64,000 nucleotides of DNA, from assembly GCF_031501865.1 (NCBI RefSeq), contig NZ_JARRCW010000001.1:1757001-1821000 (forward strand), given 5' to 3'. Below, in pieces: positions 1-64,000 of the stretch. Below the pieces are notes generated by a model. That model was not told where the DNA came from. It ran no database searches and saw only the letters and a list, made by a program, of their open reading frames with translations. The translations under genes and the position numbers were made by a program. Origin of the DNA: Pseudovibrio sp. M1P-2-3. GTDB lineage: Bacteria; Pseudomonadota; Alphaproteobacteria; Rhizobiales; Stappiaceae. Within the stretch, counting starts at the first letter, position 1; every line of letters begins with the position of its first letter.

Positions 1-1629
1 TGGATTCCTCAAGCTGCTTTGATCGCCATGGCTGTTGGCGCATTGGTAAGCGTGAAAACCGGCAGTACTTTGCCTCTTCCGGTTTCCCCGCTCACCGCAA
101 CTGCGGGTGTGCTGGCTATTGCGGTGTTGCGTTTCTTTTTGCGCAAAACGGGTAATGCCACAACGCGCAAAGCTGCCAACGCCGCCGAACGTCACCTGCA
201 AGAAAGTATAGTGAGCGGCCTTGCCTCCGTTTCCCCGTCTCACCCGCTGCCAGCAAGTGGCAAGATTTCCAGCATCCTTGTGGATCATGTGCACGCGTTG
301 GGGCCGTATCTGGGGCGCTATTTGCCCATTCAGGCCCGCCTCGGGCTGGTTCCTCTCGTCATTTTAATTGCTGTTGCCTGTGTCAGCTGGGTGGCAGCCC
401 TTGGCCTGCTCATCCTCGGACCGCTGGTTCCTGTTTTCATGGCCGTTGTTGGTATCAGCGCCAAACGGGCCAGTGACAGGCAACTGACAATCCTGTCTGA
501 TATGAGTGCGGTGCTGCTGGATAGGTTGAAGAACCTTGAAACACTACGGATTTTCGGGGCTTTGGAGCAGACGGAAGAGCAATTGGGCACAATTGGCCAA
601 ACATTCCGCCGCTCCACTATGAAAGTGCTGCGTATAGCGTTTCTCTCCAGCACCGCTTTGGAGCTGTTTGCGGCGCTTGGCATTGCGTTAACCGCCATTT
701 ATGTGGGCTTTTCGCTCTTGGGCTATTGGAACTTCGGGGCCTATGGTCAACACCTGACCATTGTTGGTGGTCTTTTTATTCTCATGCTGGTTCCTGAATA
801 CTTTGCGCCTTTGCGCTTGTTTGCGCAGGCCTATCACGACAGGGCCGCAGCACTTGCAGCCGCCGACCAGATTGCAGCGCTGGACGACGTGCTTAAAGAT
901 AATGCCAAAAAGGCAGGTGTACAGGATGAGCAGCAAATCCAGTCGTTCATTCCTGTGCCTGCCAGCGGCCAATTTGAAATCTCCGGCCTTGGGTTCACCC
1001 GTAACGGGCAGGTACTGCTTCGGGATATTGATCTTGAGTTTACCAAACCGCAGCTGGTTGCTGTACACGGGGCAAGCGGGGCAGGAAAATCCACCCTTCT
1101 GGATATCTTGACCGGCTTTTTGCGCGAGACCTCCGGCTGTGTGCGGTATGGAGGATATCCGGTTACGAGCTTTGAAAAGCATATCTGGCAAAAGAGTTTA
1201 GCGGTGATTTCCCAAAGCCCGCAGCTGTTTCATGGAACCTTGCGAGAGAACTTGTTGCGTGCAAAATCCAATGCCAGTGAGGAAGCTATTGTGGAGGCGC
1301 TGCATCAGGCCGATGCACACCGGATAATCGAAAAAGTTCCGGCAGGACTTGAAGCAATTGTGGGTGAGGACGGGCTGGGACTGTCGCTGGGCGAACGCCG
1401 CCGCATTGCGCTTGCCAGAGCGTTCCTGCGCTCTGATGCGCGCCTTGTTCTGGCAGATGAGCCTACCGCAGATCTGGACGGGGCCACTGCGCTCAGCGTT
1501 ATTAAAGGCTTGAAGCACATGGCCAAAACCAAACCGGTTCTTGTGGTGACACACGATCCGCGCGTATTAGCGGCAAGTGACAGGTGTTTTGTTCTGTTAG
1601 AAGGAACATTGCAGGAGGGCGGCCAATGA
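1..1629 (+). CDS. cydD: CydD, ABC exporter subunit for cytochrome bd assembly (5' end cut by window)
   Basis: The reading frame is open from base 1, so the gene begins before the window; 542 codons are present, a little short of the usual 550-590. The N-terminal half is a multi-span membrane domain. The C-terminal half is an ABC ATPase: Walker A GASGAGKST near base 1070, a degenerate signature LSLGE near base 1383, Walker B LVLADE near 1447 and switch HD in VVTHDPRV. In the family, CydD pairs with CydC to export cysteine/glutathione to the periplasm, which is needed to assemble the bd quinol oxidase. The stop overlaps the cydC start as ATGA, so the two are translationally coupled. No cydAB follows here. 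The degenerate signature is usual in CydD. Confidence 0.93.
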   Translation, partial: WIPQAALIAMAVGALVSVKTGSTLPLPVSPLTATAGVLAIAVLRFFLRKTGNATTRKAANAAERHLQESIVSGLASVSPSHPLPASGKISSILVDHVHALGPYLGRYLPIQARLGLVPLVILIAVACVSWVAALGLLILGPLVPVFMAVVGISAKRASDRQLTILSDMSAVLLDRLKNLETLRIFGALEQTEEQLGTIGQTFRRSTMKVLRIAFLSSTALELFAALGIALTAIYVGFSLLGYWNFGAYGQHLTIVGGLFILMLVPEYFAPLRLFAQAYHDRAAALAAADQIAALDDVLKDNAKKAGVQDEQQIQSFIPVPASGQFEISGLGFTRNGQVLLRDIDLEFTKPQLVAVHGASGAGKSTLLDILTGFLRETSGCVRYGGYPVTSFEKHIWQKSLAVISQSPQLFHGTLRENLLRAKSNASEEAIVEALHQADAHRIIEKVPAGLEAIVGEDGLGLSLGERRRIALARAFLRSDARLVLADEPTADLDGATALSVIKGLKHMAKTKPVLVVTHDPRVLAASDRCFVLLEGTLQEGGQ

Positions 1630-3347
1630 GCGACGCTTTGAAACTCGTTTGGCGTTTGCAAAAGCAAATGCCGCTCTCATTCTGGCTGGGTTTGTTTTTT
1701 GCCTTTATTCCCGCTGCCGCTGGCATTGCCCTGTTGGCAATTTCCGGGTGGTTTTTGACCTCGGCCGCTCTTGCGGGCCTTACGGGGCTGGGGCTTGCCT
1801 TCAACTATACAATCGCCACCGCAAACATTCGTCTTTATGCCAGTTTGCGTATTGGCGGGCGCTATGTAGAGCGCCTGTTTACCCATGACACCACGTTCCG
1901 CTTCCTTGAACGCCTGCGTCTTGATGTGTTTCGCGGTTTTGTACGTGATGCCATCTCCGGCAAAATTACCCATCAAGCCACCGCCCTTACACGGGTGGTT
2001 GGGGATGTGGACCAGCTGGACGGGCTTTTTCTGCGCCTTGTTGTGCCGCTGTTTACCTGTGTTACCGTTAGTATTGTCACCCTTGCAACGCTCTGGAGCA
2101 ACGCGCCTCTTGCGGCCCTGACAATCGGTGCATTACAGGCCGCTGGCCTTATTTTGCTGGCACGCTCCAATAATTCCAGTGTTCGCGAGCGCACGCATGC
2201 CATGGCGCAGGCCCATGATGCCCTGCGGGTGAGTGTGGTGGATCTGGTGCGTGGGCGGCGGGATCTGGCAATTTATGGCGGGTTGAAAGACCAGCAACGT
2301 GTGGTGAGCACAGTTGCGGAAGAGCTGCACAGCCACCACCAGTTCCAGCAGGAGCTGGATCAGCGGGCGTCAACCATTGTCAGCTTGATGGGGCAGGCCA
2401 TGGTGGGCTTGACCTTGCTGTTTGCTGCCATGTCCTATGAGCAAGGCAACATGGAGCTGAAATATATCGCCCTGTTTGTGTTTGTCGCTATGGCCATGCC
2501 CGAGCTTTTGCAAGGGGTGGCCAACGGTGTTGCCAACTGGAGCAAGATGAGCGTTGCCGCAAAACGGGTGAACGTCCTGCTAGACAACGATGAGTATGCG
2601 GATCTTGAATTTACTAGGGTCTCACAGCCCCATAGTAGTTTGAGTGCTCTTCGTCTAACTCAAGTAAGTTTTTCCTTTGATGAAGCGCGCCGCTCAGTGC
2701 TGAACAATGTGAGCCTTGAGCTGCTCTCAGGGAGTAAAACAGCAATTATAGGGGTGAGCGGTGCAGGTAAATCCACCCTTGCAAGCCTGTGTGCCCGTTT
2801 GAATGAACCTGAAAGTGGTGTGGTGGAGCTGTTTGGCTGTCCATTAGCGCAATGGAGTGAAGCAGCGCTGCGCCAGCACATGGTGATGGTGGGCCAGCGT
2901 ACCCAGATTCTTCATGACACGATTGGCGCGAACCTGCGTATTGCCAACCCGCAGGCTAGTGATGAACAGCTGTGGGAGGCCTTGGAAAAGGCTGGTTTGA
3001 AAGCCGTTGTTTTATCGCGTGATAACGGCCTCGATACCCTTTTGGGTGAAGGGGGCTTGGGCCTTTCGGGTGGTGAGGGGCGCAGGCTTTCTCTTGCACG
3101 GGCCTACCTTAAAAGTCCGAAGGTATGGATTGCAGACGAGCTGACAGAGGGGCTGGATTCAGCCACCGCAGCGCAAGTGCTTCAGGCTTTTGAGGAAATG
3201 ACCCGCGATGCTACGGTTTTGATGATTTCGCACCGCTCTATGGAGCTGAAAATGGTGGAACAGGTGTTTGAACTGGAACGGGGCCAGCTGAGCTCCGTTG
3301 AAATGCCGCTTGGAGCAAAAGCGCTGGCTCGTTTGAGAGAAGATTAG
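1626..3347 (+). CDS. cydC: CydC, ABC exporter subunit for cytochrome bd assembly
   Basis: 573 residues, the usual family length. I start it at the ATG that overlaps the cydD stop, with GGAGG about ten bases upstream; a longer frame starting at 1584 lacks a site. It has six predicted membrane spans, then an ABC ATPase: Walker A GVSGAGKST near residue 377, signature LSGGE near 480, Walker B VWIADE near 500 (followed by Leu-Thr rather than Pro-Thr), and H-loop SHRSM near 535. The intact signature complements the degenerate one in CydD, as expected for an asymmetric heterodimer. It acts in the inner membrane exporting thiols. A terminator follows within 60 bases. Confidence 0.95.
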   Translation: MSDALKLVWRLQKQMPLSFWLGLFFAFIPAAAGIALLAISGWFLTSAALAGLTGLGLAFNYTIATANIRLYASLRIGGRYVERLFTHDTTFRFLERLRLDVFRGFVRDAISGKITHQATALTRVVGDVDQLDGLFLRLVVPLFTCVTVSIVTLATLWSNAPLAALTIGALQAAGLILLARSNNSSVRERTHAMAQAHDALRVSVVDLVRGRRDLAIYGGLKDQQRVVSTVAEELHSHHQFQQELDQRASTIVSLMGQAMVGLTLLFAAMSYEQGNMELKYIALFVFVAMAMPELLQGVANGVANWSKMSVAAKRVNVLLDNDEYADLEFTRVSQPHSSLSALRLTQVSFSFDEARRSVLNNVSLELLSGSKTAIIGVSGAGKSTLASLCARLNEPESGVVELFGCPLAQWSEAALRQHMVMVGQRTQILHDTIGANLRIANPQASDEQLWEALEKAGLKAVVLSRDNGLDTLLGEGGLGLSGGEGRRLSLARAYLKSPKVWIADELTEGLDSATAAQVLQAFEEMTRDATVLMISHRSMELKMVEQVFELERGQLSSVEMPLGAKALARLRED

Positions 3348-3398
3348 AGTACGTTCCACACTAGATGTAGAACGGTAGGACTTTTCTGAAAACAAAGA

Positions 3399-3438
3399 AA
3401 AAGCCGAGGGACGCTTCAACAAAGCCCCCTCGGCTTTT
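3399..3438. terminator. Bidirectional intrinsic terminator between cydC and the lysine dehydrogenase-like gene
   Basis: A perfect 12-base inverted repeat (AAAAGCCGAGGG at 3399-3410, its complement at 3427-3438) with a 16-base loop. An A-rich run precedes it and T residues end it, so it can serve both convergent genes. Confidence 0.85.
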
Positions 3439-3450
3439 CAGTCTTGAGTT

Positions 3451-4578
3451 CTATTCCGCTGCAAGTGAGGGTGTTGCAGGGGTAGACACCAGACTTTTGG
3501 CACCGCTGTAGAATGCGCCGAAGCGGTTTGACAGGAACAGATCCAGCGGAATGTCTTCTTGTCGGACAAAGCCTTTGGACGGGACCTTGCCTTCGCGCAT
3601 CAGATCCAGTGTGGCGCAAATGCCTGCTGCTGTTGTGATCTGGATTGCGCTCCACATTCTGCCAAACAGCTCCAAAGACTCCGTTTTATTCAGGTAAGAG
3701 GCTTCTTCCAATCGCCCGTTCACATAACCGCTGGCGGTGATGAACACGAGGACGATATCCTGCTTGGTTGAGGGAACGGAGGCTTCCATGACTTCTTTAA
3801 GAAGATCACGGCGTTTGTGAAGGCCAAGGTCCTTCAAAAGAAGGCCCATGATTTCTTTGTGGCCGGGGTAGCGAATGCTCAAATAGCGCAGCTCGTCCAC
3901 TTTGCCGTCAAGGGATTGGGTGAGGGAGCCAAGGCCACCGGAGGTGTTGAAGGCTTCATACTCCACGCCCTCAAGGGAGAAGACTTCCAAGCCTTCCAGC
4001 GGGGCAACCTTGGTCAGCTTCCCATCTTCAATGGCAAGGCAGGGGTTACAATATTCGTTGATCAAGCCGTCAGTGGACCATGTGAGGTTATATTTCAGGC
4101 GATTTGTCGGGAACCGTGGCAGGGCACCAACGCGCAGTGTCAGCTTTTCCAGCTTGTCAAAGCGTTTTGCCAGATCGTGACCGGCAATTGACACGAAACC
4201 GGGCGCCAATCCACATTGCGGTGCAAATGCTGTGGCACTTTCTTGTGCCAATGCTTCCACTTGCTCGGTGCAGGCAACATCCTCGGTGAGGTCAAAATAG
4301 TGGGTGCCGGAGTTCTTGGCGGCCCTTGCAATAACCGGTGTCAGGAAAAAGGGAGCGGCGGACAGGACCGCATCATAGTCACCAAGTGCTTTGGTGAGCA
4401 GCTCCTCATCTGCCACATCCAGTTGCTTGGTGGTGAGCCCTTCCACATTCAGTGCATCCAGCGCTTTCTGGCTCTGGTCGAACACGGTGACGCGATAATC
4501 TCCACTTTCTATTAGAAGTGTCGAGATCATGCGGCCGATTTTTCCTGCGCCCACAAGTGCAACTGTCCATTCTTTCAT
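3451..4578 (-). CDS. Saccharopine dehydrogenase family protein (lysine dehydrogenase-like)
   Basis: 375 residues. The N-terminus is a Rossmann nucleotide-binding fold ([10 protein letters not shown], residues 5-14), followed by the catalytic domain of the saccharopine dehydrogenase / Lys9 / lysine 6-dehydrogenase family. I start it at the ATG with GGAGG eight bases upstream (gggaggaaacg) rather than the frame's first ATG eight codons earlier. The gene lies directly downstream of an Lrp/AsnC regulator on the same strand, which suggests an amino-acid-responsive catabolic enzyme, probably acting on lysine or saccharopine (inference). The exact substrate cannot be read from sequence alone. Confidence 0.85.
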
Positions 4579-4660
4579 CGTTTCCTCCCCAAAAGTGAAC
4601 ATGGGAAAAGTCTACGGGTTAATACGAACGGAACCTAGCATACAAAATGACAATATATCG

Positions 4661-4700
4661 GAAATGATCGCTAAAATAACGGCAATATCGTTAATGTGAC
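4661..4700 (-). promoter_or_regulatory. Candidate Lrp-type operator region
   Basis: The 154-base gap between the lrp-like gene and the dehydrogenase is AT-rich. It carries several CGATATT / CGATAA-like repeats around 4655-4715. The decamer TTGCCGTTAT occurs here on the minus strand (near 4676-4685) and again on the plus strand at 5249-5258 just upstream of the lrp-like gene. Shared sites at both genes would fit local and autoregulatory control by the neighbouring Lrp protein; this is inference. Confidence 0.35.
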
Positions 4701-4732
4701 TACCTTATCGTCAAAATTGCGATTGCTATTAA

Positions 4733-5215
4733 TCAAAGGGATAGGTTTTCACCCGAATCGCCTGGAAAGGCTGGACGAGGGCGATGGAACTTCTGCGACA
4801 GTACAATGGAGGAGCGGGAGCGAACCACGCCGGGAACGGCTGTGATGCTGTCCAGTAAATCGTCCAGTTCTTCCAAGCGGCCCGGCTCGATCACAAGAAA
4901 CATGTCGAACTCACCAGAGATAGTCATGCAAGTTTTGATCTCAGGATAAGATTCCATCTGCTTTACCAGCTCTTTGGACTGTTGCTGATCTACGGAAAGC
5001 AGAACGATTGCCTGAACGGGTTGGCGGTTGAGATCTTCCCCTAAAATGGCGGTATAGCCTGAAATGACCCCGGAACGCTCTAGGCGGGTGATGCGTTCTT
5101 GAATTGTGGAGCGCGGCACGTTGAGCTTGCGGGAGATTGAGGAAATAGGTTCGCGAGCATTGGCCTGAAGTACAGAAATAAGCTTTCGGTCCAGCTCGTC
5201 TTTAATTCTGGGCAT
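4733..5215 (-). CDS. Lrp/AsnC family transcriptional regulator
   Basis: 160 residues, the standard length for the family. An N-terminal winged helix-turn-helix (ISRKLNVPRSTIQERITRLE, about residues 27-46) is followed by a RAM/AsnC ligand-binding domain (residues about 65-145). The start ATG has AAGGAAAAGAAT upstream. It lies on the same strand as, and 154 bases before, the lysine dehydrogenase-like gene, so it probably controls it in response to an amino acid, as in many Lrp-dehydrogenase pairs. Whether the pair is cotranscribed is unclear given the gap. Confidence 0.92.
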   Translation of the reverse strand: MPRIKDELDRKLISVLQANAREPISSISRKLNVPRSTIQERITRLERSGVISGYTAILGEDLNRQPVQAIVLLSVDQQQSKELVKQMESYPEIKTCMTISGEFDMFLVIEPGRLEELDDLLDSITAVPGVVRSRSSIVLSQKFHRPRPAFPGDSGENLSL

Positions 5216-5512
5216 ATTCTTTTCCTTTTTCCGGCGATATACCAGAGTTGCCGTTATATTGTCAGGTTTCCTTTTGCGTCATCAACAGTAAACTGCTGGA
5301 AGCCTTTGCGTTTTCGCTTTTAATTTGTGCAACTTTATCAGTTCTCACTCAGGTTTATGGGGTGTGGCACACTACTTTGGTTGTAAAAACAACAGTCAAT
5401 GAAACCTCAAAGGGTTATGTTGCCTTTTGAATATGCAATTTGACCGGTGCTCGCCTAAAAACTCAGCGGGCACTGAGTTGCTTCGCTGGCCTGCGGTTGG
5501 CATCTTTTGTCC
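5216..5512. other. Intergenic region between lrp-like gene and nasT
   Basis: About 297 bases holding the divergent promoters of the lrp-like gene and the nas regulators. I see one clear secondary structure, a 7-base-pair hairpin with a six-base loop (AACTCAG at 5460-5466, loop CGGGCA, CTGAGTT at 5473-5479) only 34 bases before the nasT ATG. No tRNA and no convincing gene is present. Confidence 0.5.
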
Positions 5513-6121
5513 ATGGCGATAACGGCACTTTCCATATTGGTTATTGATGAAAATCAGGCCCGTGGCTCGATTATTGAGAGTGGCTTGCGCAGTGCTGGCC
5601 AAAGTCAAGTGACCACGGTGAGTGAGTTGCAGGGGATTGCTCGCGTTATCCAGCGTGAGGATCCGGATGTGATCTTGATGGATCTGGGCAGCCCGAACCG
5701 AGATATGCTGGAAAGTGTGTTCCAGCTCACCCGTTCTTTAAAACGCCCCATTGCCCTGTTTGTGGACCAGTCCGATCAAGCCTCCATGGAGGCTGCCATC
5801 GATGCGGGCGTTTCGGCCTATGTGGTGGACGGCCTGACGAAAGAGCGGGTGCAATCGGTGATGGATCTGGCTATCAGCCGGTTTAATGCCTTTGCCAAGT
5901 TGGAGCGGGAGCTGGAGGTGGCACGCTATCAGCTTGAAGAGCGTAAGCTGATTGATCGGGCCAAAGGGATCTTGATGAAAACCAAGGGGATTGATGAGCC
6001 ACAAGCCTACGCGCTTCTCAGGCGCTCGGCCATGAACCAGAACCGGAAAATTGCCGAAATTGCCCAAAGCCTCATAACCGCCTCCAGCCTTTTGGACATT
6101 AGGGAGCCTGAACTTCGATGA
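5513..6121 (+). CDS. nasT: NasT-type response regulator with ANTAR RNA-binding domain
   Basis: 202 residues from the ATG at 5513; an in-frame TTG two codons earlier is possible and no strong ribosome site separates them. Residues 5-120 form a receiver domain with the phospho-acceptor-like Asp in ILMDLG (about residue 57). Residues about 125-195 form an ANTAR domain, with the typical AKGILM segment. In the family NasT binds a two-hairpin leader RNA and prevents termination ahead of nitrate assimilation genes, and NasS holds it inactive without nitrate or nitrite. The matching leader is visible at 7495-7611. The stop overlaps the nasS start (ATGA). Confidence 0.93.
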   Translation: MAITALSILVIDENQARGSIIESGLRSAGQSQVTTVSELQGIARVIQREDPDVILMDLGSPNRDMLESVFQLTRSLKRPIALFVDQSDQASMEAAIDAGVSAYVVDGLTKERVQSVMDLAISRFNAFAKLERELEVARYQLEERKLIDRAKGILMKTKGIDEPQAYALLRRSAMNQNRKIAEIAQSLITASSLLDIREPELR

Positions 6122-7350
6122 AACATCTACAAAGTGTCCATGCAGGTTTCCTTCCCCTGATTGATGCCAGTGTGTTGATTGTGGCCAGCGAGTTGGGGTT
6201 TGACCGGCAAGAAGGGGTGCAGTTTGTCCTGCATAAAGAAAGTTCTTGGGCGAATATTCGCGATCGTTTGTCGGTGGGGCATTTTCAAGTGGCCCATTGC
6301 CTTGCAGCACTTCCCATTGCGGCGGCTCTTGGCGCCGCACCTTTAAAGCTTGAATTGATTGTGCCCATGTCTTTAGGATTCGGGGGAAATGCAGTTACGT
6401 TTTCCAATGATCTGGCGGCGAGTTTACACGCGCAAATGAGCTTTAAGAATGAAGGCTCACTGGAGGCCAGAGGCGTTGGGGAGGCGTTTGCCAGAATTAT
6501 AAGGCAGCGCAGGGCGCAAGGTCAGCGAAAGCTGGTTCTAGGTGTGGTTCATCCGCATTCAGGGCATAACTACGATTTGCGTTACTGGCTCGCGGCTTTG
6601 GGTGTCAATCCCGATGAGGATCTGTCCATTGTTGTAGTGCCTCCACCCTTAATGCCCGATGCGCTGGAGAGTGGACGGGTGGATGGGTTCTGCGTAGGTG
6701 AGCCGTGGAACTCGGTTGCTATGGCCAAAGGGCAGGGTGAGATTGTAACCAGTAAGAGTGCGATCTGGAAAACCGGACCTGAAAAAGTTCTGGCTGTTGC
6801 CAAAAGTTTGAATGAGGCCGAGCCGGAAACTGTGCGAGCGCTTGTAAGAGCTCTTTTTGTTGCTGCCAGTTGGTGCGCAGACAAAAGGAATACGGAGAAG
6901 CTTTCTCATCTTTTGGCAAAAAAACGATATCTGGGGTGGCCTGCTGCGCTTATTAGGAAGGGGTTGGAGGGAAAGTTCCAGACCCCATCTGGCCGAAATA
7001 TCTCTCAACCAGACTTCTTTGTGCCGTTTGCAGGCGCGGCAACGCAGCCTCGCGCAGCCCATGCATTATGGCTTTATAGTCAGATGGTGCGCTGGGGACA
7101 GGCGTCATGGGACAAGGATCGCATGGATACGGTGACGCATGTCTATCGTCCGGATATTTATCAAGACGCCATTTCTAGCATGCAGCATCCTTCTGAGATG
7201 GAGGGTGGACAAAATGATGCCATTCTCTCTGGTTTTTTTGATGGTGCCTTCTTTGATCCAGCACGTGTGGAGGATTACCTGCGCGGGCAAATGGCTGGGC
7301 GTGTATGGGATGTCGGCGAAGATATCCGCTCTATTTATAGGCATGGTTAA
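6118..7350 (+). CDS. nasS: NasS, cytoplasmic nitrate/nitrite sensor
   Basis: 410 residues related to the NrtA/CmpA nitrate-binding proteins, for example the shared GEPWN segment, but with no signal peptide. It is therefore a cytoplasmic sensor rather than a transport component. In studied NasS-NasT systems it sequesters NasT until nitrate or nitrite binds. Its start overlaps the nasT stop, which fits the need for balanced amounts. It shares clear similarity along its length with the exported nrtA product encoded next, consistent with an old duplication. Confidence 0.92.
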   Translation: MKHLQSVHAGFLPLIDASVLIVASELGFDRQEGVQFVLHKESSWANIRDRLSVGHFQVAHCLAALPIAAALGAAPLKLELIVPMSLGFGGNAVTFSNDLAASLHAQMSFKNEGSLEARGVGEAFARIIRQRRAQGQRKLVLGVVHPHSGHNYDLRYWLAALGVNPDEDLSIVVVPPPLMPDALESGRVDGFCVGEPWNSVAMAKGQGEIVTSKSAIWKTGPEKVLAVAKSLNEAEPETVRALVRALFVAASWCADKRNTEKLSHLLAKKRYLGWPAALIRKGLEGKFQTPSGRNISQPDFFVPFAGAATQPRAAHALWLYSQMVRWGQASWDKDRMDTVTHVYRPDIYQDAISSMQHPSEMEGGQNDAILSGFFDGAFFDPARVEDYLRGQMAGRVWDVGEDIRSIYRHG

Positions 7351-7356
7351 AATTTG

Positions 7357-7373
7357 TGCACTTTTGACGTGCA
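7357..7373 (+). promoter_or_regulatory. NtrC-like enhancer site
   Basis: A 17-base dyad TGCAC-N7-GTGCA matches the spacing and outer bases of the NtrC consensus (TGCAC..N..GTGCA). It begins seven bases after the nasS stop and lies about 97 bases upstream of the -24 element of the sigma-54 promoter, a normal enhancer distance. Confidence 0.65.
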
Positions 7374-7468
7374 GTATGTGCTTCTTTTCAGCAATCCTAA
7401 TATTCAAGAATTTGCAAGTTCCGGTTAATAGCCTTGAAAAATAAAGGAAAAATCTAAATTTTTGAAAG

Positions 7469-7484
7469 TGGCACGCTTCGTGCT
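7469..7484 (+). promoter_or_regulatory. Sigma-54 promoter of the nrtA-nasA operon
   Basis: TGGCACGCTTCGTGCT has the canonical GG-N10-GC spacing (GG at 7470-7471, GC at 7482-7483) and matches TGGCACG-N4-TTGCW at all but one position. The predicted start, about 12 bases after GC, is near 7495, directly before the leader hairpins. Confidence 0.8.
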
Positions 7485-7494
7485 TTAAGAATAG

Positions 7495-7611
7495 CAAGGC
7501 CATGAGGCCATAAAATTATCGCCCAACGGAGGGCGAAAAGGCAAAGCCGCCAAATCGTGACGCACTACCTGGTTCCGCCGGGCAGAGACGTCCCGTTTTG
7601 GCGGCTTTTTT
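7495..7611 (+). ncRNA. NasT-responsive attenuator leader RNA
   Basis: The predicted transcript begins with a short hairpin (GGCC-AUGA-GGCC, 7498-7509). Next comes a 6-base-pair hairpin TCGCCC / GGGCGA at 7519-7536 with the six-base loop AACGGA, which has A at loop position 1 and G at position 4 as in ANTAR targets. Six bases later an intrinsic terminator begins: a 12-base arm at 7543-7554 pairs with 7597-7608 and is followed by six T. This is the layout of Nas leader attenuators, in which ANTAR-protein binding stops the terminator forming. The first hairpin fits the consensus less well than the second. Confidence 0.82.
7543..7611 (+). terminator. Attenuator terminator upstream of nrtA
   Basis: AAAGCCGCCAAA (7543-7554) pairs perfectly with TTTGGCGGCTTT (7597-7608), and a T-run spans 7606-7611. 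It lies within the leader, 48 bases before the nrtA start, so it is regulatory rather than the end of nasS. Confidence 0.85.
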
Positions 7612-7658
7612 CGTTTTGGCGCCCCCTCCCATGCGCCGCAAAATGCAGGAGAGTGTTT

Positions 7659-9059
7659 ATGAAGTCTGTTTTGACAGCAAATAAGAGATCCAAGTTTTTT
7701 ATGGCAGCCATGCTTGCCACATCTGCACTGCTTACACCGGCATCGGCGGAAATGCTGGATGTGGAGAAGGACGAGCTGAAGTTCGGGTTTATCAAGCTGA
7801 CCGATATGGCACCTTTGGCTATTGCCTATGAGAAGGGATACTTTGAGGACGAGGGGTTGTTTGTCACCCTTGAGCCGCAAGCTAACTGGAAGGTGCTTCT
7901 GGACCGTGTAATCACGGGTGAGTTGGACGGCGCGCATATGCTGGCGGGGCAACCACTGGCGGCAACCATCGGGTTTGGAACCAAAGCGCACATCGTGACG
8001 CCGTTTTCCATGGATTTGAACGGCAACGGTATCACCGTTTCCAACGAAATCTGGGAGATGATGAAGCCCAATATTCCTAAAGGGGAAGATGGTAAGCCGG
8101 TTCACCCGATCAAAGCTGATGCCTTGAAGCCGGTGGTGGAGAAATTCAAGGCCGAGGGCAAGCCGTTTAACATGGGAATGGTGTTCCCCGTTTCCACCCA
8201 TAACTATGAGCTGCGCTACTGGCTGGCCTCCGGCGGTATTCACCCCGGTTATTATTCCAAAACTGATGTCTCTGGCCAATTGCAGGCGGACGCGCTGCTT
8301 TCTGTGACGCCGCCGCCGCAAATGCCGTCCACCTTGGAAGCTGGAACCATCTACGGATATTGTGTGGGTGAGCCGTGGAACCAGCAGGCGGTGTTCAAGG
8401 GCATCGGCGTGCCGGTTGTGACCGACTATGAGATCTGGAAGAACAACCCTGAAAAGGTCTTTGGTCTGACCAAGGAATTTACTGAGGCCAACCCGAACAC
8501 AACTCTGGCCCTGATCAAAGCCATGATCCGTGCGGCCAAGTGGCTGGACGAGAACGACAATGCCAATCGTCCCGAGGCCGTGGAAATCCTGTCTCGCTCG
8601 GAATACGTGGGCGCGGATTATGAAGTGATCGCCAACTCCATGACAGGCACCTTCGAGTATGAAAAAGGTGACAAGCGCGAAGTTCCCGACTTTAACGTGT
8701 TCTACCGCTACTATGCCACCTATCCCTATTACTCTGATGCTGTGTGGTACCTCTCCCAAATGCGTCGCTGGGGGCAGATTAGCGAGCACAAGCCTGACAG
8801 CTGGTATGATCAGGTGGCAAAATCTGTTTACCGCCCAGACATTTACCTGAAAGCTGCAAAACTCTTGGTGGACGAGGGGTATGTGGCAGAGACGGACTTC
8901 CCATGGGATACGGACGGTTACCGCGAGCCAACGCCAAAGAGCGATATCATCGATGGTGTCGCCTATGACGGTCGCACTCCCAACGCCTACATCGACAGCC
9001 TAACGATTGGCCTTAAGAGCGGTCAGGTAGTCGATGGGGATGAGGTGGCGACCCACTAA
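7659..9059 (+). CDS. nrtA: NrtA, periplasmic nitrate-binding protein of ABC transporter
   Basis: 466 residues starting at the ATG preceded by CAGGAGAG. The frame is open further upstream, but that part covers the attenuator and is not coding. It begins with a Sec signal peptide: MKSVL and Lys/Arg residues, a hydrophobic core, and probable cleavage after ASA near residue 30. The mature part is the CmpA/NrtA solute-binding fold, with the shared segments [14 protein letters not shown] and GEPWN also seen in NasS. It delivers nitrate, possibly also nitrite, to NrtB. There is no lipobox, so it should be soluble in the periplasm. A strong hairpin follows it. Confidence 0.93.
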
Positions 9060-9075
9060 CCTGTCTCAAACACTG

Positions 9076-9098
9076 GTGAGAGCCACATAGGCTCTCAC
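9076..9098 (+). repeat. Stable hairpin between nrtA and nrtB
   Basis: A perfect 9-base inverted repeat (GTGAGAGCC / GGCTCTCAC) with a 5-base loop lies in the 77-base gap. No T-run follows, so it is more likely a 3' stabiliser or processing site that raises nrtA mRNA over the membrane-protein genes than a full terminator. Confidence 0.6.
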
Positions 9099-9136
9099 TT
9101 CTCCGCAGATTCATTAATTTACTAGGGGTGGTTCTG

Positions 9137-10213
9137 GTGACGAACCTTTCACAAACAGAACAGACGAAAACCGCTTTGGGTAAAGAGCGTTTTTCAGCTG
9201 CAATCCGTAAGGCCAGTGGTTGGCTGGATATGCTGGCGCTTGGGTGGCTGGTGCCAATTCTCAAATTACTTGCAGGGGAAGAGCCAAAAGAACAACTGGC
9301 TGAGTTGAAACGTGTTTTGATAATTCCCCTGCTGGGCATTCTTGTGTTTCTCGTGATTTGGGGGGTAGCTGCCCCGAAAATCCAGACATCCTTGGGGGCT
9401 ATTCCCGGCCCGGTACAGGTGTGGGAACAGGTGGTCAATCTTTATGATGACCATAAACGCGAGCGGGCCAAGGCTGATGCCTTTTATGAGCGTCAGGACG
9501 TGAGGAATGCCAAGCTGACTGCGGCTGGAAAAACGGACAAGGTCAAACACCGCAGCTATACGGGCAAGCCCACGTATTTGGACCAGATTTTGACCTCGCT
9601 TGTCACAGTTGGTCTGGGCTTTGTGATTGCGACTGCAATCGCCGTTCCGCTGGGCATTGCCTCGGGGCTTTCAAGAACGGTGAACGGGGCAATCAATCCC
9701 TTGATCCAGATTTTTAAACCCGTTTCGCCGCTTGCATGGCTGCCGATCGTTACCATGATTGTCTCGGCCACCTATGCCAACCCTTGGGAGTTTATGCCCA
9801 AATCCCTGCTGGTGTCTGCGGTGACAGTGACCCTTTGCTCCTTATGGCCAACGCTTATCAATACGGCCTTAGGGGTGGCGTCCGTTGACAAGGACTTGAT
9901 GAATGTGGGCCGTGTTCTCAAACTGCCAACACACAAGACAATTACCAAGCTTGTATTGCCATCGTCACTGCCTTTGATTTTCACCGGACTTCGCCTGTCT
10001 TTGGGTGTGGGCTGGATGGTGCTGATTGCCGCGGAAATGCTGGCGCAAAACCCCGGCCTTGGAAAATTTGTCTGGGACGAATTCCAGAACGGATCTTCCC
10101 AGTCCTTGGCAAAAATCATCGTGGCAGTGCTCACCATCGGTCTCATTGGCTTCATGCTGGACCGTGTGATGTATGCCCTGCAAAGCCTCTTCAGCTTTTC
10201 GGCGAACAGGTAA
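9137..10213 (+). CDS. nrtB: NrtB, nitrate ABC transporter permease
   Basis: 358 residues from the GTG at 9137, which has AGGGG eight bases upstream; a GTG at 9128 would overlap that site. An N-terminal cytoplasmic stretch and one membrane segment are followed by an inserted charged region (about residues 105-145, rich in Lys, Arg, Asp and Tyr). The BPD_transp permease domain comes last, with the loop for the ATPase near residues 275-300. It forms the inner-membrane channel for nitrate with NrtA and the downstream ATPase. Confidence 0.92.
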   Translation: MTNLSQTEQTKTALGKERFSAAIRKASGWLDMLALGWLVPILKLLAGEEPKEQLAELKRVLIIPLLGILVFLVIWGVAAPKIQTSLGAIPGPVQVWEQVVNLYDDHKRERAKADAFYERQDVRNAKLTAAGKTDKVKHRSYTGKPTYLDQILTSLVTVGLGFVIATAIAVPLGIASGLSRTVNGAINPLIQIFKPVSPLAWLPIVTMIVSATYANPWEFMPKSLLVSAVTVTLCSLWPTLINTALGVASVDKDLMNVGRVLKLPTHKTITKLVLPSSLPLIFTGLRLSLGVGWMVLIAAEMLAQNPGLGKFVWDEFQNGSSQSLAKIIVAVLTIGLIGFMLDRVMYALQSLFSFSANR

Positions 10214-10222
10214 GGGGGTCCC

Positions 10223-11980
10223 ATGAGTATTCTTGAAATCTCAGGTCTTTCCAAAGCGTTTGGTGAAGGTGCACAGCGACGGGAAATATTGTCCAACGTG
10301 AACCTGAAAGTGGAGGAGGGCGAGTTTGTCGCTATCCTCGGGTTTTCCGGTTCGGGCAAAACCACCCTGATTTCCGCCATGGCGGGCCTGCTGGATGCAG
10401 ACGAAGGCGGCGTGATCTTTAAGGGAAAGCAAGTCACTGGGCCAGACCCTGAGCGGGGCGTGGTGTTCCAGTCCTATTCGTTAATGCCGTGGCTCACTGT
10501 CTGGCAAAATGTGGCCCTTGCCGTGGACAGTGTTTTTAAAGCCTGCGGGAGAGCAGAGCGCAAGCAAATCATTGCCCGCTACATAGCCATGGTAGGGCTC
10601 TCCCATGCGTGTGAACGTAGACCGGAAGAGCTTTCTGGTGGTATGCGCCAGCGCGTGGCGGTGGCACGGGCGCTGGCCATGCAGCCGCAGGTGCTGCTTA
10701 TGGATGAGCCGCTTTCTGCCCTTGATGCGTTAACCCGCGCCAAGCTTCAGGATGAATTTGCTGAAATTTCGCAGAAAGAGAAAAAGACCATCATTCTCGT
10801 GACTAATGACGTGGACGAGGCCATTTTGTTGGCTGACAGAATTATTCCTTTAAAACCGGGTCCCAATGCGTCTTTCGGGCCGGAGTTTAAGGTAGATATT
10901 CCCCGCCCGCGTGAGCGCTCTGCCATGAACTCCAGTGATGCGTTTATCCAGTTGCGAGCGTCGATCACTCAATATCTGATGGAGGTGGGCGCGCAGAACG
11001 GGGAAGGCTCCACACAGGAGTACAACCTGCCAAATATAATTCCCTTTGCCCAAAAGCAGGCGGAGAAAAAACTTTCAGATGCCATCGAAAGAGCAGCAGG
11101 TGACAGCACCAGCGGGAAATATCTGGAATTCAGCCAGCTGAAGAAGGTCTACCCCACTCCCAAAGGGCCTCTCACAGTGGTGGACGGGTTTGATTTGAAA
11201 GTAAAGAAAGGGGAATTCCTTTCGCTTATCGGCCATTCGGGCTGTGGCAAGTCCACTGTTTTGTCCATGGTTGCGGGCCTCAACGAGATTACAGAGGGCA
11301 CCATTATTCTGGATGGGGAGCACATTACCCAAGCAGGGCCGGACAAGGCAGTGGTGTTTCAAGCCCCTTCGCTTCTTCCGTGGCTGACAGCCTATGAGAA
11401 TGTGGCGCTGGGTGTTGACCGGGTCTACCCCGATGCCAGCAAGGAGGAGCGCAATGATGTCATTGAGTATTACCTATCAAAGGTGGGTCTTGAAGATGCG
11501 ATGCACACGCTTGCAAGTGATCTTTCCAATGGAATGAAGCAGCGGGTGGGTATTGCCCGTGCCTTTGCTCTCTCTCCCAAAGTGCTGCTTCTGGATGAAC
11601 CTTTTGGGATGCTGGATTCACTGACCCGTTGGGAACTTCAAGATGTCTTGATGGACGTTTGGAAGAAGACCAAGGTGACCGCGATTTGTGTGACCCATGA
11701 TGTGGATGAGGCGATCTTACTTGCTGATCGTGTGGTGATGATGTCCAACGGCCCCAATGCCAAAATTGGTAATGTCATGGAGGTGGACCTTGCAAGACCG
11801 CGTTCACGCAAGGAGCTTCTGGCTCACCCTGATTACTACGCTTACCGTGAAGAACTTCTTGATTTCCTAGAGGCTTATGAAGGGGGCGCCAACCCGACCC
11901 CTGAGCAGCTCCAGTCTATCCAGCAAAAACGTGCAACCCGCCTCCTTCGTCAGAAGGGTGCAGTGGATGCAGCAGAGTAA
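10223..11980 (+). CDS. Fused double-ATPase subunit of the nitrate ABC transporter (NrtC/NrtD-like)
   Basis: 585 residues with two complete ABC ATPase domains joined by a linker of about 90 residues. Domain 1 has Walker A GFSGSGKTT (near 40), signature LSGGMRQR (near 135) and Walker B VLLMDE (near 155). Its H-loop reads VTNDVDEA, with Asn in place of the usual His. Domain 2 has GHSGCGKST (near 335), signature LSNGMKQR (near 438), Walker B VLLLDE and a normal VTHDVDEA. This single chain can supply both ATPase halves, replacing separate NrtC and NrtD. It starts nine bases after nrtB. The lost His suggests that one ATP site is impaired (inference). Confidence 0.92.
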   Translation: MSILEISGLSKAFGEGAQRREILSNVNLKVEEGEFVAILGFSGSGKTTLISAMAGLLDADEGGVIFKGKQVTGPDPERGVVFQSYSLMPWLTVWQNVALAVDSVFKACGRAERKQIIARYIAMVGLSHACERRPEELSGGMRQRVAVARALAMQPQVLLMDEPLSALDALTRAKLQDEFAEISQKEKKTIILVTNDVDEAILLADRIIPLKPGPNASFGPEFKVDIPRPRERSAMNSSDAFIQLRASITQYLMEVGAQNGEGSTQEYNLPNIIPFAQKQAEKKLSDAIERAAGDSTSGKYLEFSQLKKVYPTPKGPLTVVDGFDLKVKKGEFLSLIGHSGCGKSTVLSMVAGLNEITEGTIILDGEHITQAGPDKAVVFQAPSLLPWLTAYENVALGVDRVYPDASKEERNDVIEYYLSKVGLEDAMHTLASDLSNGMKQRVGIARAFALSPKVLLLDEPFGMLDSLTRWELQDVLMDVWKKTKVTAICVTHDVDEAILLADRVVMMSNGPNAKIGNVMEVDLARPRSRKELLAHPDYYAYREELLDFLEAYEGGANPTPEQLQSIQQKRATRLLRQKGAVDAAE

Positions 11981-11992
11981 AGGGGCGTTAAG

Positions 11993-14443
11993 GTGACCAA
12001 ACAAAGACTTGTAATTATTGGAAATGGCATGGCTCCGGGCCGTATGCTGGAATACCTGTTTGAGGCAGGGCCAGATGCCTATGATGTGACCATATTCAAC
12101 GCTGAACCCCGGGTGAATTATAATCGCCTGATGCTTTCTCCGGTCCTGTCCGGCGAGAAGTCCTATGAAGATATCATTACCCATGATGATGAGTGGTATG
12201 AAACCCATGGTGTGACCTTGCACAAGGGTGCCAAGGTGACGGATATCGACCGGAAGGCGAAGACTGTTTCTTCCTTGAATGGCATCACGGTCTCCTATGA
12301 CAAGCTGGTGATCGCTACCGGTTCCAGCCCGTTTATTGTTCCTCTTCCCGGTCATACCCTTGAGGGTGTTCTGGTTTACAGGGACCTTGATGATGTGGAA
12401 ACGATGCTTGGTGCTGCAAACGGCGGTGGGCGCGCTGTTGTTATCGGCGGCGGCTTGCTTGGGCTGGAAGCGGCTGCGGGCTTGAAGGAGCAGGGTATGG
12501 ATGTAACGGTTCTGCATCTCATGCCAACGCTTATGGAGCGCCAGCTGGACCCGACTGCAGGATTTTTGTTGGAGAGGGCATTTGAAGAGCGCGGCATTTG
12601 CGTCAACACACAGGCCAATACCAAGGAAATCATCGGGACGGATGGGCGTGTCTCCTCTGTTGTGCTGGAAGATGGAACCACCATTGACGCCAGTATTGTA
12701 GTGATGGCAGTTGGCATTCGCCCCAGCACCCAGCTTGCCAAGATGGCGGGGCTGCACACGGGACGCGGCATTCTGGTGGGCGATGATATGCGCACATCTG
12801 ATCCGGATATCTTCTCCCTTGGGGAGTGTGTGGAGCACAGAGGCGAGTGCTACGGCCTTGTGGCACCGCTCTATGAAATGGCAAGGGTTCTTGCCGACAA
12901 CCTTCTGGGTGGTACCTCTGAATATAATGGCTCTGTGACAGCAACCAAGCTGAAGGTAACGGGCATTGACCTTTATTCGGCTGGTGATTTTGAAGAGGGG
13001 GAAGGCAGAGAAGAGATTGTTCTTCGAGATGCTGCTGCCGGTGTCTACAAGCGCCTTGTCTTGCAGGACAACAAGGTCATTGGCGCTGTGCTTTATGGCG
13101 AGACGAGTGATGGCCCCTGGTTCTTTGATCTTTTAAAGAAAGGGCAGGATGTTGAGGAGATGCGTGAAACGCTCATCTTCGGGCAGGCCTATCAAGGAGG
13201 GTCCCCCCTGGACCCTACGGAGGCCGTTGCAGCCTTACCAGATGATGCAGAAATCTGTGGTTGTAACGGCATTTCCAAAGGCACAATTGTAGAAGCTATC
13301 AAAACCAAAGGCCTGACCAGCCTTGACGAGGTACGGGCGCATACCAAAGCCTCCGCCTCGTGCGGCACGTGTACGGGGCTGGTTGAGCAGCTCATGCATG
13401 TGGCGCTGGGCGACAGCTATAACCCGCAGGCGGTACAGCCCATGTGCCCGTGCACAGACCTTGGCCATGATGATGTACGCCGCCTGATCGTTGCCAAGGA
13501 GCTGAAAAGCATTCCGGAAGTGATGCAGGAGCTGGAATGGAAAACCTCGTGCGGCTGCGTCAAATGCCGTCCTGCGCTCAATTACTATCTGGTGTGTGAC
13601 TGGCCGGAAGAATATGCCGACGATTATCAATCTCGTTATATCAATGAGCGCGTGCACGCCAATATTCAAAAAGACGGTACATTTTCCGTTGTTCCGCGCA
13701 TGTGGGGCGGCATGACGACCTCTAGTGAGCTGCGGGCCATTGCCGATGTGGTGGACAAGTTCGATATCCCTTCCGTCAAATGCACCGGTGGGCAACGCAT
13801 CGACATGCTGGGGGTGAAAAAGGAAGATCTGCCAGCAGTTTGGGATGATCTTGGTAAAGCCGGGTTTGTTTCCGGCCACGCCTATGCCAAGGGGCTGCGC
13901 ACTGTGAAAACCTGCGTTGGAACGGACTGGTGCCGTTTTGGAACGCAAGATTCAACGGGCCTTGGCATTCGCCTTGAAAAGTTCATGTGGGGTTCCTGGA
14001 CACCGGCAAAGCTGAAACTGGCTGTTTCGGGATGTCCGCGCAATTGCTCGGAATCTACCTGTAAGGATATCGGCATTATCTGCGTGGACTCGGGCTATGA
14101 ACTCCACTTTGGCGGCGCTGCCGGGCTGGAGATTCAAGGCACTGAGATCCTTTGCAACGTCTCCACGGAAGAAGAGGTGCTGGAATACGTTTGTGCGCTC
14201 ACGCAGATGTACCGCGAACAAGCGCGGTATCTGGAACGCATTTATAAATGGGCAGCCCGCATTGGCCATGACGAGGTGCGGGCGCAAATTGCCGAAAACC
14301 CCGAGAAACGGAAGTACTACTTCGACCGGTTTGTGGCCTCGCAGAAGGTTGCGCAGGTGGACCCTTGGTCCGAAAGGGTCAGCGGCAAGGACAAGCATGA
14401 GTTTAACCCGATACACATACAGGCAGCGGAGGCAGCAGAATGA
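11993..14443 (+). CDS. nirB: NirB, assimilatory NAD(P)H nitrite reductase large subunit
   Basis: 816 residues from a GTG. Domains in order: FAD/NAD-binding pyridine nucleotide oxidoreductase (residues 1-300, second dinucleotide site VVIGGGLLGLEAAAGL near 148); BFD-like [2Fe-2S] domain (CGCNG near 421, CGTC near 456); and the siroheme/[4Fe-4S] nitrite reductase half with cluster cysteines in TCVGTDWC (near 640) and GCPRNC (near 680). It reduces nitrite to ammonium with six electrons from NADH in the cytoplasm. The stop overlaps the nirD start. Full length, all cluster ligands present. Confidence 0.95.
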   Translation: MTKQRLVIIGNGMAPGRMLEYLFEAGPDAYDVTIFNAEPRVNYNRLMLSPVLSGEKSYEDIITHDDEWYETHGVTLHKGAKVTDIDRKAKTVSSLNGITVSYDKLVIATGSSPFIVPLPGHTLEGVLVYRDLDDVETMLGAANGGGRAVVIGGGLLGLEAAAGLKEQGMDVTVLHLMPTLMERQLDPTAGFLLERAFEERGICVNTQANTKEIIGTDGRVSSVVLEDGTTIDASIVVMAVGIRPSTQLAKMAGLHTGRGILVGDDMRTSDPDIFSLGECVEHRGECYGLVAPLYEMARVLADNLLGGTSEYNGSVTATKLKVTGIDLYSAGDFEEGEGREEIVLRDAAAGVYKRLVLQDNKVIGAVLYGETSDGPWFFDLLKKGQDVEEMRETLIFGQAYQGGSPLDPTEAVAALPDDAEICGCNGISKGTIVEAIKTKGLTSLDEVRAHTKASASCGTCTGLVEQLMHVALGDSYNPQAVQPMCPCTDLGHDDVRRLIVAKELKSIPEVMQELEWKTSCGCVKCRPALNYYLVCDWPEEYADDYQSRYINERVHANIQKDGTFSVVPRMWGGMTTSSELRAIADVVDKFDIPSVKCTGGQRIDMLGVKKEDLPAVWDDLGKAGFVSGHAYAKGLRTVKTCVGTDWCRFGTQDSTGLGIRLEKFMWGSWTPAKLKLAVSGCPRNCSESTCKDIGIICVDSGYELHFGGAAGLEIQGTEILCNVSTEEEVLEYVCALTQMYREQARYLERIYKWAARIGHDEVRAQIAENPEKRKYYFDRFVASQKVAQVDPWSERVSGKDKHEFNPIHIQAAEAAE

Positions 14444-14772
14444 ACGCACAAAGCACACACTGGATTGAGGTGGGCGTGAGAGATGATATTCCGCTCCGTG
14501 GGTCCCGCGTTGTTTATCTCAATGGCGAGAAAATTGCCCTTTTCAAAACCATGGAGGGCAACATCTATGCTCTGGAAGATTCCTGCCCCCACAAGGGCGG
14601 CCCTTTGAGCGAGGGGATGGTGCATGACGGCTGTGTCACCTGCCCACTGCATAACTGGGTGATCTCGCTGGAAAATGGAGAAGCGCAGGGCGCTGATGAA
14701 GGGACTGTGAAGCGCTATCCTGTCCGGTTGGAGGGGGATATTCTGTTTCTGGGGTTGAATGGGAGAGGGTGA
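14440..14772 (+). CDS. nirD: NirD, nitrite reductase small subunit (Rieske-like)
   Basis: 110 residues, translationally coupled to nirB through ATGA. It has a Rieske fold with a C-x-H (CPHKGG, near residue 48) and C-x2-H (CPLHNW, near residue 68) pair, so unlike many NirD proteins that have lost ligands it can probably bind a [2Fe-2S] cluster. It associates with NirB in the NADH nitrite reductase. The nasA gene starts one base after the stop. Confidence 0.93.
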   Translation: MNAQSTHWIEVGVRDDIPLRGSRVVYLNGEKIALFKTMEGNIYALEDSCPHKGGPLSEGMVHDGCVTCPLHNWVISLENGEAQGADEGTVKRYPVRLEGDILFLGLNGRG

Positions 14773-14773
14773 G

Positions 14774-17464
14774 ATGAGCGCGGGAAGCTGCACTGAGACA
14801 ACCCGAAGCACCTGCCCCTATTGCGGGGTAGGATGCGGTGTTCTCGTGAACAAACAGCAGGACGGGTCGGTCGAGGTGAAAGGGGACCCTGACCATCCCG
14901 CCAACTTTGGCAGGCTCTGTTCCAAGGGAATGGCCCTTGGGGAAACCCTTGATATGGAAGGGCGGCTGCTGTTTCCAAAAGTGCACGGGCAGCGCAAGAG
15001 CTGGGACGAGGCGCTGGATCTTGTTGCCAATACCTTCGCGCGGACCATTGCGGAGCACGGGCCGGATTCTGTTGCCTTTTACGGCTCCGGCCAGATGCTG
15101 ACCGAAGACTATTATGTGGCCAATAAACTCATGAAAGGGTTCATGGGTACCGCCAATATTGATAGTAACTCCCGCCTGTGTATGGCCTCATCCGTTGCGG
15201 GGCACAAGATTGCGTTTGGGTCGGACACGGTTCCTGGAACCTATGAGGATCTGGAGCAAGCGGACCTAGTGGTTCTGGTGGGATCCAATGCTGCATGGTG
15301 TCATCCTGTCCTTTTTCAAAGAATTCTGGCTGCAAAAGCAAGTCGCCCCTCGTTGAAGCTGGTGGTTATTGATCCCAGACAAAGCGCAAGTACTCAGCAT
15401 GCGGATATGCACCTGCAAGTACGGCCAGATGGGGACAGTGCTCTGTTTGCCGGTTTGCTGGATTACCTATCCAAAAATAATTTTCTGGATCAAGGCTACA
15501 TCAGCGCCCATACGCAAGATTTTGGTTTGGCACTGACCGCCGCAAAAAGTTGGGGGGCGGAGGCTATCGAAGCCGTCTGCGGTCTGGAAACTGAGGAACT
15601 GGAGGGCTTTTACAAACTCTTTGCCCGTACAGAGAAAGTTGTCACGCTTTATTCGCAGGGGGTGAACCAGTCCTCAAGCGGCACTGCTAAAGTGGGCGCG
15701 ATTTTAAATTGCCATCTTGCCACCGGGCGCATTGGCCGCGTTGGAATGGGGCCGTTTTCACTCACTGGACAACCCAATGCCATGGGCGGACGGGAGGTGG
15801 GGGCACTGGCCAATATGCTTGCAGCGCACATGTCTATTGAGGACGAGAGCCACCGACAAACGGTCAGTGATTTTTGGGAAACCGACCGGCTGGCCTTCGA
15901 AACCGGCCTGAAAGCGGTAGAGATGTTTGATGCGGTTGCCTCTGGTGAAATCAAGGCAATCTGGATCATGGCCACCAGCCCCGTGGACAGTATGCCCAAT
16001 GGGGATCTGGTTGAGACTGCTTTGAAAAACTGCGAGTTTGTCGTGACCTCTGATATTCTGGGGGATACTGACACGCTCCGCCATGCCCATGTGGCACTGC
16101 CCTCACTGGGGTGGGGAGAAAAAAGCGGGACGGTCACCAATTCGGAGCGGAGAATATCCCGCCAACGTGCATTTCTCAGCGAGCCAGAAGAGGCAAGGGC
16201 AGATTGGTGGCAACTGGCCCAAGTTGGACAGCGCATGGGGTTTGAAGATGCATTTTCCTTTGATAATCCAGTCCAGATTTTCCGCGAACATGCTGCGCTT
16301 TCCGGCTACCAGAATAATGGTGAACGGGATTTTGATATCAGCGCCTACGACGATGTGAGTGAGGGTGCCTATGAGGCATTGACGCCATTTCAGTGGCCCC
16401 GCACGCGCGAGCCTGCGAGAAATAAAGAGCGTTTTTTTTCTGATGGCGGATTTTTCCATAAAAACGGCAGGGCACGTTTTGTTCAAATTGAGCCACAGAC
16501 TCTAGGGGAGGCAACTCATAATTATGCATTCACGTTAAATACGGGGCGTATCCGCGATCAGTGGCATACCATGACACGTACCGGAAAATCGGCCCGACTG
16601 TCCGCCCATCTTGGGGAGCCTTTCGCAGAAATTCATCCTGAAGATGCACTGGCTCTCGGGATACGGCATGCAAACCTTGTGGAAGTGAGTAACGGGCTGG
16701 GAAAAATTCTTGTGCGTGCGCTTATCACCTCTCGTCAGAGCAAGGGAGAAGTTTTTGTTCCCATGCATTGGAGTGATCAGTTTGCGTCCAATGCGCGTGT
16801 GGACCGTTTGGTGCCGCCTAAAACGGATGGAACCTCCGGCCAGCCTGCATTTAAAAACGTGGGAGTGAAGCTCAGACCTTATGTGGGTGCGCTCTATGGT
16901 TTTGTGGTGAGCAGAAAGAAACCAGAGCTAATTGATCTGGATTACTGGGTGGTTTCCAGATGTGAAGGCGGGTGGAGTGCCGAGTTTGCCCATACGCATC
17001 GGCCAGCCAATATCACTGAGCGCCTTCAAGACCTGTTTAAAGACAGCGCCCCAAATCAAAGCGGGGCGAGGCCCGAGCTGGTGTCGATGGTCAATGACGG
17101 ATCTGGCCTTGCAACGCATGCAGGATTTCAGGAAGAAACCCTGTTAGGTGCCGCATTTATGGCGGACCGTCCTGTCGGGGTTTCGCGCGGTTGGGCGAGG
17201 GGGCTTCTTGGCTTTCGTTTCCACAACTCAATGTCCCGCCACGGAGTTTTGGCGGGGTTGCCTTCAAATGGAAGTGTGGAGCCCGGTGCGTTGATTTGTT
17301 CTTGCATGAATGTTGGAGTGAACCAGATAGCTCTGGCAATTGAACAAGGAGCCTCCAGCTTGGACCAAGTTGCAGCCGCTACAAATGCAGGAACTGGCTG
17401 TGGGTCTTGCCGCGGAGATATTCTGCGGATTATCGAGGATTTACAAGTGGTTGCAGCTCAATGA
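14774..17464 (+). CDS. nasA: NasA, assimilatory nitrate reductase catalytic subunit
   Basis: 896 residues from the ATG with GAGAGG six bases upstream; an ATG five codons earlier overlaps nirD. The N-terminus has the [4Fe-4S] ligands of the molybdopterin oxidoreductases (CPYCGVGC at residues 14-21, Cys in GRLCSKG near 49), followed by the molybdopterin guanine dinucleotide domains. A C-terminal BFD-like [2Fe-2S] domain (CSCMN near 842, CGSC near 876) is present, as in Klebsiella-type NasA. No signal peptide, so it is cytoplasmic. It reduces nitrate to nitrite for NirBD. It is the last gene of the nas operon; no electron-transfer partner gene (NasC) is seen. Confidence 0.94.
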   Translation: MSAGSCTETTRSTCPYCGVGCGVLVNKQQDGSVEVKGDPDHPANFGRLCSKGMALGETLDMEGRLLFPKVHGQRKSWDEALDLVANTFARTIAEHGPDSVAFYGSGQMLTEDYYVANKLMKGFMGTANIDSNSRLCMASSVAGHKIAFGSDTVPGTYEDLEQADLVVLVGSNAAWCHPVLFQRILAAKASRPSLKLVVIDPRQSASTQHADMHLQVRPDGDSALFAGLLDYLSKNNFLDQGYISAHTQDFGLALTAAKSWGAEAIEAVCGLETEELEGFYKLFARTEKVVTLYSQGVNQSSSGTAKVGAILNCHLATGRIGRVGMGPFSLTGQPNAMGGREVGALANMLAAHMSIEDESHRQTVSDFWETDRLAFETGLKAVEMFDAVASGEIKAIWIMATSPVDSMPNGDLVETALKNCEFVVTSDILGDTDTLRHAHVALPSLGWGEKSGTVTNSERRISRQRAFLSEPEEARADWWQLAQVGQRMGFEDAFSFDNPVQIFREHAALSGYQNNGERDFDISAYDDVSEGAYEALTPFQWPRTREPARNKERFFSDGGFFHKNGRARFVQIEPQTLGEATHNYAFTLNTGRIRDQWHTMTRTGKSARLSAHLGEPFAEIHPEDALALGIRHANLVEVSNGLGKILVRALITSRQSKGEVFVPMHWSDQFASNARVDRLVPPKTDGTSGQPAFKNVGVKLRPYVGALYGFVVSRKKPELIDLDYWVVSRCEGGWSAEFAHTHRPANITERLQDLFKDSAPNQSGARPELVSMVNDGSGLATHAGFQEETLLGAAFMADRPVGVSRGWARGLLGFRFHNSMSRHGVLAGLPSNGSVEPGALICSCMNVGVNQIALAIEQGASSLDQVAAATNAGTGCGSCRGDILRIIEDLQVVAAQ

Positions 17465-17504
17465 TGCCTGTAATAGCTACCAGTGTTTTAACACCCCCAA
17501 CTTG

Positions 17505-17536
17505 AAAGGGGCTTATCAGCCCCTTTACTTTTTTCA
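17505..17536 (+). terminator. Terminator of the nas operon
   Basis: AAAGGGGC (17505-17512) and GCCCCTTT (17519-17526) form an 8-base-pair stem with a 6-base loop, followed by ACTTTTTTC. It lies 40 bases after nasA and before the convergent dehydrogenase gene. Confidence 0.88.
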
Positions 17537-17567
17537 AAGAACGGGTTCCCTCATCAGGAAGTGCACT

Positions 17568-19028
17568 CTAGAGCCCGCCCATGCAAACGTACTTCAATTC
17601 CTGAAAATCCTCTAAGCCAAACGATGAGCCTTCGCGGCCAAGACCGGATTGCTTGACACCGCCAAAAGGAGCTTCAGCCGCCGAAATTATACCGGTATTG
17701 ACGCCGACGATGCCGTACTCAAGTGCCTCTGAAACACGCCACACACGGGCAAGATCTCGGGAATAGAAGTAGGAAGCCAGACCGAACTCGGTGTCGTTGG
17801 ATTGCTCAACCACATCCTCCTCGTCTTCGAACTTGAAGAGCGGGGCAATTGGACCAAAGGTTTCTTCACGAGCGACCTTCATGGACTTTGTAACGCCGGT
17901 CAAAATGGTTGGTTCGAAATAGGTGCCACCGAGTGCGTGGCGATTTCCACCCATTGTAACTTCTGCGCCCTTGGACAGTGCATCTGCGATATGCTCTTCC
18001 ACTTTACCCACGGCAGCATCATCAATCAACGGACCAAAGGTTACCCCCTCTTCAAAGCCACCACCGGTTTTCAGGAGTTTTAATTTTTCGGAGAGCATGC
18101 TGGCAAACTGTTCGTAAACGCCGCTTTGCACATAAATCCGGTTTGCGCAGACACATGTCTGCCCATTATTGCGGTATTTGGCAATTAAAGCCCCTTCTAC
18201 TGCTGCTTCCAGATCCGCATCATCAAACACGATAAAGGGGGCATTTCCTCCAAGCTCTAGTCCCAGTTTCTTGATGGTTGGCGCACACTGACCATAAAGA
18301 AGAGCTCCGATTTGAGTTGAGCCTGTGAAGGTAAGCTTGCGCACAATTGAGCTTGATGTCATCACGCCGCCGATTTGGCTGGCTGAACCGGTGACAATGG
18401 AAAACAGTCCCTTTGGAATTCCGGCCTCTTCTGCAAGCACTGCTAGAGCGATGGCGGAGAAGGGGGTTTGTGCGGCAGGTTTTAAAACAATGGCACAGCC
18501 AGCTGCCAGCGCAGGGGCCACCTTGCGGGTGATCATCGCATTTGGAAAGTTCCAGGGGGTTATGGCGGCAACAACCCCTATGGGCTGCTTGAGAATAACA
18601 ATGCGCTGACTGGTGTTGTGGGTTGGAACAATCGCTCCATCCGATCTGCGGCACTCCTCGGCAAACCAGCGGATGAACGAGGCTCCATAGGCGATTTCCC
18701 CACGGGATTCAGCCAGCGGCTTACCTTGCTCACTGGTGAGGATGATTGCCAGATCCTCTTGATTTTCCATAATAAGATCGTGCCAGCGCATTAAAATATC
18801 CGCGCGCTCGCGTGCCAGTTTCGCAGCCCATGGTTTTTGGGCTTCTTGTGCGGCTTCCAAAGCCCCTTGAGTTTGTTCCGCAGTAATTTTGGGAACAAGA
18901 CCGATTTGCTTTTGTGAGGCAGGGTCGGTGACTTTAATGGCGTTTTCCGGATCAACATCGATCCACTGGCCCGCGACATAGGCCGATTGGCGAAACAAAC
19001 TGTTGTTTGCGAGTGTTTTTTCTAGCAA
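17568..19028 (-). CDS. gabD: NAD(P)-dependent succinate-semialdehyde dehydrogenase (GabD-like)
   Basis: 486 residues, aldehyde dehydrogenase superfamily. The best match is to succinate-semialdehyde / glutarate-semialdehyde dehydrogenases: TPWNFPNAMITRK, the general-base Glu in LELGGNAPF near residue 260 and the catalytic Cys in GQTCVCANR near 294. It starts at a TTG with AGGAG six bases upstream; no nearby ATG exists. It would oxidise succinate semialdehyde to succinate (GABA shunt). The next gene upstream on this strand is a permease 236 bases away, with no evident operon. Glutarate semialdehyde is an alternative substrate, which would fit lysine breakdown. Confidence 0.88.
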   Translation of the reverse strand: MLEKTLANNSLFRQSAYVAGQWIDVDPENAIKVTDPASQKQIGLVPKITAEQTQGALEAAQEAQKPWAAKLARERADILMRWHDLIMENQEDLAIILTSEQGKPLAESRGEIAYGASFIRWFAEECRRSDGAIVPTHNTSQRIVILKQPIGVVAAITPWNFPNAMITRKVAPALAAGCAIVLKPAAQTPFSAIALAVLAEEAGIPKGLFSIVTGSASQIGGVMTSSSIVRKLTFTGSTQIGALLYGQCAPTIKKLGLELGGNAPFIVFDDADLEAAVEGALIAKYRNNGQTCVCANRIYVQSGVYEQFASMLSEKLKLLKTGGGFEEGVTFGPLIDDAAVGKVEEHIADALSKGAEVTMGGNRHALGGTYFEPTILTGVTKSMKVAREETFGPIAPLFKFEDEEDVVEQSNDTEFGLASYFYSRDLARVWRVSEALEYGIVGVNTGIISAAEAPFGGVKQSGLGREGSSFGLEDFQELKYVCMGGL

Positions 19029-19264
19029 CTTCTGCTCCTGTCATCCATAGGCCTAACAGCTCAGGGTGAGTGATCGCGGCCAATGCAAATCACTGTTAGT
19101 TTTCTTGGTATTTCTTCAGGTATCAAGAGGTTAGTTTGAACTTGCGGCGGTAAACAACCTCTCCTTGTTCAGCAGAATACTGGAAACTGCCATTTACGGG
19201 TACTCTGAAAGGAATTCTGGTGAAGACTTCATTCCCATTTGTCAGAGTATAAGAGCACAGAGCA

Positions 19265-20239
19265 CTAGCGGGGGGCAGGTGCACTTTTGTTTCTATCGGA
19301 AATGGCAATTATAACAGTTCCTAGTCCAACAATCAGGCCGCCCACGAGGGGAACCCATGAAATTGGTTTACGAAATGTAAAACCCATCCATTCAATTAGT
19401 ATTTCAACGGGGAACGAGATGAGTGCATAGGATACATAAAAGAGCGTGAAATTGCTGGTCCCTACCATCTGAACAGATTTGAGCGAAAAGAACAGAGTTG
19501 GCCCGATAATGAAAATTCCAAGCAGTGCACTGTAAAGCCAGAACCTCCAGTTCTCAAGTGAGGCCATGACGCGGGAATGGTGAGGCAGGTGGATATAGAC
19601 ATTCCATAGGGTTTGATCGATGATCACGATGAGGAAAATGATAAGTGTCAGGAAGACAGCAGACACTGACATAATTACGCCCGTGAGCAGCATTCCTTCT
19701 CTCAAAGTTGAAGTTTGATTGGCCGGATGTAGCTCAATTGTGAGGGTAGCGGCAAGGTTGAATACAACGGACAGGAAAATCAGGAAAAGTCCAAAATTCC
19801 ATTTACCTGAAGTGGTTGCATAAAGGACTACGACCATACCTATAAGAACGATGAGATATCCTAAGGCGGAACGTCCACGGGGCAACGTGGCATACCTCAT
19901 GTAGTTTAGCAAAGGTAGCAAAAGAACGATTAGAAGACTTGAAAAATTTACGTCGGTCGCATTCATGTGTGAAAGGGCAGCTTGAAAAAGGGACAGTGTG
20001 CACACGCGTAAAAAACCATATAGCCAAGTGTGAATGGAGCCAATTCCTTCAAGGGACATGCCCCTGCGATAGGAAAAGACAATCATGGAAATGCCGCCCA
20101 ATGCCATGGTTGCGGCGGAGAAAATCCACGGTCCCAATGCGGAGTTCGCAAAAATCACTTTGTTGGTAAGGTAGAATACAACCCAAAGAAAATAGGTGAA
20201 TAGGGTGACGAGGGCACCTTGAAGGGTGAGTTCTTTCAC
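19265..20239 (-). CDS. DMT-superfamily (EamA-like) membrane transporter
   Basis: 324 residues with about ten hydrophobic membrane spans, the layout of the drug/metabolite transporter superfamily. It starts at a GTG with AGGA nine bases upstream. Similarity is general, so the substrate is unknown; amino acids or metabolites are typical for the family. It ends in a basic/proline tail. It could be expressed from its own promoter in the long gap upstream. Confidence 0.78.
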   Translation of the reverse strand: MKELTLQGALVTLFTYFLWVVFYLTNKVIFANSALGPWIFSAATMALGGISMIVFSYRRGMSLEGIGSIHTWLYGFLRVCTLSLFQAALSHMNATDVNFSSLLIVLLLPLLNYMRYATLPRGRSALGYLIVLIGMVVVLYATTSGKWNFGLFLIFLSVVFNLAATLTIELHPANQTSTLREGMLLTGVIMSVSAVFLTLIIFLIVIIDQTLWNVYIHLPHHSRVMASLENWRFWLYSALLGIFIIGPTLFFSLKSVQMVGTSNFTLFYVSYALISFPVEILIEWMGFTFRKPISWVPLVGGLIVGLGTVIIAISDRNKSAPAPR

Positions 20240-20532
20240 AGGTCTATTCCTAGGGTCTTACTGAGGATTTAGAGCGTATTATTATTGGAGCATACCTTTG
20301 TGTTTTTCAGGAGGTAGGCCGGAACCAGCCTCAAGCACAGAAGAGATATGTGAGGGGGCCGTTCCTGTTAGTGTCCACCTGTTACTGTGCATCTCTTTTA
20401 TTTGGGAATGCTTAATGTTGGGGCATAGGCGCCGGTCAGGCTTCCGCCCTATGAAGTTAGCAGGGATAGAAGACAGCCGTGCGGTCAGGTGAAGATTGAG
20501 GCAAGGGCAGGGAGGATGAGGAATTTGAGCTT

Positions 20533-20574
20533 AAAGCAATGAGACTTTTCGTGGAAACGCCTCATTGCTTCAAA
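20533..20574. repeat. Palindromic intergenic repeat, copy 1
   Basis: AAGCAATGAG (20534-20543) pairs perfectly with CTCATTGCTT (20561-20570). Flanking AATTTG (20522) and CAAATT (20571) extend the stem past a bulge. The same plan, AAAGCA..GAGAC....CTCA.TGCTT..CAAA, recurs at 27698-27740 with compensating base changes in the arms. Confidence 0.7.
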
Positions 20575-20714
20575 TTGTGTTTTATGCGGATCTTTTTCCG
20601 AAAACCAGTGCCCACTTTTTGGAGATACGCTTAATGGAAGTACCTCACGCCTTTACCTAATGGCTTACGTGCTCGTCCTGCGAAGAGCGATACCTATGCT
20701 TTGCGGGTATGTGA

Positions 20715-20744
20715 GAAAAGCCCCGATCAGAAATCAGGGCTTTC
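20715..20744 (-). terminator. Terminator of uvrA
   Basis: On the minus strand AAAGCCC-TGAT and ATC-GGGGCTTTT form a stem with one mismatch around a short loop, ending in T residues seven bases after the uvrA stop. Confidence 0.75.
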
Positions 20745-20750
20745 GTTTTG

Positions 20751-23684
20751 TTATTCAGCTGCTGTCAGTCTATGTGCGTGTTTGTGTTCCAAAATGCCTT
20801 TCAAGAACTGGCCCGTATAGCTTTCCGGTACCTTGATCACGTCTTCCGGGCGGCCTTTGGCGACAACGGTTCCGCCACCATCTCCCCCTTCCGGTCCCAT
20901 ATCCACCAGCCAATCAGCGGTTTTGATCACTTCCAGATTGTGCTCAATCACCAGAACCGTGTTGCCCTGATCCACCAGCTCATGGAGAACTTCCAGAAGC
21001 TTGGCCACATCGTGGTAGTGGAGGCCGGTTGTGGGTTCATCAAGAATATAGAGTGTTCGGCCCGTTGAACGTTTTGATAGCTCTTTTGCCAGCTTAACTC
21101 GCTGCGCCTCACCGCCTGACAGGGTTGTAGCTTGCTGTCCAACCTTGATGTAGCCAAGGCCCACCCGTGCCAGCGTCTCCATTTTATCGCGGATATTGGG
21201 AACGGCAGAAAAGAATTCGGCGGCCTCTTCCACGGTCATATCCAGCACATCGGCTATGGACTTGCCCTTGAACTGGACCTCCAGAGTTTCCCGGTTATAG
21301 CGCTTTCCCTGACATACATCACAGGTCACATAAACATCGGGCAGAAAGTGCATCTCGATCTTGATAACACCATCACCCTGACAGGCCTCGCAACGGCCGC
21401 CTTTCACGTTGAATGAAAACCGCCCCGGTGCGTAGCCACGGGTTTTGGCCTCCGGCATGCCGGCAAACCATTCGCGAATGGGTGTGAAAGCACCTGTATA
21501 TGTTGCGGGGTTAGAACGGGGGGTTCGGCCAATAGGGGATTGGTCGATATCAATCACCTTGTCCAGATGCTCCAGTCCTTCAATTTTGTCATGAGGGGCT
21601 GGATTGTCTCGTGCACCGTTTAGATGACGAGCGGCGGACTTGTAAACAGTATCAATGAGGAACGTGGATTTTCCGCCGCCCGATACTCCTGTGACGCAAG
21701 TGAACGTTCCTAGAGGCAGTTCGGTAGTGACAGACTTCAGGTTATTGGCCCGCGCACCAATGACTTTGAGAGACCGCTTTTTATCAACTTTGCGCCGTTT
21801 GGCGGGAATTGGAATTTCCATTTTGCCAGAAATATACTGGCCCGTTAGGGACGCCGGGTCTGCAATGATCTGTTCGGGGCTGCCGCGAGAGACAATCTGT
21901 CCCCCGTGAACACCGGCCCCCGGTCCCACGTCAAGTACATAGTCAGCTGCCAGAATGGCATCTTCGTCATGCTCCACCACAATCACGGTGTTTCCAAGGT
22001 CGCGCAGGTGTTTGAGGGTTTCAAGCAGACGCTCATTGTCCCGTTGGTGAAGGCCGATGGAGGGCTCGTCCAGTACGTAAAGAACGCCTGTCAGGCCCGA
22101 ACCGATTTGTGAGGCAAGGCGGATACGCTGGCTTTCACCACCGGAAAGGGTTCCGGAGGAGCGGGACATGGACAGGTATTCAAGCCCCACATCGTTGAGG
22201 AACTTCAGGCGCTCGCGAATTTCCTTGAGGATGCGGTAGGCAATTTCCTTCTGCTTTTCAGAAAGGTCTGTCTCGATGGTGCTGAACCACTCCAAAGCCT
22301 GCCGAATGGAAAGGGTGGTTATCTCGCCAATGTGCTGGCCGTCGATTTTAACGGCAAGAGCCTCCGGTTTCAGCCTGTATCCTGAACAGGCTTCACAGGC
22401 GTGGTCTGACTGGAACCTTGAAAGTTCATCGCGCACCCACTGCGAATCGGTCTCGCGCCAGCGTCGCTCGATATTGCCGATAACCCCTTCAAAAGTTTTC
22501 TCGGTTTTATAAGAGCGGTTTCCGTCATTGTATTCAAACTGGACTTTTGTGCGGCCCGTTCCAAACAGAAGGGCTTTCTTGAATTTTTCGGGAAGATCGC
22601 GCCATGGCATAGTCATGGACACGTCATAGTGGTTGGCCAGCGCTTCCAGAGTTTGATTGTAATAGGGCGAGGTTGAACCGGTTTTTGCCCACGGTACAAC
22701 GGCACCGCCGCGCAGGGTGAGGGTTTGGTCCGGAACTACAAGGTCCGGTTCAAAAGCCAGTTTGGTGCCAAGGCCATCACATGTGGGGCAGGCACCGAAA
22801 GGGTTGTTGAACGAGAACAGGCGCGGTTCCACTTCCGCAATAGTGAAACCGGAGACCGGGCAGGCAAACTTTTCCGAAAATGTTATTTTTTCAGGAGTAT
22901 CTGCGCCCTCTTTTAAATCGGCATATTCTGCAACGGCAATTCCCTCAGCCAGTTGCAGGGCGGTTTCGAGAGAATCTGCAAGGCGGCCCGCAATGTCCGA
23001 ACGAATAACGATACGGTCAACAACCACATCAATATCGTGCTTGAATTTTTTGTCGAGGACAGGCGCATCTGCGATTTCATAGAAGGTTCCATCAATCTTG
23101 ACGCGCTGGAACCCCTTTTTCATAAGCTCGGCCAGCTCTTTACGGTATTCTCCCTTGCGCCCGCGCACAATAGGGGCAAGCAGGTAGAGCCGGGTGCCTT
23201 CTTCCAGATCCAGCAGGCGGTCAACCATCTGGCTGACAGTCTGGCTTTCGATGGGAAGACCTGTTGCAGGCGAGTAGGGAATTCCCACACGGGCAAACAA
23301 CAGGCGCATATAGTCGTAGATCTCGGTCACCGTACCAACAGTAGAGCGCGGGTTTTTTGATGTGGTTTTCTGTTCAATAGAAATGGCCGGAGACAGGCCG
23401 TCGATCTGGTCTACATCTGGCTTCTGCATCATTTCAAGGAATTGGCGGGCGTAAGCGCTCAGGCTTTCCACGTAGCGGCGCTGCCCCTCGGCATAAATCG
23501 TATCAAAAGCCAGTGAGGATTTGCCTGATCCGGACAGTCCAGTGATGACGATGAGCTGGTCTCTTGGCAAGTCCACATCGACATTCTTCAAATTATGTTC
23601 GCGTGCGCCGCGTACCGAGATCGTCTTCAAAGTTTCACGGGGCGCAGAGCTTTGGAGATTGGGGGCATCAGATGCCTTGGTCAT
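20751..23684 (-). CDS. uvrA: UvrA, excinuclease ABC subunit A
   Basis: 977 residues. Two ABC-type ATPase halves: Walker [10 protein letters not shown] near residue 50 and GVSGGGKST near 668, with signatures LSGGESQR and LSGGEAQR. Zinc-binding cysteine clusters lie at CPVSG..CPTCDG and CEACSG in the first half and CEACQG..CDVCQG in the second. It is the damage-recognition subunit of nucleotide excision repair, working with UvrB and UvrC. The start ATG has AAGGA eight bases upstream. A LexA box about 100 bases upstream marks it as SOS-regulated, and ssb is divergent from it. Confidence 0.98.
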
Positions 23685-24046
23685 CCGGAATTTCCTTGAT
23701 TGAGGCAGTCATTCAACACAGGCGTAAGCCACTTTACGGGAAAGGGGCAGGCTGTGAATGCTATGTGAGTCTAAAACCATCTGGAACATATATGGAACAT
23801 GTTCCGCATTGCAAGCGTAAATAAATGGATTTGCAAGTCCGGAAGTTCTCAGGGTATCGGAAAAGATGTATTGAGAACAAAAAAAGAACATTGTAGGGTG
23901 GAACTCGTGCGACCCACTCTCTTATGTGGACAAGATTTGCTCAAAGCGGACGGTGATTTGCCTGTATGCTCCACAATGTTTAGGTTGCCTTTAGTTTTTT
24001 AAAGAAGACGTCGAGAGGCGGCCTTCTCACTTCCTAGGAGTTCACG
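23685..24046. other. Divergent uvrA-ssb promoter region
   Basis: 362 bases holding the promoters of uvrA (minus) and ssb (plus) and the LexA box. Short frames in it have no convincing ribosome site or composition. The ssb ribosome site CTAGGAG is at its right end. Confidence 0.6.
23784..23798 (-). promoter_or_regulatory. LexA (SOS) box upstream of uvrA
   Basis: GAAC-N7-GAAC on the plus strand reads GTTC-N7-GTTC on the uvrA strand, the exact alphaproteobacterial LexA consensus. The second half-site also belongs to a 12-base palindrome GGAACATGTTCC (23794-23805). It lies 99 bases upstream of uvrA and about 250 before ssb, so it most likely controls uvrA. Confidence 0.85.
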
Positions 24047-24601
24047 ATGGCGGGTAGCGTCAATAAGGTAATATTAGTCGGTAATTTGGGCGCCGACCCC
24101 GAAGTTCGCAGAACACAGGACGGCCGTCCGATCGTGAATCTGCGTATTGCAACTTCAGAGAGCTGGAGAGACCGTAACTCAGGTGAACGCCGTGAGCGGA
24201 CGGAATGGCACCGTGTTGTTGTGTTCAACGAAGGGATTGCAAAGGTTGCCGAGCAATACCTGCGCAAAGGCTCCAAGGTCTATCTGGAAGGGCAGCTTCA
24301 AACACGTAAGTGGCAAGACCAGTCCGGTCAGGACAAGTACTCAACAGAGATCGTCTTACAGGGCTTCAACTCCACTTTGACCATGCTGGATGGCCGTAGT
24401 GAAGGCGGCACTGCTGGCGGTGGCGGCGGCTTTGGCGGTGGCCAGTCTGGTGGCGACTTCGGCGGTGGTCAGTCTTCCGGCGGCTTTGGCGGCGGTAGTC
24501 AAGGCGGCGGTGGCAACTTTGGCGGCGGTAACCAAGGCGGTGGCGGTGCTCCAAGTGGCGGCGGCTTCGGCGGCGGCATGGACGACGAAATTCCGTTCTA
24601 G
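24047..24601 (+). CDS. ssb: Single-stranded DNA-binding protein
   Basis: 184 residues. The N-terminal OB fold (residues 1-112) begins [21 protein letters not shown] glycine-rich linker of GGG/GGFGGG repeats (about 120-177) follows, then the conserved acidic tip DDEIPF that binds partner repair and replication proteins. The start ATG follows TAGGAG. It is divergent from uvrA, the classical arrangement, and a strong terminator follows. It acts as a tetramer on replication and repair intermediates. Confidence 0.97.
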
Positions 24602-24648
24602 AGAGTATCTTTTTAGTGTGAATTCCGGTTTGATGTATCGGATTGAGA

Positions 24649-24681
24649 GCACTGCCCTTTTGTAAAGGGCAGTGCTTTTTC
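24649..24681 (+). terminator. Terminator of ssb
   Basis: AGCACTGCCCTTT and AAAGGGCAGTGCT form a long perfect stem around a tiny loop, followed by TTTTTC, 48 bases after the ssb stop. Confidence 0.92.
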
Positions 24682-24731
24682 TTGTCTTTATATGTGCTTG
24701 CCCGTTGGGAGGCAGGTTAATACGCCAACGC

Positions 24732-25172
24732 TTACCAGGTCCCTTGATTTTCCATGGAAGTCCATGGCTCCTGTTTGGGCAAAGCATTGCCTTTTTGAAG
24801 CAGTTCGATGGAAATTCCGTCTGGTGATTTGATAAAAGCCATACGCCCACAACGAGGCGGACGGTTGATGATCACGCCTTTTGACTGCAAATCACTGCAG
24901 ACTTTGTAGATATCGTCTACCTCATAGGCCAGATGCCCGAAGTTGCGGCCTCCATGATAGTCCTCGCTGTCCCAGTTATATGTGAGCTCAAGAGCGGGGG
25001 CAGGCATTTCGTTGGCTGGCATGTCGTCACCGGGTGCTGCAAGGAAGACCAGCGTAAACCGTCCCGCTTCGTGTTCAACGCGGCGCACTTCATACAGTCC
25101 GAGTTTGTTGCAGTAAAAATCCAAAGAATCCTCCAGATCCTTTACACGGACCATCGTATGTAAAAAGCGCAT
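24732..25172 (-). CDS. gloA: Lactoylglutathione lyase (glyoxalase I)
   Basis: 146 residues. The start is set at [13 protein letters not shown], where AGGA lies upstream; an ATG five codons earlier overlaps that site. The four metal ligands of glyoxalase I are visible: His in RFLHTMVRV, Glu in ALELTYNW, His in NFGHLAYEV and Glu in GISIELLQ. It converts the hemithioacetal of methylglyoxal and glutathione to lactoylglutathione in the cytoplasm. Slightly longer than E. coli GloA by a polar tail. It stands alone, convergent with ssb. Confidence 0.94.
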
Positions 25173-25585
25173 ATTAATTTTCCTCATGCCTATTTAAATG
25201 GCCCCCTGTTGGGGGGGGAGTTGCGACCTGTTGGTGTCACGTGAAGAGGTGCATCGTCACCTGCCAAAAGATAATATCCGTATATGTTGCATGCAGATGT
25301 ACTGGGAAGCCAATAAATTGAAGCCCACTGATTGCACCCAGTTAAAAGATATTGGTTCGATTACCGTATTTAGTTGTATGATTTACATGATACATACTGG
25401 ATATAGATATTTAATAGAGGGTAATCGTAAAAATGAGTCGGGGATGACTTAAGTTTTTTCTAATTTTACCCTGTAGCCCAACCTAGCCGATGCTATCCTT
25501 TTTTAACTGGAATCAACCAGAGGTGTGCGGCGTAAATCGCCTTTGGTCGAGACTTGATGCGGCGAGAGTATGTGAGGCTTATCCT
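25173..25585. other. Intergenic region, probable 5' untranslated region of the cold-shock gene
   Basis: About 413 bases, AT-rich from 25370 to 25470. It holds the glyoxalase promoter and the upstream region of the cold-shock gene; long leaders are common for cold-shock mRNAs. A frame at 25198-25452 has poor composition and no ribosome site and is not called. No tRNA or repeat seen. Confidence 0.5.
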
Positions 25586-26164
25586 ATGGTCAAAACAACA
25601 CCTGGGCTGGATTCTATCGATGTGCCGACGGATGAAGTATCCGTAGATGTTCTTGAGGTTGCTGGCACTATTAAATGGTTTGATATTGGAAAGGGATTCG
25701 GTTTTATCGAGCCAGAAAACGGAATGTCGGATGTTCTGCTTCATGTGACCTGTTTAAGGCGGGATGGATTTCAGACAGCCTATGAAGGTGCACGTGTTGT
25801 TTGCGAAGTTTTAAACCGGCCTCGCGGCTTGCAGGCCATGCGCATACTCTCTATGGACGAAACTACCGCTACACACCCCTCTCAGCTTCCTCCCTCGCGA
25901 ACGCATGTTCAAGTTATCCCTGAGGGAGATTTTGTTGAGGCCGAGGTTAAATGGTTCAACCGCGTTAAGGGATTCGGTTTTCTCGTTTTGGACGGGGAAG
26001 ATGAGGATATCTTTATCCATATGGAAACCTTACGCCGCTATGGAATAACAGAGCTTCGCCCCAAGCAAAAAGTACTTGTTCGCTTTGGGAAGGGGCCAAA
26101 AGGAAAAATGGCTGCGGAAGTCAAACCGATTGGGAGCGGGAGCCATATTCCTGCATCCCATTAA
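25586..26164 (+). CDS. Cold-shock protein with two cold-shock domains
   Basis: 192 residues from the ATG at 25586 (GAGG ten bases upstream). A longer version from 25490 would add 32 residues that do not resemble the family. It contains two cold-shock domains, each with an RNP1-like motif: KGFGFIEPE (about residue 37) and KGFGFLVLD (about 136), joined by a Ser/Thr/Pro linker. Double-domain cold-shock proteins are typical of alphaproteobacteria and bind single-stranded RNA or DNA, acting as RNA chaperones or antiterminators. The DUF192 gene starts 28 bases later and may be cotranscribed. Confidence 0.9.
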
Positions 26165-26192
26165 GAGCGGGCTTCTGCTGTGTGCCAAAAAA

Positions 26193-26645
26193 ATGGCTAT
26201 GAAGATAATCGTGAAGTCCCTGTTGGTTTTGTGTCTGGCTTTTGTTTGTGTTCCCACACGCGCTGAGAAGACCCCTGAACTTGAGAAACTTGAAATTGAG
26301 ACGGCACAAGGCACCATTGCCTTTCTTGTGGAAGTTGCCGCGACACCTGAGGCCCGCACACAGGGGCTGATGTTTAGGGAGCATATTCCCGCTGATCAGG
26401 GTATGCTTTTCGTATTCCCCAATTCCAGGGAACGAATTTTCTGGATGAAAAATACGCCCACGTCTTTAGATATCCTTTTTATCAATAAGCAAAAGAGGAT
26501 TGTCTCTATCGCTCGTGATACCATTCCCTATTCAGAGCGACCCATTCTTTCCAACGGAGATGCGCTTTATGTTCTTGAAGTGATTGCCGGGACCAGTCAA
26601 CTTCGAGGTATTGGCGTGGGAGATCAGGTTATCTTTAATTTCTAA
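26193..26645 (+). CDS. DUF192 family exported protein
   Basis: 150 residues. The first 24 form a signal peptide (MKIIVKSLLVLCLAFVCV, cleavage likely after TRA). The DUF192 core is clear: GLMFREHIPADQGMLFVF, FWMKNT, LDILFI and the Gly-Asp end IGVGDQV. Proteins of this family are small, periplasmic or extracellular beta proteins of unknown function. It is often seen downstream of cold-shock-domain genes in alphaproteobacteria (from memory). The start could also be the ATG two codons later. Confidence 0.88.
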   Translation: MAMKIIVKSLLVLCLAFVCVPTRAEKTPELEKLEIETAQGTIAFLVEVAATPEARTQGLMFREHIPADQGMLFVFPNSRERIFWMKNTPTSLDILFINKQKRIVSIARDTIPYSERPILSNGDALYVLEVIAGTSQLRGIGVGDQVIFNF

Positions 26646-26761
26646 AGGTAATGGGCCAATTCCATTTAAGCCAAGAGTTTGTGGGGAGTGCGCAGGCTTG
26701 CCCTGAATTGCTTTTTACGGTTTGATCCAAGTTCTGCTCCCTCAGGTTTGAGAGGTCCCTC

Positions 26762-27673
26762 ATGCTAGTAAATTATCCACGTGATCTAAAGGGGTATGGG
26801 CGGGCGACGCCCGATCCAAAATGGCCGAATGATGCAAAAATTGCTCTGCAATTTGTCATAAACTACGAAGAGGGCGGGGAGAATAATATCCTTCACGGGG
26901 ACCCTGCCTCTGAAGCGTATCTCTCTGAACTTATTGGAGCGGAGCCGTGGCCCAATAAAAGGCATATGAACATGGAGTCCATCTACGAGTATGGCTCACG
27001 TGCCGGGTTCTGGCGTCTGTGGCATGTGTTTACCAAACGGCAGCTGTGTCCCACTGTTTTTGGAGTGACGACGGCATTGCAAAAAAATCCAGAAGTTGTT
27101 GCGGCTATGAAAGAGGCGGGATGGGAAATTGCTTCCCACGGGTACAAGTGGATTGAGTACAAAGACTTTGCAGTTACCGAAGAGCGGTATCACCTTACTG
27201 AGGCAATCCGTTTGCATAAGGAGATCACCGGGGAGCGACCGACCGGATGGTATTTGGGGCGCACTTCGGAAAACACCCGTGACCTTATTATGGAGGAAGG
27301 TGGTTTCCTATATGATTCTGATAGCTATGCAGATGATCTACCCTATTGGGTGGAGGGGGCTCAAAAGCCACATCTCGTCATTCCATATACGCTGGACAGC
27401 AACGATATGCGCTTTGTAACAGCGCAGGGCTTTAATTCTGGTGACCAATTTTTCACATACCTGAAAGATAGTTTTGATGTGCTCTATGCGGAAGGTTGTG
27501 AGGGGCGTGCCAAAATGCTGTCTGTCGGGCTTCATTGCCGTTTAACCGGCAGACCGGGCAGAACAGCGGCATTGCAGCGTTTTCTGGACTATGCGCAGTC
27601 CCATGAGGATGTCTGGATTGCGCGACGTGTCGACATTGCCAGACATTGGCACCAGCACCACGCGCCTGATTAA
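26762..27673 (+). CDS. puuE: PuuE-type allantoinase (polysaccharide deacetylase family)
   Basis: 303 residues with the NodB/polysaccharide deacetylase barrel in the PuuE form: start MLVNYPRDLKGYG, FVINYEEGGENNILHGD near residue 35, EIASHGYKWIEY near residue 122. In the family it hydrolyses allantoin to allantoate in purine breakdown. GAGAGG lies six bases before the ATG. No other ureide genes are in the window, so the pathway would be completed elsewhere. Alternative annotations are chitooligosaccharide deacetylase-like, but the N-terminal signature favours PuuE. Confidence 0.88.
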   Translation: MLVNYPRDLKGYGRATPDPKWPNDAKIALQFVINYEEGGENNILHGDPASEAYLSELIGAEPWPNKRHMNMESIYEYGSRAGFWRLWHVFTKRQLCPTVFGVTTALQKNPEVVAAMKEAGWEIASHGYKWIEYKDFAVTEERYHLTEAIRLHKEITGERPTGWYLGRTSENTRDLIMEEGGFLYDSDSYADDLPYWVEGAQKPHLVIPYTLDSNDMRFVTAQGFNSGDQFFTYLKDSFDVLYAEGCEGRAKMLSVGLHCRLTGRPGRTAALQRFLDYAQSHEDVWIARRVDIARHWHQHHAPD

Positions 27674-27697
27674 ACAAAATAACGCTGGGCGATGCCT

Positions 27698-27740
27698 AAA
27701 GCAGCGAGACGTTCTATTGAATCAGCTCACTGCTTTCAAA
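27698..27740. repeat. Palindromic intergenic repeat, copy 2
   Basis: AAAGCAG-C-GAG (27698-27708) pairs with CTC-A-CTGCTTT (27726-27736) around a 17-base loop. The outline and flanking CAAA match copy 1 at 20533-20574, with arm bases changed in pairs. It lies between the convergent puuE and galE genes and may also act as a weak terminator. Confidence 0.7.
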
Positions 27741-27767
27741 GGGGCTTTGAGAGGGCGTTTAGGCGCT

Positions 27768-28757
27768 CTAAATGGAGTTACGAAGCGAAAGCTTCCTTTC
27801 CCAATTCAGGGCGTGTTCGACGATCTGGTGCAGGTCATCGTGCTTGGGCTCCCAGTTCAGCTCACTCAGGATCTTGGTGTTTTTGGCAACAACTTTTGGA
27901 GAGTCACCGGCGCGGCGGGGTTTTTCTTGAACAGTGAAGTCAACTTTGGAAACCGACTTTACGGCATCAATCACCTGACGGACTGAATAACCATCCCCGT
28001 AACCGCAATTCATGACAATGCTTTTGCCGCCATCGCGAAGGCGCTTCAAGGCGAGGTAATGGGCGCTGGCCAGATCGCTCACGTGGATATAGTCGCGCAC
28101 ACCTGTGCCATCGGGCGTGTCAAAGTCGGTTCCGAAAACGCCTAAATGATCGCGTTTGCCCAGTGAGGCTTCGCAGGCAACTTTGATGAGGTGAGTTGCA
28201 TTTTTCGTAGACTGACCCGTGCGCCCTTTGGGATCAGCACCCGCCACGTTGAAATAGCGCAGGGCTGTATATCGGAAATCGTGGGCCAGTGAGACATCCC
28301 TGAGCATTAGCTCTGTCATGAGCTTGGATGTGCCATAGGGAGACAGCGGAGCGAGTGGCGCATCTTCGTCAACCGGAACTATCTCCGGGTCGCCATACAC
28401 GGCGGCGGTGGAAGAGAAGATAAACTTGTCAATGCCATTGGAAACGCAGGCTTCGATGAGATTGCGGGATTTGGCTGTGTTGTTGTTGTAGTACTTCAAC
28501 GGGTCCGATACGGATTCGGGCACGATGATGGAGCCGGCGAAGTGGATCACAGCTTCAACTGTATTTTCAGTGAAAATTTGGTTTAGAAGAGGAATGTCTC
28601 CCACATCACCCGTATAGATTTTTGCTTGCGAAGGCAGAGCCCACTCAAAGCCGGTGCTGAAATCGTCCAGAACGATGAGGTTTTCGCCCGCATCTGCCAG
28701 AAGCCAGCTCATATGGCTGCCTATATACCCTGCACCACCTGTAACCAATATGGCCAT
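27768..28757 (-). CDS. galE: UDP-glucose 4-epimerase
   Basis: 329 residues, an extended short-chain dehydrogenase. The NAD-binding motif GGAGYIGSH is at residues 7-15 and the catalytic pair is Ser/Tyr in SSTAAVYG and SPYGTSK (Y-x3-K). Other family segments are ALRYFNVAGAD and YIHVSDLA. It interconverts UDP-glucose and UDP-galactose for surface polysaccharide or galactose use. The start ATG has AGAGAG upstream. No polysaccharide cluster is adjacent. Confidence 0.94.
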   Translation of the reverse strand: MAILVTGGAGYIGSHMSWLLADAGENLIVLDDFSTGFEWALPSQAKIYTGDVGDIPLLNQIFTENTVEAVIHFAGSIIVPESVSDPLKYYNNNTAKSRNLIEACVSNGIDKFIFSSTAAVYGDPEIVPVDEDAPLAPLSPYGTSKLMTELMLRDVSLAHDFRYTALRYFNVAGADPKGRTGQSTKNATHLIKVACEASLGKRDHLGVFGTDFDTPDGTGVRDYIHVSDLASAHYLALKRLRDGGKSIVMNCGYGDGYSVRQVIDAVKSVSKVDFTVQEKPRRAGDSPKVVAKNTKILSELNWEPKHDDLHQIVEHALNWERKLSLRNSI

Positions 28758-28868
28758 TGTTATATCTCTCTTGGATTATCTTATTTGCTCGTTTTACCCA
28801 TTTACCTAGTCACAAGCGAACTGTGCAAGGCGAAGTGTGGATGGGTACACGCTGTGCTAGAGAATGCT

Positions 28869-28962
28869 CAGCTTTTGAAGCGGATACTATCCTGAAAATT
28901 GGTTTTTCAACGAGTGTTAAGGCTTTTGGCCATATCCGCTCCAAGTCCTCGTTTAAAAGCTG
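28869..28962. repeat. Nested inverted repeat between galE and marC
   Basis: CAGCTTTT (28869-28876) and AGCGGATA (28879-28886) recur inverted as TATCCGCT (28933-28940) and AAAAGCTG (28955-28962). The gap as a whole (28758-29045) holds no gene. The segment GCGGATA..CCTGAAAA resembles the tail of the region next to repeat copy 1 (20587 onward), so it may belong to the same class of dispersed element. Function unknown. Confidence 0.45.
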
Positions 28963-28993
28963 ATATATTCTGGATTTGGGATGGACAAAAGAA

Positions 28994-29014
28994 AAGGGGC
29001 GAAAACCGCCCCTT
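28994..29014 (-). terminator. Terminator of marC
   Basis: AAGGGGCG (28994-29001) pairs with CGCCCCTT (29007-29014). On the minus strand it is followed by TTTCTTTT, 32 bases after the marC stop. Confidence 0.8.
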
Positions 29015-29045
29015 CCTCAATTTAATTGTTCGCCATCAGACCAGA

Positions 29046-29684
29046 TTAACTGGCGGGTTGCATCTCGATCAGCTGGAAAATACCGTCGGCGACAAACTGG
29101 ACGGACAGAGCGGCCAGAAGAACACCAAACAGGCGGGTGATGATCATTTGCGCTGTAGGGCCCAGAATGCGTTCCAGCTTGGATGCGGCAAGGAACATAA
29201 CAAACACTGACAAAAGAACGAGGAACAAAACTGCGACCAATGCAAGCAGGCCCGTCATTCCATCGGCCTGTTGTTCCAGCAAAATAACCGCACTGATGGA
29301 AGCCGGGCCAGAAATAAGCGGAATGGCAAGGGGGAAGACCGCCACATGAGACAGGTCATGTGTGTCTGCAACCTTCTCGGCGCTTTCTGCTTTTCGTTTT
29401 TGACGTAGTTCAAAAACCATCTCAACGGCAATAATGAACAACAGCAGGCCACCGGCGACACGGAAGGCTGGCTGGGAAATGCCCATAACGCTGAGAACCG
29501 AGCTTCCTGCAAAGATGAAAACGATAAGTAGGAAGGCTGAAAGGCCAACAGACTTTATGGCAATAGAGCGCTTTTGAGCAGCTGAAGCCCCCGCAGTAAT
29601 TGCCAGATACAGCGGAGCAAGCCCTATTGGGTCAATAGTGACAAAGAGCATGGCAAAAGCGTTCGCCACGAATTCGGTCAGCAT
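29046..29684 (-). CDS. MarC family integral membrane protein
   Basis: 212 residues with about six hydrophobic spans and the MarC/UPF0056 pattern, including TIDPIGLAPLYLAIT near residue 16 and PLAIPLISGPASISA near residue 120. The family is widespread; its function is not established, and the earlier link to multiple antibiotic resistance has not held up. It is divergent from gyrA, a neighbourhood I recall from other alphaproteobacteria. Confidence 0.9.
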   Translation of the reverse strand: MLTEFVANAFAMLFVTIDPIGLAPLYLAITAGASAAQKRSIAIKSVGLSAFLLIVFIFAGSSVLSVMGISQPAFRVAGGLLLFIIAVEMVFELRQKRKAESAEKVADTHDLSHVAVFPLAIPLISGPASISAVILLEQQADGMTGLLALVAVLFLVLLSVFVMFLAASKLERILGPTAQMIITRLFGVLLAALSVQFVADGIFQLIEMQPAS

Positions 29685-29940
29685 TATGGTGTTCCGTTCT
29701 AATTATATTGTTCGTTAAATGGGGGCTATCAGAACGGCTTTTCCCACACAAGTCTAGTGAAAAAAAGCGCTTGGTATTTGCCCGTCTATTCCCATTTTAC
29801 CTGTATAAAGGAGTGGATAAACCGCTCCAATAAAAAGTCATTGTGATTTTAAGGGCATAGCGGCCCCGCAGAATTTGGAGTTCCCCTTTGAATCGTATAT
29901 AACGGTTTGAATTATAAACGAGATTAACGAGAATAAGTTC

Positions 29941-32706
29941 TTGACAGATCAGGATACAGGCGCACCAAACGGTGGGCTCCCAAGTGACATCCGTCCAGTT
30001 TCCATAACCGATGAGATGAAGCGCAGCTACCTTGATTACGCCATGAGCGTGATCGTGAGCCGTGCGTTGCCCGACGTTCGAGACGGATTGAAACCTGTTC
30101 ATCGTCGCATTTTGTATTCCATGCACGAGAATGGGTATGAATGGAACAAACCCTATCGTAAGTCTGCACGCGTTGTCGGCGATGTGATGGGTAAATACCA
30201 CCCGCATGGTGACAGCGCGATTTATGATGCGCTTGTGCGTATGGCACAGGATTTCTCCATGCGCCTTCCACTGGTGGACGGGCAGGGGAACTTCGGTTCT
30301 GTTGACGGTGATCCGGCAGCGGCAATGCGTTACACCGAGTGTCGTTTGGAAAAAGTAGCTCATACGCAACTTTCCGACATCGACAAGGATACGGTGGACT
30401 TTCAGGAAAACTATGATGGCTCCGAGAGTGAGCCTATTGTTTTACCTGCAAAGTATCCAAACCTTCTGGTCAATGGTGCTGGCGGTATTGCTGTTGGCAT
30501 GGCCACTAATATTCCGCCGCATAATCTGGGGGAAGTGATTGACGGTACGATCGCGATGATCGAGCGCCCGGAGATTAGTCTTCCAGAAATGATGGAGATT
30601 ATTCCCGGTCCTGATTTCCCCACGGGGGGGCTTATTCTTGGCCGCGCAGGAATTAAGAGTGCCTATGAAAGTGGGCGCGGTTCTGTTGTCATGCGCGGTA
30701 AGGTGGATGTTGAAGAAATCCGCGCTGGCCGTGAAGCCCTTATCATCACTGAAATTCCTTATCAGGTAAACAAGGCTTCCATGATCGAGAAGATTGCGGA
30801 GCTGGTACGTGAAAAGAGAATTGAAGGCATTTCCGATATCCGCGACGAATCTGATCGCCGTGGTATGCGCGTTGTTATTGAGTTGAAAAGGGACAGTGTT
30901 CCGGATGTAATCCTGAACCAGCTCTACCGCTTCTCCCAGTTGCAACAGTCCTTCGGGGCAAACATTGTTGCGCTCAATGGTGGGCGTCCTGAACAGATGC
31001 AGCTTATGGACATGCTGCGTGCGTTTATTGCCTTCCGTGAGGAAGTCGTAAACCGCCGCACCAAGTTCTTGCTGAATAAGGCGCGTGACCGTGCCCACGT
31101 TCTGGTTGGTCTGGCTGTTGCTGTCGCCAATATCGATGAGGTTATCCACCTTATCCGCTCTGCTCCGGACCCTGCAACAGCCCGCGCGCGCTTGATGGAG
31201 CGTAACTGGCCTGCAGACGATATTCTGCCTCTTTTGCAGCTCATTGATGATCCGCGTTACGCAGTTCAGGACGATGGTACCTTCAAGCTCTCTGAAGAGC
31301 AGGCCCGTGCAATTCTGGAATTACGTCTGCAGCGTTTGACCGCGATGGGTGCGGAAGAGATTGCAGAAGAACTGGACAAGCTTTCCAAGGAAATCAACGA
31401 ATACCTTGATATCCTGCGTTCGCGTGAGCGTGTGCTTCAGATCGTTCGTGAAGAACTTGAAGGCGTAAAGTCCGAATTTGCCACACCGCGCCGTACGGAA
31501 ATCACCGAAGGCGGCGGAGATCTGGATGATGAAGACCTGATTCAGCGTGAAGACATGGTCGTCACATTCTCTCACACCGGTTACATCAAGCGCGTGCCGC
31601 TGGACACTTATCGGGCGCAGCGCCGTGGTGGTAAGGGCCGCTCTGGCATGCAAACGAAGGACGAGGATTTCGTTACTCGCTTGATCGTGGCCAACACCCA
31701 TACGCCGGTTCTGTTCTTCTCCTCTCGTGGTATCGCCTATAAAATGAAGGTGTGGCGTTTGCCACTGTCTAGCCCGCAAGCGCGTGGTAAGGCCTTGATT
31801 AATATGCTGCCGCTGGAGCCGGGTGAACAAATCACCAGTATCCTGCCACTTCCTGAGGATGAGGAAACTTGGGCAGATCTGGACGTGATGTTTGCCACAA
31901 CACGGGGAACCGTGCGCCGGAATAAGCTTTCCGATTTTGCCCAAATCAACAAGAACGGTAAAATCGCCATGAAGCTTGAAGAAGGCGATGGCATCGTGAA
32001 CGTGATGACCTGTACCGAGGATGACGATGTCTTGCTGACATCTCAGCACGGTCAGTGTATCCGCTTCCAAACCACCGACGTTCGTGTCTTCTCAGGCCGC
32101 AATTCTGTTGGTGTGCGCGGTATTAATCTGGCGGAAGGAGATAGCGTGATTTCCATGTCTATCCTGAGCCACTTCGATTGTACTGCGGATGAGCGTACCG
32201 CCTATATTAAGCAGTCCCGCTTGATGCGCGGTGAAGCTGATGAGGTGACGGAAAACGGCGATCTGGAATCTGTTGGAGACTTTGAACAGCGCTATATTGA
32301 AATGAGCGCCGCAGAGCAGACTATTTTGACGGTTTCCGAAAACGGTTACGGGAAGCGGACGTCATCCTTTGAATACCGCACTACCGGCCGTGGCGGTAAG
32401 GGTATCACCGCAATGGCGGTGAACAACCGTAACGGCCAATTGGTTGCCTCGTTCCAGTGTGAAGAAACTGACCAGATCATGCTGGTGACAGACGGCGGTA
32501 AACTGATCCGTTGTCCTGTGACTGGCATCCGTGTGGCGGGCCGCTCTACTCAAGGCGTGATTGTGTTCAAAACGGCAGAAGACGAGAAGGTTGTCGGTGT
32601 TGAGCGCATTAGTGACCCTGAGGATGAGGCTGAAGACGAGATCGCGGTTGATGAAAACGGTGAAGCTCCTGAAGGTGCTGAGGGAAATGACGAGAGCGAA
32701 AGCTAA
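29941..32706 (+). CDS. gyrA: DNA gyrase subunit A
   Basis: 921 residues. It starts at a TTG, giving the family N-terminus with [19 protein letters not shown]; no upstream ATG fits, and the ribosome site is weak. The breakage-reunion domain has the catalytic Tyr in [10 protein letters not shown] near residue 131. The quinolone-resistance region GDSAIYD keeps the Ser and Asp associated with drug sensitivity. The GyrA box QRRGGKG is present, and the C-terminal pinwheel domain ends in a strongly acidic tail of about 30 residues. It introduces negative supercoils together with GyrB. Confidence 0.97.
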
Positions 32707-32727
32707 CGTTTGCCGATGATTTAAAAG

Positions 32728-32760
32728 AAATGCCAGTCTTGAGAGACTGGCATTTTTTAT
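32728..32760 (+). terminator. Terminator of gyrA
   Basis: A perfect 12-base stem (AAATGCCAGTCT / AGACTGGCATTT) with a TGAG tetraloop and a T-run, 22 bases after the gyrA stop. Confidence 0.93.
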
Positions 32761-32853
32761 AGGGGGCGAGCTATGCTCTGCCTCAATTGATTAAAGGAAA
32801 GACGAAACCTTCTCCTTTAAAAGTAATTGGTCAATACGCTGTGAGGATCTTTG

Positions 32854-33354
32854 ATGAAACGTACTGCAATCTATGCTGGCTCATTTGACCCTATTACAAA
32901 CGGGCATATTGATATTCTTGAACAGTCGCTGGTATTGGCTGATGAAGTAATTGTGGCTATTGGCGTTCATCCTGGTAAGCAGCCTTTATTCAGTTTTGAC
33001 GAGCGGGCGCAGCTTATCGAGCAGTCGGTGCATGAAGTCCTTGGACTTGATCTGGTTGCGCGAGTAAAGACCGTTAGCTTTGATAGTTTAGTGGTGGATG
33101 CAGCAAAGGAGCGGGGGAGTCATATCCTTATTCGCGGTTTGCGTGACAGCACCGATTTGAACTATGAAATGCAGATGGCGGGCATGAACGGGGCAATGGC
33201 CCCTGACATCAAGACCGTATTTTTGCCAGCTTCTCCTGAAACAAGGCCGATTACTGCAACGCTGGTGCGGCAAATTGCAAAAATGGGGGGAGATTACTCC
33301 AAGTTTGTGCCCAACTGCGTTGCAAAGCAACTTGCTGCTAAAGTTTCTAAATAA
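32854..33354 (+). CDS. coaD: Phosphopantetheine adenylyltransferase
   Basis: 166 residues from the ATG preceded by GTGAGGATC. It has the nucleotidyltransferase motif [13 protein letters not shown] (residues 8-20, with the T-x-G-H catalytic pattern), the substrate segment HPGKQPLFS and [17 protein letters not shown]. It adenylates 4'-phosphopantetheine to dephospho-CoA, the penultimate step of coenzyme A synthesis, in the cytoplasm. It has its own transcription start after the gyrA terminator and is followed by two cyclophilin genes. Confidence 0.96.
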
Positions 33355-33408
33355 GAGAAATTTCGTCCTTTGCTGCAAAAGGACAGTTTAAAATGAAGGG
33401 ATATTCAC

Positions 33409-33942
33409 GTGTTTCGTAGTTTTGCTGCTGCGCTGGCCATTGTTGGCGGTGTGTTATTTTCGTTCTCCGCTCAAGCTCAAGATGCGGACAATACACTCTA
33501 TATTGACTTGAAAGACGGGCGCGTCGAAATTGAATTGCTGCCCGATGTTGCTCCCAAGCATGTGGAGCGCATTAAGACGCTTGCAAATCAGGGCTTTTAT
33601 GACGGGATTGTTTTTCACCGTGTAATTGATGGCTTCATGGCACAAACTGGAGACCCAACGGGTACGGGGCGTGGTGGTTCAGACCTTCCAGACCTTCCTG
33701 CTGAATTCAGCAAGGTGCCTTTCGAACGCGGAACATTGGGCATGGCCCGTTCTGCAAGCCCGGATAGTGCCAATTCCCAGTTCTTCATTATGTTTGACAA
33801 TGGTTCGTTCTTGAACGGCAAATACACCGTTTTTGGTCAGGTAACTTCTGGAATGGAGTTTGTTGACAAGATTAAACGTGGAGAACCGGTACGCAATCCC
33901 GATAAAATTATCAAGATGCGGGTTGCTAGTCACGACGACTAG
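33409..33942 (+). CDS. Exported cyclophilin-type peptidyl-prolyl isomerase
   Basis: 177 residues starting at a GTG with GAAGGGA upstream. The first 23 residues form a Sec signal peptide ending SAQAQ, so the enzyme acts in the periplasm. The cyclophilin core follows: FHRVIDGFMAQTGDP near residue 65 (Arg and Phe of the active site), NSQFFIMF near 122. It catalyses cis-trans isomerisation of proline bonds during folding. It forms a tandem with a cytoplasmic paralogue 49 bases downstream. Confidence 0.92.
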   Translation: MFRSFAAALAIVGGVLFSFSAQAQDADNTLYIDLKDGRVEIELLPDVAPKHVERIKTLANQGFYDGIVFHRVIDGFMAQTGDPTGTGRGGSDLPDLPAEFSKVPFERGTLGMARSASPDSANSQFFIMFDNGSFLNGKYTVFGQVTSGMEFVDKIKRGEPVRNPDKIIKMRVASHDD

Positions 33943-33991
33943 GGGCTAATGCTTGCACCTGAAGATTTACCACAAATGCAAAGGAAAGCCC

Positions 33992-34462
33992 GTGGCTGAT
34001 TATAAGGACCCAGAAAACACACTCGTGATGGAAACAACACAGGGTGAAGTGGTTATTGAAATGCGCCCGGACCTGGCTCCAAACCATGTTGCTCGCATTA
34101 AAGAGCTGGTTCGCGAAGGTTTTTACAACGGTATCGTATTCCACCGTGTGATTGACGGCTTCATGGCGCAAACCGGTTGCCCGCAAGGCACAGGTACAGG
34201 CGGCTCCGGCAAGAAACTCAAAGCTGAGTTCAACAACGAGAAGCACGTGCGCGGCACATGTTCTATGGCACGTGCTATGGACCCGAACTCCGGTGACAGC
34301 CAGTTCTTCATCTGCTTTGAAGATTCTTCCTGGCTCGATGGTCAGTACACTGTTTGGGGTCTGGTGACTTCCGGCATGGACAATGTTGACAAGATCAAGC
34401 GCGGCGAGCCTGTGGCAGACCCAGACAAGATCGTTTCCGTAAAAGTTGCTGCAGACGCTTAA
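33992..34462 (+). CDS. ppiB: Cytoplasmic cyclophilin-type peptidyl-prolyl isomerase
   Basis: 156 residues from the GTG at 33992, with AAGGAAAG directly upstream. Longer frames from 33953 would add a poorly conserved basic stretch. It has no signal peptide. The active-site segments are FHRVIDGFMAQTGCP and DSQFFICF. It is a close paralogue of the exported copy just upstream, and the pair suggests duplication with different locations. A terminator follows. Confidence 0.93.
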   Translation: MADYKDPENTLVMETTQGEVVIEMRPDLAPNHVARIKELVREGFYNGIVFHRVIDGFMAQTGCPQGTGTGGSGKKLKAEFNNEKHVRGTCSMARAMDPNSGDSQFFICFEDSSWLDGQYTVWGLVTSGMDNVDKIKRGEPVADPDKIVSVKVAADA

Positions 34463-34488
34463 GTCCGTAAATACGACGGTACATTACG

Positions 34489-34519
34489 AAAGAGGGCGAT
34501 GTTTCGTCCTCTTTTTTTA
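34489..34519 (+). terminator. Terminator after ppiB
   Basis: AAAGAGGGCG and CGTCCTCTTT form a stem with a G-T pair and a short loop, followed by a long T-run, 27 bases after the stop. The remaining 170 bases to queA show no gene. Confidence 0.82.
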
Positions 34520-34689
34520 TTGGGAAGGCTCTAATGGTTGACGTAACAAAGCGACAAAGTTAATAGGCTCTGTTGCCACAAGGCATGCGCATTGACGCGC
34601 CGGTGGCTTCCATAGGGACAAGAATAAAAAATTTGGGCAGCATCCTCAACGACGAGGCGGAAAAGCTGCTTTGAGTAGAAGGCCGTTTT

Positions 34690-35781
34690 ATGCGCGTTGA
34701 TGAGTTTGATTTTGACCTTCCCAATGACAATATCGCGTTAAGACCTGCAAGCCCCCGTGATAGCGCCCGTATGTTGGTGGTTATGCCAAATGGGGAACAG
34801 TTATTGCAGGATAGCGGTGTGAAGGATCTTGCCAGCTATCTGGAACCCGGCGATGCACTGGTGTTTAACGATACGAAGGTGATCCCTGCGCAGTTGCTCG
34901 GGTTTCGTGAGCGTGATGGTGTGATTGCTAAAGTGGGCGTAACACTGCACCAAAGAGCAGGAGCCGATGGATGGCGGGCGTTTGTGCGCCCTGCCAAGAA
35001 GCTTAAGGTTGGAGATACGGTCAAATTCTGCTTTAGCGCGGAGGAACTGGAAAGTGCCTACCTGAGCGCTCGTGTGGAAGAAAAGTCAGAGGCGGGGGAT
35101 ATCCTGTTTCGCTTTAACCTGACTGCAAATGAACTGGATACTGCTATTGCGGAAGTGGGACATATCCCGCTTCCTCCTTATATTGCGTCAAAACGGGCAG
35201 AAGACGAGCAGGACCGCTCCGACTATCAAACCATGTATGCAAAGCACAAAGGCGCGGTTGCTGCCCCGACTGCTGGCTTGCACTTTACGGATGCTCTGTT
35301 TCAAAGCCTTGAGGAGCGCGGTGTTGAAAAGCACTTTGTGACGCTGCATGTGGGGGCGGGGACCTTCTTGCCGGTGAAAGTGGATAACACTGATGACCAC
35401 CAGATGCATGATGAATGGGGGGAGATTTCTGCGCAGACTGCCGAAAAGCTGAATGCCGTGAAGGCGCGAGGCAACAAGGTGGTGTGTGTGGGCACTACAT
35501 CCCTGCGCATTCTGGAGTCTGCCACCCGTGATGACGGTGTTATTCAGGCAATCTCCGATTCAACAGATATCTTCATCACTCCGGGCTACCGGTTCCGTGC
35601 TGTGGATGCTTTGATGACCAATTTCCACTTGCCCAAGTCCACATTGTTTATGCTTGTGAGCGCATTTTCCGGCCTTGATGAAATGCGCCAAGCCTATGAG
35701 CACGCCATTCAAACCAACTACCGTTTCTACAGTTACGGAGACAGCTCCCTTCTGTTTCCAAAAGGAATGCCATCTCAATGA
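34690..35781 (+). CDS. queA: S-adenosylmethionine:tRNA ribosyltransferase-isomerase
   Basis: 363 residues, the usual length. It begins [20 protein letters not shown] with the family segments [28 protein letters not shown] and [11 protein letters not shown]. It transfers the ribosyl part of S-adenosylmethionine to preQ1 in tRNA, forming epoxyqueuosine. It is translationally coupled to tgt by an ATGA overlap, so the two queuosine steps are made together. The other queuosine genes are not in the window. Confidence 0.96.
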
Positions 35782-36935
35782 CAAATCAAAAACCGTTCTC
35801 TTTTAAACTGCTGAAAAAAGACGGCATGGCCCGTCGCGGTGAGATTTCTACCCCGCACGGTACTGTTGCAACGCCAGCCTTTATGCCGGTCGGTACACAG
35901 GCCACCGTTAAAGCCATGTACCCTGAGCAAATTCGCGAACTTGGAGCAGATGTTGTTCTTGGCAACACCTACCACTTGATGCTGCGCCCAACGGCAGAGC
36001 GGATCAATAAGCTGGGCGGCCTGCATAAATTTATGAACTGGCCGCACACCATCTTGACTGACTCAGGTGGTTTTCAGGTTATGTCTCTTGCGCAGCTTCG
36101 CAAGTTGAATGAGGAAGGTGTGACGTTTTCCTCGCATCATGATGGTTCCAAACACTTCATGAGCCCTGAACGTTCCGTTGAAATTCAGGGGCTTTTGGGC
36201 TCTGATATTCAGATGCAGCTGGACCAGTGCATTGGTTTGCCTGCTGAGCGGGGGGACATCCAGCAGGCTATGGAACTTTCGTTGCGGTGGGCCGAACGGT
36301 CTCGCAATCAGTTCGAAAAAATGGGTGGACCTGAAAAAGGCCAGGGCCTCTATGGTATCGTGCAGGGGGGGGATGACCCTGAGCTGCGCATTGAATCTGC
36401 AATGAAACTGGGTGATATGCCGTTTGAGGGGTATTCTGTGGGTGGTCTTGCTGTGGGTGAGCCGCAGGCTGTGATGCTGAAAATGCTGGAAGTGACAACG
36501 CCAGCCATGCCGGAAAACAAGCCACGCTATTTGATGGGTGTTGGAACACCGGAAGACCTTCTTGAAAGTGTGGCCCGCGGTATTGACCAGTTTGATTGTG
36601 TGATGCCGACCCGCGCTGGTCGTCATGGCCTCGCTTACACCCGCTACGGTAAGGTGAACCTGAAAAACGCCCGTCATGCGGAAGACCCGCGCCCGTTGGA
36701 CGAGCAGGCTGCATGCCCGGCAACAAACAACTATTCTCGTGCTTACCTACACCACTTGGTGCGCGTGAACGAGGGGCTGGCTGGTATGCTTCTTACATGG
36801 AACAATCTGGCTTATTACCAGACTTTGATGCGCGAAATTCGCGAAGCCATTGACGAAAGCCGCTTTGAAGACTTCCGTGCTAAAACCAAAGAAGATTGGG
36901 CACGCGGGGATATTGAACCCTATGTTTGGTCATAG
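35778..36935 (+). CDS. tgt: Queuine/preQ1 tRNA-guanine transglycosylase with reduced zinc site
   Basis: 385 residues. It exchanges guanine-34 for preQ1 in Asp, Asn, His and Tyr tRNAs. Active-site segments are present: [12 protein letters not shown] (Asp near residue 95), GGLAVGEP and QFDCVMPTR with its catalytic Asp. The usual zinc motif C-x-C-x2-C before [10 protein letters not shown] reads A-x-C-x2-T here ([13 protein letters not shown]), so only one of three cysteines remains along with the His. The start overlaps the queA stop. I recall similar loss in other alphaproteobacterial Tgt proteins, so it is probably a clade trait and not a broken gene. Confidence 0.95.
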
Positions 36936-36959
36936 AGCTTAAGAGCTAAACACTGTTTG

Positions 36960-38255
36960 CTACAAGCGCCAGAGTTCAATGGACTCTGGCGCTTGTTTTC
37001 GTTCCAGAAGGTTGTGAAGGTCCGCTACAAAGGTGCTTCCATTGCCTAAAAAGTCCATCACGAGCTCCCATTTATTCTGCTTTTTTTCAAAAAAAACAGA
37101 ATGGGGGACTGCAAGAACAACGGCATCGTGCACAGCTGATGGTGGGGCTGTTTCCAACTGTAGGCCGTGATCTTTTTGCAGTGTTTTTGCATCTGCAAGG
37201 GGGTCGTAAATACTGAGGGATGCGCCGAACTTCACCAGCTCTTGCGCAAGGCTGATAGTCTTTGAGTTACGCGTATCCGGCACATTTTCCTTATAGGTAA
37301 TTCCGAGGATAGCCACCTTGGGCGGCATTGGCCTTGCCAACTTAATACAAGCTTGAATGATTTGGGTGGCAATGAACACGCTCATGTTTTCATTGGTGCT
37401 GCGGCCCGCCAGAATAACCTGCGGGGACAGCCCCAACTGGTGGGCCTTGTGGGTGAGGTAGTAAGGATCAACACCAATGCAGTGACCTCCTACAAGCCCC
37501 GGTTTGAAAGGCAAAAAATTCCATTTGGTTTGGGCGGCTTCCAGAACATCGCGTGTATCAATGCCTATGTGATGAAACAGCACGGCCAGTTCGTTCATGA
37601 GAGCGATATTTAAATCTCTCTGGGTATTTTCGATAGCTTTGGCCGCTTCTGCCACGCGGATACTGGGGGCAAGGTATAACCCGCCTTTGATGATTGAGCC
37701 ATAAAGGCCCTGCATTTGTTCCAGTGCTTGCGTTGAGCCTGCGGAAATTATTTTAATGACGCTTTCCAAAGAGTGCTGGGCATCGCCGGGATTGATGCGC
37801 TCGGGGGAATATCCCACTTGAAAATGGTGACCGCAGGACAGGCTGGATGCTTGTTCCAAAATAGGTACCGCAATTTCCTCTGTGGCTCCGGGAAAGACCG
37901 TTGATTCCAAAATGACCAGATCCCCTTGACTTAATGCGGTGCCAACCGTTGTACAGGCGTCTTTCAAGGCCGAAAGATCGGGTGCCTTGGCTCTGTCAAT
38001 GGGGGTGGGAACGGTAATGATATGAATGCTGGCGGAACCCAAATCTTCAGGATGACAGGTGAATTGCAAATTGGGATCAGCAAGATGCTCTGCCTCCACA
38101 CTGTGGGTTCTGTCTTTAAGTTCTTTGAGTTGGCGGATGCGATGGATATCCCTGTCATAGGCAATTGTGGTGTAGCCTGCCTGTGCAAATGCGCAGGCAA
38201 CAGGAAGGCCAACATAGCCAAGACCTATTATTGAAAGCCTCTGCCTGATACTCAT
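36960..38255 (-). CDS. Nucleotide-sugar dehydrogenase (UDP-glucose / UDP-N-acetylhexosamine 6-dehydrogenase family)
   Basis: 431 residues from the ATG giving MSIRQRLSIIGLGYVGLPV; a longer frame to 38324 adds an unsupported basic extension. The Rossmann motif GLGYVGLP is at residues 10-17. The catalytic Cys lies in GGHCIGVDPYYL near residue 257, and the C-terminal UDP-binding domain has GITYKENVPDTRNS. The closest general match is the WecC/TviB/WbpO group, which oxidises UDP-N-acetylhexosamines, rather than Ugd. It is isolated, with no glycosyltransferases near, so the polysaccharide it serves is unknown. Confidence 0.85.
   Translation of the reverse strand: MSIRQRLSIIGLGYVGLPVACAFAQAGYTTIAYDRDIHRIRQLKELKDRTHSVEAEHLADPNLQFTCHPEDLGSASIHIITVPTPIDRAKAPDLSALKDACTTVGTALSQGDLVILESTVFPGATEEIAVPILEQASSLSCGHHFQVGYSPERINPGDAQHSLESVIKIISAGSTQALEQMQGLYGSIIKGGLYLAPSIRVAEAAKAIENTQRDLNIALMNELAVLFHHIGIDTRDVLEAAQTKWNFLPFKPGLVGGHCIGVDPYYLTHKAHQLGLSPQVILAGRSTNENMSVFIATQIIQACIKLARPMPPKVAILGITYKENVPDTRNSKTISLAQELVKFGASLSIYDPLADAKTLQKDHGLQLETAPPSAVHDAVVLAVPHSVFFEKKQNKWELVMDFLGNGSTFVADLHNLLERKQAPESIELWRL
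36962..36999. terminator. Shared terminator inside the 3' end of the sugar dehydrogenase gene
   Basis: A perfect 14-base inverted repeat (36962-36975 and 36983-36996, 7-base loop) followed by TTTT on the plus strand. It ends tgt transcription, yet it lies within the last dozen codons of the convergent gene. Confidence 0.85.
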
Positions 38256-38572
38256 GGGTTGCCGGTGGGTCCTTGTCAAAAGCGCACTTTGTGATCCTAT
38301 CTGAAGTGGGAGGAGAGGCGCCATCCCGATAAATAGAGTGGCGCAAAAGTCATGAATTGCCCCTAAAAAGTGAGAGAATTTAATCTCGAATAAACATTAG
38401 AAAAATACTTTAAGTTATTGAAAAATATAATCTATCAATAATATTGATAGTGTAGGAATTGCGTGAGTTTTGTTATTTAAGGTGTTGAAATATCGCGATA
38501 ATTCAACCGAAAGAGAGTTATCTGCAAAACCGGATGTGCCGGCAAGCCGAGCGAGTGGCTTTGTGGCGTCCG
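38256..38572. other. Intergenic region with a 19-base palindrome
   Basis: 317 bases, AT-rich from 38360 to 38470. CTATCAATA-A-TATTGATAG (38432-38450) is a perfect palindrome typical of a dimeric regulator site, about 180 bases upstream of the sugar dehydrogenase. A second short palindrome TATCGCGATA lies near 38490-38500. No convincing gene. Confidence 0.5.
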
Positions 38573-39493
38573 TTACTCCTGCGCCGTCTCCTCCTGCGAG
38601 ACTGAATAGTGAGCGGCCTCAGCTTTTAGCCATTCCAAAAATACATAGAGCTCCTGCGGTATGCTACGTGATCTTGGGTAGACGGCATAATGGGCGAAAT
38701 CTATTGGGAAGCGCATTTTGAAAGGGATGGTTAGAGAGCCCTGTGTAAGTTCACGCTGAACGAGGCTGGCACGGGCCAGTGCCACGCCATGTCCTTCGAT
38801 GGCAGACTGGATTTTAAGTGCATCGTAATTGAAGCGTGGCCCGTTACCTGCATTTGGAAGGTCTATATCAATAGCCCGGACAAGTAGTTCCCAATCTTTC
38901 GCAGCTGCATTGTGCAAGAGTGTGTGACCCGCTAAATCTTCTGGGCAGGTTAATGGGAAGGGGCCATTAATGAGACTTGGGCTGCAAACAGGAATGAGGT
39001 CTTCACAAAAAAGGCGTTCCACTTTTAATTTCGGGTAGGTGCCAAGCCCGTGGCGGATCGCCAGATCAATATCATCAATTTCAAAGTCTACCAGATCATT
39101 GCTGGCGTGAATGTTGATGGTGATGCCCGGATGATCCCGATAAAACCCCTCTAGCCGTGGCACAAGCCAGTGGAGTGCAAATGAGGGGGTGATGCTGAGC
39201 GTTAAGACTGATTTCTGTTTCGGGCTGAAAATGTTGTGTGTCGCGTTGGTGATGGTCATAACCGCAGGATAGACTTCATTGAAATAGGTCTCCCCCTTGG
39301 CCGTAAATGTAACTCTCCGACTATTTCTTATGAGAAGTTTGTGACCCAGCTGGTCCTCCAGATTTTTGATTTTCTGGCTGACGGCACCGGGTGTGAGGAG
39401 AAGTTCTTCCGCAGCTTTGGTGAAGCTCTTCATTTTTCCGACTGCGATAAAGGCCTGCAGGTTGGCAAGAGGGGGGTACTTGAGTGTGCTCAT
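38573..39493 (-). CDS. LysR-type transcriptional regulator (GcvA-like)
   Basis: 306 residues. The N-terminal winged helix-turn-helix (LQAFIAVGKMKSFTKAAEEL, about residues 12-31) is followed by a type-2 periplasmic-binding ligand domain from about residue 93. It is divergent from the MFS gene, with 97 bases between that carry a large nested palindrome, so it most likely controls the transport and catabolic genes alongside. The wording ITPSFALHWLVPRL places it in the GcvA-like subgroup. The effector is probably a sugar acid or lactone (inference). Confidence 0.92.
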   Translation of the reverse strand: MSTLKYPPLANLQAFIAVGKMKSFTKAAEELLLTPGAVSQKIKNLEDQLGHKLLIRNSRRVTFTAKGETYFNEVYPAVMTITNATHNIFSPKQKSVLTLSITPSFALHWLVPRLEGFYRDHPGITINIHASNDLVDFEIDDIDLAIRHGLGTYPKLKVERLFCEDLIPVCSPSLINGPFPLTCPEDLAGHTLLHNAAAKDWELLVRAIDIDLPNAGNGPRFNYDALKIQSAIEGHGVALARASLVQRELTQGSLTIPFKMRFPIDFAHYAVYPRSRSIPQELYVFLEWLKAEAAHYSVSQEETAQE

Positions 39494-39519
39494 TTTTTAA
39501 AAATCCTAAACCTTGACCC

Positions 39520-39589
39520 TCAATTTTTGGTTTTTCTTAGGCATAGTCAACACCTAAGAGTTTTAGTGATTAGAAAAACTAAAAATTGA
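39520..39589. promoter_or_regulatory. Nested operator palindrome between lysR and the MFS gene
   Basis: Outer arms TCAATTTTTGGTTTTTC (39520-39536) and GAAAAACTAAAAATTGA (39573-39589) are inverted with 16 of 17 bases matching. Inside, TCTTAGG (39535-39541) and CCTAAGA (39553-39559) form a 7-base dyad with 11 bases between, the T-N11-A plan of LysR boxes. It fills most of the divergent promoter. Confidence 0.75.
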
Positions 39590-39590
39590 A

Positions 39591-40838
39591 GTGGGGTTTG
39601 ACGGGGTGATAAGCACAATTAATGGGCGTTGGCTTTTGGTTTTATTGGGATTCGTGGCCTTGGCGATGGCGTTTTCAACGCGCTCTTTGCTTGGGTTGGC
39701 CATGCCCGCATGGGAGGCCGAATTCGGCTGGACAAAGAGCGCAATTTCGGGGGCAGGTGCTATTGGCCTGATAGTAATGGCCGTTGTTGCGCCGTTTGTG
39801 GGGCATTCGATCGATCGCTATGGGGCAAGGCCTGTGATTGTAAGTGGTATGGTCATGATCGGACTAGGATCCCTGCTCATAGCTACAATGCAATCTCAAG
39901 GGGTCTTTTTCCTAGGTTTTGCTGGAATTTCTGCTGTCGGATTCGGGATTGTCTCCATGCATGCGGTCGCCACTGCCATAGCGCCGCATTTTAATGAGAG
40001 ACGCGGGCTTGCCACAGGAATTACCTCTAGTGGGGCCACAGGCGGACAGCTGCTCTTCGTGCCCCTGTTTTCAATTGTGGCGAGTGTATATAGCTGGCGT
40101 GAAGGCTATTGGATGGTCGGTGGGGGCACTTTGGCTCTAGCGTTGATTTGCTGGATTTCCCTAAAAACTAGAAGTGCCAGTGCGACGACGAAAGGCGAGA
40201 GCCAATCCGATAATCAAACTTTGCGAGGTGTAACAAATTCACTTGTAAAAAGCCCTGTCTTTCACGGGTTGTTTTGGAGCTTTGCACTGTGCGGCTTCAC
40301 CACAGCGGGCGTTATTGAAACCCATTTACTCCCTTATGCGTCCATATGCGGTTACGGCTCTGTAACAAGCGCGTCCGCCTATGGAATTTTGTCGGCCTTC
40401 AACCTTGTGGGAATGATTGTTGCGGGGTATTTGAGTGACCGGATGAATGGGGTTGTATTGTTGAGTGGCATCTATCTGATGCGGGCGGCCAGTTTTATTC
40501 TGCTGATGTTTATTGCGGTAGATGTGCAGTTTCTGTTTCTGTTTGCCATTGTCTTTGGCTTATTTGATTACTCTACGGTTCCAGTTACCGCCAACCTTAC
40601 TGCCAAGCATCTTGGCTTGAGAGTTATGGGGCTTACCATGGGCGTGCTTGCAGCGGGGCATGCGCTGGGGGCAGCTAGCGGAGCTTATCTGGGCGGCGTT
40701 GTCTATGATTACTACGGAAGCTATTCCAATGTCTGGCTTATGTTAGTTGGGCTTGCAGCCCTTTCCGGTTTTCTTGTGGTAGCGCTTTGTGCGGGCAGGG
40801 AAGAAGAGGAAGTCGCGATCCAGACTTCCGGCCACTAA
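39591..40838 (+). CDS. Major facilitator superfamily transporter
   Basis: 415 residues from a GTG; a second GTG at 39606 (product beginning MISTINGRW) is an equally good start given GGGG upstream. About twelve membrane spans, with the MFS loop signature DRYGARPVI after span 2. It resembles monocarboxylate / oxalate-formate-type porters. In context it probably imports a sugar acid or lactone for the enolase-superfamily enzyme and lactonase alongside (inference). Controlled by the divergent LysR protein. Confidence 0.88.
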   Translation: MGFDGVISTINGRWLLVLLGFVALAMAFSTRSLLGLAMPAWEAEFGWTKSAISGAGAIGLIVMAVVAPFVGHSIDRYGARPVIVSGMVMIGLGSLLIATMQSQGVFFLGFAGISAVGFGIVSMHAVATAIAPHFNERRGLATGITSSGATGGQLLFVPLFSIVASVYSWREGYWMVGGGTLALALICWISLKTRSASATTKGESQSDNQTLRGVTNSLVKSPVFHGLFWSFALCGFTTAGVIETHLLPYASICGYGSVTSASAYGILSAFNLVGMIVAGYLSDRMNGVVLLSGIYLMRAASFILLMFIAVDVQFLFLFAIVFGLFDYSTVPVTANLTAKHLGLRVMGLTMGVLAAGHALGAASGAYLGGVVYDYYGSYSNVWLMLVGLAALSGFLVVALCAGREEEEVAIQTSGH

Positions 40839-40855
40839 ACGAGGGGAGGCACGGG

Positions 40856-41956
40856 TTACAGTTCAATTTTTGCGGTTAGTACCTGCTCGATAGCCTCCCA
40901 GTCCCATTCGATACCGTGCCCTGCGACGGCTGAAGGGTACGCGTGCCCTTCCTTTATGGAAACCGAACTCTTAGTTATGGGGGTAAGCTGGGGGATATAT
41001 TCCAGCCACCGCCCATTGGGCACGGCGCAAACCAAAGGCAGGTGCAGCTCCATGAGAAAGTGGGGGGAGACAGGCACATTAAACGCTTGCGCCAAGTGTG
41101 CGACTTTGAGCCACGGAGTAATTCCGCCGATACGCGCCACGTCCACCTGCACAATGGAGCAGGCTTGTGAGTGAAGGTAGTCTTTAAATTGGGAAAGGGA
41201 ATAAAGGCTTTCCCCAATGGCAATTGGAGTACTGGTGTGGGCTGCCAGCTGTTTGTGCTGGAGCACATCATCTGCAGGCAGTGGCTCTTCTATCCACGTG
41301 AGATTAAGGGCCTCAAACGCTCTGGCACGGCGCAAAGCGTCGGGAAGTGTAAGGCCTTGGTTGGCATCAATCATGATTTGAAAATCCGGCCCCACAGCCT
41401 GACGAATTGCCGAGAGGCGGCAAACATCCTCATAAATAGATGGCTTGCCCACTTTAATTTTTGTCGCAGTAAACCCCCTTTTTATGTCCTGTTTGGCCTC
41501 ATGGACCAACTCTTTTTCACTCATATTGAGCCAGCCACTTTCAGTGGAGTAGACGGGGATGCTGCCGTGGGCACCGCCTGCAGCCAAATGCAGGGGAATC
41601 CCATTTCTCCGACAATTCAAATCCCAAAGCGCCACATCTATGGCGGCAAGGGCGAGGGTCGTAATGGGGCCGACAGTTGTTGCATGGGTTCCAAAGTAAA
41701 GGTCATGCCAGATTTGCTCGACCCTGCGTGTGTCTCGCCCTAAAAGGTCGGGCAGAAGGTGGTCTTCCAAGAGGGCCATAACAGAGGAGCCGCCGGTGCC
41801 GATGGTGTAACTGTAGCCAGTCCCGCTCACGCCCTCATCATCATAAATGGTCAGGATCGGGGTTTCCTGAGCCACAAAGGATTGAATGGCGTCCGATCTT
41901 GTCTTTAGTGGGGGGATTGTGACAAGTCTTGCTTCGATGCGGCTTATTTTTGCCAT
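40856..41956 (-). CDS. Enolase superfamily sugar-acid dehydratase (mandelate racemase subgroup)
   Basis: 366 residues. The full mandelate racemase subgroup set is visible: Lys166-x-Lys168 (TKIKVG), metal ligands Asp197 (MIDAN), Glu223 (WIEEP) and Glu249 (IGES), the Asp272 / His299 dyad (VDVAR, SPHF) and Glu319. These carboxylates and bases abstract an alpha proton from an acid sugar, giving dehydration or racemisation. Next to a COG3618 lactonase, a dehydratase for an aldonate such as L-fuconate or L-rhamnonate is the best guess, but the substrate is unproven. It is convergent with the MFS gene and divergent from the lactonase. Confidence 0.88.
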   Translation of the reverse strand: MAKISRIEARLVTIPPLKTRSDAIQSFVAQETPILTIYDDEGVSGTGYSYTIGTGGSSVMALLEDHLLPDLLGRDTRRVEQIWHDLYFGTHATTVGPITTLALAAIDVALWDLNCRRNGIPLHLAAGGAHGSIPVYSTESGWLNMSEKELVHEAKQDIKRGFTATKIKVGKPSIYEDVCRLSAIRQAVGPDFQIMIDANQGLTLPDALRRARAFEALNLTWIEEPLPADDVLQHKQLAAHTSTPIAIGESLYSLSQFKDYLHSQACSIVQVDVARIGGITPWLKVAHLAQAFNVPVSPHFLMELHLPLVCAVPNGRWLEYIPQLTPITKSSVSIKEGHAYPSAVAGHGIEWDWEAIEQVLTAKIEL

Positions 41957-42125
41957 GGCTGGCCTTTGGTGTTCACAATGACGGTTTTGTCTTCAGCTCT
42001 CAGTATAGGGGCTTCCTTTATGGGAGGGGCACATATGTGCCGGTTTTCTCCGTTTGCGTTACTGGAGTCATAACTGTTTCGTGTAGTCTTGCTGCAAGCA
42101 GGCCCATAGACGGAGGTTTGACGCC

Positions 42126-42956
42126 ATGAGACTGGATGCCCATCAACATTTCTGGAAAGTTTCCCGGGGTGACTACTACTGGATGACACCAGAGTACGCT
42201 TCCTTAAAACGTGACTTTCTTCCTGATGACCTTCAATGCCACCTCAAGGCCTGTCAAATGGATGGCACCATCGTTGTACAAGCTGCAAATACTACCGAGG
42301 AGACCCAGTTCATTCTCGGGCTGAGCGAAGAGCATGAATGGATCAAAGGTGTGGTTGGCTGGGTTCCGCTGCATGATGCAAGTAGTATGGAAGCCCTAAA
42401 GACCTTTTCAAAACACCCGAAATTTGTGGGCGTTCGGGCAATGTTGCACGATCTTGAACCCACGGATTGGATCAATACCCATGCTTTGCAAGGGGCAATC
42501 GATACTATAATTGACCTGGAGCTTTCTCTGGATGTTCTTGTGCGCCCCGAGCATCTCAAGCCGGTGCATGGTTTTCTGACACGCAACCCCGACTTACGCT
42601 GTGTGATCGACCATATGGCAAAACCTGATCTGGATACGGGGAGGGTTCTTCACTGGGATCATGACTTGGGCCAGCTGGCAACGGAGACGGGGGCCTACAT
42701 CAAACTCTCGGGGCTTGCCACACAAACCCAACATGCTTGGACCGCCCGAAAATTCGAACCCTATATCGAGGACGTTCTGGCACTGTTCGGGGCAGGGCGC
42801 TGCATGTTTGGCAGTGACTGGCCCGTTCTCACGGTAAACGGTAGTTATGAAAGCTGGGTTAGAGCCTTGGACAATATCACAGGTGAACTGTCTTTAAAGG
42901 ATAAGAAAGGGATCTGGGGCGAGAGCGCCGCGCACTTTTATCGCATTCAGACTTAA
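42126..42956 (+). CDS. COG3618 amidohydrolase, probable sugar lactonase
   Basis: 276 residues in the amidohydrolase-2 family. The metal-binding start DAHQHFW (His6 and His8), ALH/DHMAKP (His in CVIDHMAKPDL) and the catalytic Asp in FGSDWPV near residue 230 are all present. Characterised relatives hydrolyse L-fucono-1,5-lactone or L-rhamnono-lactone. GGAGG precedes the ATG. With the dehydratase, transporter and LysR gene it forms a small catabolic module. A dicarboxylate lactonase role is an alternative. Confidence 0.87.
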   Translation: MRLDAHQHFWKVSRGDYYWMTPEYASLKRDFLPDDLQCHLKACQMDGTIVVQAANTTEETQFILGLSEEHEWIKGVVGWVPLHDASSMEALKTFSKHPKFVGVRAMLHDLEPTDWINTHALQGAIDTIIDLELSLDVLVRPEHLKPVHGFLTRNPDLRCVIDHMAKPDLDTGRVLHWDHDLGQLATETGAYIKLSGLATQTQHAWTARKFEPYIEDVLALFGAGRCMFGSDWPVLTVNGSYESWVRALDNITGELSLKDKKGIWGESAAHFYRIQT

Positions 42957-43326
42957 GGTGTTGCTGATCAAGTTTCTCAGCAAATTCCGAATGAATTAAT
43001 AATGATTATATATTCCATAATAATATTTTGAAGGTGAGACTCAGTTCATTGCTGGAGAGGGTAAACTCTGTTTCATCTCAGAGTTACTGTGAAAAGAGTG
43101 GGCTGGATTCACAGGGTGTTCCATCAATCATCTCGTTTGAGTTGAGGTTGGAATTTACTGCAATTCATTGAATCTGTTTGTAATTTTGTGGTGCCGATTT
43201 GCAGGTTAGGGAGCCAGGTTAAAAGTTTGTTTACCTTAAATTATAAGGAATTTATCTTTGGGCTTGCAAAAATAGAACAAATAATGAACAAAAAGGAACA
43301 TAAAGAGATCAAATGGGATTTTTGCT
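42957..43326. other. AT-rich gap before the SOS micropeptide
   Basis: 370 bases. Features seen: a hairpin GTAAACTCTG (43061-43070) / CAGAGTTAC (43079-43087) with one bulged base, AT-rich stretches, and the LexA box at 43275-43289. No tRNA or long frame. Confidence 0.55.
43275..43289 (+). promoter_or_regulatory. LexA (SOS) box upstream of the micropeptide and dnaE
   Basis: GAAC-N7-GAAC (GTTC-N7-GTTC on the other strand), identical in form to the uvrA box in this window. Its spacer contains AATAAT, a possible -10 element, so LexA would cover the promoter. It lies 37 bases upstream of the 32-codon frame and about 260 bases upstream of dnaE. Confidence 0.78.
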
Positions 43327-43425
43327 ATGTTTGTCTTCGCTAAGGACCTTCTCGCGTTTACCTCTGTCGCCCTGTTTAGCGGCTCTTTGCTGGTTTGGGG
43401 ACAGGCGCTGGCACAGGGGATGTAG
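43327..43425 (+). CDS. Small hydrophobic SOS-linked membrane peptide
   Basis: A 32-residue frame starting MFVFAKDLLAFTSVALFSG. A short N-terminus with one Lys and one Asp leads into a single hydrophobic span of about 20 residues, ending LAQGM. GGGA lies about eight bases before the ATG. Its start is 37 bases after a perfect LexA box. Size, single span and SOS control recall Caulobacter SidA, a 29-residue inner-membrane division inhibitor induced by DNA damage; I cannot show homology. It could instead be a chance frame, with the LexA box serving dnaE. A second frame over the same bases (start 43313) encodes a less plausible Cys/Arg/Trp-rich product. Confidence 0.55.
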   Translation: MFVFAKDLLAFTSVALFSGSLLVWGQALAQGM

Positions 43426-43548
43426 TGCCCTTATTGTGGATGCCTCATAAAGGCCTCCTTTGAAAACTCGACAAACTCTGGCTCTTGATAGAAACTGCGC
43501 GAAATTCTCTCGCTCTTTCAATCAGGTTTTCTAGGAGTTCTCAATAAA

Positions 43549-46500
43549 ATGGCAGGTCCCGGTTTCGTTCATCTTCGGGTTCATTCGGCCTACTCACTCC
43601 TTGAAGGGGCTCTGCCGCTTGCAAAGCTCATTGATCTTGCCAAGGCAGACGATCAACCGGCGCTGGCGATTACCGATACCGGGAATCTGTTTGGCGCATT
43701 GGAGTTTTCAGAAAAAGCGTACGGGGCAGGTCTGCAACCGATCATTGGTTGTCAGATCGCGGTTGATTTTTCGGATGTGGAAGACACAGGGCAAGAAGAG
43801 CCCCTTTGTGATCTGGTTCTGCTGGCTACCAATGAAACAGGCTATGAGAACCTGATGGATCTAGTGTCGAGAGCGTTTCTTGACACGGAGCCGGGAAACC
43901 GCGCCAATGTTTCCATCGAGCGTCTTGCATTGAAATCAGAGGGGGTGATTGCCCTATCCGGCGGGATGAGAGGCCCGCTGAATAAAGCAATTACTGGAGG
44001 TTTGCAGAGCAGGGCTAAAGAACGGCTTTTGTTCTTGAAACAAACCTATGGTGACCGCTTTTATATAGAACTGCAGCGCCATGGAATGCCGCAGGAGCGG
44101 GATACGGAAACGCAGCTTCTGGAGCTGGCCTATGAAAACGGTGTTCCCCTTGTTGCAACGAATGAGGCCTTCTTTCCTTCATCGGGTGACTATGAGGCTC
44201 ATGATGCGCTTTTGGCAATTTCTGAAGGTCGTGTCATTATCGAATCTGACCGCAGGCAGCTGACGCCAGAGCATCGGTTCAAGACTCGTGAAGATATGAT
44301 GTATCTGTTTAAAGATCTTCCAGAAGCTCTTGAAAATACAGTTAATATTTCACAAAGATGTCATTATAGAACTCCAACGCGCGCCCCGATTTTGCCCCGA
44401 TTTGCCGGCGCTGATGCGGATGGAGAAGAAGCTGAGAAGGCGGAGGCTGAAGAGCTGAAGCGGCAGTCTCAGGAGGGGCTAAGACAGCGTCTGGATTTCC
44501 ATGGTCTGGCACCCGGTCTTGAGGAAAAAGACTACTGGGACAGGCTGGACTACGAACTCTCCATTATTACCCGAATGAAATTCCCCGGGTACTTCCTGAT
44601 CGTTGCCGACTTTATCAAATGGGCAAAAGAGCAGGATATTCCGGTTGGCCCGGGACGTGGGTCCGGTGCGGGTTCGCTGGTGGCGTGGGTTCTTACGATC
44701 ACAGATCTGGACCCCATGCGGTTCTCGCTACTTTTCGAACGCTTCCTCAATCCTGAGCGTGTTTCCATGCCGGATTTTGATATCGACTTTTGCCAGAACA
44801 GGCGAGAGGAAGTGATCCGCTATGTTCAGCGCAAGTATGGCCGGGAGCAGGTGGCCCAGATTATCACCTTCGGAACGCTGCAGGCCAAGGCGGTTTTGCG
44901 TGATGTGGGGCGTGTATTGCAGATGCCCTACGGGCAGGTGGATAGGCTTAGTAAATTAGTACCGGGCAACCCTGCAAATCCGGTTACACTTGCGCAGGCA
45001 ATCGAGGAAGAGCCGCGCCTTCGTGAGGCTGCAAAGCAAGAAGCCGTTGTCGATAAGCTGCTTAAGATGGCTCAGAAGCTGGAAGGACTTTATCGTCACG
45101 CATCCACCCACGCGGCGGGTGTGGTGATCGGCGATCGTCCGCTGGAGCAGCTGGTTCCCCTCTACCGCGATCCGCGCTCGGATATGCCGGTTGCCCAGTT
45201 CAACATGAAATGGGTGGAGCAGGCGGGGCTGGTCAAGTTTGATTTCCTTGGCCTTAAAACCCTGACGGTGATTGATACGGCCATCTCCCTAATCAAGCGC
45301 CGCAGTATTGAGGTGGATATTGCCGCCGTGCCACTGGATGATCCTGCGACTTATAAGCTGCTGGCCGCCGGTGAAACGGTTGGCGTGTTTCAGCTGGAAA
45401 GTCAGGGCATGCGCCGGGCGATTGCCGGTATGCGGCCAGATGCCTTTGAAGATATCATTGCGCTGGTGGCCCTTTACCGTCCAGGCCCAATGGACAACAT
45501 TCCCATTTATAACGCGGTAAAGCACGGAGAGCAGGAACCGGACTATCTGCATCCTCTATTGGAGCCGATCCTGAAAGAGACGAACGGTATTATCGTCTAT
45601 CAGGAACAAGTGATGCAGATTGCGCAGGTTCTTTCGGGGTACTCCCTTGGTGAAGCGGATTTGCTGCGCCGCGCCATGGGTAAGAAAATTGCCTCGGAAA
45701 TGGAGATCCAGCGCGCCCGTTTCGTGGACGGTGCTGCGGAGAAGGGGATTGATAAAGCGCAGTCCGGGATGATTTATGACCTTGTGGCCAAGTTCGCCAA
45801 TTACGGCTTTAACAAATCCCACGCGGCCGCCTATGCGCTTGTGGCCTACCATACGGCATGGCTCAAGGCCAATTATCCGGTAGAATTCCTTGCCGGAATT
45901 ATGACGCTGGATCTTGGTAATACGGACAAGCTGAGTGATTTTCGGCAAGAGGCCCTTCGTATGGGCATTGATGTTGTGGCGCCGTCTATTAATCGCTCCA
46001 TGGTTCACTTTGATGTGCAGGATGGAAAGATCATCTATGCCATGGGGGCGATTAAAGGAGTTGGTGAGCAGGCGGTTGAGCACATTGTTGAAATGCGCGG
46101 TGATCAGCCATTCTCCGATCTAGCGGACTTTGCAACACGCGTGAGCGCGCGCGTGGTAAATAAGCGAACCTTTGAAAATCTTATTGCAGCAGGTGCTTTT
46201 GACGAATTAAATCCCAATCGCGCCCAGCTCCTTTCGGGTTTGGACCGCATCGTTGCCCGGTCTCAACGGGCGGCGGACAACTCATCTTCCGGACAGGATG
46301 AATTGTTTGGCGGAGCCAATGCACCGGAGCCTCTGATTTTGCCCGATACGGACCCGTGGCTGCCGGCGGAACGGCTTCAACGAGAACATGCGGCTGTGGG
46401 GTTTTATATATCTGCGCATCCACTTGATGAGTATCGGGATCTTTTGGAAAAATTGCGGGTTCAGCTTTGGAAGAGTTTTGAAAAATCCGTGAAATCGGGC

Positions 46501-46983
46501 GCTGCGGCTGGCAGGCTGGCGGGAACTGTGACCGGACGACAGGAACGTAAAACCCGTACGGGCAACCAGATGGGGATCGTACGTATATCTGATCCCACTG
46601 GACAGTATGAGGCTGTTCTGTTTTCTGAGGCCTTGAATCAGTATCGGGACTTGTTGGAGCCTGGCAATTCTGTCGTGCTTCTGGTGCAGGCTGATGTGCG
46701 TGAAGATGAGGTAAGTACCCGCATTCAGCAAGTGGAGCCCTTAGAGGCAGTCGCCTCTCGCATTCACAAGACCATGCGCATCTTTATAGACAGTGCCGCA
46801 CCTGTCACATCCCTTGCGCGCCAGTTGAGGAAAGGGGGCGATGGAGAAGTGAGCTGCATCGTCATTCTGGAGCAGGGGCAAAGGGAGGTGGAAGTGCGTC
46901 TTCCCGGTCGATACATTCTCTCCCCCCAGCTGGGCGGTGCATTGAAAGCAGTGCCCGGTATTATCGATGTCCAGATGACCTGA
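43549..46983 (+). CDS. dnaE: DNA polymerase III alpha subunit
   Basis: 1144 residues, the length of replicative DnaE1. Domains in order: PHP domain from FVHLRVHSAYSLLEGAL, polymerase domain with catalytic Asp residues in PDFDIDF (408-414) and KFDFLGL (near 563), a helix-hairpin-helix region with KSHAAAYALVAYHTAWLK, and a C-terminal OB fold (TGRQERKTRTGNQMGIVRI). It is the chromosomal replicase. A TAGGAG site precedes the ATG. The LexA box about 260 bases upstream raises the possibility of some SOS control, though it is closer to the micropeptide. Confidence 0.97.
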   Translation: MAGPGFVHLRVHSAYSLLEGALPLAKLIDLAKADDQPALAITDTGNLFGALEFSEKAYGAGLQPIIGCQIAVDFSDVEDTGQEEPLCDLVLLATNETGYENLMDLVSRAFLDTEPGNRANVSIERLALKSEGVIALSGGMRGPLNKAITGGLQSRAKERLLFLKQTYGDRFYIELQRHGMPQERDTETQLLELAYENGVPLVATNEAFFPSSGDYEAHDALLAISEGRVIIESDRRQLTPEHRFKTREDMMYLFKDLPEALENTVNISQRCHYRTPTRAPILPRFAGADADGEEAEKAEAEELKRQSQEGLRQRLDFHGLAPGLEEKDYWDRLDYELSIITRMKFPGYFLIVADFIKWAKEQDIPVGPGRGSGAGSLVAWVLTITDLDPMRFSLLFERFLNPERVSMPDFDIDFCQNRREEVIRYVQRKYGREQVAQIITFGTLQAKAVLRDVGRVLQMPYGQVDRLSKLVPGNPANPVTLAQAIEEEPRLREAAKQEAVVDKLLKMAQKLEGLYRHASTHAAGVVIGDRPLEQLVPLYRDPRSDMPVAQFNMKWVEQAGLVKFDFLGLKTLTVIDTAISLIKRRSIEVDIAAVPLDDPATYKLLAAGETVGVFQLESQGMRRAIAGMRPDAFEDIIALVALYRPGPMDNIPIYNAVKHGEQEPDYLHPLLEPILKETNGIIVYQEQVMQIAQVLSGYSLGEADLLRRAMGKKIASEMEIQRARFVDGAAEKGIDKAQSGMIYDLVAKFANYGFNKSHAAAYALVAYHTAWLKANYPVEFLAGIMTLDLGNTDKLSDFRQEALRMGIDVVAPSINRSMVHFDVQDGKIIYAMGAIKGVGEQAVEHIVEMRGDQPFSDLADFATRVSARVVNKRTFENLIAAGAFDELNPNRAQLLSGLDRIVARSQRAADNSSSGQDELFGGANAPEPLILPDTDPWLPAERLQREHAAVGFYISAHPLDEYRDLLEKLRVQLWKSFEKSVKSGAAAGRLAGTVTGRQERKTRTGNQMGIVRISDPTGQYEAVLFSEALNQYRDLLEPGNSVVLLVQADVREDEVSTRIQQVEPLEAVASRIHKTMRIFIDSAAPVTSLARQLRKGGDGEVSCIVILEQGQREVEVRLPGRYILSPQLGGALKAVPGIIDVQMT

Positions 46984-47085
46984 GTTTTATACGTGCTCAG
47001 CAACGTTCTTTCGTTTTTAAACACAGTTTTTGGCGGAGAGCACCAAAAGGGTGTGACGTGCATGTTAATTGCAGTTCCTCAGAAC

Positions 47086-47114
47086 TTGATCTTGACCCAA
47101 AGGCGCTCTATAAG
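47086..47114 (+). promoter_or_regulatory. rpsB promoter
   Basis: TTGATC (47086-47091), a 17-base spacer and TATAAG (47109-47114) closely match the housekeeping sigma consensus. Transcription would start near 47121, giving a leader of about 110 bases before rpsB. Confidence 0.72.
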
Positions 47115-47120
47115 GCGCAC

Positions 47121-47232
47121 ATCCCACACGCAGGGTCGGAGTTGTGTCTGACACAATATCCATCCGGTGAAACCGCAGCATCTGCTGTCGCCCTGCGGAG
47201 GAATGAACCGGAAAACTATAGGAGTTTAAGGC
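47121..47232 (+). promoter_or_regulatory. Structured rpsB leader, candidate S2 autoregulatory element
   Basis: The leader contains TTGTGT-CTG-ACACAA (a tight hairpin near 47144-47158) and a second stem CCGCAG ... CTGCGG (near 47172-47197) just before the ribosome site. Ribosomal protein S2 controls its own mRNA in many bacteria through the leader; here that is inference from structure and position. Confidence 0.45.
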
Positions 47233-48027
47233 ATGGCATTGCCTGATTTTACAATGCGTCAGCTGTTAGAAGCTGGTGTGCATTTTGGTCACCAGAAGCA
47301 CCGCTGGAACCCGAAGATGAGCAACTACATCTTTGGTGTTCGCAATAACGTTCACATTCTTGACCTTGGTCAGACTGTTCCGTTGCTGCACCAGGCGCTG
47401 AAAACTGTTTCTGATACAGTAGCAGCTGGTGGTCGTGTTCTTCTCGTTGGTACAAAGCGTCAGGCACAGGAAGCTGTTGCTGATGCGGCACGTCGCAGTG
47501 CGCAGTACTACGTGAATGCACGCTGGCTCGGCGGTATGCTGACAAACTGGAAAACTATTTCCCAGTCCATCCAGCGTTTGCGCAAGGTTGACGAACTTCT
47601 TTCTGGTGATGCAAACCGCATGACTAAAAAAGAGCGTCTGTTCTTGAGCCGTGAGCGTGAAAAGCTTGAGCGTAACCTCGGTGGTATCAAAGATATGGGC
47701 GGTATTCCTGACCTTATCTTCGTTATCGATACAAACCGTGAAGCGATTGCTATTCAGGAAGCACGTCGTCTGGGTATTCCAGTTGCTGCAATTCTGGACT
47801 CCAATTGTGATCCGAAGGGTATTACTTTCCCTGTGCCAGGTAACGATGATGCAGGCCGCGCAATCACACTTTACTGTGACCTGATTGCCCGCGCTGCCAT
47901 TGATGGTATTGCACGTGCTCAAGGTTCCATGGGTATCGATCTTGGTGAAGCCGAGGTTGTTATGGAAGAACCAGCACTTGCACAAGAAGCTGCTGCTGAA
48001 GAAGGCGGTGAAGCCGCTCAGGCCTAA
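47233..48027 (+). CDS. rpsB: Ribosomal protein S2
   Basis: 264 residues, starting [21 protein letters not shown] with AGGAG upstream. The S2 signatures [12 protein letters not shown] and [13 protein letters not shown] are clear, and the C-terminus carries an Ala/Glu-rich acidic tail. Component of the small ribosomal subunit. It opens the conserved rpsB-tsf-pyrH-frr block. Codon use is strongly biased, as expected for high expression. Confidence 0.98.
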
Positions 48028-48043
48028 GGCTTGGTGATGCAGA

Positions 48044-48126
48044 AGGGGCAGCGTGCTGCTCCCAAGTAAATTGAGGTGGCGGCCTGTGCTTTTTGCATGG
48101 TCGTCACAACTTTATGTGACAGGCCG
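48044..48126 (+). repeat. Paired hairpins in the rpsB-tsf gap
   Basis: First hairpin 48044-48063 (GGGGCAGC / GCTGCTCCC with one bulge). The second has 8-base arms CGGCCTGT (48080-48087) and ACAGGCCG (48119-48126). An alternative inner stem GTCACA / TGTGAC (48103-48108, 48115-48120) shares two bases with the outer arm, so the two forms compete. No T-run follows, so it is not a plain terminator. Confidence 0.5.
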
Positions 48127-48193
48127 TTTGCTCTGCATAGGGAAGTCAGAGATCCGGCTTTAGATATTCAAATTCCCATTCATGAGGCATTCG

Positions 48194-49117
48194 ATGAGCA
48201 TTACTGCTGCTATGGTGAAAGAGCTCCGTGAAACCAGCGGCGCTGGCATGATGGACTGTAAAGCTGCCCTGAAAGAAACAGCTGGAGACATGGAAGCGGC
48301 TATCGACTGGCTGCGCACCAAAGGTCTTGCAAAGGCTGCTAAAAAAGCTGGCCGTGTTGCCGCTGATGGCCTTGTTGCTGTTTCTGCTGGCGACAAGCAG
48401 GCTGTTGTTGTTGAAGTTAACTCCGAAACTGACTTTGTTGCCCGTAATGAGGGCTTCCAGAAGCTTGTTTCCGAAGTTGCGACAACAGCACTTTCTGTTG
48501 ACGGTGAGTTCGAGAAGCTTTCTTCTGCCGCTTACCCGGGAACTGGTCGTACAGTTGAGGAAGAAATCAAGGAAGCTGTTGGCACAATCGGCGAGAACAT
48601 GACACTGCGTCGTTCTGCTGGTCTTTCCGTTTCCGACGGTGTTGTTGCAACTTACATGCACAACTCCATCGCTGATGGCCTCGGCAAAATCGGTGTTCTT
48701 GTTGCGCTTGAGTCTGCGGGTGACAAAGACAAACTGGCAGCTCTTGGCCGTCAGATTGCAATGCACGTTGCAGCAACAAACCCAATGGCATTGAGCACAG
48801 ACGAACTGGACCCTGCTGCTGTTGAGCGTGAGCGCACAGTTTACATGGAACAGGCCCGCGAATCTGGCAAGCCAGAAAGCATCATCGAAAAGATGGTTGA
48901 AGGCCGCCTGCGCAAGTTCTACGAGGAAGTGACTCTCGTAAAACAGTCTTTTGTTATCAATCCTGACCTGACTGTTGAAGGCGCTGTTGAAGAAGCTGCT
49001 AAAGAACTGGGCTCTCCAGTTAAGCTGGTTGGCTTCGTGCGCTTTGCACTTGGTGAAGGCATTGAAAAAGAAGAAACAGACTTTGCTGCTGAAGTAGCTG
49101 CTGCTGCCGGTAACTAA
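48194..49117 (+). CDS. tsf: Elongation factor Ts
   Basis: 307 residues from the ATG with GAGG six bases upstream ([23 protein letters not shown]); an ATG four codons earlier overlaps that site. The N-terminal UBA-like domain and the core with [14 protein letters not shown] are intact. It recycles EF-Tu by exchanging GDP. It lies 166 bases after rpsB, with hairpins between. Confidence 0.97.
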
Positions 49118-49185
49118 GTTTTTTGGGCGCTGATTATTTATAGTCAGCGCCCTTAGTGCATCTAAACGAACGAAAGAGGTCGAAA

Positions 49186-49905
49186 ATGGTTGAAGATCTG
49201 CGTTGGAAGCGCGTCCTTCTGAAGCTTTCCGGTGAAGCTTTGATGGGTGACCAGAGTTTCGGTATTGACCCCAAAGTGGTGGAGCGGGTCGCAAGCGAAA
49301 TTGCAGAGGCTGTTCGCCTTGGTGCACAATTTGGTATTGTTGTTGGCGGTGGTAACATTTTCCGCGGCGTCGCGCTGGCGGCAAAGGGCGGAAACCGTGT
49401 AACCGGCGACCATATGGGTATGCTGGCAACTATTATGAATAGTTTGACATTGGCCGATGCTCTGCGCGGGCTGGGGATTCAAGCTCGTGTTCTTTCCGCT
49501 GTTCCTGTACCTTCAATTTGCGAATCCTTTACCCAGCGTGGGGCGGACCGTTACATGGAAGACGGTGATGTTCTGCTGTTTGCTGGTGGCACGGGCAACC
49601 CGTTCTTTACAACGGATTCGGGAGCCGCACTGCGCGCCGCTGAGATGCGTTGTGATGCGTTCTTGAAGGGAACACAGGTTGATGGTGTTTATGATGCCGA
49701 CCCCAAGCTGGTGCCTGATGCGAAGCGGTTTGAAACGCTGACGCCGGGTGAAGTTCTTGAAAAAGGGCTGAAAGTCATGGATGCAACGGCAATTGCACTT
49801 GCTCGTGATAACCAAATTCCTGTAGTTGTCTTTTCCATCCATACTTCAGGCGCTTTGGTGAATGTGTTGCGTGGAAATGGGCTGTATACGGTTGTGTCAG
49901 ACTGA
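49186..49905 (+). CDS. pyrH: UMP kinase
   Basis: 239 residues from the ATG preceded by AAAGAGG (MVEDLRWKRVLLKLSGEALMG). Amino-acid kinase fold with GGGNIFRG (near residue 52) and FAGGTGNPFFTTDSGAALRA (near 130). It phosphorylates UMP to UDP for pyrimidine nucleotide supply, usually as a hexamer controlled by GTP and UTP. Member of the conserved block, 68 bases after tsf. Confidence 0.97.
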   Translation: MVEDLRWKRVLLKLSGEALMGDQSFGIDPKVVERVASEIAEAVRLGAQFGIVVGGGNIFRGVALAAKGGNRVTGDHMGMLATIMNSLTLADALRGLGIQARVLSAVPVPSICESFTQRGADRYMEDGDVLLFAGGTGNPFFTTDSGAALRAAEMRCDAFLKGTQVDGVYDADPKLVPDAKRFETLTPGEVLEKGLKVMDATAIALARDNQIPVVVFSIHTSGALVNVLRGNGLYTVVSD

Positions 49906-50001
49906 CTTTGCCCCGAATACGGAATTCAATATTAATTAAATGCCGTCTTGGATAATTGGAAAATCTCTCAAGGTGGCAGATTAAATATAAGTGAGGATAG
50001 G

Positions 50002-50559
50002 ATGTCGGAGCTGGACTATAACGATCTACGTCGGCGCATGAACGGTGCAATTACTGCGCTTAAGCAAGAGTTTTCTGGATTGCGGACCGGACGCGCCTCT
50101 GCTTCCATGCTTGATACGATTACCGTGGATGCCTACGGCTCACCGATGCCGATTAACCAGGTGGCAACTGTGAGTGTGCCTGAGCCTCGTATGCTCTCAG
50201 TTCAGGTTTGGGACCGTTCAATGGTAGCCGCAACTGAAAAAGCGATTCGCGAATCCAGTCTTGGTCTGAACCCTGTTGTTGACGGGACGACCCTGCGTCT
50301 GCCAATTCCTGAGCTGAATGAAGAGCGCCGCCTGGAGCTGGCAAAAGTGGCTCACAAGCACGCGGAAAGCGCTCGTATTGCTATTCGTCACGTGCGCCGT
50401 GATGGAATGGATCTGGCTAAGAAGCTGGAAAAAGCTGGTGATATGAGCGAGGACGAAAGTCACGTCGCTCAGGACAAGGTTCAGAAAATGACCGATGAGA
50501 TCATCAGTGAAGTTGAAACAGTACTTGCGAAAAAAGAAGAAGAAATCAAGCAGGTCTGA
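50002..50559 (+). CDS. frr: Ribosome recycling factor
   Basis: 185 residues from the ATG with GAGG six bases upstream; the open frame before it is not coding. Family segments [27 protein letters not shown] and HVRRDGMD are present. With EF-G it splits post-termination ribosomes. It is followed within 40 bases by uppS. Confidence 0.97.
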
Positions 50560-50597
50560 TTTAGCTTTGGGCTACTATATTGGTTGTGGGGGAAATG

Positions 50598-51359
50598 ATG
50601 GCGATTAACGTCGACTTTAAAGCTGATACCAAGAACCTTTCAGCAGAGATGCCTCGACATGTTGCCATTATTATGGACGGGAACGGTCGTTGGGCCAAAT
50701 CACGGGGTCTGCCAAGAACCGAAGGCCACCGGCAGGGCGTAAAGACCGTTCGCAATACTGTTCGTTTAGCTCATGGCCTTGGCATAGAATATCTGACCCT
50801 TTTCAGTTTTTCCTCTGAAAACTGGAATCGTCCGGCTTCAGAAGTCGAGTTTATTCTTGGGCTGTTAAAGCGATATATCGAAACCGATCTTGAAGACCTT
50901 TATCGCCAGAATGTGCGCATTCAGGTAATCGGATCGCGCTCTGACCTTGCCAGCGGACTTCGTAAGCTGCTGACCAAAGCAGAGACCCGTACTCAAAACT
51001 GTTCGGGGCTGACCCTTGTGATCGCGTTCAACTATGGCGCCCGGGATGAATTGGCCCGCGCGGTGACCAAGTTGGCGCACGATGTTGCGGCCGGAGACTT
51101 GCTGCCCAAAGATATCACCTCCGATCGCATCGAAGGGTATTTGGATACAAGTACGGTTCCTGACCCGGATTTGATAATTCGCACCAGCGGCGAGCAGCGG
51201 CTTTCAAATTTTCTCTTGTGGCAAGCAGCCTATTCCGAGTTTTTCTTTTCACCCGTGCACTGGCCTGATTTTGATGATAAGGCATTTGAACAAGCCATTT
51301 ATGCCTTTCAAAACCGTGACAGGCGTTATGGCGGACTCTCTGCAAAGGCTGCACAATGA
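50598..51359 (+). CDS. uppS: Undecaprenyl diphosphate synthase
   Basis: 253 residues. Two adjacent ATGs occur at 50595 and 50598; the second has the better distance from GGGGG. The cis-prenyltransferase motif HVAIIMDGNGRWAKSRGLPR is near residue 26, and RTSGEQRLSNFLLWQ near residue 196. It makes the C55 lipid carrier for peptidoglycan and polysaccharide synthesis. Its stop overlaps the cdsA start by ATGA. Confidence 0.96.
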   Translation: MAINVDFKADTKNLSAEMPRHVAIIMDGNGRWAKSRGLPRTEGHRQGVKTVRNTVRLAHGLGIEYLTLFSFSSENWNRPASEVEFILGLLKRYIETDLEDLYRQNVRIQVIGSRSDLASGLRKLLTKAETRTQNCSGLTLVIAFNYGARDELARAVTKLAHDVAAGDLLPKDITSDRIEGYLDTSTVPDPDLIIRTSGEQRLSNFLLWQAAYSEFFFSPVHWPDFDDKAFEQAIYAFQNRDRRYGGLSAKAAQ

Positions 51360-52246
51360 GTTCTGAACCAACACATATGAATAAAAAGACTTCACCTTTG
51401 GCGCGCTTGTTGCATGCAAATCCAGATCTTTTGATGCGCTTTGGATCTGCCGTTATATTGGGTCCGGCAACGCTTGCTTTGACATGGGCTGGCGGTCTTT
51501 ATTTTGCCGTTTTGGTTGCAATTGGTATGGTTCTCTTGATCCGGGAATGGGTCAACATAATCAGCATGGATAAGCGCAAGCGTAGTATGAGCGTTGCATT
51601 TGTGGCGCTGGCGACCGTCGGAGTGCTCTTGTATCATACTGATACAACGTTGGCGCTGGCGGGTGCCTTTGCCGGAGCTTTACTGCTGTATCTAGTTTGT
51701 GGGCTTGGCCAGCGTGCCCGTTGGATGGCCGAAGGGTTTATCTATATTTCGCTGGCAGGGATTGCCCTGATTACCCTTCGTCAGGGGACCGAGGGACTTT
51801 ATATCCTGATTTATCTTTACTTCGTTGTCTGGGGTTCAGATATTGCGGCTTATTTTTGTGGTAGATCTTTTGGCGGGCCCAAGCTGTGGCCGGCAGTATC
51901 GCCGAACAAGACATGGAGCGGTTCCATTGGCGGTGTTGTGTTCGCGTCAATCGCTGGTGGTGGTATTGCCTGGGCCTTCAATGTACAAACGCTTATTTTT
52001 CCCGTATTAATGGCGGCAATCCTTGCTGCGGCTTCGCAGTTGGGTGACCTTTATGAATCTGCTTTGAAACGACGTTTTAAGGTGAAGGACTCTAGTGGTC
52101 TTATACCCGGGCACGGTGGCCTGCTTGACAGAGTTGATGGACTTGTTTTCGCAGCAGTGCTGGCCATGATTATGGGGGCTGTCGTCGGTGGCAGTATATC
52201 CGACCCCGGACTGGGCTTGGTTTATGATAAAGTAATTGGTTTTTAA
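51356..52246 (+). CDS. cdsA: Phosphatidate cytidylyltransferase
   Basis: 296 residues with about eight membrane spans. It carries the CDP-alcohol synthase signature near the C-terminus (SGLIPGHGGLLDRVDGL, residues about 247-263). It makes CDP-diacylglycerol, the precursor of membrane phospholipids. The start is coupled to uppS by ATGA; an ATG seven codons later is possible. Confidence 0.95.
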   Translation: MSSEPTHMNKKTSPLARLLHANPDLLMRFGSAVILGPATLALTWAGGLYFAVLVAIGMVLLIREWVNIISMDKRKRSMSVAFVALATVGVLLYHTDTTLALAGAFAGALLLYLVCGLGQRARWMAEGFIYISLAGIALITLRQGTEGLYILIYLYFVVWGSDIAAYFCGRSFGGPKLWPAVSPNKTWSGSIGGVVFASIAGGGIAWAFNVQTLIFPVLMAAILAAASQLGDLYESALKRRFKVKDSSGLIPGHGGLLDRVDGLVFAAVLAMIMGAVVGGSISDPGLGLVYDKVIGF

Positions 52247-52258
52247 GGCCGTTCACTA

Positions 52259-53434
52259 ATGAAAAAAACAAGCCTTTCTATTTTAGGCGCCACCGGGTCC
52301 GTTGGAACGAGTGCCTTGAATATCGTTCGCGATGCACCTGAAGACTTTGAGGTTTATACACTTGCCGCGCATTCCAATGTAGAGAAACTTGCTCAGGCGG
52401 CAATTGAGGTGAATGCGAGGCGTGCGGTTATTGGGGACGAGCGTCTGTTTGATGCGCTGAAGCAGGCCCTGTCCGGTTCGAATATCGAAGTTGCTGCGGG
52501 TCGGCGTGCGGTCATTGAAAGTGCGGCTATTCCCGTGGATGTGGTTCTTTCGGCTGTTGTGGGGGCGGCTGGACTGGAGCCGACCTTGGCTGCAATTGAG
52601 GCTGGAACTAAAGTTGCTTTAGCGAACAAGGAATCTCTTGTATGCGCCGGTCGCTTGGTGAATGCAGCTGTAAAGCGCAACGGTACCGAGCTTCTTTCTG
52701 TCGATTCTGAGCATAATGCGGTTTTTCAAGTTTTTGAAAAAGAAAACAGCCGCAATGTTGAGAAGGTAATTATTACTGCCTCCGGTGGTCCGTTTAGAAC
52801 ATGGACCTATGAACAGATGCGGGATGTGACACCTGAAATGGCACTCAAGCATCCCAACTGGTCCATGGGGAGGCGTATCACAATTAACAGCGCCACCTTG
52901 ATGAATAAGGGCTTTGAAGTTATCGAAGCGTTTCATCTGTTTCCCATTGAACCCCACCAGCTGGATGTTCTGGTTCACCCCCAGTCGCTTGTGCATGGGT
53001 TGGTGCAATACGATGATGGCTCGCTGCTGGCGCACTTATCAACTCCGGACATGCGCACGCCCATTGCCCATTGCCTTGGCTACCCAAAGCGCAGGAAAGT
53101 TGAGCTGGAGAGGCTGGACCTTGGGTCTATCGGCGCCTTGAGTTTTGAGAAACCGGATGTGAAGCGCTTTCCCATGCTGGGTCTTGCTTTTGAAGCCATG
53201 AAGCACGGGGACGGGGCAGGGGCGGCTGTGAATGCGGCGGACGAGATTGCTGTCGGCGCGTTTTTGGATAAAACAATTGGCTTTTTGGATATGGCCGTTA
53301 TTGTAGACAATGTTTTAAATACAATGCTGCAACGTCATGGGCTCAAACAACCTTCTTCAGTTGAAGAGGTGCTTGAAATTGACAGTCTTGCAAGACGTCT
53401 CGCGCATGAACAGGTTATGACCAAAGCGGCTTAA
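52259..53434 (+). CDS. dxr: 1-deoxy-D-xylulose 5-phosphate reductoisomerase
   Basis: 391 residues. The N-terminal NADPH-binding motif is GATGSVGTSAL (residues 9-19); the metal and substrate segment LLSVDSEHNAVFQ is near residue 150; SGGPFR and HPNWSMGRRITINSAT follow. It commits carbon to the MEP isoprenoid pathway and is the target of fosmidomycin. Twelve bases after cdsA, so cotranscribed. It feeds the uppS product pathway encoded two genes upstream. Confidence 0.97.
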   Translation: MKKTSLSILGATGSVGTSALNIVRDAPEDFEVYTLAAHSNVEKLAQAAIEVNARRAVIGDERLFDALKQALSGSNIEVAAGRRAVIESAAIPVDVVLSAVVGAAGLEPTLAAIEAGTKVALANKESLVCAGRLVNAAVKRNGTELLSVDSEHNAVFQVFEKENSRNVEKVIITASGGPFRTWTYEQMRDVTPEMALKHPNWSMGRRITINSATLMNKGFEVIEAFHLFPIEPHQLDVLVHPQSLVHGLVQYDDGSLLAHLSTPDMRTPIAHCLGYPKRRKVELERLDLGSIGALSFEKPDVKRFPMLGLAFEAMKHGDGAGAAVNAADEIAVGAFLDKTIGFLDMAVIVDNVLNTMLQRHGLKQPSSVEEVLEIDSLARRLAHEQVMTKAA

Positions 53435-53470
53435 TAGAATACCAAAATTTGAAGTAGAAAGGTATATTCA

Positions 53471-54607
53471 ATGGACTTTTTGAGTTCGTTTCTAGGAGGT
53501 TCATTAGGGTATTTATTGCCTTTTCTTTTCGTACTGACCTTGGTTGTCTTTGTGCATGAAATGGGACATTTTCTGGTTGCAAGGTGGTGCGGCGTCAAGG
53601 TACTGGCCTTTTCAGTTGGATTTGGACCGGAACTTTTAGGTCGAAATGACAAGAAAGGTACACGGTGGAAGCTCTGCGCAATTCCATTGGGGGGCTATGT
53701 GAAGTTCTCCGGTGATGAAAATGCGGCAAGCCTTCCTGACAGAAACGCCCTCCAGAACCTTTCTCCAGAAGAAACATCTGGTGCTTTTCACCTTAAGAAT
53801 GTTTGGCAGCGCGCAGCGGTTGTTGCAGCAGGCCCCTTTGCCAATTTCATCCTCGCTATTGCTATTTTTGCAATGCTTCTGGGTATTTTTGGCAAGGTTG
53901 AAACCTTACCACAGGTGGACGCTGTCGCGCCCGATAGTCCGGCGCAGGTTGCGGGTATTCAGCCCGGTGATATCGTGCTTTCCATTGACGGTAAACAGAT
54001 CGATAGCTTCTCTGATTTGCAGCGTATTGTGTCTGCCAGTGCCGATATTTCACTCAATCTTGAGCTGGAACGGGGCGCGCAAACTGTTGATATTGTCGTT
54101 ACTCCCCAGAAAAAAGAAGTGGAAGACCGGTTTGGCAATAAGCAGAAAATCGGACTGCTGGGTATTTCCAGAAACATGAATGCAGATGAACGCATCATCA
54201 AAACTTATGGGCCGGTTGAGGCTTTGCAAGCTGGTGTGCAGGAGACATGGTTCGTCGTATCGCGCACTGGTAGTTATATTGGTGATTTGTTTATGGGCCG
54301 AGAGGATGTAGACCAGCTGGGCGGACCCATTCGGGTCGCGCAGATTTCGGGGCAAGTGGCTGAATATGGTATTGTTCCACTCCTTAATCTGGCAGCTGTG
54401 CTTTCCGTTAGTATCGGGTTGCTCAACCTACTTCCAATCCCTATGCTGGATGGTGGACACTTACTTTATTACTTCGCAGAGATGGTGCGAGGAAAGCCAT
54501 TGAGCGAGCGGATACAGGAGTATGGATTTAGGGTTGGTGTGACACTTGTTTTACTGCTTATGGTGTTTGCCACATGGAATGATCTGCGACACTTATTCAA
54601 CTCATAA
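53471..54607 (+). CDS. rseP: RseP-type site-2 intramembrane protease
   Basis: 378 residues. The zinc motif VHEMGH is at residues about 27-32 in the first membrane span. A PDZ domain follows (about residues 130-220; PAQVAGIQPGDIVLSIDG). The second catalytic segment NLLPIPMLDGGHLLYY lies near residue 320. In the family it cleaves anti-sigma factors or signal peptides within the membrane. It is encoded directly before bamA, the usual position, linking envelope stress control to outer-membrane assembly. Confidence 0.95.
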   Translation: MDFLSSFLGGSLGYLLPFLFVLTLVVFVHEMGHFLVARWCGVKVLAFSVGFGPELLGRNDKKGTRWKLCAIPLGGYVKFSGDENAASLPDRNALQNLSPEETSGAFHLKNVWQRAAVVAAGPFANFILAIAIFAMLLGIFGKVETLPQVDAVAPDSPAQVAGIQPGDIVLSIDGKQIDSFSDLQRIVSASADISLNLELERGAQTVDIVVTPQKKEVEDRFGNKQKIGLLGISRNMNADERIIKTYGPVEALQAGVQETWFVVSRTGSYIGDLFMGREDVDQLGGPIRVAQISGQVAEYGIVPLLNLAAVLSVSIGLLNLLPIPMLDGGHLLYYFAEMVRGKPLSERIQEYGFRVGVTLVLLLMVFATWNDLRHLFNS

Positions 54608-54776
54608 CGTGTATAATTGTAATCTAAATGAATAAATTTGCATGGGAATCTCATGCCAAGCGGTTGCTTTGAAGTGAGAATCTTGTAAAAAGTTTCAAGG
54701 TATTTCAGATTCTATCCATAACCCTTTATGGTTGCGCTGCTACCATCGGGGCTAGAAATAAAGGCATAGCATATCT

Positions 54777-57140
54777 ATGCAACGTATTAAAAGCTTGTCA
54801 CGTGTATCACTTATGGCGCTTGCTATTTCGGGGGCTGGCGCTGTTGTTCCCACTGGTACACCCGGTCTGGGTGCCTCTTCCGCTCAAGCAGCGGTGGTGA
54901 GCCGCATTGAAGTCAGAGGTACAACCCGCATCGAGGAAGAGACCGTACGGAGCTACCTTACGATTCGTCCGGGGCGTTCTTTTTCTGCCGTTGATATCGA
55001 TGAAAGTCTAACGACGCTCTATGCGACAGGTCTTTTTGCCGATGTAACCATCGACCAGCGTGGAAGCACGCTGATTGTGGATGTGGTCGAAAATCCGGTA
55101 ATTGGGCAGGTTTCTTTTGAGGGTAACAAAAAGCTGAATGATGAAGCTTTGAAAAGCGTTGTTCGTTCCACAGAACGTTCCATGCTGACCAGAGCACGTG
55201 TTCAAAGCGATGTTCAGAACCTGCTTGAAGCCTACCGTCGCTCCGGCCGCTATCGCGCGTCTGTGGAGCCGAAAATTATCGAACGTTCTAATAATCGCGT
55301 CGATCTGGTGTTTGAGATCGATGAAGACGAGAAAACCGGCGTTGCCCGTATCAGCTTCATTGGTAACAAGGCCTTTAGTGACGGGCGTTTGCGTGACCAG
55401 ATTAAAACCCGTGAAAGCGGATTGCTGAGCTGGCTGCGTTCGACGGATGTTTACGATCCGGATCGTCTTGATGTAGATCAGGAGCTGCTTCGCCAGTATT
55501 ACTACCAGCATGGCTATGCGGATTTCCGCATTGTTTCCGCTGTCGCTGACCTGGATCGTGAGCAGAACATTTTCTACGTAACCATTACGGTTGATGAAGG
55601 TGAGAAGTACACTTACGGCGATATCAATGTCGACACGTCGTTGTCTGCTGTTGACCCAGAGGCGATGCGCAAGTTTGTACGCACCGATTCTGGAGATACC
55701 TACAACTCTCTGGAAGTCGAGAAGACTCTTGAAGACCTGACGATTGAGGTCTCCAAAGCCGGATATGCGTTCGCGCAGATTCGTCCACGCGGTGAACGTG
55801 ATTACGAAAACAAAACCATTTCGCTGACCTACTTCATTGAAGAAGGCCCACGTGTTTACGTGGAGCGGATCAATGTTCGCGGTAACGACCGGACCCGTGG
55901 TTTTGTTATTCGCCGTGAGTTTGATATTGCGGAAGGCGATGCATATAACCGCGTCCTTCTGGATAAGGCTGAGCGCCGTCTCAAAAATACACGTTATTTT
56001 GAATCCGTTCGCATCTCCCGTCAGCAGGGCAGTGCGCCTGATAAAGTGATCATCAACGTGGATGTGGTTGAACAGTCCACAGGTGAGATCGGCTTTGGTC
56101 TGGGTTATTCCACATCCGACGGTGTGATAGGTGATTTGTCTATTACCGAGAAGAACTTCCTCGGTCGTGGCCAGTTTGTGAGAGCAGCCATCGGCGGCGG
56201 TAGCAGCACCCAGAGTTACGAGTTCAAGTTTGTTGAGCCGTTCTTTATGGGACGCCGTATCTCCGCAGGTGTGGATGCCTACCGCAAAGTGTATGATGAG
56301 AATGATACACGGGCCTATGAAGAAGTGACAACGGGTGGTGGTGTTAACTTTGGTCTTCCTCTGCGCGAGGACGAGCTGACCCTAAACCTCTTCTACAAGA
56401 TCTACGATACGGATCTGACACGCGAAGATAGCTCTAGCGTGAATGATTGTGATCCAGATGTGTCCTTCGCTGTGTGTGACTCGCTTGGTAACTATTTGAC
56501 ATCGCTTGCTGGTTACTCGTTGGTTTACAATCAGCTGGACAATACGCTTAACCCGCGTGACGGTTTCTATGCCAAGTGGGATCAGCAGATTGCCGGTATT
56601 GCAGGTGATTCTCAGTACATTAAGACCGTTGCCGAAGGGCGTGCCTTTAAAGAACTGGTACCATCAATCGGCTTGCTGGGTCTGGCGAAGATTAAAGGTG
56701 GTAACATCACCTCCATTGGTAACCGCCTGCGTGTTTCTGACCAGTTCCAAGGTAGCCAAAGCCTGATTCGCGGCTTTGAGACCAATGGTTACGGTCCACG
56801 TGATGCAGATGGGGACGCTCTGGGTGGTACTTCCTTCGTTGCGGCGACTGCTGAATTGCAGGCTCCATTCCCGCTGGTTCCACAGGAACTGGGTTTGACT
56901 GCGGCTGCTTTTGCTGATGTAGGCTCCCTCTGGGGTCTTGATAGTGAACTTCGCGATGTAATTGAAAATAACGGTGGTATCATCGAGTCGGAAGACTTCG
57001 AACTACGTGCTTCTGTAGGTGTGGGTGTCCTGTGGCAGTCGCCATTTGGTCCACTACGTGCCGACTTTGCGTGGCCACTGTTAAAAGACGACGCAGATCG
57101 TACCCAAGTGTTTAAGCTGAGTGGCGGTACGAACTTCTGA
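54777..57140 (+). CDS. bamA: BamA, outer-membrane protein assembly factor
   Basis: 787 residues. A signal peptide (to about residue 38, SSAQA) is followed by five POTRA repeats (about 40-440; for example VSRIEVRGTTRIEEETV and YVERINVRGNDRTRGFV). The Omp85 beta-barrel follows, with the LIRGFETNGYGPRD loop motif near residue 663 and the C-terminal Phe (GGTNF) typical of outer-membrane proteins. It inserts barrel proteins into the outer membrane. The 169-base gap before it holds a small hairpin and probably a promoter. A strong terminator follows the stop. Confidence 0.96.
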   Translation: MQRIKSLSRVSLMALAISGAGAVVPTGTPGLGASSAQAAVVSRIEVRGTTRIEEETVRSYLTIRPGRSFSAVDIDESLTTLYATGLFADVTIDQRGSTLIVDVVENPVIGQVSFEGNKKLNDEALKSVVRSTERSMLTRARVQSDVQNLLEAYRRSGRYRASVEPKIIERSNNRVDLVFEIDEDEKTGVARISFIGNKAFSDGRLRDQIKTRESGLLSWLRSTDVYDPDRLDVDQELLRQYYYQHGYADFRIVSAVADLDREQNIFYVTITVDEGEKYTYGDINVDTSLSAVDPEAMRKFVRTDSGDTYNSLEVEKTLEDLTIEVSKAGYAFAQIRPRGERDYENKTISLTYFIEEGPRVYVERINVRGNDRTRGFVIRREFDIAEGDAYNRVLLDKAERRLKNTRYFESVRISRQQGSAPDKVIINVDVVEQSTGEIGFGLGYSTSDGVIGDLSITEKNFLGRGQFVRAAIGGGSSTQSYEFKFVEPFFMGRRISAGVDAYRKVYDENDTRAYEEVTTGGGVNFGLPLREDELTLNLFYKIYDTDLTREDSSSVNDCDPDVSFAVCDSLGNYLTSLAGYSLVYNQLDNTLNPRDGFYAKWDQQIAGIAGDSQYIKTVAEGRAFKELVPSIGLLGLAKIKGGNITSIGNRLRVSDQFQGSQSLIRGFETNGYGPRDADGDALGGTSFVAATAELQAPFPLVPQELGLTAAAFADVGSLWGLDSELRDVIENNGGIIESEDFELRASVGVGVLWQSPFGPLRADFAWPLLKDDADRTQVFKLSGGTNF

Positions 57141-57163
57141 TCTTGAAGAAATACGGTTATAAT

Positions 57164-57194
57164 AGGTCGCCGATTACCTCGGCGACCTTTTTTT
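57164..57194 (+). terminator. Intrinsic terminator between bamA and lpxD
   Basis: A perfect 10-base stem (AGGTCGCCGA 57164-57173, TCGGCGACCT 57179-57188), 5-base loop and seven T. The lpxD ATG is only 12 bases after the T-run, leaving no room for another promoter, so lpxD depends on readthrough or on a promoter inside bamA. Confidence 0.9.
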
Positions 57195-57206
57195 ATGTAG
57201 GGACCT

Positions 57207-58253
57207 ATGAGCGAACATAATTTTTACGATGATGTGCAATCGGTGACGATTTCCCAGATCGCACAGTGGGCTGATGCGCAGGTCATTCGTGGTGATAGCG
57301 AACTGTGTATTTCTGGAGTGGCTCCACTCGATGAGGGCGGTGAGGGGAAACTTGTTTTTATTGATAACCCCAAGTACCTGCCTCAGCTGAAAAGTGTTGA
57401 GGCAACAGCCTGCCTTGTCGCCCAGAAATATCTGGACAAGGTTCCTGATAATGTTATTCCGTTACTGTCCAAGGAACCTTACCGTGCCCTAGCAAAAGTG
57501 ATGGCCCATTTATACCCGCAGGCTATGCAGCCAATGGTGAGTGTGGCTGGTGAGGGAATTCACCCGAAAGCAACAGTTGCCAGCACTGCCAAGATCGCAG
57601 GCGATGTTCTAGTGGAAGCGGGAGCTGTCATCGGAGACGGCGCTGTGATTGCTTCTGGATGTCACATTGCAGCCAATGCGGTGATTGGGGCCAACTCTAT
57701 GATAGGTGAAGGTAGCCGAATTGGAGCCAATTCGGTTATTCAGCACTCGATTATTGGGGAGCGGGTCATTATTCACCCTAACGCCTCCATTGGTCAGGAC
57801 GGCTTTGGCTTTGCCATGGGAGCCGGAGGCCATTTGAAGGTACCCCAGATTGGCAGTGTTGTTATCAGTGATGATGTGGAGATTGGTGCGGGTACCACGA
57901 TTGACCGGGGTGCCAACCGAGATACCATCATTGGCCAGGGAACGAAGATTGATAATCAGGTTCAAATAGGCCACAACGTAAATATCGGCAAACATTGCAT
58001 TATTGTTTCGCAGGTCGGTATTTCAGGCAGCACGACTCTTCAAGATTATGTTGCCATTGGCGGACAGACTGGTGTTGGCGGCCATGTAACCATTGGTATG
58101 GGAGCACAGGTTGCGGCTGTCAGTTCCGTTAATGATGATTTGCCAGCCGGTGGGCGCTATGGTGGGACACCTGCCAAGCCAGTGCGACAGTGGTTTAGAG
58201 AGCTTGCTGCCATTAAGCGTTTGGTAGAAAAGAACGAGGATAAAAAATCCTAG
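57207..58253 (+). CDS. lpxD: UDP-3-O-(3-hydroxyacyl)glucosamine N-acyltransferase
   Basis: 348 residues. The N-terminal uridine-binding domain is followed by hexapeptide repeats of a left-handed beta helix (about residues 110-310). The catalytic His lies in the segment QIGHNVNIG, and GQDGFGFA is also present. Third step of lipid A synthesis. AGGGA lies before the ATG, directly after the terminator described. It starts the lpxD-fabZ-lpxA-lpxI-lpxB series. Confidence 0.95.
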   Translation: MSEHNFYDDVQSVTISQIAQWADAQVIRGDSELCISGVAPLDEGGEGKLVFIDNPKYLPQLKSVEATACLVAQKYLDKVPDNVIPLLSKEPYRALAKVMAHLYPQAMQPMVSVAGEGIHPKATVASTAKIAGDVLVEAGAVIGDGAVIASGCHIAANAVIGANSMIGEGSRIGANSVIQHSIIGERVIIHPNASIGQDGFGFAMGAGGHLKVPQIGSVVISDDVEIGAGTTIDRGANRDTIIGQGTKIDNQVQIGHNVNIGKHCIIVSQVGISGSTTLQDYVAIGGQTGVGGHVTIGMGAQVAAVSSVNDDLPAGGRYGGTPAKPVRQWFRELAAIKRLVEKNEDKKS

Positions 58254-58379
58254 GGGGTCACCTAGGTGATCTTTTGAAGTATTGAGCATTCCAATAGAAA
58301 TAATGGATCGTTCTACGGGTTCTGCTGGTAGTGCTAGCCCAATTCAATCTTTGTAGGACAGAACTTTGAGGCATTTGAT
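58254..58379. other. lpxD-fabZ gap with 12-base palindrome
   Basis: TCACCTAGGTGA (58258-58269) is a perfect palindrome followed by TCTTTT, immediately after the lpxD stop. It could be a weak terminator or a protein site. A fabZ promoter may lie in the remaining 110 bases, but I see no clear one. Confidence 0.4.
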
Positions 58380-58844
58380 ATGAGTACCGCTGAAAAGACG
58401 ACACTAGATGCAGCCGATATCATGAAGGTTATGGAGCTGCTGCCCCATCGCTATCCTTTCTTGATGATCGACCGGATTATCGACATGGATGGAGATAACT
58501 CCGGTATTGGTATTAAAAATGTGACGATAAACGAACCCCACTTTCAAGGTCACTTCCCCCAGCAGCCGGTTATGCCAGGTGTGTTGCTGATTGAGGCAAT
58601 GGCCCAGACTGCAGGGGCGCTGTGCGTGCACGCACGAGATAGCGATAAAAATCCATCACTCGTCTATTTTATGACAATTGACAAGTGTAAGTTCCGCAAA
58701 CCAGTTGTTCCAGGTGATCAGGTTCACTTCCACCTTAAAAAAGTTAAGAACCGCGCGACCATCTGGAAGTTTGAGGGCGTTGCAATGGTTGACGGAAATA
58801 AAGTTGCAGAAGCTGAAATCAGCGCAATGCTCGTAGATTCCTGA
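58380..58844 (+). CDS. fabZ: 3-hydroxyacyl-[acyl-carrier-protein] dehydratase FabZ
   Basis: 154 residues, hot-dog fold. The substrate segment [14 protein letters not shown] is near residue 19, the catalytic His in [11 protein letters not shown] near residue 59 and the catalytic Glu in [11 protein letters not shown] near 73. It dehydrates 3-hydroxyacyl-ACP in fatty acid elongation, competing with lipid A enzymes for 3-hydroxyacyl-ACP, which explains its place among the lpx genes. Confidence 0.97.
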
Positions 58845-58853
58845 GGTTTATAG

Positions 58854-59654
58854 ATGCATCAAGTTCATCCCACTGCCATCATCGAGGGTGGGGCAACCCT
58901 TGGTAACAATGTTAAGGTTGGCCCATATTGTGTAGTCGGCGCAAAAGTAACTCTTGGTGACGATGTGGAGCTAATTTCCCATGTTTCTGTTGCAGGGCGG
59001 ACGATAATTGGCGATCGTACCCAGGTTTTCCCCTTTGCAAGTATTGGGCATCAGCCGCAGGATCTAAAATATGCTGGTGAAGATACGCTTCTGGAAATTG
59101 GATCTGACAATACCATCCGTGAACATGTGACTATGAGCCCGGGCACCGTCGGGGGCGGTGGTGTGACTCGTATCGGGAATAACTGTCTGTTCATGGCAAG
59201 TTCTCACGTTGGGCATGACTGTACCGTGGGTAGCCACGTAATCCTTGCCAATAATGCGACCCTTGCGGGGCATGTGGAAGTACAGGACTATGTAATTTTC
59301 GGTGGCCTTTCGGCTGTTCGGCAGTGGGCCCGCGTGGGTGCGCATTCCATTGTTGGCGGTATGACCGGTGTGGAGTTTGATGTGATTCCCTTTGGTTCTG
59401 TTCTTGGAGACAGGGCCCGCTTACATGGTCTCAATCTGGTTGGATTGAGGCGGCGAAATTTCTCTCGCGACGAAATACATGCACTGCGTGGTGCCTATAA
59501 GGAGATCTTCAGTTCTGAAGAGGGAACCTTGAGAGAGCGCGCGGAAGCTGCAAAGCAAAAATACAGCGAGTTTGCCAGTGTGCAGACTATGACAGAGTTT
59601 CTCTTGGTGTCTGAGGACCGGCGGTTCTGTACACCTCGCAAGAAAGCGGGATAA
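58854..59654 (+). CDS. lpxA: UDP-N-acetylglucosamine acyltransferase
   Basis: 266 residues with left-handed beta-helix hexapeptide repeats from residue 1 to about 190 and a helical C-terminus. The catalytic His lies in SHVGHDCTVG near residue 120, and the family segment NLVGLRRRNFSRDEI is near 193. First step of lipid A synthesis. It starts nine bases after fabZ. Confidence 0.97.
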   Translation: MHQVHPTAIIEGGATLGNNVKVGPYCVVGAKVTLGDDVELISHVSVAGRTIIGDRTQVFPFASIGHQPQDLKYAGEDTLLEIGSDNTIREHVTMSPGTVGGGGVTRIGNNCLFMASSHVGHDCTVGSHVILANNATLAGHVEVQDYVIFGGLSAVRQWARVGAHSIVGGMTGVEFDVIPFGSVLGDRARLHGLNLVGLRRRNFSRDEIHALRGAYKEIFSSEEGTLRERAEAAKQKYSEFASVQTMTEFLLVSEDRRFCTPRKKAG

Positions 59655-59668
59655 TCAGGGACTCTCCC

Positions 59669-60523
59669 ATGCATAAGGATAGACCAATTGCGGTGATTGC
59701 TGGTGGCGGATCGCTTCCGGCGCAAGTGATTGAAGCCATCTTGAATACTGGTCGGCATGTTATCACAATTGCAATCAAAGGGGAGGCGGATGCCTCCCTT
59801 TCCTCTTATGATCCCGTAGAGTTGGGATGGGGTCAAATTGGCAAGCTCTTTGATACGGTTCACAAAGCCGGAGCGCAGGAGATTGTTTTAATCGGCTCGG
59901 TTCAGCGGCGTCCTGACTTTACATCCGTTTTAGGTGACTGGGGAACCATGCGCCGCTTACCTCGCATTCTTGCGGCACTGGTTGGCGGGGATGACAGCCT
60001 TTTGGTGAAGGTGATGGGTATTTTCGAGCAGGAGGGCTTGAAGATCGTAGGAGCTCATGAAGTTGCTCCAGCTTTACTGGCAAAGCCGGGTCTTATGGCC
60101 GGCCCAAAACTAAAAGAACAAGATCTGGCCGATATCAGGCAATGCGCGGAAGCTATTGAAAAGCTGGGCGCTTTGGATATTGGGCAGGGCTGTGTTGCGG
60201 TGAATGGCCGTATTATTGCAGTTGAGGGGGCGGAAGGTACGGATGCCATGCTGCTTCGCTGCGTGGAACTTCGCCAGAACGGGCGCGTGCGGACCAAAGG
60301 GAATGCTGGTGTTCTGGTGAAGTGTGCCAAGCCCGGACAGGATTTAAGGGTGGACCTGCCAACTGTGGGGCCGCAGACTATTCGCAATGCGGTCAGTGCA
60401 AGGCTAAATGGAATTGCTGTGGAGGAGGGGAACGTGCTTATCGCGGAGCGTGGGCTCACTGAAGCTTTGTGCATTGAGCATGGAATTTTCTTCTACGGAT
60501 TACCCAAGGGTAGCGGGAGTTAG
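59669..60523 (+). CDS. lpxI: LpxI, UDP-2,3-diacylglucosamine pyrophosphatase
   Basis: 284 residues of the DUF1009/LpxI family: N-terminal PIAVIAGGGSLPAQVI, middle GSVQRRPDFTS and DDSLLVKVMGIFEQEG, and C-terminal VKCAKPGQDLRVDLPTVG. It hydrolyses UDP-2,3-diacylglucosamine to lipid X, replacing LpxH, as is normal in alphaproteobacteria. It lies between lpxA and lpxB, four bases before the lpxB start. Confidence 0.96.
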   Translation: MHKDRPIAVIAGGGSLPAQVIEAILNTGRHVITIAIKGEADASLSSYDPVELGWGQIGKLFDTVHKAGAQEIVLIGSVQRRPDFTSVLGDWGTMRRLPRILAALVGGDDSLLVKVMGIFEQEGLKIVGAHEVAPALLAKPGLMAGPKLKEQDLADIRQCAEAIEKLGALDIGQGCVAVNGRIIAVEGAEGTDAMLLRCVELRQNGRVRTKGNAGVLVKCAKPGQDLRVDLPTVGPQTIRNAVSARLNGIAVEEGNVLIAERGLTEALCIEHGIFFYGLPKGSGS

Positions 60524-60527
60524 TCGT

Positions 60528-61709
60528 TTGACACGCAAAAAGTCGCCTTCAATCTACTTTGTCGTTGGTGAGGAGTCTGGTGACCAGCTAGGTGCCGAGC
60601 TAATAAAGGCTTTGAAAGAGCAACTCGGTGCCTCTCTCACGGTATATGGAGTTGGCGGGGAGCGGATGGCGGCCCAAGGTGTTTCCAGCCTGTTTCCTCT
60701 TGAAGACATTTCTGTAATGGGAATTTCTGCTGTGCTGGCGCGTTTACCCAAAATTGTGCGGCGGGTCTATCAGTGCGTTGATGACGTGATTGCCAAGGAT
60801 CCTGATCTTCTGGTGATTATTGATAGCCCCGATTTCACGCATAGCGTGGCCAAGCGTGTTAGAAAAAAAGCTCCCCATATTAAGGTTGTCGATTATGTCT
60901 CCCCCAGTGTGTGGGCATGGAGACCGGGGCGGGCTAAGAAAATGGCAGCCTATGTGGATCAATTGCTAGCCTTATTGCCCTTTGAGCCGAATGTTCACAG
61001 GAAGCTTGGCGGACCGGCAACCACTTATGTTGGGCACCCGCTTATAGAACGATTGCACAATTTGCGTCCGAAGGAAGGGGAAAGGGCACCTTTAGAAGAG
61101 GGGGCACGTAAACTCCTGATATTGCCTGGAAGCCGGGGGAGTGAAGTCTCGCGCCTATTGCAGCCGTTTGGTGAAATCGCCGCAAATGTTGTAAGGGCAT
61201 ATCCGGATGTTGAGCTTATTATACCGGCTGTTCCCCATCAACGGGAACGAATTTTGGAAGGGGTCAGCAAATGGAAAATCAAGCCGGTTATTGTTGAAGG
61301 CGAACAGGCCAAGTTTAAGGCTTTTCGAGAGGCCCATGCAGCATTGGCCGCAAGTGGAACGGTGACGCTGGAGCTGGCTATCGCAGGAGTACCGACAATT
61401 GTTGCCTATAAACTGGACTGGTTCTTTAGAAGGCTGAAAGACATTCACCGCTTTATTCCGATTGCCTCAATAGATTCCATGGTGCTGCCAAACATTATTC
61501 TGGCGAGCAAGGTCATGCCGGAGTTTTTGGATGATGATGTGAACGCCAACACCCTAGCGCCTTTGGTTGTCGAGCTTTTGGCAGATAGCGGTTCCCGGCA
61601 AGATCAGCTTCAGGGCTTTTCGAAGCTTGATGAGGCCATGCGACTTGCTGATGGTCAGAGTCAGGCGGGTAAAGCCGCTGAAGTTGTGATGGGACTTATT
61701 GAAAGTTGA
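60528..61709 (+). CDS. lpxB: Lipid A disaccharide synthase
   Basis: 393 residues from a TTG with GGAG about nine bases upstream. The open frame continues back into lpxI, but family alignment (SIYFVVGEESGDQLGAELI) puts the start here. It has the glycosyltransferase family 19 segments VWAWRPGR near residue 125, LPFEP and LLILPGSRGSEVSRL near residue 190. It joins lipid X and UDP-diacylglucosamine. The last 14 bases overlap the 3' end of the convergent PLP enzyme gene. Confidence 0.95.
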   Translation: MTRKKSPSIYFVVGEESGDQLGAELIKALKEQLGASLTVYGVGGERMAAQGVSSLFPLEDISVMGISAVLARLPKIVRRVYQCVDDVIAKDPDLLVIIDSPDFTHSVAKRVRKKAPHIKVVDYVSPSVWAWRPGRAKKMAAYVDQLLALLPFEPNVHRKLGGPATTYVGHPLIERLHNLRPKEGERAPLEEGARKLLILPGSRGSEVSRLLQPFGEIAANVVRAYPDVELIIPAVPHQRERILEGVSKWKIKPVIVEGEQAKFKAFREAHAALAASGTVTLELAIAGVPTIVAYKLDWFFRRLKDIHRFIPIASIDSMVLPNIILASKVMPEFLDDDVNANTLAPLVVELLADSGSRQDQLQGFSKLDEAMRLADGQSQAGKAAEVVMGLIES

Positions 61710-62727
61710 TGACCTCTATAAGGGTTTCAGGCTGGTCATAGGCGGCTGGAAATAGTTTGAAGCAGTTGGTATATCCAGCGAGCTTTCCGTAGCTTAGTGC
61801 GGGAATGGAAAAGCTTGTGAGGCGGTTCACAATTGGGTCCGGTTCCATTTTCGCTGTTTCAACAACCAGAAAATCGCAGGAGCTGGGGTGTGGCAGGAGA
61901 GGGGACTGGGTACCTATCATCTGAGCTGTCGCCTCCCTCATTGCAGTAAGGGTTTTTGTTAGTTTCTCCAGTTTCGCATAGTTTTCAAAAAGTGATAGGG
62001 CAGCGCATGCTTGCAGCGTACTTATGGATTCCGAAATGCGACTATCCAGATAATCCTCCTTTTGGTCTTTATGCAAGATTGCGTAGGCAAAACCCAGACC
62101 CGGCAACCCCTGCTTGGATGTGCCGCGTAATAAGATTAGGTTGGGATACCTACTGATTAGTTCAATGCGCTTATCAGGGTTTTTAGCGAAGAGCGCATAG
62201 GATTCGTCCATTATTACCGGAGTATCACTTGCCTCAAGAAGTTCTGTGAGCTCGGCGTCTTCAAGATCTTTTGAAGTGGGGTTGTTCGGCGCACTTAATA
62301 TAGCACAGGTACAGGCTTTCTTAGGTTTTCGCAGGGCCGTACTCATGCCTGTCAGCGCCGTATACTGCTGGAAGTTGGCATCTAGCTTTTGGGAAATAAG
62401 TCCATAGAGAAAGAACTCGTTGTGCAATGTGTGGATGGACAGATTGGAGCCGAATGATAAAAAGAACTGTTCGGCCAGTTGTGTAACACTGTGTCCAAAG
62501 ACTAAATCGCAATGGGGCGGTAAGCCGTGGACGGTTCTTGCCGCTTCTCTGGCCTGTTCCTTCGCCTCACAGGCGTGCAGCCTCAGATCACAGGTCAGCA
62601 TATTGTTAAGAATGGTTGTTTGCAGGCTTTGCAGATTCTGTTGCAGGGAGGCTGGCCAAGCAAACAAGTGCTGAGAATCGCGTAGGAAAGCATCTACTCT
62701 GAAAGGCGACTTGGAAGCTGAAATCAT
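61696..62727 (-). CDS. Divergent fold-type I PLP-dependent aminotransferase-like enzyme
   Basis: 343 residues with class I/II aminotransferase (HisC/CobD-like) landmarks: FGHSVTQL near residue 77, PNNPT at 147-151, the PLP Asp in VIMDES (Asp174) and the PLP Lys in GTSKQG (Lys205). The C-terminal Arg that normally binds the substrate carboxylate is not apparent; the region reads NCFKLFPAAYD. The substrate may therefore be unusual. It starts 14 bases after the GRDP-like gene and is the last gene of a four-gene operon. It could be a decarboxylase or aminotransferase; the reaction is unknown. Its 3' end overlaps lpxB by 14 bases. Confidence 0.75.
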   Translation of the reverse strand: MISASKSPFRVDAFLRDSQHLFAWPASLQQNLQSLQTTILNNMLTCDLRLHACEAKEQAREAARTVHGLPPHCDLVFGHSVTQLAEQFFLSFGSNLSIHTLHNEFFLYGLISQKLDANFQQYTALTGMSTALRKPKKACTCAILSAPNNPTSKDLEDAELTELLEASDTPVIMDESYALFAKNPDKRIELISRYPNLILLRGTSKQGLPGLGFAYAILHKDQKEDYLDSRISESISTLQACAALSLFENYAKLEKLTKTLTAMREATAQMIGTQSPLLPHPSSCDFLVVETAKMEPDPIVNRLTSFSIPALSYGKLAGYTNCFKLFPAAYDQPETLIEVINFQ

Positions 62728-62741
62728 ATAAACGGATACCC

Positions 62742-63083
62742 TTATTCAGGGGAAATAGGCTCGTGGTGCAAATAATGACCGAAAATGCGATCACAATCCC
62801 CCATGTATTTTCGGGTGAAGAGAATATGGGTATGCCAGAGGATATCTACCTCTCTTGAAGGAGGGGCGAGAGAGGGGCGATCCTGTGATCCGCACTTCCT
62901 TAGGTATGCGCGGGCGTCAAAGAGGTACGATCGATAGACTTCGATCAACTCTTGAGTTTCATCAACCGGCCAATCATAGCCGCCATCTTCGAAGGAAGCG
63001 GTGACCTTTTTAAGAATGGGACTTAAGTCCAGAGTTGCAATTGGGTCATCGCAACTCTCACCATTACTTTGATTTTCAAACAT
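62742..63083 (-). CDS. Short glycine-rich-domain-protein-like (GRDP/PF07173-type) protein
   Basis: 113 residues from the ATG at 63083; a TTG start at 63164 would overlap the upstream peptide gene and adds no family sequence. It begins around LDLSPILKKV and contains the family core EVDILWHTHILFTRKY (Asp80, Trp83-His84-x-His86, Thr90, Tyr93) and the ending CDRIFGHYLHHEP (His103, His106, His107). This matches my memory of the short bacterial GRDP-like proteins. The His-rich core could bind metal. Function is not known. It lies between a small peptide gene and a PLP enzyme. Confidence 0.72.
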   Translation of the reverse strand: MFENQSNGESCDDPIATLDLSPILKKVTASFEDGGYDWPVDETQELIEVYRSYLFDARAYLRKCGSQDRPSLAPPSREVDILWHTHILFTRKYMGDCDRIFGHYLHHEPISPE

Positions 63084-63121
63084 TAACTCGCCTGATCCGC
63101 TTTTATGACCTTTAGCGTTTT

Positions 63122-63238
63122 CTATGAGCCTTTTGGAAGACGGGGGGCAGGTCCTATCAGACAAAACTTCTTGGTTGAAGCACTCTTACAAGCTTTCAGG
63201 CTGTGACTCTTCAGATGCTTTTGGAGAAGATTGGACAT
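63122..63238 (-). CDS. 38-residue basic Cys-containing peptide, candidate precursor peptide
   Basis: A frame of 38 codons starting MSNLLQKHLKSHSLKACKS and ending PRLPKGS, with AAGGA upstream of the ATG. It has eight Lys, one Arg, two His and two Cys (in ACKS and FCLIGPAP). The N-terminal half looks helical and amphipathic and the C-terminal part is Pro/Gly-rich, the outline of a leader and core of a ribosomally made, modified peptide. It sits 19 bases after the secreted-protein gene and 38 bases before the GRDP-like gene, all on one strand. Without relatives for comparison it could still be a chance frame. Confidence 0.45.
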   Translation of the reverse strand: MSNLLQKHLKSHSLKACKSASTKKFCLIGPAPRLPKGS

Positions 63239-63257
63239 CCTTTTGTTTCCTTTTTGT

Positions 63258-63704
63258 TTAGTTTTTGAAGTTCACTTTGCCGCGGCACGTTCCATCAGAA
63301 AACACACCAACACTATCGTCCATGCCGGTTAGCCCAATTGCCCACATCTGTGCGACAACTTGTGCTTCGCCCTCATTTGCAAAGACGATTTCATAGGTAT
63401 TGTGAACTGCGAAGACCCCACCGTCTTCTTCTGTTTCGGATTCGGCTATTACAAAGTTATGGCCCTTGTCAGTTGTCCTGTGATTGGGCTTATTGTTGGG
63501 GTGCGGCGTTGTTGTGTAGCCCCCTCCATACCTTTTTTGGCAAATGCTTGCATCTCCCCCTGGTTTCACAGTTGTCAGGTCTGAGAAGGAGAACGTGCGT
63601 TCTTTGGAAGCCGCGTCAGTTGCGGTGTCCGCAAACGCAACGAGCCCGCTTGGCACGATTAGGGCAGAGGAAAGTGCAATTGTGGTGAAGATCTTGCCAA
63701 TCAT
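63258..63704 (-). CDS. Small secreted protein of unknown function
   Basis: 148 residues from the ATG giving MIGKIFTTIALSSALIV; the frame extends upstream but only the signal peptide start makes sense. A Sec signal peptide ends near residue 25 (VAFA). The mature part is about 123 residues, rich in Thr, Gly and Asp, with just two Cys (SICQKRYGGG near 56 and DGTCRGKV near 140) that could form one disulfide. I do not recognise the family. It is the first gene of the minus-strand group that includes the peptide, GRDP-like protein and PLP enzyme. Confidence 0.7.
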   Translation of the reverse strand: MIGKIFTTIALSSALIVPSGLVAFADTATDAASKERTFSFSDLTTVKPGGDASICQKRYGGGYTTTPHPNNKPNHRTTDKGHNFVIAESETEEDGGVFAVHNTYEIVFANEGEAQVVAQMWAIGLTGMDDSVGVFSDGTCRGKVNFKN

Positions 63705-64000
63705 ATTATACCAGCCTGTTGATACAGTGAAACGAAGAGAATGAGCGACTATGGAACTACTAACTCTCCTGATAGGACACATCTCCCCCTATTTTTCATG
63801 GATTAAAGAGTATGATTGCTGGTTATATTCGATAGTTTCTAAAGTATTCTAGTTATTGTAACTAGTTTATTTTGGTGTTGTTAGTAGTCATAAACTGAGT
63901 AGTATTAAATAATTACTTCAAGTGAAGTATAATTTATTTAATCGTGGTTTGGGAGTGTTTAATTGTCAGTTAAATACCCAATAATTTGGACAGTGAGGTG
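63705..64000. other. AT-rich upstream region of the terminal operon, with two dyads
   Basis: About 296 bases to the window edge, distinctly AT-rich from 63790. CTAGTTA-TTG-TAACTAG (63849-63865) and TACTTCA-AG-TGAAGTA (63914-63929) are perfect inverted repeats, placed about 145 and 210 bases upstream of the first gene of the minus-strand operon. They look like regulator sites. No gene seen. Confidence 0.5.

Follow-up and report, generated by a model that had tools for sequence, protein, structure and literature searches.

Several described systems share features with the locus analyzed here. In MNIO systems (bufferins, methanobactins, and TIGR04222), as set out in the sections of PMC12452194 drawn on here, a short Cys-bearing precursor is encoded beside a partner gene. 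Table 3 of that paper counts TIGR04222 genes without an MNIO gene in 490 of 1372 genomes, and the paper, which deals with TIGR04222, contains none of the terms GRDP, DUF1399, and PF07173 in its main text. PMC12538549, in the sections cited, treats MNIO/DUF2063 pairs and not the cluster analyzed here. GG-leader bacteriocins and RiPPs leave the cell through peptidase-containing ABC transporters. In plants, Arabidopsis AtGRDP1 and AtGRDP2 belong by profile to the same GRDP-like domain family (DUF1399, PF07173) as a protein encoded at our locus. The sections of PMC4299439 used here term AtGRDP2, a protein of 787 aa whose final region is rich in Gly and dotted with Cys (consensus [CG]GGGCGG[GC]), a protein of unknown function, and report that overexpression and mutants of plant GRDP alter growth and stress response. 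Literature searches on GRDP, DUF1399, PF07173, and TIGR04222 gave no title on bacterial GRDP function among the matches listed, although some may exist, and a combined-term search of the RiPP literature gave no match.

We analyzed a 64,000-nucleotide stretch of the Pseudovibrio sp. M1P-2-3 genome, referred to as the window. Four frames run head to tail on its minus strand, with gaps of 19, 38, and 14 bases (coordinates include stop codons):

63258-63704, minus strand: secreted protein, 148 aa from an internal ATG, with an N terminus resembling a signal peptide
63122-63238, minus strand: Cys peptide of 38 aa, including 7 Lys and 2 Cys, MSNLLQKHLKSHSLKACKSASTKKFCLIGPAPRLPKGS
62742-63083, minus strand: GRDP-like protein, 113 aa
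61696-62727, minus strand: PLP enzyme, fold-type-I, aminotransferase class I/II, 343 aa

An earlier note on this DNA had described four minus-strand frames with this spacing, including a signal-peptide protein and a Lys-rich 38-residue peptide with two Cys; the coordinates, the residue counts, and the N terminus read from the internal ATG agree with that description. The cluster lies at C1:1818.7-1820.7 kb in the genome, and the PLP gene shares the 14 bases at its 3' end with an lpxB-like frame on the plus strand (60408-61709). A promoter and terminator scan returned signals at shuffle level. The same gene order was sought in related genomes, and peptide, GRDP, and PLP genes were found again in this order in genome G068 and a Nisaea MAG. 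Because the order recurs in other genera, the arrangement is more than chance. Against a peptide system, Pseudovibrio axinellae and P. japonicus keep the secreted and GRDP genes with no peptide or PLP gene next to them.

The locus departs from each of the described systems. Unlike in MNIO systems, no PF05114 gene stands beside the precursor; the one MNIO (PF05114) match of the genome, at C1:533924, is distant from the window cluster and belongs to what reads as a bufferin-type operon. GG-leader systems differ in their dedicated transporters, whereas neither an exporter nor a protease gene was seen in the window cluster and the candidate maturase is GRDP-like. The window protein is a bare domain, too short to hold the middle and tail regions of AtGRDP2 as described in the cited sections, and its Cys segment lies on a separate gene rather than in a tail of its own.

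With 13.7 bits against PF07173 (E 0.1), the window GRDP falls below the gathering cutoff of 22.7 bits, but relatives retrieved with the same profile exceed it (L143, 26.6 bits; L193, 25.8 bits). The window protein is therefore best described as a divergent PF07173 relative and not a scored member. Conserved positions are D80, W83, H84, T90, Y93, C97, G102, H106, H107, and P109, several of them near-fixed among 45 cluster representatives (D80 in 44, W83 in 44, H84 in 43, Y93 in 45, C97 in 41, and H107 in 44). The window GRDP had no NCBIfam match, and PHROGs held no family at an E value of 0.01 or below for it or for six GRDPs from phages or viral contigs. Foldseek returned nothing for the GRDP model at an E value of 0.001 or below, and no match in the Foldseek and VIA comparisons hinted at chemistry. 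When PDB sequences were searched with the GRDP profile, the two hits obtained (E 0.042 and 0.3) were regarded as chance, and the best VIA row for the model, 8a0m (Z 3.7, with an rmsd of 4.5 across 76 residues), was not relied on.

Most relatives of the GRDP-like protein carry Cys in cis. Merging identical last 90 residues reduced 166 profile matches to 109 distinct relatives, and 90 of these have Cys after the domain, a cis/trans pattern that had been spotted before the counting on this first set. The Cys often lies in repeats (AYCAGPH, PAMCGGM, AYCAR) or in SGCGGCGD-like ends, and single-Cys tails such as SAICSR and PAMCIS also occur. With GRDPs counted only where the tail has at least 25 aa, at least two Cys are found in the last 40 aa of 74/100 GRDPs versus 74/611 other ORFs (Fisher 1e-36; control ORFs are mechanical, with some false frames among them) and in 28/41 when counted by 50%-identity clusters (Fisher 3e-15). 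Separate short Cys ORFs show the reverse distribution, being found near 11/20 tailless relatives (one of which, L135, has one Cys in its C-terminal stretch) versus 11/89 tailed ones (Fisher 1e-4) and 37/285 control genes (Fisher 3e-5). The rule behind these counts is mechanical: 2 of the 11 matches look spurious (L118 "down" and L145), and it failed to pick up the peptides encoded at L118 and L136. Without the two spurious-looking matches and the window, the comparison stands at 8/19 versus 37/285 (Fisher 0.003).

Two later samples agree with the Cys-tail pattern. For the first, 13 of 34 plasmid records were chosen for taxonomic spread and one phage record was added, all with the tails unseen; the plasmid rows omitted include additional strains from the same genera as well as Pseudomonas amygdali and phaseolicola rows split into two or three pieces. 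A Cys tail was present in 10/14, with L194 counted as tailless (the bare rule gives Cys after the domain in 11/14), and a Cys peptide was recognized by eye in 3 of the remaining 4. The second sample used 15 new rows of 23 and gave a Cys tail in 13/15, one protein (L217) being doubtful. Exceptions with neither a tail Cys nor a credible peptide are L151, L102-L104, L223, and L145.

Individual loci elsewhere illustrate both arrangements. At L114, three GG-leader CxxxC peptides (leader ...NISGG) are encoded with two GRDPs, an HlyD protein, and a C39-peptidase ABC exporter, which resembles the GG-leader bacteriocin systems; among same-strand ORFs of at least 60 aa between the precursors and the exporter, none besides the GRDPs reads as a modifying enzyme. 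On two plasmids, genes for peptides with ...GGGHCQGGG(G/S)W adjoin GRDP and membrane-protein genes. The Cys/Gly/Ser tails of MNIO-associated TIGR04222 proteins, as described in the cited sections, are similar to those of membrane GRDPs, and L098 joins GRDP, TIGR04222, and a Cys tail in one protein. This was the one fusion among six other GRDP proteins scanned, and the window GRDP has no TIGR04222 domain.

It is very likely that the 38-residue frame represents a real gene, since the order recurs in G068 and the Nisaea MAG and the genome itself contains a second copy, a peptide-GRDP pair on its own. Peptide genes also precede GRDP genes in a gamma MAG and at L118/L119. As in RiPP clusters, a short precursor gene is conserved beside a candidate maturase, in an order that recurs across several genera. 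The frame is preceded immediately 5' of its ATG by a purine-rich stretch, and C26 (in FCLIGP) aligns with a Cys in both nearest counterparts. The peptides are otherwise scarcely alignable, as only 3 of 10 pairs had fewer than 50 of 1000 shuffles scoring as high (window/copy 2, 5; G068/Nisaea, 17; G068/gamma, 48). A chance ORF, leaving an operon of secreted, GRDP, and PLP genes only, could account for the absence of the peptide from the two Pseudovibrio relatives and for the control rate of short Cys ORFs under the same rule. We consider this very unlikely given the recurrence of a Cys peptide at the same place in other genera, the stand-alone pair in the same genome, and the in-cis Cys tails elsewhere. 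The peptide frame was also checked for breakage in relatives that keep the GRDP and PLP genes, and both G068 and the Nisaea MAG have an intact Cys peptide just upstream.

The remaining two genes appear less central. The PLP enzyme matches PF00155 (2.6e-11) and, as the earlier note had it, keeps the PLP Lys (K205) and Asp (D174), as do the fold-type-I enzymes HisC and CobD. The suspected lack of the substrate-carboxylate Arg was borne out by alignment with the genome's own HisC, in which Lys324 occupies the position of the C-terminal substrate Arg and Gly212 that of the Arg in the GLxGLR motif; the G068 enzyme carries the same two replacements. Scores fall far below the cutoffs of TIGR01141 (HisC; 67.5 versus 276.55 bits) and TIGR01140 (CobD; 57.9 versus 290.55 bits). 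Rather than grouping tightly with HisC or CobD, the window and G068 enzymes branch together (100/100), and a long branch separates them from HisC and CobC. The genome's own HisC-like and CobC-like genes sit elsewhere, and a search of genome contigs with the window enzyme as the query found no relative. The PLP enzyme looks accessory. The secreted protein, in which C55 and C140 (the latter in SDGTCRG) make up a conserved Cys pair, is a member of a Pseudovibrio-expanded family. Eight Pseudovibrio genomes encode this family but lack a GRDP match, so the secreted gene is loosely coupled to the system. The AF2 model of the secreted protein (pLDDT 65) is mainly beta and matched nothing in the PDB at an E value of 0.001 or below.

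The cluster and its tailed relatives point to an undescribed peptide-processing system. A peptide-modifying or peptide-secreting system had been proposed earlier, and its peptide part is well supported, but the peptide's constant partner is the GRDP-like protein rather than the PLP enzyme. We infer that this partner may be a maturase. The system would be widespread and have two parts, a GRDP-like domain and a short Cys-bearing segment, the latter a C-terminal tail of the GRDP protein in most relatives and a separate peptide in the window. The window peptide would have a recognition part at its N terminus and a C-terminal part centered on C26. Once translated, it may bind to the GRDP-like protein, where its Cys would be modified or loaded, probably at a polar site formed by D80, H84, C97, and H107, after which the PLP enzyme might tailor the product. 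We see about an even chance that the role of the GRDP-like domain is to mature or handle a Cys peptide in cis or in trans, with the window holding the trans form. More tentatively, and well short of even, the GRDP-like (DUF1399) proteins could be an unrecognized Cys-modifying enzyme family that occurs in bacteria, phages, and perhaps plants and has its own tail or a separate peptide as the substrate, yielding a new ribosomal peptide product class and explaining some MNIO-free TIGR04222-type tails.

Alternatively, the GRDP-like domain could be a scaffold or leader domain without enzyme activity that presents the Cys segment to an enzyme encoded elsewhere, such as an MNIO or a methyltransferase, or to a membrane site. 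Methyltransferase domains are indeed the top neighbor families among the first 25 listed (3/50 and 7/58 neighbor ORFs, counts without a background rate), and the GRDP-TIGR04222 fusion fits a docking role in that part of TIGR04222 is proposed as an MNIO substrate in the cited sections of PMC12452194. However, in the subset of 30 GRDP-positive genomes covered by the MNIO test, 12 had no MNIO match at all, and in the other 18 no MNIO match shared a contig with the GRDP at a distance of 50 kb or less. Near-fixed D, H, C, and H residues would be unusual in a plain docking domain, and at L114 the GRDPs alone stand between precursors and exporter, so that we regard a scaffold as rather unlikely. The tails rich in Cys and Gly and the set of conserved His, Cys, and Asp residues also resemble metal ligands, and domain and tail or peptide might together bind metal for storage, sensing, or redox without covalent modification. 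We hold such a metal module to be improbable, as a ligand cluster is a poor match both for single-Cys tails and for GG-leader precursors that have their own C39 exporter.

The cis/trans pattern leads to a cheap and concrete hypothesis, namely, that the GRDP-like domain works on Cys in a flexible peptide. If true, this would open up a new group of bacterial and phage peptide products, suggest a possible explanation for TIGR04222-type tails that occur without an MNIO, and offer a testable biochemical idea for plant GRDP biology.

The four frames claimed in the earlier note are present on ORF reading of the window (C1:1757001-1821000 in a 4.96-Mb genome congeneric with those of Pseudovibrio axinellae and P. 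japonicus), between genes that we take to be lpxB-like and gltA-like; these and the other housekeeping names used here were presumed from reading alone. The gene order also holds in relatives. A member of another genus of the same family (G068) carries secreted protein, peptide (MKNLLKLYQQANRFPHDINQADSKALCYGGHCVVHIDPSAEVETADRKTSEKK), GRDP-like protein (GRDP), and PLP enzyme at the same lpxB-gltA site, and in a Nisaea MAG (L048) a peptide ending PAICYIP is followed by a GRDP and a PLP enzyme. Smaller versions consist of peptide and GRDP: a second, minimal copy in the window's own genome at C1:524.7 kb (peptide ...PVCWGCWHRIAP...), a gammaproteobacterial MAG (L049; ...ASCWPWIAAKAC), and two alphaproteobacteria (L118/L119, also L053/L054) in which the GRDP is preceded by a peptide with the C-terminus AFCGKLCMP(M/L)R(S/N). 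P. axinellae and P. japonicus have the secreted gene and a GRDP at a different site, with neither a peptide nor a PLP gene adjoining.

By reading, most GRDP relatives themselves end in a cysteine-bearing tail, frequently a repeat:

Cysteine-bearing C-termini of GRDPs
L058/L143: PAMCGGM repeats
L084/L115: TAYCAGPHIGK and AFCAGPH repeats
L138: PAYCAR repeats
L073: AALCVPS repeats
L153: CLRE repeats
Further tail ends: SAICSR, PAMCIS, SAMACA
Membrane forms: SGCGGCGD-like ends

In the set where the pattern was first noticed, 90 of 109 distinct proteins have Cys after the GRDP-like domain. Counting only GRDPs with tails of at least 25 residues, at least two Cys occur in the last 40 residues of 74/100 versus 74/611 other ORFs of the same loci (Fisher, 1e-36), and at least one in 87/100 versus 244/611; by 50%-identity clusters, the two-Cys count is 28/41 (Fisher, 3e-15).

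A separate peptide is commoner beside tailless GRDPs. Within that same discovery set, a short Cys ORF (30 to 75 aa, ATG start, purine-rich stretch, same strand, at most 150 nt away) adjoins 11/20 tailless GRDPs, compared with 11/89 tailed ones (Fisher, 1e-4) and 37/285 control genes (Fisher, 3e-5). Two of these 11 peptides look spurious by eye (L118 "down" and L145), and peptides at L118 and L136 were overlooked by the rule; minus the two spurious cases and the window, the count is 8/19 (Fisher, 0.003). Tailless L152 and L216 each adjoin a Cys-tailed paralogue. Of 13 plasmid records and one phage record obtained once the idea existed, 10/14 have a Cys tail (for example, AAWCSLE repeats in Variovorax and AYCAR repeats in another Cupriavidus). 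For three of the four without one, those of Piscirickettsia (EVAACMANCSGNCQS), Maritalea (MKKVKVKTSKKAEARRCEPGP), and Macrococcoides (MAFELCIGEVADEKVTPQEGN), inspection by eye showed a short upstream Cys peptide, in two cases shorter than the rule's length range; the fourth, from Vibrio, adjoins a transposase gene. A second later sample gave Cys in the last 40 residues of 13/15 further GRDPs of the same taxonomic order (L217 doubtful). On the Maritalea plasmid (L194:4379-6467), peptide and GRDP are followed by transporter-like and sulfotransferase-like genes by reading, neither matching a Pfam family at E<=0.01.

Among the strongest single loci, L114 of a gammaproteobacterium (G754) encodes three peptides with ...(D/E)NISGG leaders and FCxELCxEFCLSxCFE cores alongside two GRDPs. 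HlyD (2.9e-12) and an ABC exporter bearing a C39 peptidase domain (1.5e-38) are encoded there too; by reading, none of the other same-strand ORFs of at least 60 aa between those genes resembles a modifying enzyme. Plasmids of Pseudomonas savastanoi (peptide ending GGGGHCQGGGGW) and Halomonas (ending GGGHCQGGGSW) share the order peptide, GRDP, membrane protein; the membrane proteins (438 and 442 aa) are mutually related (27% identity, 2e-33), with one weak MatE match under its cut-off. Azospirillum ramasamyi has GRDP, methyltransferase, and TauD-type dioxygenase in succession, and methyltransferase domains are the top neighbour families among the first 25 listed (3/50 and 7/58 ORFs, given without a background rate). 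In several small alphaproteobacterial genomes (L149, L150, L143, L147, and L052), a Cys-tailed GRDP adjoins a gene with a repressor-like helix-turn-helix start, which in some of them precedes a methyltransferase domain. Two viral contigs carry short GRDPs with tails DGYCATDLEK (L112:3968-4192) and GKYCFGETE (L113:3797-4138), neither assigned to a PHROGs family; their preceding genes are mutually related by reading, and a terminase-like gene follows shortly in L113.

Ten positions of the domain (window protein numbering) are near-fixed among 45 cluster representatives: D80 (44), W83 (44), H84 (43), T/S90 (41), Y93 (45), C97 (41), G102 (43), H106 (41), H107 (44), and P109 (42). An AF2 model (8 sequences, pLDDT 81, pTM 0.75) is all helical, placing D80 and H84 about one turn apart on helix 77-89 and C97 in helix 93-101, followed by H106/H107; D80, H84, C97, and H106/H107 may converge on one site. 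A fold search found no relative of the model, which carries no weight for or against any reading. We accordingly rank a candidate Cys-directed enzyme or loader first, ahead of a scaffold and, third, a metal module.

Plant GRDP-like proteins, like the bacterial relatives here, bear Cys at the C-terminus, in Gly-rich regions (PMC4299439). Cys precursors are also substrates of MNIO enzymes, for which TIGR04222 tails are proposed substrates in part of cases (PMC12452194); one natural protein (L098:394-1851, minus strand) fuses a GRDP-like domain, TIGR04222 (8.1e-40), and a Cys/Gly/Ser tail. Among 30 GRDP genomes tested, 12 have no MNIO match, and in the other 18, several of them split into many contigs, no MNIO match shares a contig with a GRDP at 50 kb or less; the nearest distances are about 55 to 67 kb (G014, G007, and G757). 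The window genome's single MNIO (PF05114) match lies some 9 kb away from that genome's second copy of peptide and GRDP, in this operon:

L208:3491-6113 (C1 about 533.5-536.1 kb): Cys precursor, MNIO, DUF2063-like, DoxX-like; bufferin-type by reading

Genes that read as glutamate synthase-like separate the two, and we regard their closeness as chance, with a link possible.

The secreted family has profile matches in 12/87 genomes of the taxonomic family, at most 10 copies per genome; in both genomes read at the lpxB-gltA site (G010 and P. japonicus), the copies there lie in tandem. Since eight of the 12 have no GRDP match (G002, G003, G004, G005, G006, G009, G010, and G015), the secreted gene is a loosely coupled neighbour. 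In other Pseudovibrio genomes (L189:6839-10827 and L190:6462-9471), the tandem copies between the gltA-like and lpxB-like genes are interspersed with what reads as an acetyltransferase-like gene.

Near-full-length matches to the PLP profile occur in just two of those 87 genomes (G000 and G068). The window and G068 enzymes form one clade (support, 100/100), and on grouping with HisC or CobD, which the earlier note had raised, a long branch parts this clade from the HisC and CobC enzymes in those genomes and their relatives. The placing of the Nisaea enzyme, itself long-branched (183 bits against the HisC model, below the cut-off of 276.55), is unsure, the grouping of all three cluster enzymes having a support of only 66/62. 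Either recruitment of an accessory enzyme more than once or strong divergence would explain this pattern, and peptide tailoring by the enzyme is a guess from gene position.

We consider the window cluster real and very probably a peptide system. The general rule behind it, as judged from sequence, would be a GRDP-like domain paired with a cysteine peptide, in cis as its own tail or in trans on a separate gene, an arrangement undescribed in the literature searched.
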